From assembly GCA_016927425.1 (NCBI GenBank), contig JAFGMR010000030.1, positions 1 through 42,558 on the forward strand: a stretch of DNA of 42,558 nt, read 5' to 3'. The translations under genes and the position numbers were made by a program. The number at the start of each line of letters is the position of its first letter. Within the stretch, counting starts at the first letter, position 1. The stretch is from Methanotrichaceae archaeon. GTDB taxonomy: Archaea > Halobacteriota > Methanosarcinia > Methanotrichales > Methanotrichaceae. The notes beneath the pieces were generated by a model. That model was not told the origin of the DNA, ran no database searches, and saw only the letters and a list, made by a program, of their open reading frames with translations. Of this stretch, positions 1 through 42,558 are shown one piece after another.

Positions 1-360
1 CTCGATATCTCGCGCGAGATCGGCGACAGAAGGGGCGAGGGTGCCGATCTGGGCAACCTTGGTCTCGCCTACTATCATCTGGGCGAGCCACGCAAGGCGA
101 TCGAGTTTTACGAGCAGGCCCTCGATATCTCGCGCGAGATCGGGGATAGAAGGAACGAAGGAGCCTGGCTGGGCAACCTTGGGAACGCCTACTCTCATCT
201 GGGCGAGCCACGCAAGGCGATCGAGTTTTACGAGCAGGCCCTCGAGATCTCGCGCGAGATCGGCGACAGAAGGGGCGAAGGAAACCACCTATGGAACATG
301 AGCCTTGCCATCGACGCCCTCGGCGACCGCCCCAAAGCGATAGAGCACGCATCCTCCGCC
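1..360 (+). repeat. Three in-frame 120-bp tandem repeats encoding TPR units
   Basis: Units 1-120, 121-240 and 241-360 are nearly identical at the DNA level over their first and last thirds. Each starts CTCGA(T/G)ATCTCGCGCGAG. The third unit diverges after its first 40 bases. Such conservation at synonymous sites points to recent duplication or gene conversion. More copies probably lie to the left of the window. Confidence 0.85.
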
Positions 361-435
361 CTTGCGATCTATGAAGCAATCGAAAGCCCCACAGCCGAAG
401 CTGTCCGGAAGAAGCTTGCCAAGTGGCGGAAATAG
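1..435 (+). CDS. TPR-repeat protein, C-terminal fragment (5' end outside window)
   Basis: An open frame runs from base 1 to a TAG at 433-435 with no start inside the window, so only the last 144 residues are visible. It consists of three consecutive 40-residue tetratricopeptide units of the kinesin-light-chain type, recognisable by GNLGLAYYHLGEPRKAIEFY and EQALDISREIGDRRGEG, followed by a degenerate capping unit (residues about 97-144) and a basic tail KKLAKWRK. TPR arrays are helical scaffolds for protein-protein contact; no enzymatic domain is visible in this part. The 3' end lies 7 bases from the 3' end of the convergent polymerase gene. The partner and role are unknown. The family call is firm; the function is not. 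Confidence 0.85.
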   Translation, partial: LDISREIGDRRGEGADLGNLGLAYYHLGEPRKAIEFYEQALDISREIGDRRNEGAWLGNLGNAYSHLGEPRKAIEFYEQALEISREIGDRRGEGNHLWNMSLAIDALGDRPKAIEHASSALAIYEAIESPTAEAVRKKLAKWRK

Positions 436-442
436 CTCCCCC

Positions 443-2566
443 TCACCCGCCCCCGAAGACGAATGCAACCTCCCCCCAGGCCTTGTCGAGCAGCCGCCTG
501 TAGTACCCGATATCGAACCTGTCTGCCTCCATCTCAGCGTCCACCACCCACCGGGAGGAATCCCGCACCAAATAGCCGATCTCCATCCCTGGAGCAACAG
601 CAACCCCAAGCCTCCTGTAGGCCTCGACAGCCGCTCCTTCGGCGCACCTTCGCGAGTACCTGAGCCTGCTGATCCTCCGGCGGATCGCCATCTCCTGGGG
701 CCTGGCATCCGGAAGATCGCGCCTGTACCGGCCGTAGATCGCCCGGGCCTCGGGCTCTTGCATCGATAGGTCCTCGACCCCTTTGGCCTTTGCGAGCGAG
801 TCGAAGAGCTCCATCTGCATCCTCCTGACATACTCGGGGGTGTCCCCCTTCCTTGCCATCACCCCCCTTGCTTTGATCTCGCCTGTCGAAAGCCTCCCGT
901 AGTACCTGTTGTAGGCTCCGGATCCGTCCGCCTGGTCGAGAAATGCGATCCAGTCGTACGACTCAACCTCGGTCGAGATCCCTGTCCTCTTCTCGACCGC
1001 CTCCTTGAACCTCTGGATCTCGGGCCCTTGGACCCAGAGGCAGTCGACGATACCGTGAAGGACAGAGAGCCCCATCTCCTCGGCGATCTCCTTGACCTGC
1101 ATGAGAAGCTCCCTCGATATCGATGTGATGCTCTCGTAGACCCCTATCTGGCCGAACTTGGCGTTCCTGTATCCTGTGTAGCCGAAGCTTACTACAAGCA
1201 TCCACTTGAGGATGGAGTCAAGCCCTCTGTAGCTGGAGTCGACCTTCTTCTGCCGCTTTGTCTCGATTCGCAGCCGGAGCAAGGGCTCGAGGACAGAACT
1301 TAAGAAGCCTCTTCTATGGCTCCAGTCCGGGCCTTTGTCGTCCATATCGCCGCCATAGATCCCGTTGCCGCCAATCGCGCTGCCATAGGCGAGCGTGAGC
1401 CCGCCGCAGTCAAGCCCGTTGCGGCAAATCCCGCTGCCCTGGGATCCGGCGGCCAGGGCTTCGGCCTTCGAGGCGGCGTCAAGCGTCTCCGGGGAGAGGT
1501 TGTAGTTCACGATGATCGACGGGTACATCGATGTGAAGTCGATCTGGAAGACGTCCTGGTAGACCCCGGGCACCGGCTGGAAGATCATCCCCCCCTTGTC
1601 AGCCTCTCTGAGGGCGGAGATCGGCCTTGGCCTCTCGCAGTCCCTCTTCCTGAAGGGGACTGCAACCCCTCGCCTTATCGCCTCGTAGACCTCGTATGTC
1701 GAGACGAGCGTTCCCGGCGTAAACCTGGCGGCGAGGTTCGGCGGAAGGCCTGTCAGGCGGGATGCGAGCAGTATTCCAGCGAGATCGGCCTCCCGAAAGA
1801 CAAAGCTCGACTCGGTGTCTATGAGAACCCGGCCCTCGGGCATGAGGCCGCCTTCCTTGTGGTAGGTCTTCCCGTAGCTCCAGTATGACCGTGAAGCCAT
1901 CTCCCTGAACCTGCCGCTTCGGCTAAACGAGGAATCGAGGCCGTAGCGTCTCGCCTTATCGAGGATCGGATGCATCCAGGAGTCTGCATGGGGAAAGAGG
2001 ATCACGTCCGGGTCGATCGTAGAGACGAGGCCGAAGAGGTCGGCGAGGACAGCGCCTTCCTCTCCCTTGAGCTGATATAGATCGTCGCCCAGGTCATTGC
2101 CCTTCACCTCGACGGAGTCGACGTTTCCTGCCCTCTGCGGATCGCCGGCAACGCGGATTGCCATGATCCTCAGCATGACATCGAACTCGGGCGAGAACCG
2201 CGACTCGCCAGGCTCGCCGCATGGAAAGAGCCCCTTCTCCGACATGTACCTCAAATCCTGCCGGAGATCGACGTTGTAGAGCTCCGCTGCCATCCTGGTC
2301 TGGATCTCGATCCTCTCGGCAACCTTCCTTCCGGCGTAGATCTTGTAGCCGTCCAGGGGACCGTAGATGCTCCTAAACGTGCACTCCTCAGCCTGAAAGA
2401 GGCTCTCTAAGGCCTCTATCATCTCCCAGTGGGCGTGGGGATCCTTTAGGTGGAGGTAGAAGGAGGGCGAGTAGAGGATTGTGGATCTCTCAGTCCTCCG
2501 GTGGCCTACTCCCGTCTTCGACCAGAGCTCGACTGCGCCGTTGTAGCCAGAGTCGAAGATCCACAT
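443..2566 (-). CDS. Divergent archaeal family-B DNA polymerase
   Basis: The 707-residue product carries the family-B palm. Motif A is DFTSMYPSII (Asp343). The motif B region is LKWMLVVSFGYTGYRNAKFG (about 453-472). The motif C position reads HGIVDCLWV (504-512). A KARGVMARKGDTP segment (about 565-577) matches the thumb-side KxRG...RRD region. In motif C the first Asp of the usual DTD is Ile506, while the second, essential Asp is kept as Asp508. The N-terminal half occupies the place of the 3'-5' exonuclease, but its motifs look degenerate (FDVM instead of FDIE; PHADSWMHP in the second motif region), so proofreading is doubtful. It is shorter than replicative archaeal PolB (about 780-900 residues). 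The ATG is preceded by AAGGAGG seven bases upstream. The gene overlaps the small upstream ORF by 61 bases, implying translational coupling. It is probably a specialised repair or translesion polymerase, not the main replicase; that is inference. Confidence 0.85.
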   Translation of the reverse strand: MWIFDSGYNGAVELWSKTGVGHRRTERSTILYSPSFYLHLKDPHAHWEMIEALESLFQAEECTFRSIYGPLDGYKIYAGRKVAERIEIQTRMAAELYNVDLRQDLRYMSEKGLFPCGEPGESRFSPEFDVMLRIMAIRVAGDPQRAGNVDSVEVKGNDLGDDLYQLKGEEGAVLADLFGLVSTIDPDVILFPHADSWMHPILDKARRYGLDSSFSRSGRFREMASRSYWSYGKTYHKEGGLMPEGRVLIDTESSFVFREADLAGILLASRLTGLPPNLAARFTPGTLVSTYEVYEAIRRGVAVPFRKRDCERPRPISALREADKGGMIFQPVPGVYQDVFQIDFTSMYPSIIVNYNLSPETLDAASKAEALAAGSQGSGICRNGLDCGGLTLAYGSAIGGNGIYGGDMDDKGPDWSHRRGFLSSVLEPLLRLRIETKRQKKVDSSYRGLDSILKWMLVVSFGYTGYRNAKFGQIGVYESITSISRELLMQVKEIAEEMGLSVLHGIVDCLWVQGPEIQRFKEAVEKRTGISTEVESYDWIAFLDQADGSGAYNRYYGRLSTGEIKARGVMARKGDTPEYVRRMQMELFDSLAKAKGVEDLSMQEPEARAIYGRYRRDLPDARPQEMAIRRRISRLRYSRRCAEGAAVEAYRRLGVAVAPGMEIGYLVRDSSRWVVDAEMEADRFDIGYYRRLLDKAWGEVAFVFGGG

Positions 2567-2799
2567 GGCCCGCCTCCTTCCCTATCCCTCTCCTTCAAGA
2601 GCTCTATGAGGACCGAGAAGACCGCGGCCTCGAGAGGGTCGTCTAGCGCATAGAAGGCCTCGCTCGAATGCCTCTTCGCCATCTCGGCGAGCCTGGTTGC
2701 ATAGACCTGGTCTTCCACCCTCATCGCGCGCCTCGCCTTCAGCCAGCGGTCGGCCACATCCTTTGCGCCCATCCTCACGCTCTGGACGGAGCGGCCCAT
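2506..2799 (-). CDS. Small hypothetical protein coupled to the PolB-like gene
   Basis: The product is 97 residues. The helical, charged segment GAKDVADRWLKARRAMRVED through EAAVFSVLIELLKERDREGG looks like a genuine folded helix bundle. The last 20 or so residues overlap the polymerase start in another frame and are low-complexity. ATG 2799 is chosen because GGAGGGG lies seven bases upstream; an in-frame ATG at 2832 lacks an equally good site. I recognise no family. Its position directly ahead of the polymerase and the long overlap suggest a small accessory factor for that polymerase. Confidence 0.6.
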   Translation of the reverse strand: MGRSVQSVRMGAKDVADRWLKARRAMRVEDQVYATRLAEMAKRHSSEAFYALDDPLEAAVFSVLIELLKERDREGGGPCGSSTLATTAQSSSGRRRE

Positions 2800-3008
2800 C
2801 AGAGCCCCTCCGAGAGCGCTGTCTCTGCGCATGTTAAGGGCGCAAAAGGCGCAAGGTGGGCAAAGACGTCGAGATGTGCGAAGGGGGCGAAGAACTCCGA
2901 GGGCGCGAAGGATGCGGAAGGTGCAAAGGGCGCAGACGTACCAGAGCTCAGTGCCCTCGTTGCACCGGCCCTTGAAAGATCGAGTTCCATAGCCTGTATC
3001 ATCGCCAC
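2799..3008 (-). CDS. Possible 69-residue low-complexity ORF at the head of the PolB operon
   Basis: The stop of this frame overlaps the start of the next small gene (TGATG), and GAGGTG precedes ATG 3008. Residues 1-22 look ordinary. After that the product is dominated by FAP/FAPF/FAHL repeats encoded by a degenerate purine-rich tract. A TATA-like element at 3014-3022 would place transcription initiation near 2993, which favours a leaderless start at ATG 2990 (63 residues) over ATG 3008. It may be a real leader gene or only repeat sequence that stays open by composition. Confidence 0.3.
   Translation of the reverse strand: MAMIQAMELDLSRAGATRALSSGTSAPFAPSASFAPSEFFAPFAHLDVFAHLAPFAPLTCAETALSEGL
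2836..2940. repeat. Low-complexity purine-rich tract with GGCGCAAAG / GGCGAAG-like units
   Basis: On the plus strand about 100 bases are built from irregular 8-12-base units such as GGCGCAAAAG, GGCGCAAGG, GGGGCGAAG and GGTGCAAAGGGCGC. The unit length varies, so this is not a simple microsatellite. The tract lies inside the putative 2799-3008 ORF. Confidence 0.6.
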
Positions 3009-3013
3009 CTCGA

Positions 3014-3022
3014 CGATATAAG
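3014..3022 (-). promoter_or_regulatory. TATA-like element for the minus-strand PolB operon
   Basis: The minus strand reads CCTTATATC here. The archaeal spacing of about 25 bases to the transcription start predicts initiation near 2993, just before ATG 2990. This is a pattern match only. Confidence 0.4.
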
Positions 3023-3087
3023 GCGGATCAATGGGCGGGGCGAAAGTGATCGGGGTCGCGGACGCCTTTGGGCGGCCCTGCCAACAT

Positions 3088-3120
3088 CTTTAATAGATCA
3101 GAAGGCGATGATAATATATG
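3088..3120 (+). promoter_or_regulatory. Promoter region of the secreted beta-propeller gene
   Basis: Two TATA-like elements lie upstream of ATG 3142: CTTTAATAG near 3088-3096 and AATATATG at 3113-3120. The first would give a leader of about 24 bases that keeps the AGGTGG ribosome-binding site at 3131-3136; the second would give a nearly leaderless transcript. I favour the first. Confidence 0.45.
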
Positions 3121-3141
3121 AGAAATTCGCAGGTGGTTTGA

Positions 3142-4113
3142 ATGAGAATCCAATCCCTCTTGATAATAGGCATTCTCCTCTTGTCCTTGAACGCAGAGGC
3201 AGGCTGGGATAAGATCTGGGACGGCCCGGTTGGAACGGTCGTCGTCAACTACAACCAGCTGAGCAACACAACGAGGCTCTTTGCAACCAATGCCGTCTCC
3301 GGAGATATCTATATCTACAGGCAATCCGCCGAGCGATGGGATCGCATAGGTGGGCCGGGTAGAGACTTCGTCGCCGCAGGCGGCAGGCTCTACGGCCTTG
3401 CCCCTGACGGGAACAGCATCTTCGCCTACTCCGGAACGGGTGACTCATGGAACCAGATAGGCGATGCTTCAGACGGCATAATCGGCGGAGCCAAGCTCTA
3501 TTCCATCGATCCGCAATCGAAGGATATCTACGAGTACCTGGGACCCAACAGCTGGCGGAAGGTGGGCGGTCCGGGAAGCATGTTCCTCTCGATCGGGGGA
3601 GGCTACGGGGTTGGCATGTACGGCCAGCCGCCGGATGTAATCTCATCGGCGAAGCTCTATGGCATCGCCCCCGACGGCCAGGAGGTCTGGGAGTACTCCG
3701 GCGTCCCTGAACAGTGGAGCAAGATCGGCGGCGCAGCCTCGATGCTCTACGGTGGAGGATACGACGCCCTTTACGCCGTCTCCGGCGGCAATGACATCTA
3801 CAAGTACACGGGACGTCCCGAGCAGTGGGTCGCCGTGGGCGGTCCAGGTAGGATGTTTGCTGTTGATACGTTCAACTGTCCCAGCCGGGACCAGACGTTC
3901 CCAAGGGGGATTCCAAACGATATTGGCTGCACCCCAGTCCTCTACGGCCTATCCAGTGACGGAAAGGAGATCTGGCGCTATACCGGCGTTCCAGACGAGT
4001 GGGAGCAGATACGCACCTCCGGATTCAGCGTGGACCTCGATAAAATCTACGCCGGCGGCGGAAATCTATATGCAGTGACGACACGGGGGGCCTTGTTCCA
4101 GTATGTGCCCTAA
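3142..4113 (+). CDS. Secreted tectonin/tachylectin-like beta-propeller protein
   Basis: The 323-residue product starts with a signal peptide (MRIQSLLIIGILLLSLNAEA, cleavage near residue 20). The rest is about seven short repeats with the pattern W-x-(K/R/Q)-(I/V)-G-G, a small loop, then LYG(I/L)xxDGxxI(W/F)xYSG. Examples are WDRIGGPGRDFVAAGGRLYG, WRKVGGPGSMF, WSKIGGAASMLYGGG and WVAVGGPGRMF. This spacing is typical of tectonin-type beta-propellers, which bind glycans or lipopolysaccharide-like surfaces in the known eukaryotic members. No anchor or sorting signal is visible at the C-terminus, so the protein may be released or loosely attached. AGGTGG sits five bases before the ATG, and a good terminator follows directly, so it looks monocistronic. 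The ligand is unknown. Confidence 0.75.
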   Translation: MRIQSLLIIGILLLSLNAEAGWDKIWDGPVGTVVVNYNQLSNTTRLFATNAVSGDIYIYRQSAERWDRIGGPGRDFVAAGGRLYGLAPDGNSIFAYSGTGDSWNQIGDASDGIIGGAKLYSIDPQSKDIYEYLGPNSWRKVGGPGSMFLSIGGGYGVGMYGQPPDVISSAKLYGIAPDGQEVWEYSGVPEQWSKIGGAASMLYGGGYDALYAVSGGNDIYKYTGRPEQWVAVGGPGRMFAVDTFNCPSRDQTFPRGIPNDIGCTPVLYGLSSDGKEIWRYTGVPDEWEQIRTSGFSVDLDKIYAGGGNLYAVTTRGALFQYVP

Positions 4114-4114
4114 A

Positions 4115-4146
4115 GGGGAGGGAAATCCTCCCCCAGCTCTTTTTTT
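4115..4146 (+). terminator. Intrinsic-type terminator after the beta-propeller gene
   Basis: The stem GGGGAGG (4115-4121) pairs with CCTCCCC (4127-4133) across a 5-base loop and is followed by seven T residues at 4140-4146. It lies two bases beyond the stop codon. Confidence 0.8.
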
Positions 4147-4388
4147 CAGGCCTGAGGGGAAGGCTTCGGGCATTGCCATCCGAGATTCGCCCCGGCCTAT
4201 CCCTGCAGATCCTAAGCACTGCCGCCTCTACAACCTCGGAGACGCGGGGCCACTGCAGCATCCATCTGATGCGAGATGATGCCCATCATACTGGAACTAC
4301 GAGGATATCCAAATGGCCTCCGATAGTGGCCGCATCCTCCAGCTGGGATTTGATACCCATCATCAGCCTTCGGGAATATATGCCAACA

Positions 4389-5555
4389 TCACTCGGTCGC
4401 TATGGCCTCGACTGGGTCTAGCCTGGACGCCTTGAAGGCCGGGTAGAGGCCTGCCAGGAGGTTTACGAGCAGCGCGAAGGCAGAGACGTAGAGGAAGCTC
4501 TCGAGGTCGAGCAAGACGCTCATATGCGATGCTATGTAGACTTCGCTTGGAACCTCGATAGTCCCTATGAGCTGCGCGGCTACAACAGAGAGGACTCCTC
4601 CCAAGAGGGCGGACGGCGGCCCAAGCAACGCGCTCTCCAGTATGAAGATCTTCATAATGGATCGTCGATTGGCGCCCATCGCCATCATGATGCCGATCTC
4701 CTTCGTCCGCCTGCTGATGATCATGATCATGGTGTTTGCAATTCCAAACGCTGCGATTATGAATACGAGGAGATAGAACGCAATTGAATATATCTGCTGT
4801 GAGTCTAGCTGCTCCAGGATGTCCCTGTTCTTCTCTTGCCAGCTCTTGGCCACGTAGTTCGTCCTCGCACCCACTTGAGCTGCAACCTCCGGCGCGATGA
4901 AGATGTCATTGAGCCTCACACCCACCTCCGATATCACATCGCCCTCTCCGAGGAGATCTTGGGCGGTCTCCAGAGGCAGGTAGACGAGGCTTCCATCAAG
5001 GCCGGTCCCCGTCTTTATGATCCCAACAGCCTTGACGGTGACCGTCATGTCTTGCCTGATCAGCCGGAAGTTCTCCCCGCGCTTCAGCTCAAGCTCCTCG
5101 GCGAGCTTAGAGCCGACGACTGCGGCATGCCTCTTGAACTGGAGGTCGAGGTAGTCTCCCCAGATCAGGTCCTCTTGGACGTTGAGCAGATGGTCTTCCT
5201 GGATGGGATCTGCCCCGATGAAGATAACCCCCTCGACGTTGTCCTTGTACTTAGCCGCGGCTTTTCCCATCAGCCTGGGAGATACTGCTACCACCTGCGG
5301 ATAGCCGAGAATGATATCCGAGACCGTCTTGTAGAGGTAGATGTAATCCTCGTCCTCCTTTGGGCTGACGACGATATGGGGAGCGTTCTCAACCGTGCTA
5401 TCTATGAGGTTCTGCCGGTAGCCGGCGGTAAGGCCAATGAGGACAACGATCACGGCGACAGCCAGGGAGACCGAGAGCACGGTGAATAGTACCTGGCGGG
5501 GATTTGCCATTAAATGCCTCTTTGCCACAGTCATCTCGTACAAGCCGAGGCTCAC
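4389..5555 (-). CDS. FtsX/MacB-type ABC transporter permease
   Basis: The 388-residue membrane protein has the MacB/LolE topology. One N-terminal helix (about residues 22-45) is followed by a large extracytoplasmic domain (about 46-255) and then a C-terminal FtsX domain with three helices. The domain carries the conserved block RRTKEIGIMMAMGANRRSIM and ends LYPAFKASRLDPVEAIATE. The start is GTG 5555, which overlaps the upstream permease stop as GTGA, so translation is coupled. Together the two permeases probably form a heterodimer that extrudes a substrate from the membrane or transmits force to an envelope protein. No MacB/LolD-type ATPase lies beside them. Confidence 0.9.
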   Translation of the reverse strand: MSLGLYEMTVAKRHLMANPRQVLFTVLSVSLAVAVIVVLIGLTAGYRQNLIDSTVENAPHIVVSPKEDEDYIYLYKTVSDIILGYPQVVAVSPRLMGKAAAKYKDNVEGVIFIGADPIQEDHLLNVQEDLIWGDYLDLQFKRHAAVVGSKLAEELELKRGENFRLIRQDMTVTVKAVGIIKTGTGLDGSLVYLPLETAQDLLGEGDVISEVGVRLNDIFIAPEVAAQVGARTNYVAKSWQEKNRDILEQLDSQQIYSIAFYLLVFIIAAFGIANTMIMIISRRTKEIGIMMAMGANRRSIMKIFILESALLGPPSALLGGVLSVVAAQLIGTIEVPSEVYIASHMSVLLDLESFLYVSAFALLVNLLAGLYPAFKASRLDPVEAIATE

Positions 5556-6709
5556 CCCTTCAATGCGACGACGGGATCGAGTTTCGATGCCTTATGGGCC
5601 GGGTAGACGCCGGCGAGCATTGCCAGAATGATGGCAAGTATGGGAAATGCCACCATGTCGACGGGGGATACGAGGAACTTGAGGGTGATGGGTTGAGGTG
5701 CTGTTGCAGCAGTGACCGTGACGTGCAGGCTGTGGAAGTAGGCAGAGACGACATAGCCAAAGAGGCTTCCGGCGATCCCGCCGATCAGCCCGAGGGTGCC
5801 GCTCTCGATTAGAAAGAGCCTTCTGATCATGGGAGGATTTGCTCCCATCGCCATGAGCATCCCAATCTCCCTCGTCTTCTCGAGCACGAGCATGTTCATC
5901 ACGTTTGCTATGCCGAATGAGGCGATCAACAGGACTAGCATGAGTATGAGGTCGTTCGATAGCGACTCGATCTCGACAGTCCTCTCGAACTCGGGGAAGA
6001 GGTCCCGCCAGCTCTCGGCCTTATAGCCCCAGGCAGATATCCTCTCGGAGACGATGTCAGCCCCTTCGGGATCCTCCAGGTGAATATCGATGTACGTTAC
6101 GACATCGCCCTCTCCTAGAAATGCCCTTGCCGTATCGAGGGAGACGAAGGCTGACTCGTCCCACTCCTCAACGCCTGTGTCGAATATGCCGCCGATCACC
6201 AGGTTCATCGGCTCGGAATCGGGATAGCTCGCCTTCACCGAGTCGCCGAGCTTCACCTCCAGCTTCTCCGCCGTGGTAGTTCCTAATACCACCTTTCGGC
6301 CTGCAAGGACGGAGTCGAGATCGCCCGAGACCATGTAGCGATCCCCGATCCTTGTCACCTTGTTCATCTCGGATGGGACGATTCCAGTAAGGGCGACGTT
6401 CTCCACCTTGTCCTCGTGAGAGAGGCTTGCCGTGCCGCTAAGGGCCGGCGACACCGCCACGACTCCCGAAATCGCCCAGATGTTCTCTATCAATGTCTGA
6501 TAGAGGTAGATGTACTCCTCCCCGTCCTTTGGGGTCACTAGGACGTGGGGGGGCTCGAAGAATATGCTGAAGAATGTGTCGAGGCTCCCGTTCATCAGCG
6601 AGCGAAGGACGATTATGATCGCGACGGCAAGCCCTATTGCGCCCATCGAGAGGGCCGTCTGCCTCCTCCTGGTCTTGATATGCTTGAGGGCTACTCTGGT
6701 CTCGAACAA
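5552..6709 (-). CDS. FtsX/MacB-type ABC transporter permease (paralogue of the next gene)
   Basis: The 385-residue product is a paralogue of the 4389-5555 protein with the same layout. It has an N-terminal helix at about 18-40, an extracytoplasmic domain, and an FtsX domain with KTREIGMLMAMGANPPMIRR and the end motif VYPAHKASKLDPVVALKG. Shared segments such as PKDGEEYIYLYQT (PKEDEDYIYLYKT in the partner) show descent from a duplication. The best start is TTG 6709, with GGGTGATC just upstream; I see no suitable ATG. It is first of the two-gene unit. A TTTAAAC element near 6838-6845 could be its promoter. Confidence 0.9.
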   Translation of the reverse strand: MFETRVALKHIKTRRRQTALSMGAIGLAVAIIIVLRSLMNGSLDTFFSIFFEPPHVLVTPKDGEEYIYLYQTLIENIWAISGVVAVSPALSGTASLSHEDKVENVALTGIVPSEMNKVTRIGDRYMVSGDLDSVLAGRKVVLGTTTAEKLEVKLGDSVKASYPDSEPMNLVIGGIFDTGVEEWDESAFVSLDTARAFLGEGDVVTYIDIHLEDPEGADIVSERISAWGYKAESWRDLFPEFERTVEIESLSNDLILMLVLLIASFGIANVMNMLVLEKTREIGMLMAMGANPPMIRRLFLIESGTLGLIGGIAGSLFGYVVSAYFHSLHVTVTAATAPQPITLKFLVSPVDMVAFPILAIILAMLAGVYPAHKASKLDPVVALKG

Positions 6710-6923
6710 AGGATCACCCAGCCTCTCGGGGGTTATGCCGGTTCGGACCCTTGATGAAGTTGAGGAACTCCGAGTTTGCGCGAGAGACCGGCCATCTGGA
6801 ACTCCCGAGAGGGCTCTGCCTACTGAGGTGTGATCTCGTTTAAACCCTCCGGCCTTCCTCCGATGGAAGGATAGATAACCATGGGAGAGATTAGATTACT
6901 GAGCAGCCCCTGGGGAGGAGCAG

Positions 6924-7526
6924 ATGTTGAGGAAGGACTCTCTCAAGGCCTATCGCGATATGAGGAACTTCTCAGCCACCCCTGAGCCGAGCGACCAGCT
7001 CCCCGATGACCAGCGAATCGCAAGCGGCCAGATATTCGTCATCCAGAAACACCGGTCGCGGTCGCTCCACTACGACCTGAGGCTGGAGGTGGATGGAATC
7101 CTTAAATCCTGGGCCATACCGAAGGGCCCGTCAGTGAATCCGAAGGACAGGCGCCTTGCCCTGCCAACTGAGGATCATCCGCTCGCCTATGCCCAGTTCG
7201 AAGGGGTGATTCCAGAAGGGGAGTACGGCGCAGGCGCTGTGATCGTGTGGGATGTGGGCACGTACGAGAACCTGACGGAGAAGAAGGGCCGCCCGGTCTC
7301 CATGAAGCGCGCGCTGGAGATGGGCCATATCTCATTTCGCCTTGATGGGCGGCGTCTTAAGGGAGGTTTTGCCTTAACGAGGACTGGGGTGGGAAAGGAG
7401 GAGAGATGGCTGCTCGTAAAGAGGGCCGACGAGGAGGCAGATCCGACGAGGGATCCAATTGCGGAGCATCAGGACTCTGTGATCTCCGGAAGGACGCTCG
7501 ATGAGATCGCGGGTGATGCGCTATGA
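6924..7526 (+). CDS. Stand-alone LigD-type 3'-phosphoesterase
   Basis: The 200-residue protein is the phosphoesterase module found in bacterial LigD, here without ligase or polymerase. The family removes 3'-phosphate and 3'-terminal ribonucleotides from DNA ends, healing them for ligation or synthesis. Visible signatures are SLHYDLRLE (His49, Asp51, Arg53), the preceding FVIQKHRS (His43), AIPKGPS, and EDHPLAYAQFEGVIPEGEYG with His85. These match the metal- and phosphate-binding residues described for the Pseudomonas LigD module. The C-terminal half has the RLKGGFALTR and EERWLLVKR strands. GGGGAGG precedes ATG 6924. The stop overlaps the start of the next gene as ATGA. Confidence 0.9.
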   Translation: MLRKDSLKAYRDMRNFSATPEPSDQLPDDQRIASGQIFVIQKHRSRSLHYDLRLEVDGILKSWAIPKGPSVNPKDRRLALPTEDHPLAYAQFEGVIPEGEYGAGAVIVWDVGTYENLTEKKGRPVSMKRALEMGHISFRLDGRRLKGGFALTRTGVGKEERWLLVKRADEEADPTRDPIAEHQDSVISGRTLDEIAGDAL

Positions 7527-8668
7527 AAGGACGCCGTCTGGGCGGCATAATGCATTCGCGGACGATCTCGCCTCTTTTCGGGTGCTCCATCCCTGCATTC
7601 TCTCTTTTCGCACTGATCGCCCTTCTCCTGATCGCCCTTGCGCCGATCCTATTCGTTCAGACAGGCGCTGCCCTGCCATCGGCCTTGGTCGAGCTCAATC
7701 CTCCTGGATATCTCTCGGACGACTACTACAAGGTCACGGGAGGGCCGGATCTCGAACTCGCCCTCGAGCGCTCCAGCGCCTACCAGGGGGAGGAGAGGGC
7801 CCTCTTCCTGACGCTTGTTAATCGAGGTCATCTCCTCTCCTTCCAGGTAAATGAGCAGCCGGACCAGTCCAGGCGAGAGGAGGTCCTCGCAGCAAAGAAG
7901 GAGGCAGAGCTCGAGGCCCAGAGGACGACCGCACAGGAGATCTCGATCGCCCTGAGGCCGGCAAACGAGAGTGCCATGGAGGTGAAGAGGGAGGTTGCCT
8001 ACACGGGGTCGCTTAGGGAGGGCCAGACCTCGCCTAGGCTTGAGTTCCCCTTGGAGGTCTTCAGGAACACGACCCCTGGGGAGTATACGCTCCTTGCCAC
8101 TGTCAACTACACCTACCAAAGAGATGTAGCAGTGGTTGGAAAAGATGAGAGGCCTGAGAATCCCGATATCTATTACTGGTTCGATAATGCGAGCCAGACA
8201 TATCCATTGCAGCTATTGATAGAGCGACATAGCGATGCTGTGTTCGAGATAACTAAGATGGAGCCGGCCGAGCTTTCGGCAGACTCGAAGGATAACGTCC
8301 TCAAGGTGGTTGTTCGAAACGTCGGAGTGGATACGGCCTATGATCTCGTATCGAGGCTGCGTCCCGAGGCCGGGATTTACGTGAGCGTGGACCAGTCCTC
8401 GGTTCCGTGCCTTCTGCCAGGAAGGGAGGCGGAGCTGGTTTATAAGCTGGATCTCTCGAAGGACGCAGTCCCCGGCAAGCGCTATCGTCTAACTCTCTTA
8501 TTCGACTTCTCCGATAGCTATCGAGAAGACCTGGAGGACAGCCTGCAGATCTACCTCACCGTCGCCCCAAAGGGCACGTCGTCCCAGATCTGGCCTTTGG
8601 CCTTGGCTGTACTGGTCATCGCAGCCGTTGCAATGGCTGCACAACGCAGACGCTCCAGAGGGGGATGA
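7523..8668 (+). CDS. Membrane-anchored extracytoplasmic beta-domain protein (COG1361-like)
   Basis: The 381-residue protein has a hydrophobic N-terminal segment (about 23-50), a large predominantly beta exterior and one C-terminal helix (about 356-376, WPLALAVLVIAAVAMAA) followed by the basic stop-transfer QRRRSRGG. A segment near 238-340 (ELSADSKDNVLKVVVRNVGVDTAYD) resembles the NEW3/S-layer-like domains of COG1361 proteins, which in archaea often sit next to ABC exporters. It overlaps the phosphoesterase gene by four bases. ATG 7550 is an alternative start that would shorten the cytoplasmic end by nine residues. It is likely an accessory surface protein for the exporter encoded next. Confidence 0.7.
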   Translation: MKGRRLGGIMHSRTISPLFGCSIPAFSLFALIALLLIALAPILFVQTGAALPSALVELNPPGYLSDDYYKVTGGPDLELALERSSAYQGEERALFLTLVNRGHLLSFQVNEQPDQSRREEVLAAKKEAELEAQRTTAQEISIALRPANESAMEVKREVAYTGSLREGQTSPRLEFPLEVFRNTTPGEYTLLATVNYTYQRDVAVVGKDERPENPDIYYWFDNASQTYPLQLLIERHSDAVFEITKMEPAELSADSKDNVLKVVVRNVGVDTAYDLVSRLRPEAGIYVSVDQSSVPCLLPGREAELVYKLDLSKDAVPGKRYRLTLLFDFSDSYREDLEDSLQIYLTVAPKGTSSQIWPLALAVLVIAAVAMAAQRRRSRGG

Positions 8669-8804
8669 TCGGCGAGCGACCGGAAAGCGACCGGGGATAC
8701 GACTCACTAGCGGCCGTGTGGTGATCGACCAGCGGCAATGAAATGACTGACGAGCTATCGTAAAATGATCGACGAGGGCCAGATGGAAGTCTGGGAAGCG
8801 GTCG

Positions 8805-9746
8805 ATGAGTGACGATATATTGATCCAAAACGAAGCCTCGAATGATATGACTGTTGCGGCAAGGGATCTTGTCAAGCGGTTCGGCCAGCTCAAGGTTCTC
8901 GACGGCCTCACCATTTGTATCCCTCGCGGGACTACCTACTGCCTTCTGGGGCCAAACGGCTCGGGGAAGACGACGTTCATCAGGTCGATAGTCGGCCTCA
9001 TCCGTCTTGACGGCGGCGAGATGGAGGTTCTTGGAAGGCCTATCTCGCGGGTGAGGGAGATCATCTCCCGCATAGGTTATATGACGCAGCACAAGGCGCT
9101 CTACCCCGACCTAACGCTCCAGGAGAACATGGAGTTCTACGCAAGCCTCTACGGGATCAAGGGCGCCCGCCGAAGGGCGAGGATTGACGAGCTTTTGGAG
9201 ATGGTCGACCTCGAAGATCACAGGCGAAGGCTTGCGGGAGACCTGAGCGGCGGGATGTATCAGAGGCTCTCATTGGCCTGCACCCTCATCCACGATCCGG
9301 ACCTACTCCTTCTCGACGAGCCCACGGTCGGCGTCGATCCAAGGCTTAGAAGGACGTTCTGGGAGTACTTCGAGTCACTGACGGATGGCGGTGCCACGAT
9401 CCTCATCACAACGCACCTCATGGACGAGGCCGAAAAATGCCGTATTGTCGGCTATATGAAAGCAGGAAGGCTTGAGGCTGAGGGAAGCCCTGTGGCCATA
9501 AAAAGGCTCGCAGGGCTTCGCCCCTCGATCCGTCTCTGGGTCGACGACTCAAAGGCGACGGCAGACCTGCTCGCATCAAGCGGATTCGAGGTAATCGAAA
9601 GTGGCGATGCTTTAGACGTCTTCCTCGACTCGTTCAACGATGCCAGAACGGTTCTCGACCTGGCCCGGCCAAGGGACCTCAAGCTCGTCGAGCCTACTCT
9701 TGAGGAGGCCTTCCTTCGCCTCTCCGATATTGGGAGAGGAGGGTGA
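8805..9746 (+). CDS. ABC exporter ATP-binding protein
   Basis: The 313-residue product is of the CcmA/DrrA/NatA class. Walker A is GPNGSGKTT (about 49-57), the signature is LSGGMYQR (about 147-154), Walker B is LLLLDEPTVGVD (about 167-178) and the H-loop is ITTHLMDEAEKC. A C-terminal extension (about 240-313) of the type seen in DrrA-like drug and polysaccharide exporters follows. A second in-frame ATG (residue 15, MTVAARDLVKRFG) is possible. The stop lies 16 bases before the permease ATG, so the two are co-translated. The substrate is unknown. Confidence 0.9.
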   Translation: MSDDILIQNEASNDMTVAARDLVKRFGQLKVLDGLTICIPRGTTYCLLGPNGSGKTTFIRSIVGLIRLDGGEMEVLGRPISRVREIISRIGYMTQHKALYPDLTLQENMEFYASLYGIKGARRRARIDELLEMVDLEDHRRRLAGDLSGGMYQRLSLACTLIHDPDLLLLDEPTVGVDPRLRRTFWEYFESLTDGGATILITTHLMDEAEKCRIVGYMKAGRLEAEGSPVAIKRLAGLRPSIRLWVDDSKATADLLASSGFEVIESGDALDVFLDSFNDARTVLDLARPRDLKLVEPTLEEAFLRLSDIGRGG

Positions 9747-9762
9747 ATTTTTGGAGGGGAGG

Positions 9763-10815
9763 ATGATCTCGATCTTCGAAGGGCTCGATGCAAGCCTTGA
9801 CCGGATCCTCGCAGTCGCCTTGAGGGTGATCCGCCAGCTCAAGAGGGATAGGCGTACCGTTGGCCTGATCACCTTCATCCCCATATTTCTCATGGTCCTC
9901 TTCGGATATGCCCTCTCCGGGGATATGAGCGGAATCTGCCTTGGACTGGTCGACGAGGGTGGCCAGGAGGGCTTGAGGGGGCATATTGAGGGCGTAGACG
10001 ACTTCGAGATCCTCCACCTCGGGTCCGCATCGGATGCCGAGCAATTGATAGAGGAAGGAAGGCTGAACGGGGCAATCGTGCTTGGGCCAGGGCAGGTTGT
10101 CGTCATGCTCGACGGCTCAAGCCCGCAGATAGCGACCTCATTGATTAACCTGGTAAGGGCGGGGCTGGAAGGGCCAATGCCGCTCGATCTGCGCTACATC
10201 TACGGCTACGACCTCGAGATGATGGACTCGGTCGGGCCGGCCGTCCTCGGCCTCGTGGTCTTCTTCTTCACGTTCATCGTCTCCGCGGTATCCTTTCTCC
10301 GTGAGAGGACGCAGGGAAGCCTTGAGAAGTTCGTCGCATCCCCCCTCAGCAGGCCGGAGATGGTCCTCGGATACCTCCTAGGCTTTTCGGTCTTCACCGT
10401 CATCCAGTCCGTAACCACGCTTGTTGTCGTAGTCTTCGTCTTCGGAGTTCCGATGTACGGCTCGCCGATAACCGCCCTTGCTGTGGTCCTGCTGCTGGGG
10501 GCAGCGGCCCTCGTGATGGGCGCCTTCTTCTCCAACTTTGCAAAGACCGAGTTTCAGGTGGTCCAGTTCATTCCGCTTGTCATACTGCCCCAGGTCGTTC
10601 TCACAGGCGTCTGGTGGCCGCTTCAGTCCATACCAGAGTCCATAAGGCCGGTCTCCAGTATCCTGCCCCTCACCTACTCAAGCGAGGCCCTCCGGGCTGT
10701 GATGCTGAAGGGAGCGTCCCTCTGCGAGATCATGCCCGATATTTTCGCCCTATCACTCTTCTTTGCGATCGGATTTCTCGCAGCCACTCTCGCTCTGAAA
10801 AGGGAGGTTGGCTGA
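9763..10815 (+). CDS. ABC-2 type exporter permease
   Basis: The 350-residue protein has the ABC-2 layout: helix 1 near residues 32-52 (VGLITFIPIFLMVLFGYAL), a short extracytoplasmic domain, then a five-helix C-terminal block from about 150 that includes RERTQGSLEKFVASPLSR. This coupling motif joins the permease to the ATPase. I chose ATG 9763, but the purine-rich stretch before it is only three bases away. A TTG at 9751 has GGAGAGGAGGG at the usual distance and may be the real start. The partner ATPase is immediately upstream and the COG1361-like protein is two genes upstream. Confidence 0.88.
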   Translation: MISIFEGLDASLDRILAVALRVIRQLKRDRRTVGLITFIPIFLMVLFGYALSGDMSGICLGLVDEGGQEGLRGHIEGVDDFEILHLGSASDAEQLIEEGRLNGAIVLGPGQVVVMLDGSSPQIATSLINLVRAGLEGPMPLDLRYIYGYDLEMMDSVGPAVLGLVVFFFTFIVSAVSFLRERTQGSLEKFVASPLSRPEMVLGYLLGFSVFTVIQSVTTLVVVVFVFGVPMYGSPITALAVVLLLGAAALVMGAFFSNFAKTEFQVVQFIPLVILPQVVLTGVWWPLQSIPESIRPVSSILPLTYSSEALRAVMLKGASLCEIMPDIFALSLFFAIGFLAATLALKREVG

Positions 10816-10844
10816 ACGGAGGCCTGCTTGCGCCCGACTTCGCC
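10800..10844 (+). repeat. Imperfect direct repeat flanking trmO, copy A
   Basis: Copy A matches 11444-11489 at 37 of 46 aligned positions, starting AAGGGAGGTTGGC. It covers the last codons of the ABC-2 permease (KREVG) and the bases after its stop. See the finding for interpretation. Confidence 0.5.
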
Positions 10845-10853
10845 CACTATCGC

Positions 10854-11381
10854 TCATAGCCTCGTCCTATCCCGTCTCCTTAGCTCCTTTGGAGTGGCGT
10901 TCCACTCCCCGATATTCTCGACATGCTGCTTTTCCACCCACCCGCTCTTCGCCTCATCTCGATGGTCGAACTGGCGGACGTAGGGCTTGATATCGAGAAG
11001 GGGCGTATCGTTCAGGACGTCCATCCCGCAAACCTCCAGAACGTTTCCCCTGACCGCTTTCAGCTCTACGATGGAGATACCGATGGGATTTGGCCGGTTG
11101 AAGTGGCGTATGGCGAAGATTCCGCGCTCTCTCTCCCCATCGAGAAAGGGCTTCTGGAGGAGGGAAGAGCCCGTCGCCCGATGGAAGTGGTAGATGAGGA
11201 TTATGTGGGAGAACGACTCCAGGTCTTTGAGCCCTTGGGCGTACTCTGGAAACAGCTCCACCTCGCCTTCGGAAGAACTGTTGAAAATCCCCTGGATGGG
11301 GGTCTCCTCCTGCTTCGTATACTCCGAATGGATGATCCCGATTGGTCGATATCTGATCTCAGTTGTCCGTGTTTCCATCAT
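10854..11381 (-). CDS. trmO: tRNA (N6-threonylcarbamoyl-A37) methyltransferase, TsaA/TrmO family
   Basis: The 175-residue product has the single-domain TsaA beta-barrel signature. It opens YRPIGIIHSEY, has the LESFSHIILIYHFHRA block, the cofactor-site motif FNRPNPIGISIVEL and the closing DVLNDTPLLDIKPYVRQFD. In characterised members this enzyme uses S-adenosylmethionine to methylate t6A37 of certain tRNAs. The start is ATG 11381, with GAGGTG five bases upstream; the frame stays open to 11459, but that extension has no such site and would read through the repeat copy B region. The gene is convergent with the ABC exporter genes. Confidence 0.88.
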   Translation of the reverse strand: MMETRTTEIRYRPIGIIHSEYTKQEETPIQGIFNSSSEGEVELFPEYAQGLKDLESFSHIILIYHFHRATGSSLLQKPFLDGERERGIFAIRHFNRPNPIGISIVELKAVRGNVLEVCGMDVLNDTPLLDIKPYVRQFDHRDEAKSGWVEKQHVENIGEWNATPKELRRRDRTRL

Positions 11382-11443
11382 CCCTACACCTCGCACCTTA
11401 AGCCTCGAATGACTGAAGAATGGCTTCTCATCTTCGCGCTTAG

Positions 11444-11489
11444 AAGGGAGGTTGGCCAAACGCAGGCCCGCTACCGCCTCGGCTTTGCC
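11444..11489 (+). repeat. Imperfect direct repeat flanking trmO, copy B
   Basis: This is the partner of copy A at 10800-10844, in the same orientation. On the plus strand it encodes a truncated FALRREVG, matching the LALKREVG end of the ABC-2 permease. Confidence 0.5.
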
Positions 11490-12079
11490 CTCCTCCCTCC
11501 GGACCCGCCTGCCTTCCCTAGATCTTGAAGCAAGGAGTCCAGGTTGGCGAGGCTGATCGCTCGAGCGATCTCGTAGAGCTTCCTTGCCTCCTCCAGGCCG
11601 CCAGTTGCCTGGAGCAGCAGTCCGAGGTTCCTTGCGTCCATCGCGACCTGGGGATGATAAGAACCGTGCTTATCCATGTGATGCTCGAGTATCCTCTCGT
11701 AGCTCGACCTCGCCTCGCGGATGGGCCTGTCTCTTGCGATCAGGTCGACATGCGCTTGCACGAACTCCCTCTCCACCTCGTCGAGGTCGCCATTCTCGGA
11801 GAGGTACTCCGCGATTTCGTTGATGGCGACGTTCTCGATTAGGTCCGTAACCGAGCCCTCCGGGTTATCGATGTTGTTGAGGAGGCTATCGGTCGTGTTC
11901 TTTATGGCGAGCTTCTCTCCTTTATCTATCTCGCTCTTTTCGAGAAGGTAGCCGATAAGGTGTCCTATAAGGAGCTTCTCTATGGGAACTCTTACAACCG
12001 TCACATCGTTAGGAGCATCGTAGATCTCATATGCCCTGCTTCGATCATGATCCCCCGGATCCGATCTTCTCGTCCTCAA
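11471..12079 (-). CDS. Uncharacterised protein with C-terminal TPR-like helices
   Basis: The 202-residue soluble protein has an N-terminal segment (about 20-110) of predicted beta strand and acidic helices (VTVVRVPIEKLLIGHLIGYL). The C-terminal part (about 118-190) resembles kinesin-light-chain TPR units: SYERILEHHMDKHGSYHPQV and MDARNLGLLLQATGGLEEAR. The start appears to be TTG 12079; no closer ATG exists before residue 130. It diverges from the hydrolase gene at 12208. I do not recognise the full-length family; a scaffold role is the most one can infer. Confidence 0.65.
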   Translation of the reverse strand: MRTRRSDPGDHDRSRAYEIYDAPNDVTVVRVPIEKLLIGHLIGYLLEKSEIDKGEKLAIKNTTDSLLNNIDNPEGSVTDLIENVAINEIAEYLSENGDLDEVEREFVQAHVDLIARDRPIREARSSYERILEHHMDKHGSYHPQVAMDARNLGLLLQATGGLEEARKLYEIARAISLANLDSLLQDLGKAGGSGGRRAKPRR

Positions 12080-12133
12080 GGCCTAACATCCCCCCTGCCA
12101 TAGCCGTTCAACGGAAGAAGAGAAACGCCCACG

Positions 12134-12160
12134 ATAGATATATCTTTTGATCTTTATGTA
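12134..12160. promoter_or_regulatory. Divergent promoter region with two TATA-like elements
   Basis: AGATATATCT near 12137 is suitably placed for the minus gene (predicted leader about 35 bases). TTTATGTA at 12153-12160 is suitably placed for the plus gene (leader about 25 bases to ATG 12208). Assignment is by spacing only. Confidence 0.4.
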
Positions 12161-12207
12161 CTCTTTAGAGGCCAGGTTGATAAATAATAGGGGTTGCATT
12201 GACGGCC

Positions 12208-12942
12208 ATGGAGATCGTATTCCTCGGAACGAACGGCTGGTACGACACTCTTGCCGGAAACACAATTTGCATTCTCATAAGATCGAGGCACCATGATATA
12301 CTGCTCGACGCCGGAGACGGCATCCACAAGCTGGATCGATTCGTCGAGGAGGGGCCGGTCCACCTGTTTCTAAGCCACTTCCACCTGGACCACATAAGCG
12401 GGCTGCACATACTGAACAAGTTCCACCTCAAAGAAGGCCTCCACATTTACGGACAGCCTGGAACTAGACGGGCGCTCGACGCTATAGTCGCGCGCCCTTT
12501 CACCGTCCCCCTGAAGGATCTTCCTTACCCCGTCGATGTCGCCGAGCTTGCCCCCGGCATCCACGAGGATCCCTTCCACCTGGAATGCCGCTTCTTGGAC
12601 CACTCGTCGCCATGTCTTGGCTATCGATTCTCCCTCGATGACAAGATCATCGCTTATTGCCCGGACACCGGCCTCTGTGAGAACGCCGTCCGCCTCGCGC
12701 GCGATGCAGACTTGCTGATCGCCGAGTGCTCACTTCGTCCTGGCGAGACGTCCCCCGAGTGGCCTCATCTCAATCCAGAGGATGCAGTCAGCCTCGCCCG
12801 AAAGGCGGGGGCAAAGAAGCTTGCCCTCGTTCACTTCGACGCAAGCCGGTATCCAACGGTCGAGGACCGCATGGATGCGGCGTCTTCAGTTGACTATCCA
12901 GGATTGATCGCGACACTTGACGATATGGCGATTGATATATGA
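12208..12942 (+). CDS. Metallo-beta-lactamase-fold hydrolase, RNase Z-like
   Basis: The 244-residue protein begins MEIVFLGTNGWYDT, as in ElaC/RNase Z-like proteins. It has the zinc motif SHFHLDHISG (His57, His59, Asp61, His62), a later His in FLDHSSPCLGY, the bridging Asp in YCPDTG, and a final His in LALVHFDASRY. Substrate-specific insertions of true tRNase Z (the long exosite arm) are not obvious, so a tRNA 3'-end role is possible but not assured. ATG 12208 is preferred to a TTG at 12199 because the canonical N-terminal strand begins there. Confidence 0.8.
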   Translation: MEIVFLGTNGWYDTLAGNTICILIRSRHHDILLDAGDGIHKLDRFVEEGPVHLFLSHFHLDHISGLHILNKFHLKEGLHIYGQPGTRRALDAIVARPFTVPLKDLPYPVDVAELAPGIHEDPFHLECRFLDHSSPCLGYRFSLDDKIIAYCPDTGLCENAVRLARDADLLIAECSLRPGETSPEWPHLNPEDAVSLARKAGAKKLALVHFDASRYPTVEDRMDAASSVDYPGLIATLDDMAIDI

Positions 12943-13235
12943 TATTGTGAATGAAATGATTGGCGTTCATTCGCGTTAATTCGCGGTTAATAAAATCAAA
13001 CCACTAATGCACACTAATGAACACGAATCCGATAAAGCAATAAGGGTTCATCCCCGATTGACATGTTCATGATCCTTGTGGGCTCATGCACAGAGGATGA
13101 AAAACGATATCTAGCGATGATGTAAATAAGGAGAGATAGCCAATGGCCTTGCATCCAGCCTTCCCCGAATCACACTTGTTCAACTCCTCGCTAATCTTCA
13201 ATGAGTCATTCATCATCAATATACTGAGCATATGT
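12943..13235. other. Intergenic stretch with short repeats, no convincing gene
   Basis: This AT-richer spacer holds the 10-bp-period repeats described separately. An AAGGAG then ATG combination at 13127-13145 opens a frame that runs through the secD terminator and antisense to secD, so it is not credited as a gene. I see no RNA gene. Confidence 0.5.
12963..13030. repeat. Short 10-bp-period repeats in opposite orientations
   Basis: Three 10-base units (CCACTAATGC, ACACTAATGA, ACACGAATCC) lie in direct order at 13001-13030. At 12963-12986 related units occur on the other strand (GCGTTCATTC, GCGTTAATTC). A closely related three-unit set occurs at 34601-34630. Confidence 0.6.
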
Positions 13236-13268
13236 AAAAAAAAAAAAGATCGGCCGCGAGGGCCGATT
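13236..13268 (-). terminator. Intrinsic-type terminator of the secF-secD operon
   Basis: On the minus strand the stem ATCGGCC (13267-13261) pairs with GGCCGAT (13255-13249) across a five-base loop and is followed by 12 T residues (13247-13236). It begins seven bases past the secD stop. Confidence 0.85.
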
Positions 13269-13274
13269 CAGTCT

Positions 13275-15017
13275 TCAGGCATTCCTTCCGTTCTCGGAGA
13301 GGATGTAGCCCAATATCTTCCCGTAGGCAGGCCTTGCGACACCCACGCCGATCAGCACTCCGATTATGATGATCAGCGCAAAGCCCTGGAGGGCGCCAAA
13401 GCCCATCCAGACCAAGGGTGCCATTGCAAAGATCGTCGTAAGCGCAGCTCCGAGGATGATTGCAAAGGCCCGGGAGAGCCTCGCCACATAGACCTTGCCG
13501 CCTGGAATGCTGATCTTGCCGCCCTCCTGGGCGAGCTGCTCGGCCTTGGCCTGAATATTCTTCTGGCTAGGCTTGAGGTTCTTGCTTGGCTGCGGCTTTG
13601 GCGCCTCGGCCTCGCCTCGCAGAAGCTCATCGGTGATGATGAAGAGGTGGTCGACGCCTGTCCCTATCACCGTTATTATGCCTGCGATGCTTGCGAGGTC
13701 AAGCTGCCAGCCGGCCCAAGACCAGATGCCTAGCATTATGAAGACCTCGCTGAGGGACGTTCCGACCATCGGAATAACGATCCTCTTCTCGCGGTATCGG
13801 TAGTAGACTATCAGTGCCACGATCAAAAGCGCGATTATTCCCGCTATTGTGATCTGCCTCATAAACTGGGCACCGAGGGCTGCGGTCACCTGGCCGGAGC
13901 CTATGATCTCAACGTTGACTGGAAGCGCCCCTTCCCTCAGGTGGATGTAGAGCTCCCTGCCCTTGGTCCATCCCTCATCTCCAGTGCCGACAGTCGCCTC
14001 CAAGTTCCTCATGGGGGCCTTCTCGAGGCTTCCTGCAAGCTCGGTTGCAAGGGGTGCAGAGAAGATCTCGTCCTTGTCGAGGAGCATTGTTACGTAGTGG
14101 GCCTGGGGATTCCTCGTGGCTCCGCTATCGATTGCAGCCCTTTGGAAGAGCTGGGCCCCGTCCTCGGAGAGCATGAATGGAACGCCTACCCGCCCTCCCG
14201 CGCCCGACTTGGGATGCTCCACCGCTTGGACCGCATCGCCGTAGAGGACGTGCATGCTCTCGTTGCCCTTGGTCTGGATCCTTATCTCGAACTTGCCTGG
14301 TTTGCCAACTACATCCTGGGCTGTGTCGACGTCAACGCCTGCAAGGTCTATCAGTATGAAGCGGTTGCCCACCACGCGGACCCTGATATCCTGAAGTCCC
14401 AAGCGGTTGAGCTTCTGGTCTAGCACCTTCTTCGTCTCGTCCACGGTCTCAGGTGTCACACCTTCCACGAAGGCCTCCTCGCCAGCGGCAACGCTGCCGT
14501 TGACCGGGGCAAGGATTGCGTTCAAGGATTCGCGAGTAACGTTGGATCTGATCTCATAGCGGACCGGCTCTACGCCCACCGTCTTGACATCGGCGTCGAG
14601 GGCTGACTTGAGGTAGGTGAGGATCACGTACTCGGGAGAGACGCTCAAAGTAATCCTCGTCTGGTTGGTCCTCTCGATCACCCTTGCGCCGGTATAGCCA
14701 ATCTCCTCCACATCATCCTTGGAGACCTCGCCGGCAATATTGATCTGGTAGGTTCCGCTTCTTGCTGAAAGCTCGTCGATCTGACCGAGGCTGCTAAACT
14801 GCGTCCGGAGGATCTCCAGGGGGTCGCAGTCCAGATCGACTACTGCCCCCTGAAGCTGGAGTTGCAGCCAAGATCCTCCCTCAAGGTCCAGTCCGTACTT
14901 GAGCCTGGAGTCCAGGCCATGCTCGGTGGGGATAGGGGCAAGGCCGATCAGGCTTGCCGACAGGACCAACGCAAATATGATTATGCGAGGATCCCTGGAT
15001 AGGCCGGATAGGCTCAT
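13275..15017 (-). CDS. secD: Protein-export membrane protein SecD
   Basis: The 580-residue protein has one N-terminal helix (about 12-30), then the diagnostic YGLDLEGGSWLQLQL segment, a large external domain with the LNRLGLQDIRVRVVGNRFILIDL P1-like region, and five C-terminal helices. The last block includes the RND-type sequence GVDHLFIITDELLRG and the end ALIIIIGVLIGVGVARPAYG. With SecF it assists translocation through SecYEG from the outer face, using the ion gradient in characterised systems. ATG 15017 is chosen because it overlaps the secF stop as ATGA; an upstream in-frame ATG at 15062 would lie well inside secF. A strong terminator follows. Confidence 0.95.
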   Translation of the reverse strand: MSLSGLSRDPRIIIFALVLSASLIGLAPIPTEHGLDSRLKYGLDLEGGSWLQLQLQGAVVDLDCDPLEILRTQFSSLGQIDELSARSGTYQINIAGEVSKDDVEEIGYTGARVIERTNQTRITLSVSPEYVILTYLKSALDADVKTVGVEPVRYEIRSNVTRESLNAILAPVNGSVAAGEEAFVEGVTPETVDETKKVLDQKLNRLGLQDIRVRVVGNRFILIDLAGVDVDTAQDVVGKPGKFEIRIQTKGNESMHVLYGDAVQAVEHPKSGAGGRVGVPFMLSEDGAQLFQRAAIDSGATRNPQAHYVTMLLDKDEIFSAPLATELAGSLEKAPMRNLEATVGTGDEGWTKGRELYIHLREGALPVNVEIIGSGQVTAALGAQFMRQITIAGIIALLIVALIVYYRYREKRIVIPMVGTSLSEVFIMLGIWSWAGWQLDLASIAGIITVIGTGVDHLFIITDELLRGEAEAPKPQPSKNLKPSQKNIQAKAEQLAQEGGKISIPGGKVYVARLSRAFAIILGAALTTIFAMAPLVWMGFGALQGFALIIIIGVLIGVGVARPAYGKILGYILSENGRNA

Positions 15018-15904
15018 CTCTTGCTCCTCCTGACCGTCTTCTTTGGCAGCTTCATATACCATCTAAGACCTTGGGCGTTGGTGATCCACGTGTTGAACAT
15101 GTCTGCGATCAGTCCGAAGATAAGCACCGTCGAGATATCTGCAATGATGTCCATCCTCGTGAACGATGGGACCACCAGATAGAGCAGATTTGAGACCAGG
15201 AAGAGCGAGAATACCGCTGCAATCGATGTGGCGGTCATCATCAACCCCGTCCCCATGGCACCGATGATCTTCTCTTCAACTGGTCCCTTCCTCTTGGTGA
15301 CCCTCATGGTCAGGAGGATATCCGTATCGACTGAATAGCCGATGAGCATCAAGAGAGCGGCAACCGTTCCAAGCGATAGGTTCACGCCGGTCAGGTTCAT
15401 CGAGGCCGCTGCGATGAGGATGTCGGCCAAGGCGCAAAGCGCCACGATCGCCGAGATGAAAGGCTCTCGAAAGAGTATGAAGACCACTATGGCCATGAAT
15501 AAGAACGATAAGGGTAGGTATTTGATCGCCTGCATCTGCAGCTCCTTGCTGTAGATCGGCCCCATATGCCTGATCTCCACATCGTTGAACTTGGAGTTTA
15601 TCAGCCTCGCCAGGCTCGTATAGTCGTCATCGCTCATGGGCCCAAACTGAATCATATATCGGCTGCCAACGCTCCTGATCTCCGTGATCGGATAGCCGGC
15701 AAGATCCTTCGCCAGGCCCTCCTCCGTGCCCGAGGCCGGGACTGTGACAAGTGTCCCTCCTGTGAACTCCACCCCTAACTTGACCGGAGAGCCGGTGGTG
15801 AGGTAAGTGGTGCCCAAGATGATGAGGGCGATGGCGATGACTGCCAGGGGAAGGAGGATTATCTGCTTTGGCGGATATTTGGTGATTATCTCATCGAGAT
15901 CCAT
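15014..15904 (-). CDS. secF: Protein-export membrane protein SecF
   Basis: The 296-residue protein has an N-terminal helix (about 16-36), the SecF hallmark VKLGVEFTGGTLVTV, an external loop, and five helices from about residue 125. These include the conserved LMLIGYSVDTDILLTMRV and the positively charged end KKTVRRSKR. As usual in archaea, secF precedes secD. The start ATG 15904 is preceded by GAGGAG. The pair forms a simple two-gene operon; no yajC homologue is present, as expected for archaea. Confidence 0.95.
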   Translation of the reverse strand: MDLDEIITKYPPKQIILLPLAVIAIALIILGTTYLTTGSPVKLGVEFTGGTLVTVPASGTEEGLAKDLAGYPITEIRSVGSRYMIQFGPMSDDDYTSLARLINSKFNDVEIRHMGPIYSKELQMQAIKYLPLSFLFMAIVVFILFREPFISAIVALCALADILIAAASMNLTGVNLSLGTVAALLMLIGYSVDTDILLTMRVTKRKGPVEEKIIGAMGTGLMMTATSIAAVFSLFLVSNLLYLVVPSFTRMDIIADISTVLIFGLIADMFNTWITNAQGLRWYMKLPKKTVRRSKR

Positions 15905-16082
15905 ACTAGTCTCCTCATTGCGCTGCTCCGTCCGGCGCTCCTTGGCTCAGATAGGGCTCGCGCGGATGGGTTACGCTTATTATCTTCGTATTTGGGGATT
16001 CGACCGAACAAATCAAGCGCGCAGATCGATCTCCCCCTATTTACTGCTGTCGTCATGTCCCTATGCGCAGAGCTTCAACGGA

Positions 16083-17369
<1,287 letters not shown>

Positions 17370-17405
17370 CACCACCACAAAGGGGAAGATGTTGGGTAAG
17401 GTACC

Positions 17406-18317
17406 ATGGTATATAAAATGGAGCTGGCTGACATAACGGAGATAGGCTTGGATGAGGTGAGGTTCGGCCCGGGGACGATATCCTTTGACAAGCTGCACGG
17501 CAACGGGAACGACTTCATGCTCATAGACGAGATACGCTCTGAGCTTGTGCCCGAGTCCATGAAGGCGGCGTTTGCAGTGCGTTGCTGTCGCAGGAACTTC
17601 GGCGTGGGTGCAGACGGCGTCCTCTTCCTTGTGAAGTCCGATCGATCCGATATAGGGATGCGCCTCTTTCAGCCCGACGGCTCTGAGGCGGAGATGTGCG
17701 GAAACGGCATTCGATGCCTTGCAAAGTACGCATGGAGCGCGGGCTATGTGGGAGAGAGCTTCAGCGTTGAGACGTTGGCCGGGATCATCCCCGTGGAAGT
17801 CAGGGAGGTAGACGGCACCTTCTGGGCCAGGGTCGAGATGGGGACTCCCCGTTTCGATCGCCCCTCCATACCAGCTCTCGGCGAGGGGGAGGTCGTTATG
17901 GAGGCGATCGGCGACGCAGTCGTGAGCGCCGTAAACACGGGCGTACCTCATGCCGTGATCATCGTCGACGACCTGGACGTCTCCTTAAAGGAGATCGCAA
18001 CCCCCATACGCCACTGTTCCCTGTTTCCTCAAGGAACGAACGTTAACCTGGTCAAGGTGGGCTCCACGCTGGAGATTCGCACGTTCGAACGAGGCGTGGA
18101 GGGGGAGACCTTCTCTTGCGGCACAGGCGCTGTTGCGAGCGCTGCTGTTGCGCGCAGGCTCGGGCTCATCGGCGAGGAGGTGCTTGTCGAGACGAGGGGA
18201 GGGCCGCTCATCATCTACTTTGAGGGGGAGGAGGCCTTCATGGAGGGGCCGGCCGTGACCGTCTTCTCCGGCGAGCTCTCCGAGGAGTATCAACGCAGCC
18301 TATGGCAAGAGTTATAG
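17406..18317 (+). CDS. dapF: Diaminopimelate epimerase
   Basis: The 303-residue product interconverts LL- and meso-diaminopimelate in lysine synthesis. Signatures are [16 protein letters not shown] near the N-terminus, MCGNGIRC with catalytic Cys98, NTGVPHAVI, and [13 protein letters not shown] with the second catalytic Cys238. The family normally starts a few residues before the FxKxHGxGND motif. Here about 24 extra residues precede it, of which residues 3-5 are encoded by the TATA box of the divergent gene. ATG 17406 is supported by its own leader and AAGGT. ATG 17418, TTG 17448 and GTG 17457 are alternatives if the protein is of standard length. Confidence 0.93.
17411..17418 (-). promoter_or_regulatory. 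TATA box for the HPS-RraA gene, inside the dapF coding start
   Basis: The minus strand reads TTTTATATA. Predicted initiation near 17387 leaves an 18-base leader with GGTGGTG before ATG 17369. Confidence 0.6.
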
Positions 18318-18339
18318 GTGTGGCAGTCATGGAGGGTTC

Positions 18340-18774
18340 ATGCTTCGAGAGGTGCTCATAGCACTGCTCTGCATCCATCTGATGACCGCAGCGTCTGCCC
18401 AGCCAGTCATGCTGATCGGAAGCAAGAGCGATCCCAATGCCCATCTATTCTCCTACGATCAGAAGTTTCGGGAGAGCACCTACCTGGAGAACTACAACTT
18501 GAGCATGTCAGCCTCCAAGGAGTTCGTGGACTGCACTCATCTCTACACAGGGATGGACCTCTGGAGCAATCCCGATTGGGTAGAGATCGGGATCCAAGCG
18601 AACTTCACCGGAATTGCACGGCTCGGCTATGTCGTCTACGATCCCCCGACCGGAAAGCTCAGGGATGAGACTACCCGCATATCGCACGAGTTCATAGGTA
18701 ACTTCACTCTGGACGAGCATTTCCAGGTGCTGAGGAACCACAAGAACGAGAGCTGCTACCTGCCTCCGATCTGA
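18340..18774 (+). CDS. Small exported protein of unknown function
   Basis: The 144-residue product has a clear signal peptide (MLREVLIALLCIHLMTAASA) and a mature part of about 124 residues rich in aromatic and polar strands (FTGIARLGYVVYDPPTGKL). Two Cys (in FVDCTHLY and NESCYLPP) could form a disulphide outside the cell, and there are several N-x-S/T sites. No lipobox or anchor is visible. It begins 23 bases after dapF, so it may share that transcript although the function looks unrelated. Its 3' end overlaps the convergent RecJ-like gene by 19 bases. I recognise no family. Confidence 0.65.
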   Translation: MLREVLIALLCIHLMTAASAQPVMLIGSKSDPNAHLFSYDQKFRESTYLENYNLSMSASKEFVDCTHLYTGMDLWSNPDWVEIGIQANFTGIARLGYVVYDPPTGKLRDETTRISHEFIGNFTLDEHFQVLRNHKNESCYLPPI

Positions 18775-20204
18775 GGACCTAAAAGCCCTCTGCCGGAGGA
18801 GATCTGCTCTCCTACGAGGCGGTCGACCAGACCCAGGAACTCCTCACATGCTGCATGCGGAATGGTCGCCCCCGCGGCAACGTTATGGCCGCCCCCTCTT
18901 CCGCCGACCGCCTTGGCCGAGGCAGAGAGCGCCTGGGCGAGGTTGAGCCCTGAACGGACGAGGTCTGCCGTCCCCCTGGCAGAGACCTTCATATCCCCAT
19001 CATCCGTCAGAGCCAGGGCCAGTATGGGCTTTGAGCGGTCGGCCATCTGGAAGCTCATCCCAGCGACGATCCCAACTATCGTATCGAGTATGGCGCCTCC
19101 GGCATCGAAGTATTGGATGTGGCCAAGGGGCGTGATCCCCTTCATCTTGACTAGATTGAGGCCGTTTACGAGGTTCTGGCGATGCTGGCTGAGCAGAACG
19201 CGGGCCTCGTCGAAGGCCTTCCCCCTATCGCCCATGCATACCCGGAGACCGATTGCGGAATGGCCGTATCTAGCAGTCGCATTGAGGAGGGTGGAATACT
19301 CGCTTGCATCGCGAAGCTCGCATCCCTCGGTCTCATGGAGCAGCGTGTAGACCTCGCCTACGAGCCGGCTGAGCTGATGGTTCGAGAGGCCACACCTAAG
19401 CCCTCGCCTGATCAGCGCTGAGACCGTCCTCGACCTCTCCTCTCTGTCCAGGTCTATCCACTTGCGCCATCTCTCGCCGCCCAGGCGGATCCCTATCTCC
19501 TTCAGGAAGAGGATGCACGCCTCCTCGTTGCCGGAGAGCCCAGGTATGTAGGGATCGCTCGAGTACTCCAGCACCTTGTAGAGGGGACGTGTCTGCTTTC
19601 CGAAGAGCTTTAGGTCGGGGCCGAAGGATAGTACATCCACGCTTCGACCGATCTCGAGGATCTCCCTATTGATCCCGACGAGCCTCCCCTCGGCCATGTC
19701 CTGCAGGTCTCCAACGGCTCCGACCACAGCCAGGGCTGACAGATCTTCGTTTGCCCTGGAGATCTCCCTCGCCAAGAGGAAGGATGTGCCGCTTCCGCTG
19801 AGATCAGTCGCACCGTCTGCTCCCACAAGATGGGGATTGATGTGGGCGAGGACCTCGGCCTTCGACTGGGAGAGGGCATGATGATCCGCGATCACAGCGG
19901 GGATGCCGAGCGATGCGATCTCCTCTACCATGCCGCTTCCAAGATCTGTGAAGATGACTAGATCTTCCCCCAGGTCGGCTATCCTCTCGATGGCTGTTGC
20001 GTCGAGCTGCTTGAAGAAGAGAGGTAGATGCTCTATCCCTTGGCGGTCGAGGGCAGCGCATATTATCCCCGCGGCTGTTAGGCCGTCAGCATCGATGTGA
20101 GACGCCACGGCAACATGGCTCTGTCGACGTATATCCTCGGCGGCTTTGGAGCAGATCCGAATGAGCTCGCACATCCTATCATTGGCCTGCGAGGGTCCCT
20201 GCAT
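18756..20204 (-). CDS. Archaeal RecJ-like DHH-family phosphoesterase
   Basis: The 482-residue protein has the DHH core: SHIDADGLTAAGI (His36, Asp38, Asp40), IFTDLGSG (Asp87) and VIADHHALSQ (Asp107, His108, His109). A DHHA1-type C-terminal domain ends in the nucleic-acid-binding GGRGGGHNVAAGA (about 440-452). Archaeal RecJ-like proteins are single-strand exonucleases, one of which (GAN) binds GINS in the replisome. Others act on RNA or mismatched 3' ends. All metal ligands visible here are present, so it should be active. ATG 20204 is the first start; ATG 20174 (MCELIRICSK) is possible. It is transcribed alone. Confidence 0.85.
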   Translation of the reverse strand: MQGPSQANDRMCELIRICSKAAEDIRRQSHVAVASHIDADGLTAAGIICAALDRQGIEHLPLFFKQLDATAIERIADLGEDLVIFTDLGSGMVEEIASLGIPAVIADHHALSQSKAEVLAHINPHLVGADGATDLSGSGTSFLLAREISRANEDLSALAVVGAVGDLQDMAEGRLVGINREILEIGRSVDVLSFGPDLKLFGKQTRPLYKVLEYSSDPYIPGLSGNEEACILFLKEIGIRLGGERWRKWIDLDREERSRTVSALIRRGLRCGLSNHQLSRLVGEVYTLLHETEGCELRDASEYSTLLNATARYGHSAIGLRVCMGDRGKAFDEARVLLSQHRQNLVNGLNLVKMKGITPLGHIQYFDAGGAILDTIVGIVAGMSFQMADRSKPILALALTDDGDMKVSARGTADLVRSGLNLAQALSASAKAVGGRGGGHNVAAGATIPHAACEEFLGLVDRLVGEQISSGRGLLGPQIGGR

Positions 20205-20299
20205 GTTTCAGCAGTTAATGCAGATCCTGTGATAAGCCTTTGGGAAGGGGGACGAATGTATTCCGAAAGCCCCATTGAGCCATTTGTAGATTAGATAGA

Positions 20300-20307
20300 T
20301 TTAAATA
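20300..20307 (+). promoter_or_regulatory. TATA box for the 40-residue ORF
   Basis: TTTAAATA is centred about 31 bases before ATG 20335. Initiation near 20330 would make the transcript leaderless or nearly so. Confidence 0.55.
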
Positions 20308-20334
20308 CTCGTCAGCCTGTGATACAAATAATCC

Positions 20335-20457
20335 ATGAGCGAAGATCTATTCGAGATATACCAGGCGATCGTTGAGGATGAGCAAAGGCGAAAGTACCTC
20401 AAGGAGATCGGGGACTGGCTGGTCGAGGAGTACTACGAGCCTCATCAGGCTTCCTGA
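20335..20457 (+). CDS. Very small acidic ORF (40 residues)
   Basis: The frame encodes 40 residues, mostly charged helix: MSEDLFEIYQAIVEDEQRRK followed by YLKEIGDWLVEEYYEPHQAS. The composition and spacing to the TATA box at 20300-20307 support a real leaderless gene. The stop is five bases before the GTG of the zinc-ribbon ORF, so the two probably form one small operon. No family is recognised. Confidence 0.5.
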   Translation: MSEDLFEIYQAIVEDEQRRKYLKEIGDWLVEEYYEPHQAS

Positions 20458-20462
20458 GATAC

Positions 20463-20621
20463 GTGGAGCTCATAGGGATCTGTCAAATTTGCGGACGCGC
20501 TGCAAGGATTCACACCTGCCAGCTTTGCGGCAAACATTGTTGTGAGCGTTGTTTCGTCCTCCCCTTAGGGGTATGTGTACAATGCCATGGTAGATCACCA
20601 TATCCTTCGAGGACCCTCTGA
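20463..20621 (+). CDS. Very small zinc-finger-like protein (52 residues)
   Basis: Starting at GTG 20463, the frame encodes VELIGICQICGRAARIHTCQ, then LCGKHCCERC, then a V-rich strand and CVQCHG. The Cys pairs CQIC, CQLC, CCERC and CVQC, with His residues between them, match a cross-braced zinc finger of the HIT/B-box kind, which would bind two zinc ions. I infer a nucleic-acid or protein adaptor role. The gene is easy to miss because of its length and GTG start. A T-rich tract (20637-20646) follows the stop. Confidence 0.6.
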   Translation: MELIGICQICGRAARIHTCQLCGKHCCERCFVLPLGVCVQCHGRSPYPSRTL

Positions 20622-20930
20622 TTCCCGTCCTTTGCCTTCCTTTTTTCCGGACCCTCATTGCGCGAATCGTTCACGGCTTCACAGCATAGCGATTTGTATA
20701 CCATTCACGCGTCTTGCTGCGTCGCTGTGGATGAGATCATAGCAATTGAGAGACCTCTCTTTCGACATGTTTGACGCCATTTCACAGCTATTCACAGCTG
20801 TCGCCAAACTCCCATTCGATAGCGATCGGTTCATTGTGAATACTATTCCGACTACTATATTGACTCTAATTCAAAAATAAGGTCATTCTAGTTGTTTTTA
20901 AGGCCTGAATACAGCTAAACACTCCAAGAA
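20622..20930. other. AT-rich intergenic stretch without a recognised gene
   Basis: This spacer has a T-run after the zinc-finger ORF and a pair of TTCACAGCT direct repeats near 20779-20799. Its composition is clearly less GC-rich than the flanking genes. I see no open frame with a ribosome-binding site or promoter before the TATA box at 20934. Confidence 0.5.
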
Positions 20931-20933
20931 AAC

Positions 20934-20941
20934 TTTATATA
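20934..20941 (+). promoter_or_regulatory. Strong archaeal promoter of the candidate RNA
   Basis: TTTATATA is preceded by an AGAAAAC purine-rich element in the BRE position. This is the closest match to the archaeal BRE-TATA consensus in the window, yet no open reading frame of useful length follows. Predicted initiation is near 20960-20968. Confidence 0.6.
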
Positions 20942-20963
20942 CCTTAATAACAGGGCAGTATCT

Positions 20964-21405
20964 GTCAGAACCGGATTCACATCTTGTCTGATCACACTGA
21001 GGAATTGTACGTCGAGAGGGGATGGACAACCATCGGTGCTGCAGGGATAACGTTTAGGGTAAGGCGGTAGTCCTTGCGAGGGAATCGGATTTGTCAATGC
21101 GTAGCTTGGGCTATGCAGGCGTCACCGTGAAGAAGGGATGTAGCAACGGGAGTAGCATGAAGGGGCCGGGCATCTAAGCCTGGAATCGATCCGATATACG
21201 CGTTATCCACTAGAAGGGGATGGCATAAAGGAGAGGGCCGAGTCAGTCGAGAGGCCGCCTGTAGAAGGGAACGGGCGAATAGCGATGCCCTCTCTCAACA
21301 AAGGGAGTACTGGAAGGGAGAATAATCCGGTCGGTAAGGGAGACCGGCCTGAATTAGCCCATGGAAGGGATGGCCGATGCTAGGCGAGAACGATGACGAG
21401 TTCAG
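20964..21405 (+). ncRNA. Candidate large structured RNA, family unknown
   Basis: No credible frame exists here, but the plus strand can form a nested set of helices, several with G-U pairs. They are 20964-20969/20987-20992; 21021-21025/21030-21034; a long-range 8-bp helix 21045-21052/21201-21208 (GGATAACG with CGTTATCC); 21059-21064/21072-21077; 21098-21105/21110-21117; 21166-21171/21178-21183; 21231-21238/21287-21294 enclosing 21256-21262/21271-21277; 21327-21332/21342-21347; and 21349-21355/21399-21405 enclosing 21359-21362/21370-21373. The strand is purine-rich with several GGAAGGG-type loops. Ends are approximate. RNase P and SRP RNA signatures are absent. A degraded group II intron is an alternative, since a domain V-like GAGCC/GGTTC hairpin with a short loop lies at 21524-21539. 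Folding was done by eye. Confidence 0.5.
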
Positions 21406-21426
21406 ACCCAAGCTTCAGGCCTGGTG

Positions 21427-21434
21427 TATATATC
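21427..21434 (+). promoter_or_regulatory. TATA-like element upstream of the winged-helix gene
   Basis: TATATATC lies about 190 bases before ATG 21620. If used, it would give a leader of about 165 bases. It could equally be a chance match near the 3' end of the candidate RNA. Confidence 0.3.
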
Positions 21435-21619
21435 GATATTCGAGAGAGGGATGACTGGAATGAGAGGAGCAATCAGGATCTTTTCCATTCCCTTGGACCT
21501 AGAGAGGGGTGCAAAGCTCAATCGAGCCGCTCGAGGTTCCAGGAGGGGAGAACAGTGCCTATCCACGGTCATGGCTTTGGCCGGGATCCAGCAGGCATGA
21601 GGTAATCCCGGAGGCGGTC

Positions 21620-22078
21620 ATGAAGATCCGCATAGAGATATTTGAGGATAACGGGGGGAAGTCCACCTTCGAGTTCGAGGGTGCGGAGCAGACGGCCATC
21701 AGGGAGAAGGTCATAAACTTCCTCAACGCCTCAAACGTCTTCTCCGAGCCGGAGGCTGTCCAGGCTCCACCGATTCGCGCCTGGGATGTGGGAGGAACCC
21801 TGATGGAGCGGCTATCCATCTTCATACGCTATGAGTTCCAGGACACCTGGTTCAACTCCCAGTCACTGAGGGAGCGCTACGAGACCCTCGTCGACGATAT
21901 CAAGCTCAGCACGGTATCGACCTACCTCTCCAGGATGCATCGGGACGGTTTGCTGGAGAGGAAAGGCAACAGGAACAATCGACATTATAGGCTATCGTCG
22001 AAAGTCGAAAACGGCATCTTTGAGGAGGTCCATCCACCAGCAGGGATGAGGGCGGAGATCAAGTCCGCCCATCGCTGA
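21620..22078 (+). CDS. Winged-helix DNA-binding protein
   Basis: The 152-residue product has two parts. Residues 1-45 form a beta-beta-alpha module (MKIRIEIFEDNGGKSTFEFE then an amphipathic helix). Residues about 62-135 look like a winged helix-turn-helix with recognition region LSTVSTYLSRMHRDGLLERK and a wing RKGNRNNRHYRLSS. The start ATG 21620 has GGAGGCGG immediately upstream; the open frame before it (from 21509) has no such site. It is most likely a transcription regulator. Its place right after the structured-RNA candidate and a long leader is notable. The family name is not recognised and no ligand-binding domain is obvious. Confidence 0.75.
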   Translation: MKIRIEIFEDNGGKSTFEFEGAEQTAIREKVINFLNASNVFSEPEAVQAPPIRAWDVGGTLMERLSIFIRYEFQDTWFNSQSLRERYETLVDDIKLSTVSTYLSRMHRDGLLERKGNRNNRHYRLSSKVENGIFEEVHPPAGMRAEIKSAHR

Positions 22079-22376
22079 GCTGCTGACTGACTGAATTATC
22101 TACGTGGCGGTATCATCTACGACCTGGGGATGGGCCTCTTCAAACGCTCTCTCCTCTTGGCCCATCCTCCAAAGGTCGTCTCTATAGAGATGGGCACGCA
22201 TCGTCGATCCTCTCATCCATCTGCCTTCCCGCCCGACCTTCGCCATTATATCCTGGCCTCCCACTCATTTAGTCCAATAGAACCGGAACATAGCGATCTA
22301 CTATGTGTAATTAGACATATGTGCTATTAGCGATAACCAGCATCAATCGTCTTATTTGGCCCCAACATGTGCTTAA

Positions 22377-25300
22377 TCAATTGGGAACTTGGGATTGAGA
22401 ACACTTCTTCAGCATGGCTGCCAGATCATCGATCCTCACAGGCTTGCTCAGGTAGCCGTTCATGCCGGCTTCCATGCACTTCTCTCGAACCTCCTGGGCG
22501 GAGTAAGCGGTCATTGCTACGATCCTGGGGATTCCTTTTCTGCTGGTTCTAGCTCTTATCCGGCGGGTTGCCTCGAGGCCGTCCATCTCGGGCATCTGCA
22601 GATCCATTAGGATCAGGTCGAACTCCTCCTTCTCGACCATCTCCAGTACTTCTGCACCATTGGATGCCTGGGCTGGTTTATACCCGAGCTTGTTCAGGAT
22701 CTTTACGAGCACCTTCTGGTTTACGGCATTATCCTCGGCAAGCAGTATGCGCAAGGGATATTTCAGGCCCAGTTCTGTATCTATTGAACTGCTGGGCCTC
22801 ACTTCTCTATCTATGCTTTCTCCTTTCAGGCGGAGGAGTGACTGGAATAGTTGCATGGGCTTCACAGGCTTGTTCAAGACCTCTGAGACTCCTTCGATCG
22901 TGCCCGAATAACCCAGTGATGTCAGTATCAACACCGGCAGATGACCCAGTCCCGGAAGCCTATGGATCCTCATGACAAGCTCTGAACCATCCATCTCCGG
23001 CATGCACAGGTCCAGGATGGCCATATCAAATCGCTCTTTGCGACCGATTATCCTGAGGGCATCCTCTCCCGACGTGGCCTCGATTGGGATCATTCCCCAG
23101 GAGAGCACCTGGCGATCGAGGATCTTCAGATTTGTCTGGTTATCATCTACGATCAGCACCCTCAAATCCCTCAGGCTAGTAGGCAGCACCCCTGCATCAC
23201 GGTCTACATCCGCTGCATCAACCGACCGGATTGTGAAATGGAAGATGCTTCCCTCCCCAACCCGGCTTTCCGCCCAAATTCGACCGCCCATCATCTCGAC
23301 CAGGCTCTTGCATATAGCAAGTCCAAGCCCAGTTCCGCCATATCGCTTGGTCATGGAGGAGTCGAGCTGGCGGAAGCTATGGAACAGCTGGCCGATCTGA
23401 TCCGGATCTATGCCCATGCCGGTATCCTTCACCTGGAAGTGCAGCTCATTATGACCTTCTTCGATGGCCTTCGAAGCGACGGTCAAGACCACATCTCCAT
23501 GGTCGGTGAACTTGATGGAGTTGCTGAGCAGGTTCAACAGAATCTGGCGCAACCTCGATGGATCGCCCACTACGGTTTTCACGCAAGAATCGTCTATATC
23601 GTAGATCAGCTCCAGGCCCTTCTCCGCCGCTGAGATGGAGACGAAATCGAGTGCTTCCTCCACAACCTGCCGGAGATCGAAGGGTTGCTTATCGAGGGAC
23701 ATCTTCCCGGCGTCGATCTTCGAGAAGTCGAGTATATCGTTGATAATGGACAGCAGGGCAGAGCCGCTCATCTTCATCGTATCGACATAGTCCTTCTGCT
23801 CAGCTCCTAATGGACTGTCCAACAATAGCTCCGACATGCCAATTATTGCGTTGAGAGGTGTGCGTATCTCATGGCTCATGTTCGCCAGGAACTCGGATTT
23901 GACGCGGGCTGCCTCCTCAGCCGTCTCCTTGGCCTGGATGAGTTCCTCGGAAGCGCGCTTCATCTCCGTGATATCCTCGCCGATCGACTGATACTCCAGG
24001 AGGGTCCCAGAATCGTCGAATATCCCTCGATCCGTCCACCGATACCATCGGATATCCCCTCCAGGAAGGATCTCTCGGTGCTCATATGAGACCACTGGAT
24101 TGAATGGGCATAGCGATGTAAATTCATCCCTTACGAACTCCCTATCTTCCTCGGGGATGAGCGACAAAAACGAGCTTCCGATCAGCTCTTCCCGGCTCCG
24201 GCCAAAGCTCTTGCAGTATTCGTCGTTGACATAGGTTAACGTTCCATCCGACTTGAAGCGACAGAGCAGATTGGGCATGTCCACGACGATTGCCCGGTAC
24301 TTCTCCTCGGCCTTCTCCAATGCCTCTTTGGCCCTCTTCTCCTCGGTGATATCAAGGAAAGAGGCCATCATAAGAATGGGCTCTTTGGCATCGCTGTAAA
24401 CCGTGTTCGCGGAAAGCTTGACGTCGAAGTAGGAGCCGTCCCTTTTAACTCCCGTCAACTCGCCATGATATGCCCCCGTTTCCAGCACCTCTTGCAGGAT
24501 CTCCTGGGCATTCTTCTTCTCCGTCCAGAACTCCGTGAAATGCCTTTTGAGAACTTCGCTCTCCTTATCGTATCCCAGAAGCTTGAGGAAGGAGCTGTTC
24601 ACATAGGTCAAGTAGCCGTTTATGTCCGCCATGGCAATGGCGTTTATCGAGGCCGAGATCGCCCGATCTTTGAGACGCAGATCCTCTTCAAGCGTCTTGA
24701 GATCGGATATATCGCGGACGGACTCGATTGCCCCCGCTATCTCCCCTTGAGAATCGTAAAGAATGGACGCCCTTCCGAGCAGGAATATCTGGCCCAATTT
24801 AAGGTCACGCATGTAAGCCTCGCCCATGAGAGTTCCGTCCTCCAGCCACGTGATATGCTCGTATCTCCTCTCCACCTCGTCGCGCGGTCTTAAAACGAGG
24901 TCGATCAGTATGGGCCTCCTCTTTCCATAGAAGGGAATAGCATATTCGTAGTTGCCCTTCCCGATCATATCCTTTGACTTGACCCCGGTCAGCTTCTCGA
25001 TGGATTTGTTCCAGGCGATCACCTTCCCTTCCTGGTCGATTACGAATGTCGCATCCGGAAGGAAGTCGATGATCTTGGCCAGCCGGTTTTGGAACTCCTG
25101 CAGCGCCTCCTCCGCCAATTTTCGCTTGGTGATGTCCTCGACGAATCCCAAGAACCTCGTCTCGGAGAGCTTTGTGGCAGTCACCGACCACCATCGCCTC
25201 TCCCGGTTCTTCGTCATAAACGGCACTTCGCCGGAGGAATAGCCTTCCGTCTGCACCTTTCGAAAGTGGCTGTGCCCCTCTTCCAGAGAGTCGGGAGGGA

Positions 25301-27347
25301 TCATGTCCGAGATGCTGAGCTGGAGCAGCTCTGAGATCTCGTATCCAGTTATCCTGGATGCCATGGCATTGACTTCTATGTATCTTCCTCTCTCGTCGGA
25401 GATGAAGACGCCAAACGGCGAGTTGTCGATGTAGCTGCGGTATCGCTCCTCGCTATCCTTGAGATCGCTAAGAAGCCTATCGCGCTCCACAAGAGCCCGT
25501 GCGAGCATGATGTTTCCATGGCTCAAGGAGGATATCAGGTTCGCGAACTTACTGTAGAAGTTCATGACCGCGTCGACCTTCTCCCGGCTCCACCGGGGAA
25601 CCTGGTCGAGCGCGGCTAGGTATTTGCGCTCATCGAAGCCGTATCGGCGCGCTTGATCTCGAAATAGGTCGTAGTCGGGAGTCTCGTCATCGAAGAAGAA
25701 CTGCCCAAGGAAGATATTGCCGATGTGTCTTTCGCCAACGACGATGGGCGAGGCCATATCCCACATATTGTTCTTGCAGCGGTACTGTCTGTAGGTTCCT
25801 GGAGGCACGCCTTTCGAGAGCTTTGTGTCGCTCTCAATGCAGTTTTTCAGCGTTTCAGGGCAAACCCTGTGGAACTTTGTGCAGATATCCATCCAGCCGG
25901 TGGCAACCAGGACGTTTCCGGATAGATCCAGCACCGCAGCGCCGATCCCTGTGAGCCTGTAGAAATCATCCATGAGGGATTGGATGGCTTCGGAATCGAT
26001 CATGTCGGATAGCAAAAGCTCGCCGTTCTCCACTTTCGGCTCGAGGATTGCGTCAAGCCTTCTTCTGACGCCCTTCTTTCCCTCATGCAGCGCCTCCTCT
26101 GCGAGCTTTCGGTCCGTGATATCGGAATGCGTGCCGATGACGCGCAAGGGCCTTCCGTCAGGTGTCCACTCGATAACCTTGCCGCGGTCGAGGATCCATT
26201 TGTAGGTTCCATCCTTGCATAGAACTCGGTGCTCGTTCGTGTAGACGGGCGTCTCACCGGAGAAATGACTCATAAGATCGGCGGAACACCTCTCCTTGTC
26301 GTCGGGGTGAACGCGCTTGCCCCATTCATCGAGCGTGCTTCCAACCTCATGCTCCTCATAGCCCAGCATCGCCTTCCATTGTGGCGAGAAGAAGACCTTT
26401 CCCGTCTGCACATTCCAATCCCAGACCCCATCGCCCGCCCCCTCCAGGGCGAACTGCCATCGAGCCTCGCTCTCTTTCAGGGAATTCTCCATCCTCTTTC
26501 GCTCGGTAATATCGATGAATACCGTCGAGAACTTCCCCTTTCCCGGAGAGCCCACATTTATTGCCAGGTGCTTATTCGATGGCTCGAAGTAGGTCTCAAA
26601 CGAGGCAGGCTTACCCGTCTCCGCCACCTTGCTATATATATCGAGATACGGCGCTTTGCCCAACCCATACAGCTCGGATGCAAGGGCCCCTGCTGCCTTG
26701 CTTTTGGGGATCCCCAAGATGCGTTCGTAGGCGGGATTGACGTCCAGGATTCGATAGTCGACTGCCTGTCCATTCTCATAGATTACCTCGTCGACGCAAC
26801 AACCAGCTGCCATGTGCTCGAAGATCGCCCTGAACCCCGCCTCGCTATCCCGCAGAGCCTCTTCTGATCTCCGTCGCTCGGAAAGCTCCCTCGCAAGCTC
26901 GCTCGAGAGCTTTGAAGCGAGGCGGGCTTGCCCCCCCTGCCACTGCAATGCATTGGCCATCTTGACCTTAATCATCGCCCGGATCTCGGCCTCGAGCTCT
27001 AGACGATCGGCCGGCATTGCGAGAAACGCATCGGCGCCGGTTTCAAGCGCTCTGATCCGGCTTTCCTGGTCCGTCTTCGGGCCGGTTAAAATGACCACAG
27101 GGATATGACCCAGGAGGTCGTCGTCCTTCAGCCTTCGGCATACTTCGAACCCATCGCTGGCACCCATGGAGATATCTAGGAGGATTACGTTCGGATCCTC
27201 ATTGAGCGCCATCTGTATGCCATCTTGGCAGCTTTTAGCGGTCGAGATGCTTGCATCGGGAAATGCTTCCAAAATTTCGGCCCTCAAGGCCAATAGGCTC
27301 TCCTCGTTCTCGTCGATGGCAAGTATCTTCAGAGCTATTCTATCCAT
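22377..27347 (-). CDS. Soluble hybrid histidine kinase REC-PAS-PAS-PocR-PAS4-HisKA-HATPase-REC-REC
   Basis: The 1656-residue protein lacks membrane segments. In order: receiver 1 (about 6-125, phospho-acceptor Asp58); PAS domains near 165-285 and 292-414; a PocR sensory domain (about 440-610) with Cys489, Cys496, Cys503 and Cys524; four PAS domains near 633-745, 750-885, 893-1003 and 1012-1130; HisKA with SHEIRTPLN (His1159); HATPase with the N box LLNLLSNSIKF and DTGMG; then receivers 2 (Asp1446) and 3 (Asp1582). It should sense cytoplasmic cues, possibly redox or small ligands, and pass phosphate along an internal relay. Receiver 1 has MP where the conserved KP lysine belongs (position 111), so it may be non-canonical. 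No separate output regulator adjoins it. ATG 27347 follows AGGAGGAGG and directly abuts the stop of a 56-residue ORF. Confidence 0.95.
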   Translation of the reverse strand: MDRIALKILAIDENEESLLALRAEILEAFPDASISTAKSCQDGIQMALNEDPNVILLDISMGASDGFEVCRRLKDDDLLGHIPVVILTGPKTDQESRIRALETGADAFLAMPADRLELEAEIRAMIKVKMANALQWQGGQARLASKLSSELARELSERRRSEEALRDSEAGFRAIFEHMAAGCCVDEVIYENGQAVDYRILDVNPAYERILGIPKSKAAGALASELYGLGKAPYLDIYSKVAETGKPASFETYFEPSNKHLAINVGSPGKGKFSTVFIDITERKRMENSLKESEARWQFALEGAGDGVWDWNVQTGKVFFSPQWKAMLGYEEHEVGSTLDEWGKRVHPDDKERCSADLMSHFSGETPVYTNEHRVLCKDGTYKWILDRGKVIEWTPDGRPLRVIGTHSDITDRKLAEEALHEGKKGVRRRLDAILEPKVENGELLLSDMIDSEAIQSLMDDFYRLTGIGAAVLDLSGNVLVATGWMDICTKFHRVCPETLKNCIESDTKLSKGVPPGTYRQYRCKNNMWDMASPIVVGERHIGNIFLGQFFFDDETPDYDLFRDQARRYGFDERKYLAALDQVPRWSREKVDAVMNFYSKFANLISSLSHGNIMLARALVERDRLLSDLKDSEERYRSYIDNSPFGVFISDERGRYIEVNAMASRITGYEISELLQLSISDMIPPDSLEEGHSHFRKVQTEGYSSGEVPFMTKNRERRWWSVTATKLSETRFLGFVEDITKRKLAEEALQEFQNRLAKIIDFLPDATFVIDQEGKVIAWNKSIEKLTGVKSKDMIGKGNYEYAIPFYGKRRPILIDLVLRPRDEVERRYEHITWLEDGTLMGEAYMRDLKLGQIFLLGRASILYDSQGEIAGAIESVRDISDLKTLEEDLRLKDRAISASINAIAMADINGYLTYVNSSFLKLLGYDKESEVLKRHFTEFWTEKKNAQEILQEVLETGAYHGELTGVKRDGSYFDVKLSANTVYSDAKEPILMMASFLDITEEKRAKEALEKAEEKYRAIVVDMPNLLCRFKSDGTLTYVNDEYCKSFGRSREELIGSSFLSLIPEEDREFVRDEFTSLCPFNPVVSYEHREILPGGDIRWYRWTDRGIFDDSGTLLEYQSIGEDITEMKRASEELIQAKETAEEAARVKSEFLANMSHEIRTPLNAIIGMSELLLDSPLGAEQKDYVDTMKMSGSALLSIINDILDFSKIDAGKMSLDKQPFDLRQVVEEALDFVSISAAEKGLELIYDIDDSCVKTVVGDPSRLRQILLNLLSNSIKFTDHGDVVLTVASKAIEEGHNELHFQVKDTGMGIDPDQIGQLFHSFRQLDSSMTKRYGGTGLGLAICKSLVEMMGGRIWAESRVGEGSIFHFTIRSVDAADVDRDAGVLPTSLRDLRVLIVDDNQTNLKILDRQVLSWGMIPIEATSGEDALRIIGRKERFDMAILDLCMPEMDGSELVMRIHRLPGLGHLPVLILTSLGYSGTIEGVSEVLNKPVKPMQLFQSLLRLKGESIDREVRPSSSIDTELGLKYPLRILLAEDNAVNQKVLVKILNKLGYKPAQASNGAEVLEMVEKEEFDLILMDLQMPEMDGLEATRRIRARTSRKGIPRIVAMTAYSAQEVREKCMEAGMNGYLSKPVRIDDLAAMLKKCSQSQVPN

Positions 27348-27518
27348 TCAGAGCCTCCTCCTAAATGGCTCTTGCAAGCATTCTACGACCGATGAGCCGA
27401 ATCTTGCCTGCATCTGACGTGGGACAGGCCTTCGCGCCTTGGGCGTCTGCCCTTCGCGGCGGGGCAGGGCCGCAATTCCAATTGCCGCAAGCAGCATCGA
27501 AACGCTGATGTGTCTCAT
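27348..27518 (-). CDS. Possible 56-residue leader ORF coupled to the histidine kinase
   Basis: The frame starts at ATG 27518 and its TGA (27350-27348) is immediately followed by the kinase ATG. The product starts with a short hydrophobic stretch (MRHISVSMLLAAIGIAALPR) and continues Arg-rich to CLQEPFRRRL. The ribosome-binding site of the kinase lies within its last codons. A TTTAAA element at 27554-27559 would start transcription about 11 bases before this ATG. It may be a small gene or a regulatory upstream ORF. No family is recognised. Confidence 0.4.
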   Translation of the reverse strand: MRHISVSMLLAAIGIAALPRREGQTPKARRPVPRQMQARFGSSVVECLQEPFRRRL

Positions 27519-27548
27519 CTGAATCAATTGATCGAGATTGTCCTGCTT

Positions 27549-27565
27549 AAGAGTTTAAAGCTCTT
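27549..27565 (-). promoter_or_regulatory. TATA element within an inverted repeat, kinase operon promoter
   Basis: AAGAG (27549-27553) and CTCTT (27561-27565) flank TTTAAAG, so the putative TATA box sits in the centre of a palindrome. A protein binding the palindrome would block TBP access. Initiation is predicted near 27529 on the minus strand. Confidence 0.45.
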
Positions 27566-27662
27566 CGGGAGTTATGCATCTTACCGCCTCGATCCATTCA
27601 AGGGCAGCCGTCGGGTTGCAGCCAGGTGGACCCAATTATCCTTGCCTGGAAAGGATATCGGT

Positions 27663-27724
27663 TATACAACCATATCATATTACATATATTGTTAATGTTG
27701 TATACTCATTCAGTTGTATGGTTG
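27663..27724. promoter_or_regulatory. Cluster of TACAAC/GTTGTA inverted repeats, possible operator
   Basis: TATACAAC (27663-27670) is perfectly inverted as GTTGTATA (27697-27704). CAACCATA (27667-27674) is inverted as TATGGTTG (27717-27724). The AT-rich block lies between the divergent kinase and SNF2 genes. No gene overlaps it. Confidence 0.45.
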
Positions 27725-27887
27725 CCATGGCAGATCCACTGGTCTGAAGGCTGAGGGAAAATGCGGCAGGCTTTGCCAACTGACGTTGGATGAGACGGAT
27801 GGATCGCTAGCATGCTAAGCGTTATCGAGGGTCTTCTATTATCGAGCCGATTCACTGCGCAAAGCTGGAACCTTGATAATCCCATTA

Positions 27888-27895
27888 TTTATATA
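27888..27895 (+). promoter_or_regulatory. TATA box of the SNF2-SWIM operon
   Basis: TTTATATA is centred about 32 bases before ATG 27924. Initiation near 27917 would leave a leader of only a few bases. Confidence 0.6.
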
Positions 27896-27923
27896 GAGTG
27901 AAGCTCCAAATGCTTAGGAGAAC

Positions 27924-30900
27924 ATGTTGGCCATTCACGCCGTATGGGATTGGAAACGCCTCCATATCTGGGCGGAATCGTCTGTACTCCCCCTGACCGT
28001 CTCGCCTTCGCGCGGAAGGCCTGCCAAGAATCCAAAGCCAAGGCCGCACCCCTTCTCCGTTCCAGGGGATATATTGAGAGATGAGATCGAGACGGCCTTC
28101 GAGGAGGCCCCATCAAGCCTCGATACGATCACCTGCCTTCTTCCATCGACGAAGAGGGGGCCGCTTCCCTCTCCATGGCTCATCAGGGAGGATTGCCCAA
28201 TCGAGAAGCCTTCGGGCCTCTCCCCGTGGTCGATAAATTCCGCGACGTTCGACCCCTACTCGGCACTCGATCTCCTGATCGATCTCCCGGCCCATCCGCC
28301 ACATGGAATCGCCTTTGCCGCATCCCTCCGGTTCTGGATTGAGGCTGCGAGGCTCTCGCTCGAGATCATCGCAAAAGAACAGTTTGCGCCGACTATTAAG
28401 GATGGAAAGGCTGTCTGGGTGCCTGTGATCGATAGTGGCGACCGAGAGCGTCTCGAGTTGCTTAAGGATGCGCTTCCACCAAGCGCCCGATCCTTCTTTG
28501 AAGCAAGCGAGCCTGGCGAGGACGCGATGCCCGAGCGGCTGGTCGAGAGCTTCATCGACCAGACGGTCGCTGCATTTGTCTTTGAATCGCTCAAGGCATC
28601 ACAGACGCGCCTGGAGCCTCCCAGAAGGGGCCGCCCACCGAGAAGGTCTCCCCTGCCGCGCCAGTTCCTCCAGGCAATCGCCGATGACTGCCTATCCATC
28701 GAGGCGTCTTCACAGGAGATGGCCGACTTTTCGACGAAGATGCATGCATGGCACTCCATGCTCGAGCCAGCCCCCTCAGATGCTCTCCTTCGCACATCGT
28801 TTCGGCTCGAGGCGCCAGCTAAAGCGGACGATGAGCTCTGGCAGCTTCGAATCTTCCTCCAGGCGAAGGACGACAGAAGCCTCCTCGTCCCGGCAGATGA
28901 GGTATGGAGGGCCAAGAGCTCGACGATCACCATCCTCCAAAGAAGCATGGCAAATCCTCAGGAGCAGCTCTTGGCAGACCTTGGCAGGGCATCGAGGGTC
29001 TATCCTCGGCTCGATAGATGCCTCCAGTCCGCATGCCCGGCCGCCCTCGATCTCTCGACGGATGAGGCCTACTCATTCCTTCGAGAGACAGCGCCCCTTC
29101 TAGAGCAGAACGGATATGGAGTCCTACTTCCCACTTGGTGGGAGAAGCCGAGCGCAGGCATCGGAATGAAGCTCAAGCTCAATACGCCTTCGTCCGACAG
29201 CGGAGGGTCCCTGAGCCAGGGCCTCTTCGGCATCAACTCGATCGTGAGATACGATTGGGAGATGGCTCTCGGCGATATGACGCTCTCGGAGGCGGAGTTC
29301 AGGGAGCTCATCGACCTCAAAGTCCCCCTCGTCCAGGTTCGGGGAGAGTGGGTGGAGCTTCGAACCCAGGACGTCGAGTCCGCGATCAAGTCCTTCGAGG
29401 AGAGGAGGATGGGAGGGACGATCACAATGGGAGAGGCGCTCCGACTTGCGCTTGGCGCAGGCGATATGCTCTCCTCCCCCCTTCAAGTGGCAAAGGTCGA
29501 GGCCGAGGGCAAGATCAAGGAGATGTTGGCCGTCCTCTCAGAAGGAGGGGAGATGGCAGCCCTCGAGGCTCCGGCCTCGTTCAAGGGGCAGCTTCGCCCC
29601 TACCAAGAGAAAGGCCTCTCCTGGCTCGACTACCTCCAGGGCTTCGGCCTTGGCGCATGTCTTGCTGACGACATGGGTCTAGGAAAGACGATAGAGCTTC
29701 TGGCCTTCCTGCTTCACGAGAAGGAGGGATCTTCTGCATCAGGGCCAACGCTCCTCATCTGCCCCATGTCGGTTGTTGGAAACTGGGAGCGCGAGATAGA
29801 GCGCTTTTCTCCCTCCATCGAGGTGCTCGTTCATCACGGATCCCAGAGGCTCAATCAGGATGAGTTCGCAGATGCGGCGAAGGGGAGGGATCTCGTGATT
29901 ACGACCTATGCGACGGCCCAAAGGGACGAGGCGACGCTTTCGACCGTCGACTGGGAGCATGTGGTCCTGGATGAAGCGCAGAACATAAAGAATCCTAGCG
30001 CCAAGCAGACCCAGGCGATAAAGAAGCTGAAGGCAGGAAAGAGGATTGCCCTCACCGGAACTCCGGTTGAAAACCGCCTCTCTGAGCTCTGGTCTATCAT
30101 GGACTTCTTGAATCCAGGCTTCCTCGGCTCAGCAAAGGGCTTTCGTGAGAAGTTCGCTCTCCCGATAGAAAAGTACAGGAATATGGAGCGGGCAGCGGCG
30201 CTTCGCCGCATGACACAGCCTTTCATCCTTCGGCGCCTGAAGACCGATCCCGATATCATCAGCGATCTGCCGGAGAAGGTCGAGGCGAAGGTCTACTGCA
30301 ACCTCACTCCTGAACAGGCATCGCTTTATGGCGCAGTCGTAGAGGAGATGCTTCGAGAGATCGAATCGTCCACGGGAATCGAGCGGAAGGGAAAGGTCCT
30401 CGCAACGCTTACAAGGCTAAAGCAGATCTGCAACCATCCGGCGCTCTTCATACAGGATGGAAGCCTCCTCGGGAACCGCTCAGGAAAGCTTGCCCGCTTG
30501 GAGGAGATGCTGGAGGAGGTGCTCGCAGCAGGCGAGAAGGCCCTGATCTTCACACAGTATGCGGGGATGGGGACGATGTTGAGGCATCATCTCCAGGAGA
30601 GGCTCGGCTGCGAGGCGCTCTTCCTACACGGGGGAACGCCCAAGAAGGAGCGCGATCGGATGATCGAGCGGTTCCAGTCGGACGGCCCGCCCCTCTTCAT
30701 CCTCTCCCTCAAGGCAGGCGGCCTTGGCCTCAACCTGACGGCTGCAAGCTACGTCTTCCACTTCGACCGATGGTGGAATCCAGCAGTCGAGAACCAGGCG
30801 ACAGACAGGGCATTTCGCATAGGCCAGAAGAAGAACGTCTTCGTGAACAAGTTCGTCTGCATGGGAACCCTCGAGGAGAGGATAGACAAGATGATCGAGC

Positions 30901-31016
30901 AGAAGAAGGAGCTCGCCGAGTCGATCGTGGGAACTGGCGAGGGATGGCTGACCGAGCTCTCGACAGACGAGCTAAGAGAGGTAATCGCTCTCTCCCGCGA
31001 TGCCCTGATGAGGTGA
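27924..31016 (+). CDS. SNF2-family DNA-dependent ATPase (HepA/RapA-like)
   Basis: The 1030-residue protein has a long N-terminal region (1-550) of the SNF2-associated type found in prokaryotic SNF2 proteins. A two-lobe translocase motor follows. Motif I is DDMGLGKT (about 580-587), motif II is DEAQ (about 683), motif III is ALTGTPVENRLSELWSIMDF, and motifs V-VI are SLKAGGLGLNLTAA and QATDRAFRIGQ. Such ATPases move along duplex DNA and remodel bound proteins; prokaryotic ones are implicated in transcription recycling or defence. It lacks nuclease motifs. The SWIM-protein gene starts six bases after its stop, a recurrent pairing that suggests joint function. Basic, low-complexity segments (PPRRGRPPRRSPLPRQ) in the N-terminal half may bind DNA. 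Confidence 0.93.
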   Translation: MLAIHAVWDWKRLHIWAESSVLPLTVSPSRGRPAKNPKPRPHPFSVPGDILRDEIETAFEEAPSSLDTITCLLPSTKRGPLPSPWLIREDCPIEKPSGLSPWSINSATFDPYSALDLLIDLPAHPPHGIAFAASLRFWIEAARLSLEIIAKEQFAPTIKDGKAVWVPVIDSGDRERLELLKDALPPSARSFFEASEPGEDAMPERLVESFIDQTVAAFVFESLKASQTRLEPPRRGRPPRRSPLPRQFLQAIADDCLSIEASSQEMADFSTKMHAWHSMLEPAPSDALLRTSFRLEAPAKADDELWQLRIFLQAKDDRSLLVPADEVWRAKSSTITILQRSMANPQEQLLADLGRASRVYPRLDRCLQSACPAALDLSTDEAYSFLRETAPLLEQNGYGVLLPTWWEKPSAGIGMKLKLNTPSSDSGGSLSQGLFGINSIVRYDWEMALGDMTLSEAEFRELIDLKVPLVQVRGEWVELRTQDVESAIKSFEERRMGGTITMGEALRLALGAGDMLSSPLQVAKVEAEGKIKEMLAVLSEGGEMAALEAPASFKGQLRPYQEKGLSWLDYLQGFGLGACLADDMGLGKTIELLAFLLHEKEGSSASGPTLLICPMSVVGNWEREIERFSPSIEVLVHHGSQRLNQDEFADAAKGRDLVITTYATAQRDEATLSTVDWEHVVLDEAQNIKNPSAKQTQAIKKLKAGKRIALTGTPVENRLSELWSIMDFLNPGFLGSAKGFREKFALPIEKYRNMERAAALRRMTQPFILRRLKTDPDIISDLPEKVEAKVYCNLTPEQASLYGAVVEEMLREIESSTGIERKGKVLATLTRLKQICNHPALFIQDGSLLGNRSGKLARLEEMLEEVLAAGEKALIFTQYAGMGTMLRHHLQERLGCEALFLHGGTPKKERDRMIERFQSDGPPLFILSLKAGGLGLNLTAASYVFHFDRWWNPAVENQATDRAFRIGQKKNVFVNKFVCMGTLEERIDKMIEQKKELAESIVGTGEGWLTELSTDELREVIALSRDALMR

Positions 31017-31022
31017 TCCAGG

Positions 31023-31955
31023 ATGGGCTACTACTGGGGATACTATCAGCCGGCGAAGCCGAAGCAGGTTAAAAACGGGATCAAGGCGAAGAGCAAGCGC
31101 GGCGCAATCGGCCAGAAGTGGTGGTCGAAGCGCTGGGTTGCCGTCCTCGAGTCGTTCGATATGGGGGCAAGGCTTACTAGGGGCCGATCTTATGCGAGAA
31201 AGGGGCAGGTGATCGCAATCGATGTCGGGAAAGGGGTCGTTAGATCACAGGTCCAGGGTGCACTTTCCATACCATACGAGATCGTAATCGAGCTCGACTT
31301 GATCTCGGACGAGGAATGGGAGCGGGCAATCGAAGCCATGGCATCGAAGGCCATATTCGCAGCAAAGCTCCTCTCTGGCGAGATGCCAAACGAGATCGAG
31401 GAGGCTTTCTTTGAAGCAGGGGTCTCCCTCTTTCCGGATGGATCCGATCTTGCGACAGGCTGCTCTTGCCCTGACTGGGCAAACCCCTGCAAGCATATCG
31501 CAGCGGTCTACTACCTTCTTGCGGAGAAGTTCGACGAGGACCCCTTCCTCATCTTCAAGCTGCGCGGAAGGACGAAGGAGGATATAGTCGCAGCTCTCCG
31601 AAAGATCCGCGCTGCGAAAGCCGAGGCCTCGTCCGAGGGTGCCGCTGCTCCAGCGAAGCATGTAAAGCCGCTTTCCGAATGCCTCGACTCTTTCTGGGAG
31701 CTTGGGGCCGGGCTCGATGCCCTCGCCCCATCGCCTGCGCCGCCCGCTGTCGCAAGGGCTGTCCTAAAGAGGCTAGGGGACTCGCCATTCTCGATAGACG
31801 GGGCGAATCTCGCATCCTTCCTGGGCAAGGCCTACGATGTCGCAAGCCGCGCCGCGCTTCGGAAGGCGGCGGAGACAAACGGGGGCGAGGTGGGGGAGGA
31901 ATCAGCGGATGTGCATCAGGCGGGGGATGAGAGACAGCCGGTGGAGGCAGGGTAG
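31023..31955 (+). CDS. SWIM zinc-finger protein, partner of the SNF2 ATPase
   Basis: The 310-residue protein opens with an aromatic, basic segment (MGYYWGYYQPAKPKQVKNGI; later GQKWWSKRWVAVLE). It carries the SWIM motif CSCPDWANPCKH (Cys147-x-Cys149...Cys156-x-His158), a zinc site that binds DNA or proteins. The C-terminal third (about 200-310) is helical with a charged, probably disordered tail. The initiating ATG lies six bases after the SNF2 stop, so the two are made together. In other prokaryotes SWIM proteins are encoded next to SNF2 helicases. The specific pathway is not established. Confidence 0.9.
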   Translation: MGYYWGYYQPAKPKQVKNGIKAKSKRGAIGQKWWSKRWVAVLESFDMGARLTRGRSYARKGQVIAIDVGKGVVRSQVQGALSIPYEIVIELDLISDEEWERAIEAMASKAIFAAKLLSGEMPNEIEEAFFEAGVSLFPDGSDLATGCSCPDWANPCKHIAAVYYLLAEKFDEDPFLIFKLRGRTKEDIVAALRKIRAAKAEASSEGAAAPAKHVKPLSECLDSFWELGAGLDALAPSPAPPAVARAVLKRLGDSPFSIDGANLASFLGKAYDVASRAALRKAAETNGGEVGEESADVHQAGDERQPVEAG

Positions 31956-32044
31956 GGCGCAAGATCAGGTATTTATCAGGGAAGATCACTCGCTTTTGTA
32001 AAACGCGGCTGCGGGCAAGCGGCGTTGCTGCCCTGCGGAGGGAG

Positions 32045-34417
32045 ATGTCGTCTCGGGAGATCGCAAAGAGGGCAAACTGGCCAAAGGTAGGCAAGCAAGA
32101 GCAGCCTGCCGGGATTATCGAGAGGATGAGATCTGCCAGGATTTTCGAGCGCATGCAATCTATCGAGGGATTTCTCATCTCCCTTGCAAAGATCATGCTA
32201 GCAGCCTTCCTCTTGATATGCCTATTTTCGCTCGTCTCTTGGATCTGGCTCGACGATGGGGGGATCATCATCCTCCCATTCGAGACCGGGGATGAGGGGG
32301 ACAACGGCCAAGCGCTCGCCGACCTCCTCACCCACGATCTCCTGAGGATCAAGCTGATCCACGAGGCCGAGATGGACCTACCACAGCCACTACCTATAGG
32401 CAACTACTCAGTCCCTGAAATCACCCCCCAAGGATCCTCCATCGGTTACAGCATCCCCAACGGGGGGATGCTTCATCAAGGGATCTCCATCGGTTACAGC
32501 ATCCCCAACGTGGGTATTCTGGGCCAGGGCCAGGTCTTTCTCTCCCTGGGCAATATCCTGTTAACGTTGAAGCAGCTTGCGCCCTTTAGCAAGCCATCTC
32601 CCACGCTATCATGCAGCCTTCAGCGCTACGGCTCCCGTGTTGTTGCCGTCGCCCTCTTCGATGACGGCCGGGGGATCGAGGCCTGGGAGGCGATCTACGA
32701 AGGCAATCTCTCCGAGGGAACGCCCGAGCTCGTCCAGGACTTGGCCTACAAGGTTTACCACGGCCTCTGCCTGAGGAAAAGTCGCCTCAACGCCCGACAA
32801 ACCGAGGTCAAGCTTGCCAGGGACTGGAGGGCCTTTGGGAGCATCACCCAGGCGATGGAGGCCCGGCAGCTATATCTTTCAACGGGCGATCTCGGCCAGC
32901 TGAACCACTCCCGCGATAAGGCCCGTGAGGCCAATGCGCTGGAGCCTGGGTACATCGGCTCAGCCGAGGTGCTTTTTGGGTTGGGATTTGAGTATTTACA
33001 AAATGGCCTCCACGACCAGGCCCTTGCCACTTATGACGATGCCATAAGCATCAAGGCTGATGATCCAAGGTTTTGGAATGGCAAAGGCCTTGCCCTCTTG
33101 TATCTAGGCCGGAAGGAGGATGCACTAGGTGCCTTCGATAAAGCACTCCAAATCGATAAGAAGTATGCGATAATCTGGGCCAATATGGAAAATGCCCTTT
33201 TATCACAAGGTCGAAATAATGATGCACTGGATATCTCCAAAAGGTTACTTAAAATCAAGCAGGATGAGGCAATAATCTGGGCCAATAAGGGAAATGCCTT
33301 TTTGGGACTAAATCGGATGAGTGATGCATTGGACGCCTATAACCAGTCCCTTGAATTGAACCAAACCTATGTTAAGGCCATATATGGCAAAGGCGGAGCT
33401 TATCTTGCCCTCGGCCAGTTTGAAGAGGCGCTAGTCGCATTCAACAAGACACTCCAATTGAAGCAAGACTATGTCGAAGCCGCATATGGCAAGGGCATAG
33501 CCTATCTTGCCCTAGGTCGGTATGAAGAGGCGATAGCCGCATTCAACGAGATACTCCAATTAGTTACATATATTGCACTGATCCAGAATGACGATATATC
33601 ATCCGCCTTCGACGAAGCAGTCCAATTGATGCAAGACAATGCTAATGCAATATTCGGCAAAGGCTTGGCCTATTTTGCTCTGGGCCAGTATGACCAGGCA
33701 TTAGTCGCCTTCAACGAGGTACTCCAATGGAAGCAGGACGATTTCAAAACAATATATTGGAAAGGCCAAGCCTATCTTGCGCTAGGCCAGAATAACGAAG
33801 CATTAACTGCCTTCGACAAGGCCCTCCAATTGAAGCAAGACTACGTCGAAGCCATAGGTGGCAAAGGCCAAGCCTATCTTGCGCTAGGCCAGTATGACGA
33901 AGCATTAACTGCCTTCGACGAGGCAATACGATTCAAATCTGACTTTGCCGAGGCTTGGTCCGAAAAGGGCATTGCCCTACAAAATCTGGGCAGAAATAAT
34001 GACGCCCTCGCCGCCTACCAGAGGGCGCTCGACCTTAGCCCCCAAGATCCCATCATCCTAGGCAACTACGCAGGCCTCCTGCTGGCAATCGGGAACACAA
34101 GCGGCTTTGCGCCCCTGGAGGTGGCCCTCCACCTCACCGAGAACGAGACCACATCCAGGCCGCTTCGGCTGGAGTGCTTCTTCTACCTATACGCCCACTC
34201 CCCAGACCCAGGCCAAAGGGACGAGGCCCTCTCGGAGATCAAGGCCCTCATGAAGGAGGGCGTCAGATCCCCCGGCTGGGACCTTTCCGCAAACGTGAAG
34301 GCCGCCCGCAACCACCCCGACCCCGCCCTCCTGGAGGCGCTTGCCCGCGTCATCTCCGGCGAGGGCGAGCTCTCGGAGCTCGATGCGATCCCGGCCTGGA
34401 GGGATGCGGGGGCTTGA
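32045..34417 (+). CDS. Membrane-anchored TPR protein
   Basis: The 790-residue protein has a basic cytoplasmic N-terminus and one transmembrane helix (about 43-69, FLISLAKIMLAAFLLICLFS). A region of about 70-300 has a small alpha/beta fold opening IIILPFETGDEGDNGQALAD. About ten tetratricopeptide units follow (about 310-690), many with YLALGQYDEALTAFDEA-type consensus, then a helical tail. Several TPR units are near-identical at the DNA level (for example around 33770-33920), showing recent expansion. The TPR part is less GC-rich than the flanks, with more AT-ending codons. ATG 32045 gives a long cytoplasmic end; ATG 32126 is another option. It is probably an envelope scaffold. Confidence 0.85.
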   Translation: MSSREIAKRANWPKVGKQEQPAGIIERMRSARIFERMQSIEGFLISLAKIMLAAFLLICLFSLVSWIWLDDGGIIILPFETGDEGDNGQALADLLTHDLLRIKLIHEAEMDLPQPLPIGNYSVPEITPQGSSIGYSIPNGGMLHQGISIGYSIPNVGILGQGQVFLSLGNILLTLKQLAPFSKPSPTLSCSLQRYGSRVVAVALFDDGRGIEAWEAIYEGNLSEGTPELVQDLAYKVYHGLCLRKSRLNARQTEVKLARDWRAFGSITQAMEARQLYLSTGDLGQLNHSRDKAREANALEPGYIGSAEVLFGLGFEYLQNGLHDQALATYDDAISIKADDPRFWNGKGLALLYLGRKEDALGAFDKALQIDKKYAIIWANMENALLSQGRNNDALDISKRLLKIKQDEAIIWANKGNAFLGLNRMSDALDAYNQSLELNQTYVKAIYGKGGAYLALGQFEEALVAFNKTLQLKQDYVEAAYGKGIAYLALGRYEEAIAAFNEILQLVTYIALIQNDDISSAFDEAVQLMQDNANAIFGKGLAYFALGQYDQALVAFNEVLQWKQDDFKTIYWKGQAYLALGQNNEALTAFDKALQLKQDYVEAIGGKGQAYLALGQYDEALTAFDEAIRFKSDFAEAWSEKGIALQNLGRNNDALAAYQRALDLSPQDPIILGNYAGLLLAIGNTSGFAPLEVALHLTENETTSRPLRLECFFYLYAHSPDPGQRDEALSEIKALMKEGVRSPGWDLSANVKAARNHPDPALLEALARVISGEGELSELDAIPAWRDAGA
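32432..32527 (+). repeat. 48-bp tandem duplication inside the membrane TPR gene
   Basis: Units 32432-32479 and 32480-32527 each encode a 16-residue segment containing SIGYSIPN. The core ATCGGTTACAGCATCCCCAA is identical in both. The repeat preserves the reading frame. Confidence 0.85.
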
Positions 34418-34774
34418 GCGGAGGGGGCATCTTATAGGACTGAGCCGATAGGCAGGGCGAACATGATCAATACGTTGAGGTGAATTGCCCCCTTGGCTAA
34501 TCTTCAGCGGAACCGCAATGCCTCCTGATGGTAATCTCTTTTGATAAGTATCTCAAGACTCCTCACGATATTGAACAGGTACTATCTCCCTTTATTTCAA
34601 CCACGAATGAACGCTAATGAACACTAATATTTTAATGAGATTTAAGGGAATTTGCGGCCAATATTACCGTTTTATTGGGTTATTGTCGAGTTTAAGCATG
34701 TAAATATTCTCATTAAGTCTAAGCTAATGATTGACACACTTCAAGCAATTGAGCAGTTAGGTCGGGGCAAATCC
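34418..34774. other. Intergenic stretch, AT-rich, no gene seen
   Basis: This contains the 10-bp-period repeat at 34601-34630 and AT-rich sequence. No hicA-like toxin frame is present beside the HicB-like gene on either strand, and I see no RNA gene. Confidence 0.55.
34601..34630. repeat. 10-bp-period repeat related to the one at 13001-13030
   Basis: Three consecutive units are CCACGAATGA, ACGCTAATGA and ACACTAATAT. The first unit and the preceding CAA match the 13001 copy closely. Confidence 0.6.
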
Positions 34775-34972
34775 CTACATATCAATCTCGAGGAATGAGA
34801 GCTTCTTCCCTTTTGTGGCCAAATCCATCAGGATCTGGTAATGCTCCTCCAGGCCCCTCTTCAGGTTGGCTATGGTCTCTTCCTCACTGAGGCCCTGATC
34901 GGCTACATTGGTCAAGAGGTCGAGAGCCACATAGAACTTGCCCTCCTTATGGACCTGGATGGGGATCTTCAT
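34775..34972 (-). CDS. HicB-like antitoxin-family protein, without a HicA partner
   Basis: The 65-residue product has the partial RNase H-like HicB fold: strands MKIPIQVHKEGKFYVALDLL, then the signature GLSEEETIANLKRGLEEHYQ. There is no C-terminal DNA-binding extension. GAGAGGT precedes the ATG, and a TATA box at 34997-35003 is well placed. No HicA mRNA interferase is encoded next to it, so it is an orphan: a solitary regulator, or an antitoxin acting on a distant toxin. Confidence 0.75.
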   Translation of the reverse strand: MKIPIQVHKEGKFYVALDLLTNVADQGLSEEETIANLKRGLEEHYQILMDLATKGKKLSFLEIDM

Positions 34973-34996
34973 GCTTTACCTCTCTCATTGCTGGGG

Positions 34997-35003
34997 ATAT
35001 AAT
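34997..35003 (-). promoter_or_regulatory. TATA box of the HicB-like gene, in a short palindrome
   Basis: The minus strand reads GGGATTATATCCCC. Initiation is predicted near 34975, just ahead of the ATG. GGGAT/ATCCC arms flank the TATA core, leaving room for autoregulation. Confidence 0.45.
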
Positions 35004-35136
35004 CCCGCCCTGTCGATGCGAGGACTTGGGGCGACGGCCGGCAGCTCCACGACGCCGACGGCTGGCAATGCCAGGGCGCAGGGGGGGGCGTCCATCCAGA
35101 TCCCTTGGAACATCCGGGTTGAAGTCCCTGTCGTCT

Positions 35137-35418
35137 TCAGTCAGCCCATATCACCTCCATCCTCACGTAGGGCAGGATGTAGGGGGAAAGGGAGTCTGGT
35201 GTCACGAGCTCTACTCTCCTCTCGAAGAGATCTTCCAGGTAGATGCATAGCTCCATGAAGTTATCGAACGTCGGCCTCTCGAACTCCACAAGGATATCCA
35301 CGTCGCTCTCCGCCCCGGCCTCGCCGCGGGCAAAGGAGCCGAAGACGCCGATACGCCGCACAGAGAAGCGCTCCTTTATAACGTGCTCATGCTTCCTGAT
35401 GACCTCGATTGCGTTCAT
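35137..35418 (-). CDS. MNT-type minimal nucleotidyltransferase, without a visible HEPN partner
   Basis: The 93-residue protein has the nucleotidyltransferase signature GVFGSFARGEAGAESDVDIL, with GS and the DxD pair intact, followed by VEFERPTFDNFMELCIYLED and RRVELVTPD. MntA-type enzymes of this size are antitoxins that adenylylate HEPN-domain RNases (HepT). No HEPN gene is adjacent: downstream on the same strand lies 160 bases of spacer then the HicB-like gene, and upstream is metG in the opposite direction. It is an orphan or a remnant of a toxin-antitoxin pair. Confidence 0.85.
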   Translation of the reverse strand: MNAIEVIRKHEHVIKERFSVRRIGVFGSFARGEAGAESDVDILVEFERPTFDNFMELCIYLEDLFERRVELVTPDSLSPYILPYVRMEVIWAD

Positions 35419-35609
35419 GGAAGGGCTCCATCACATATTGATCCACATCTTCCCGGTCATTAGGTTATCAACGTCGAAGCTAATAATTTTTCGTTCAAAA
35501 TATTGGACTCCCCCCCTCAACAGCACCCCCTGCGTGGCCAAGCCGAGAGATCCCCCCTTGGGAAAACCTATATCTGCAGGTTTCCCCATAGCCGGGGGAG
35601 GTGGTTTCA

Positions 35610-37625
35610 TTGTCCCCCAAGCCAATCTTAGTAACATGCGGCCTGCCTTATGCAAACGGGCCCTGCCACATCGGCCATCTCCGCACCTACGTCCCAGCCG
35701 ACATATTCGTGAGGTCTCTGAGAAAGATGGGCGAGGATGTCCTCTTCGTCTGCGGCTCCGACGCCCACGGGACGCCGATCGTGGTCAACGCCGAGTCGCA
35801 GGGGATCGCCCCCACCGAGCTCGTCGCCCGCTATCACGATCACTTCGATAACGTCTTTCGCGGGATGGAGATAGAGTTCGACCACTTCGGATCGACCGAC
35901 GGGGAGGTCAACCACCACCGAACCCAGGAGATCGTAAAGGCCCTCATGGAGGGAGGCCACGTCTACCCCAAGGTGATAGAACTCGCCTACTGCCCCCACT
36001 GCGAACGCTTCCTTCCTGACCGCTACGTCGAGGGGATCTGCCCATACTGCGGCGTTGCCGCTCGGGGCGACGAGTGCGACCAGGGCTGCGGAAGGCACCT
36101 GGAGCCGGGCGAGATCAAGGAGGCCGTATGCAAGGTCTGCGGGGGAAAGGCCGAGTACAGGGAGCAGACCCATTACTTCTTCAGCCTTTCAAAGTTCCAG
36201 GACTTCCTGCTCGAGTACCTGGAGACCCTTGGGGGTACTGCAAGCGCCAGGAACTACGCGGCAGAATGGGTCCGCCAGGAGCTGAAGGACTGGTGCATAA
36301 CCCGCAACATGAACTGGGGCGTCAAATTCCCGGGCCGAGAGGGCCTCGTCGTGTACGTCTGGGTGGATGCGCCGATAGGCTACATCGCCTTCACTGAGGA
36401 GTGGTGCAATGCACACGGCGCCCGCTGGGAGGACTACTGGAAGGGAGATTCATCCATCATCCACTTCATCGGGGGGGACATCGTCTACCACCACTGCATC
36501 TTCTGGCCTGCCATGCTGAAGGGCGCGGGCTACTCGCTCCCAACGGCTGTCGTTGCAAGCGGGATGCTCAAGATCGACGACAAGAAGTTCTCGAAGAGCA
36601 GGGGCTACGTGGTCTGGGTCGAGGACGACTACCTGGAAAAGGGGCTCGATCCAGACCTCCTTCGATACTACCTCTCATCATACACCTCCCACACCAAGGA
36701 GGTGAACTTCGCTTGGCGGATCTTTGCGGAGAAGGTGAACTCGGAGCTCGTGGGAGCTCTTGGAAACTTCCTCAACCGGGCATTTACATTCACAGTTAAG
36801 AACTTCGGGGGCAAGGTGCCGGATGGAGAGATCGACCCCGAGGTCATCGCCCGGATAGAGCAGGCGGTGATCGAGGCCGAGGCGAATCTCCGGGAGTACG
36901 AGTTCAAGAAGGCGGCAGACGGCATAATGTCCCTTGCCGACTACGGAAACACCTACTTCCAGGGCCATGAGCCATGGAAGCTCATCAAGTCCGACCTCGA
37001 TGCGGCAGGCTCAGCTGTGCGCTCCAGCCTCCAGGTGGGAAAGGCCCTGATCATACTCATGCAGCCCTTCATGCCGGGCGTGATGGAGAAGGCCTGGGGA
37101 CAGCTCGGACTCGATGGGACGGCGGCCGCTTCGCGCTTTTCCGACGCAACTGTTCCCTTGGAGCCTGGCCACGAAATGGGGCGGCCAAAGATCCTCTTTA
37201 AAAGGATGGAGGAAGAAACCATAGCGGAGCTGGAAGCGATATTCCAGAAACGGATAAGCGAAGCAGAATCCAGAGAAGGCAAGTGTAAAGAGGAGAAGAT
37301 GGAGACTATCCCCTACGAGGATTTCATGGCGATCGATCTCAGGGTGGGAGAGATCGCAGCGGCCGAGGGCATCAAGGGATCGGAGAAGCTGCTCAAGCTG
37401 ACGGTCGATATAGGTGAAGAGAAAAGGCAGATCGTGGCAGGCATTGCCAAGGACTACAGCCCAGCGGATCTAGTGGGAATTCAGGTGATCGTTGTCGCAA
37501 ACCTGGAGCCGGCAAAGCTCTTTGGCGTCGAGTCCCAGGGAATGCTGCTTGCAGCCGACGTGGACGGGAAAGCTCTCCTTCTCCATCCGGAGAAGAGGGT
37601 GGAGCCGGGGACGAGGGTTCGCTAG
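35610..37625 (+). CDS. metG: Methionyl-tRNA synthetase with C-terminal tRNA-binding domain
   Basis: The 671-residue class I synthetase charges tRNA-Met. It has [17 protein letters not shown] with HIGH at about 20-23, zinc knuckles CPHC, CPYC, CDQGC and CKVC (about 125-190), WVDAPIGY, and a KMSKS-equivalent [10 protein letters not shown] (about 325-332). An alpha-helical anticodon domain follows. A C-terminal EMAP/Arc1p-like OB domain begins near 570 ([15 protein letters not shown]...[18 protein letters not shown]). TTG 35610 is favoured because GGAGGTG sits six bases upstream; GTG 35601 would overlap that site. A TATA-like CCTATATCTG near 35567-35576 fits the start. AtwA follows nine bases after the stop. 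Confidence 0.95.
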
Positions 37626-37634
37626 GAGGGATTC

Positions 37635-39371
37635 ATGATGATAGTAGTAGATAATCTATCGAAGACCTATCGAATTCGTGACGTCGAGGTCCCTGCCCTG
37701 AAGGGGATCGGATTTCGGGTAGAGGCCGGCGAGATACTTGGCTTCGTTGGCAGAAGCGGTGGGGGGAAGAGCACCCTTCTGAAGATCTTGCGGGGCATCG
37801 AGGACTTCGACTCGGGCAGGATCGTCATGGGCGATCTCACGATCGTCCCCGATTCAGATCCGGCGATCAAGGCTGAGCAGCGACGCATCACCGCCATCCA
37901 TCTGCAGAGGGACTTTGGCCTCTGGACCGAGTCAGCTCTGAAGAACGTCGTCCGTCGCGTCAACTCCCGGGTCACAGGCTACGAGGTGTTGCCAATTGAG
38001 GAGGATGCCACTTACGAAGAGATGTACGATGAGGCGATGGGCTACCTCCGCGTCGTGGGTCTTGCAAGCAAGGCCAACCACCTCGCAACCCTCCTCAGCG
38101 GTGGGGAGAAGCAAAGGCTGCTCATCGCAAGGCAGCTCGCAAAGAAGCCTCAGATCCTTCTCCTCGACGAGCCGGCCACTATGGCCTGTCCTACTACGAA
38201 GCAAGAGGTAATGGACACCATCCTCAAGGTCAACAAGGAGCTTGGGCTGACAATTCTCGTTGTCTCTCACCTGCCAGAGGTCCATCGCTATCTCGCAAAC
38301 CGGTTGATATGGCTGGATCGAGGGAGTATCAAAGCGGTGGGCGATACCGATGAGGTGCTCGAGTCCTTCCTATCTTGTATGGGCCCATCCGACCCCCTTC
38401 CCGAGAGGCCGGATCCGCCGAAGCCTGAGATCGTTGTTGAGGGCCTCTCCAAGAGGAACTACCTGGTTGGAACTGGGGAGGTCCTGCGCATCAAGGATCT
38501 AACGTTTTCCATAAACGAGGGGGAGATCACATCATTGATCGGCTCGAGCGGTGGAGGCAAGACCACGCTTCTCAAGATCATGCAAGGGCTCAAACCACCG
38601 GACGAGGGGACCGTCCTCTATAGACACGGGGACGACTGGGTGGATATGACCTCCTACAGCAAGCTGAGAAAGGAGGTCAGGAGGAAGATCGGCATCATGT
38701 ACCAGGAGTTCGCCCTCATGCCCGGGGAGACTATTCTAGAGCAGATCGGCTACCAGCTCGGGGTGAAGGGACCTGAGGTTCTCGGGCACGCCCGAAAGGT
38801 TGCGGAGGAGATGAATATAAGCGACCGCGTGCTCGACATGCTCTACACCGTCGCCGATATGCAGAAGGAAGAGGCAGAAGCGGTGCTGAATAAGCTGGGA
38901 TTGACGAGAGAGGTTGTGCTCGAGCTGTTCCCCCGCTTTCCCGCGAGCGATGCCTTGGAGTACGCCCAGCCGATCATGGAGCTGATGGACCTCGATTCCA
39001 ACGTCCTTGACAAGCTGCCGGAGCAGCTAAGCGGCGGAGAGAAGGTTCGCGCAACGCTTGCCATGCTGCTCGCGGCCAATCCCAGCATACTGATCCTCGA
39101 CGAGCCGTTTGGCGATATCGATCCAATAACCCTTCGAGAGGTCTCAAACGCCATAAAGCGAGTGAACGCCAAGGGATGCACCATCCTCCTCGTGAGCCAT
39201 CATGTGGACTTCGTAAGGGAGATCTCGCATAGGGCCATGCTGATGGAGAAAGGAGCTATCATCATGGACGGATCGCCGGAGGAGGTCTGTCAGGCATTCC
39301 TCTCCCGATGCGATTGCACCTACCTCCATGGTGCAAGGGGTGCCAAGAGGCCAGCCCCGGTTGAGGGGTAG
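37635..39371 (+). CDS. atwA: Methyl-coenzyme M reductase system component A2
   Basis: The 578-residue protein has two ABC ATPase domains and no membrane segments. Walker A motifs are GRSGGGKST (about 39-47) and GSSGGGKTT (about 303-311). Signatures are LLSGGEKQR (about 153-161) and LSGGEKVR (about 465-472). Walker B motifs are LLLDEPATMACPTTKQ and LILDEPFGDIDPITL. A Cys-containing D-loop in the first half and the end RCDCTYLHG are typical of AtwA. The protein supplies ATP to the complex that reductively activates the nickel cofactor F430 of methyl-coenzyme M reductase. It sits nine bases after metG, a likely two-gene transcript. It is the best evidence that the organism is a methanogen or close relative. 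Confidence 0.93.
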   Translation: MMIVVDNLSKTYRIRDVEVPALKGIGFRVEAGEILGFVGRSGGGKSTLLKILRGIEDFDSGRIVMGDLTIVPDSDPAIKAEQRRITAIHLQRDFGLWTESALKNVVRRVNSRVTGYEVLPIEEDATYEEMYDEAMGYLRVVGLASKANHLATLLSGGEKQRLLIARQLAKKPQILLLDEPATMACPTTKQEVMDTILKVNKELGLTILVVSHLPEVHRYLANRLIWLDRGSIKAVGDTDEVLESFLSCMGPSDPLPERPDPPKPEIVVEGLSKRNYLVGTGEVLRIKDLTFSINEGEITSLIGSSGGGKTTLLKIMQGLKPPDEGTVLYRHGDDWVDMTSYSKLRKEVRRKIGIMYQEFALMPGETILEQIGYQLGVKGPEVLGHARKVAEEMNISDRVLDMLYTVADMQKEEAEAVLNKLGLTREVVLELFPRFPASDALEYAQPIMELMDLDSNVLDKLPEQLSGGEKVRATLAMLLAANPSILILDEPFGDIDPITLREVSNAIKRVNAKGCTILLVSHHVDFVREISHRAMLMEKGAIIMDGSPEEVCQAFLSRCDCTYLHGARGAKRPAPVEG

Positions 39372-39411
39372 TCCGCGGTCGATCATTGGGGGAAGGCTGA
39401 GGCATACCAGG

Positions 39412-39419
39412 ATATATCT
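39412..39419 (+). promoter_or_regulatory. TATA-like element of the rpa-radA operon
   Basis: ATATATCT lies about 43 bases before ATG 39458. Predicted initiation near 39441 keeps the AAGGTG ribosome-binding site. Confidence 0.5.
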
Positions 39420-39457
39420 AAGACGAGCATAGAACCTCTGGAATAAGGTGTTGGACC

Positions 39458-40576
39458 ATGGATGATGAGATCTCGGAGATCTTTGGGCAGCTTGATGGGC
39501 GGCTATCCAGGGAGGAGTTCGACTCCAGGCTGGAGGAGAAGGTCTCCTTGATGGGCGGTCTCTGCGACCGCAAGACCGCTGCAATGCTCGTAGCCCGCGA
39601 GCTCGGCGCAAGCGATGTGACTGTGAAGATCGGCAGGATCAAGCCGGAGACCGGATCCGTCGCCTTCGTCGGCCGCGTGGTCACGATATCGCCCATACAC
39701 GAGTTCAAGCGCGCGGACGGATCGCTAGGACGGGTTGCCAACCTCACTATGGCTGACGAGACGGGCACGATTCGAGTCACCCTCTGGGACGAGTCAACCG
39801 ATCTGATCAAGTCAGGCGACCTGGCGGTGGACCTGGTGCTGAAGGTAAGAGGCTTCACCAAGGAGGGCTTTGCAGGATGCGAGGTGAACCTTGGTCGAAA
39901 TGGCGGCCTGGAGGAGGTGGACCTCGACATCAAGCCGAGGATCGAGCCCTATAAGATCTCGGAGATCGGGCGTGACATGGGCGAGGTCAACCTGGTCGCT
40001 CAAGTGCTAGACCCAGGCGAGCCTCGCGAGTTCACAAGGAAGGACGGATCCCCCGGGGTGGTGAGATCGGTCCTTCTGGGAGACGAGACGGGAAAGATCC
40101 GCCTAACCCTTTGGAACGAGCAGGCCAAGATGGAGATAAAAGAGGGCGAGTCCCTTGAGGTGATCAATGCCACCTCCAGGGAGAGATACGGTCAGGTCGA
40201 GGTACAGACCGGCGGCTACTCGATCACTAGAAAGAGCAATGCCGTCGTGAGCTACAAGGAGCAGATCACTTCGATCGCGGACCTCGAGATTGGTTCCATC
40301 TGCAGCATCTCGGGCTTCGTTTCCGGCCTGGGCGAGGTCAGGGAGTTTCCGCGAGACGATGGCCGCGTGGGCAGGGTTGCTAACATCTACGTATCCGACG
40401 AGACCGGGAGGGTGCGCGTAAGCCTCTGGGATGACCTTGCCGGCCTGGTCGAGGGTTTGGACCTGGGCCATCGTGCCGATCTCTTCGATTGCCAGGTAAA
40501 AAGCGGCTGGAACGAGGAGATGGAGGTGAGCTGCGGCTGGAGGAGCCAAGTCACTTTCGCACCGCACGAGCAATGA
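39458..40576 (+). CDS. Archaeal replication protein A (single-strand DNA binding), three OB folds
   Basis: The 372-residue protein has an N-terminal helical segment (1-60), then three OB-fold modules at about 65-165, 170-270 and 280-370. Each has a copy of the pattern E(F)xRxDGSxGxV...(A)DETGxI(R)VTLW. Examples are [40 protein letters not shown] and [20 protein letters not shown]. No zinc finger is present. It coats single-stranded DNA during replication and recombination and hands it to RadA, whose gene follows after 41 bases. AAGGTG precedes the ATG. Methanosarcinales carry several RPA types; this one resembles the multi-OB forms. Confidence 0.9.
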
Positions 40577-40617
40577 AGATAAAGGCCAAGACGGATGTAA
40601 AGAGGAGGAAGAGCGAG

Positions 40618-41595
40618 ATGTCCAAGATGCTTCTGGAGGATCTGCAGGGCGTTGGCCCCGCCACTGCAGAGAAGCTTAGGGAGGCCGGATACAACACCGT
40701 TGAGGCAATAGCAGTAGCCTCCCCAGGCGAGCTCGTGGGTGCGGCCGAGGTGGGGGAGACAACCGCAGCGAAGATCATAGCCTCTGCTAGGGAAGCTGCC
40801 GACATCGGCGGCTTCGAGACAGGCGATCTGGTCCTGGAGAGGCGAAAGCTCGTCGGAAAGATCACCACTGGAAGCAAGAGCTTCGACGACCTCCTTGGCG
40901 GGGGCGGCATGGAGACCCAGTGCATCGTGGAGCTCTACGGGGAATTCGGGTGCGGCAAGACCCAGGTTGCACACCAGATGGCTGTAAACGTTCAGCTTCC
41001 AGTCGAAGAAGGTGGGCTCTCCGGCTCGGCCATCATCATCGACACCGAGAACACCTTCCGCCCGGAGAGGATCGGCCAGATGGTCCGCGGACTTCCCCTG
41101 CGGGAGGAGGGGGAATGGACGTCGGAGGAGTTCCTGAAAAACATCCACGTCGCCCGTGCCTACAACTCCAACCACCAGATCCTCCTCGCCGATTCGGCCC
41201 TGGATCTGGCAGAAAGGCTTCGAGAGACGGATATGCCTGTCCGGCTGCTCGTAGTCGACTCGGTGACGGCGCACTTCCGCGCCGAGTACGTCGGCCGCGG
41301 AACGCTTGCGGACCGTCAGCAGAAACTGAACAAGCACCTGCATGACCTGATGAGGTTCGGCGATCTGAACAACGCCCTGATCCTCGTTACGAACCAGGTT
41401 ATGTCCAAGCCCGACACCTTCTTCGGCGACCCCACGAAGCCGGTGGGAGGCCACGTCCTGGGCCATACTGCGACGTTTCGGCTCTACCTGAGGAAGTCGA
41501 AGGGGGAGAAGAGAATCGCACGCCTCATCGACTCCCCATGCCTGCCCGATGGCGAGGCCGTCTTCTCCGTAACGATGGAGGGCCTGAGGGATTGA
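40618..41595 (+). CDS. radA: DNA repair and recombination protein RadA
   Basis: The 325-residue recombinase forms filaments on single-stranded DNA and exchanges strands. It has an N-terminal helix-hairpin-helix domain ([20 protein letters not shown]), Walker [10 protein letters not shown] (about 108-116), Walker [12 protein letters not shown], the L1/L2 loop region [15 protein letters not shown] and [18 protein letters not shown] 40618 is chosen because GGAGG lies nine bases upstream and the length equals that of characterised RadA. ATG 40573, overlapping the rpa stop as ATGA, would add 15 basic residues. The stop overlaps the TTG start of the phosphatase gene. Confidence 0.95.
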
Positions 41596-42263
41596 GGATC
41601 AAAGCGATTGCAGTCGATATCGACGGCACGCTCACGGACGACTTGAGGAGATTGAGCCCGGCTGCCTTGCAGAGCCTCGAGCGGGTGCAAGTCCCATTGG
41701 TCATCGCAACGGGAAACACCCACTGCTTCACGAGGGCTGCGACTATCATGCTCGGCGCGTCTCACTCGATTGCCGAGAACGGCGGGGTGATCTCGATCGA
41801 CGATCATATGGAGATTATCGCAGACCGGAGAACTTGCGACGAGGCATACGCGCAGCTTGCCGAAGCGTTCTCCGTGGAACTCCTCGACGCGCGCTATCGT
41901 CTCACCGATCTCGTCTTGAGGAGGGGCTTCGACCTGAAGGCAGCATCCGCCTTCATCGAGAGGATGGGAATTCCAGTCGACCTCGTGGATACCGGCTTTG
42001 CAGTTCACATCAAGAACAAGGGTGTGAGCAAAGGGACGGCGCTTCTGCGGGTTGCAGCTAGGATGGGACTCGATCCTCGCGCGTTTGCCGCGGTCGGCGA
42101 CAGCTTGAGCGACATACCCATGATGGAGGAGGCAGGGTTCGTCGCAGCTGTTGCAAATGCTGTTCCCCAGGTCAAGGAGATCGCCGACTACGTCTCGCCG
42201 AGCCCCTACGGCGAGGGCTTCGCCGAGGTTGTGGAATATATGGCAAGTCGTGGTATGATCTAG
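41592..42263 (+). CDS. gph: Archaeal phosphoglycolate phosphatase (HAD family)
   Basis: The 223-residue HAD hydrolase has motif I VDIDGTLT (nucleophile Asp9, acid Asp11), motif II VIATGNT, motif III lysine in NKGVSKG, and motif [14 protein letters not shown]2-type cap lies between (about 80-150). This arrangement fits the archaeal phosphoglycolate phosphatase/SPP-like group, which clears 2-phosphoglycolate, a possible by-product of 3'-end repair of DNA. The start is TTG 41592, overlapping the radA stop as TTGA and preceded by GAGGG. It is the last gene of the rpa-radA operon. Confidence 0.88.
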
Positions 42264-42319
42264 GAAATGCCGCTGTCAAATGCATAACCATGCACCATCG
42301 GGTCGTGTGTGGGAGTTAC

Positions 42320-42520
42320 TTAAAATCGGTAGCGATCGACCTGACCTTGCGTGGATGATCGACCTGACCTTGCGTGGATCGTTGAAATAATTGCCAGCAG
42401 GCTATCGATTCTTGCGATTTTTTTAGTTGCCCGCACCCATTGCCCGCCATCGACTTGTCGAGGCAATGATGAATAGTGCCAATTGACCCCATCCCCCTCA
42501 AAATCGATTTGCTTTGCCAT
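42320..42520 (-). CDS. Small ORF of unknown function, C-terminus altered by a duplication
   Basis: The 66-residue frame starts at ATG 42520, which shares a base with the stop of an upstream frame (TAATG), so it looks like the second gene of a coupled pair. The first 45 residues (MAKQIDFEGDGVNWHYSSLP, then VDGGQWVRATKKIARIDSLL) look protein-like. The last 20 fall in the 23-bp tandem repeat, whose length is not a multiple of three, so the present tail may be a frameshift product. No family is recognised. Confidence 0.4.
   Translation of the reverse strand: MAKQIDFEGDGVNWHYSSLPRQVDGGQWVRATKKIARIDSLLAIISTIHARSGRSSTQGQVDRYRF
42334..42379. repeat. Perfect 23-bp tandem duplication
   Basis: Units 42334-42356 and 42357-42379 are identical, each beginning GATCGACCTGACC and ending TTGCGTGGAT. 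It lies at the 3' end of the small minus-strand ORF. Confidence 0.9.
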
Positions 42521-42558
42521 TATCCGTTCTCCTCGACAGGCTTGTTCATCTCGTCCAC
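42520..42558 (-). CDS. C-terminal end of a gene running off the right edge
   Basis: The last 39 bases encode VDEMNKPVEENG then TAA on the minus strand. The TAA overlaps the ATG of the next small ORF by one base. Too little is visible to name it. Confidence 0.35.
   Translation of the reverse strand: MDEMNKPVEENG

Follow-up and report, generated by a model that had tools for sequence, protein, structure and literature searches.

The locus and its predicted leader

In the 42,558-nt stretch of a Methanotrichaceae archaeon genome analysed here (contig JAFGMR010000030.1; hereafter the window), a BRE-TATA promoter is followed by a predicted non-coding leader, RNA A, a small ORF and the gene of a putative winged-helix regulator (Table 1). 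The promoter is the sole match to RNAAANNTTTATATA in the whole window with at most one mismatch allowed (0.06 expected), in agreement with the original prediction of a strong promoter in front of a large structured RNA, and the little coding capacity ascribed to the region was likewise found, since no plus-strand ORF of at least 50 aa lies in 20953-21392. The start of RNA A was inferred to be about 25 nt past the TATA box, and its 3' limit is approximate.

Folding of the plus strand of 20934-21434 was better than that of its shuffles (z -2.27; 1 of 100 equally good) and that of the minus strand was not (z -0.22), while complementary 8-mers were mildly in excess (5 vs 1.3 in shuffles; 4/200). 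Of the many helices originally proposed, several hairpins are real. The two named long-range helices, for which no close relative exists for comparison, are unsupported: the 8-bp helix 21045-21052/21201-21208 (GGATAACG/CGTTATCC) and the 7-bp helix 21349-21355/21399-21405 (CTGAATT/AGTTCAG, one G-U) are complementary strings only and are absent from the minimum-energy fold. A scan of the region against Rfam gave no match at the gathering threshold, and at E<=10 just two human lncRNA models on the opposite strand. The absence of an intron match speaks against the degraded group II intron that had been considered, and RNase P RNA (RF00373), rightly discounted before, was unmatched in the region and is located on another contig of the same genome (G000:C78:9487).

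Downstream of A, the small ORF ends mostly 9-35 nt 5' of the regulator gene; it lies between A and this gene in several genera and was not recognised in genus g10. T runs of at least five are rare between promoter and gene (0.10/kb, compared to 3.22/kb upstream), and a second promoter is absent from this interval in most loci. From the few T runs, the general lack of a second promoter and the closeness of the small ORF to the gene, we infer that A is probably the leader of the small-ORF/regulator operon, more likely than a free-standing RNA, and the regulator gene probably shares its transcript. Structure-based matches (AlphaFold2/Foldseek, best E 1.2e-3) predict that the regulator, P0001, is a winged-helix protein; no family in Pfam or NCBIfam matched it above threshold. 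The regulator gene is adjoined by a very large minus-strand ORF (22377-27347), read from its sequence as a multi-PAS hybrid histidine kinase with two receiver domains. On the other side, 5' of the promoter, lies a small Cys-rich, zinc-finger-like ORF (20463-20621, MELIGICQICGRAARIHTCQLCGKHCCERCF), and a similar ORF was found upstream in two related loci (L003, L067).

Table 1. Predicted features of the RNA A locus and of the loci of the antisense small RNAs
Feature	Position	Strand	Basis
BRE-TATA promoter of RNA A (AGAAAACTTTATATA)	20927..20941	+	unique window match; GAAAAGTTTATATACC-like box in the corresponding position of 40 loci
RNA A, predicted non-coding leader with sites antisense to small RNA B	20959..21440 (~480 nt)	+	duplex and AAGGG counts vs shuffles
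Hairpin presenting GAGAGGGGAU	21005..21029	+	MFE; duplex with B tail -21.7
Site antisense to B tail (GAAGGGATG)	21130..21145	+	-19.2 kcal/mol
Best site, antisense to B loop (CGGGAGTAGCATGAAGGGGC)	21147..21166	+	-34.9 kcal/mol, one bulge
Site antisense to B tail/loop (AGAAGGGGATGGCA)	21210..21227	+	-23.7 (tail); -27.5 (loop, 21213-21238)
Hairpin CGCCTGT-AGAAGGGA-ACGGGCG, site within loop	21256..21277	+	duplex -22.5
Double site AAAGGGAGTACTGGAAGGGA	21299..21319	+	-24.6
Hairpin with TAAGGGA in loop (GGTCGGT-AAGGGAG-ACCGGCC)	21327..21349	+	MFE
Hairpin/site CCAT-GGAAGGG-ATGG(CC)	21359..21376	+	-24.6 with B tail
Small ORF MRGAIRIFSIPLDLERGAKL... (46 aa), conserved MRGHIKLFT(L/I)xxDL	21460..21600	+	strict pattern in 19 of 40 loci
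Winged-helix regulator gene (P0001)	21620..22078	+	present in most family genomes
B, predicted small RNA (this genome)	contig 48, 16790-16916	+	
B2, paralogue of B	G016:C1:1194718-1194836 (L223; also L224-L228)	-	in 6 of 6 thermophilic-genus genomes searched

RNA A across the Methanotrichaceae

When 61 genomes were searched with the DNA, only the promoter and the 5' end were matched, in three relatives. In each of these, an AAGGG-rich intergenic region comes next, followed by a gene homologous to that of the winged-helix protein. With this protein as an anchor 44 further family loci were fetched, and in 43 of the 45 loci (window included) an AAGGG cluster that ends at the promoter lies directly 5' of the regulator gene. 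The exceptions are two second gene copies (L066, L072), which are without A and have a different upstream region, and eight outgroup loci showed scattered AAGGG matches at most.

The relatives of RNA A are about 400-980 nt long, diverge rapidly and carry 4-16 AAGGG sites each, many of them in hairpin loops. AAGGG was the most enriched 5-mer in 40 promoter-anchored A regions (334 occurrences vs 33 expected from the flanks and, after dinucleotide shuffling, 79 +- 8), a rank that predates the discovery of the small RNA B described below, and most of the highest-ranking 8-mers are contained in the sequence antisense to B. The sites were unpaired more than in shuffles (0.67 vs 0.53, p 3e-10) and occupied an 8-nt hairpin loop 33 times, compared to 7.5 in flank-swapped controls (best register), whereas TCCCT, the complement that would pair with the motif, was depleted (1 vs 8.9). 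In the window copy 8 AAGGG were counted against 1.7 in shuffles, with sites spanning 21133-21365. AAGGG clusters alone are common by chance, and therefore only clusters with extended anti-B matches were counted.

What the relatives retain is limited to the sites, the promoter and a 5' element. The hairpin that presents GAGAGGGGAU in the window copy recurs in related RNAs on a different stem (UUCGUC-UGAGGGGAUG-GAUGAA; by-eye alignment of about 25 loci). A second conserved 5' element (20958-20999, ...CACAUCCUGUCUGAUCACA...) occurs in most genera and is not explained by B. Within-genus alignment of whole folds gave no convincing global structure because the divergence is too great. Conservation thus lies in multiple short sites that are antisense to another, separately encoded small RNA, and not in one large tertiary fold. 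The suggestion of an undescribed archaeal RNA was borne out, in that Rfam has no match and both the position and the repeated sites are conserved across the whole family; the original prediction did not include the eight AAGGG sites, the operon that follows A or the antisense small RNA at another locus of the genome.

A second locus encoding a predicted small RNA

A pattern taken from the recurrent module of A (AAGGG...GCAATGAAGGG) led to a second locus in the family genomes, just 3' of a Trm1-like gene and on the same strand, whose G-rich strand (AGAAGGGATGGCACGAGATGCGAAAGGGAGTAGCAATGAAGGGGGT) presents the different sites of A in a row. On the C-rich strand a conserved BRE/TATA (CCTAAAACTTAATAAAGG) precedes a stem-loop by about 50-60 nt, and the predicted RNA of about 100 nt, B, consists of a 5' hairpin in which compensatory changes are numerous, this stem-loop and a tail (AUCCCUUCU, with CCCUUCU). 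The main stem (GGCACGAGG.../...CUCGUGCC) of 8-13 bp closes a loop of roughly 30 nt (AUUACCCCCUUCAUUGCUACUCCC), and both loop and tail present C-rich segments that are the exact antisense of sites in A. In the aligned sequences the hairpins covary and the loop is nearly invariant, its variation being confined to the first two bases, and the 24-nt loop is almost constant over 11 genera. The wobble cells favor the C-rich strand (56 G-U vs 19 A.C), although on this strand one stem pair of the g10 B is A.C. Thus B has, as far as can be read from sequence, the features of a trans-acting small RNA, namely its own promoter, stable covarying hairpins and a single-stranded seed. Assignment of B to rRNA or SRP RNA was rejected for want of an Rfam match, and a coding function of the locus was excluded by insertions between genera.

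With a covariance model of B, a single high-scoring copy was recovered from 48 of the 50 family genomes and none from 150 genomes of other members of the class. Likewise, the exact 24-nt core occurred in 40 of 84,980 species genomes; their titles (Methanothrix, Methanosaeta, Methanocrinis and unplaced Methanosarcinales or archaeal bins) fit the Methanotrichaceae. The exact 20-nt core occurred in none of the viral contigs. Species of Methanothrix rank among the main acetoclastic methanogens. A paralogue found in the thermophilic genus g6, B2, has the loop core UCAUUGCUACUCCCUU in common with B but an entirely different stem (GGCAAAAGUCG/CGACUUUUGCC), and it has a canonical TATA box on the same strand, with a T run of 4-5 in most copies. 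Further B-like paralogues, several per genome, were found in genus g10 (L140, L141, L145), with compensatory stems (GGUCAGGAGAG/CUCUCCUGGCC) and a CCCCCUUCAUUGC seed.

Complementarity between A and B

The A regions contain 309 12-mers antisense to B, compared to 0.6 in shuffled A, at a density of 11.1/kb relative to 0.014/kb in the flanks, while B reversed, complemented or in sense orientation shared no 12-mer with A. Among the loci, matches of 13-20 nt occur. In the window, A forms 7 non-overlapping duplex sites of -18 kcal/mol or below with the B of its own genome (mean 2.9 and maximum 5 in 60 shuffles), and none was formed by five other stretches of the window; the longest exact match of this copy is just 11 nt, with 10 attained in five shuffles. 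Divergence of the sites was 0.079 compared to 0.239 elsewhere in A (42 pairs); the sites evolve three times slower than the rest, and selection acts on them. Moreover, in genus g10, where B has changed in the tail (AACCCUUCAU) and in the second seed (CUCCCUUACG), the sites in A carry letters that match the changed B (GAAGGGAT to GAAGGGTT; AAAGGGA to TAAGGGA), with the limit that these co-changes share ancestry on one branch and represent few independent events. A thus carries extended complementarity to the loop and seed of a small RNA encoded in trans, as a sponge would, and pairing of A with B is well supported by these comparisons.

Proposed function of the leader

We consider it likely that A is a multi-site mRNA leader that pairs with the trans-encoded B and probably acts as its sponge. 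If both RNAs are transcribed and meet in the cell as predicted, the long 5' leader of the small-ORF/winged-helix-regulator mRNA, with 8 core sites here and 4-16 in relatives, would bind several B molecules per transcript, many of them by loop-loop contacts because the sites of A lie in hairpin loops and the matching segments of B in a loop. The most probable effect would be titration of B by A, and occupancy by B could in turn decide what becomes of the downstream mRNA, which would couple the transcription of the regulator operon to the activity of B, whichever the direction of the regulation. The sponge-leader reading is preferred because the sites are more numerous and more widely spread than would be required to repress a single start codon. 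The wider proposal of a family-wide RNA-RNA titration circuit, in which a near-invariant B with lineage-specific paralogues and three C-rich seeds is restrained by a multi-site leader, A, dedicated to it, whose transcription would also yield the winged-helix regulator, is put forward tentatively, as plausible but somewhat short of probable.

A serious rival, possible though in our estimate rather unlikely, is pure cis control, in which B riboregulates the regulator operon through its leader, affecting how stable the mRNA is, how it is processed or whether transcripts are completed, and titration of B plays no physiological part. The location of A directly 5' of the regulator gene in nearly all loci, the interval without a U-run and usually without a second promoter, the small ORF whose end usually lies at most a few dozen nt 5' of the gene, and the different upstream region of the gene copies that have no A are all consistent with this explanation. 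However, the sites are more numerous than a single target needs and mostly far from the start codon, by hundreds of nt, such that a direct effect on translation is not obvious, and by eye the ribosome-binding site of the regulator is not a conserved B site.

A protein sponge in the manner of CsrB or RsmZ was favored before the antisense locus B was recognised. In its present form, in which a protein binds the AAGGG loops of A and the B locus is transcribed in the G-rich direction as a second, smaller sponge, this reading appears improbable. Although AAGGG in hairpin loops with variable stems recalls the design of CsrB, where GGA lies in loops or in single-stranded stretches (PMC8383071), the BRE/TATA and wobble pattern of B favor the C-rich strand, on which the TATA box and T run of B2 are also found, the 13-20 nt matches exceed a protein motif, and the changes shared by A and B follow the pairing. 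That A is a large structured RNA standing on its own, a ribozyme or what is left of a group II intron is very improbable and largely refuted by our data: the folding z-scores (-2.3 in the window, mean -4.0 over 20 loci) would fit it, but Rfam has no match, the length varies more than twofold across genera, the constant parts are the sites, promoter and 5' element only, and the named long-range helices are unsupported. Finally, that A is functionless G-rich intergenic DNA with a chance likeness to B, or relics of duplicated B, is scarcely credible and, at the level of selection, refuted by sequence comparison, since despite the G-richness of A and the short exact match of the window copy, composition-matched shuffles do not reproduce the signal and the sites evolve more slowly than their surroundings.

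Relation to known regulatory RNAs

The bacterial sponges ChiZ, IspZ, chb mRNA, SroC, AgvB and 3'ETS-leuZ are known to have one or few sites each. A differs from them in being archaeal, in its 4-16 sites per transcript in hairpin loops and in its family-wide conservation, and it is predicted from sequence. Like A, these sponges are RNAs, sometimes mRNA leaders, that pair with the seed of a trans-acting small RNA (chb mRNA with ChiX), and ChiZ and IspZ are derived from 5'-UTRs in E. coli (PMC8383071). CsrB contains about 18 short motif sites (PMC8383071), and CsrB/CsrC and RsmY/Z, like A, repeat a short G-rich motif that lies in hairpin loops or is single-stranded. In contrast to these RNAs, the predicted partner of A is an RNA, no CsrA is implied, as pairing with B explains the sites, and AAGGG is extended to 10-20 nt of complementarity. 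In eukaryotes, CDR1as is a circular RNA sponge of miR-7 with many copies of one seed-complementary site. It resembles A in carrying many such copies on one long RNA, whereas A would be a linear prokaryotic leader with a larger small RNA as partner and no Argonaute implied.

Among archaea, sRNA41, sRNA154 and sRNA162 of Methanosarcina mazei and sRNA132 of Haloferax are intergenic small RNAs that act by pairing, as predicted for B, and sRNA41 masks several ribosome-binding sites (PMC5867862). In the same review, which covers regulatory RNAs of archaea and in which the terms 'sponge', 'decoy' and 'titrat' do not occur (PMC5867862), none of the four is described with a multi-site partner RNA. The B model matched only Methanotrichaceae among 200 genomes of the class searched. 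The literature searched contained no archaeal multi-site sponge of a small RNA, which is weak evidence given that many subscription papers lay outside the search, and no paper centred on a Methanothrix small RNA.

Together, A and B resemble a control circuit of two RNAs that has not been described before. Should A titrate B, a multi-site RNA sponge exists in archaea; otherwise, A is an archaeal mRNA leader with unusually many sites for one small RNA, and in either case two RNA families are missing from Rfam. The near-constant loop of B and a fast-evolving A that keeps only its antisense sites offer directly testable sequences. Besides A, a possible target of B is a gene for an Hfq/LSm-like RNA chaperone (L139), the relatives of which are too diverse to show conservation. 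Its ORF (G000:C12:70871-71131, minus strand; ..VYKHAIYHL..) contains AAGGGATGATACAAGGGACGG in its first codons and AAGGG clusters at its start.
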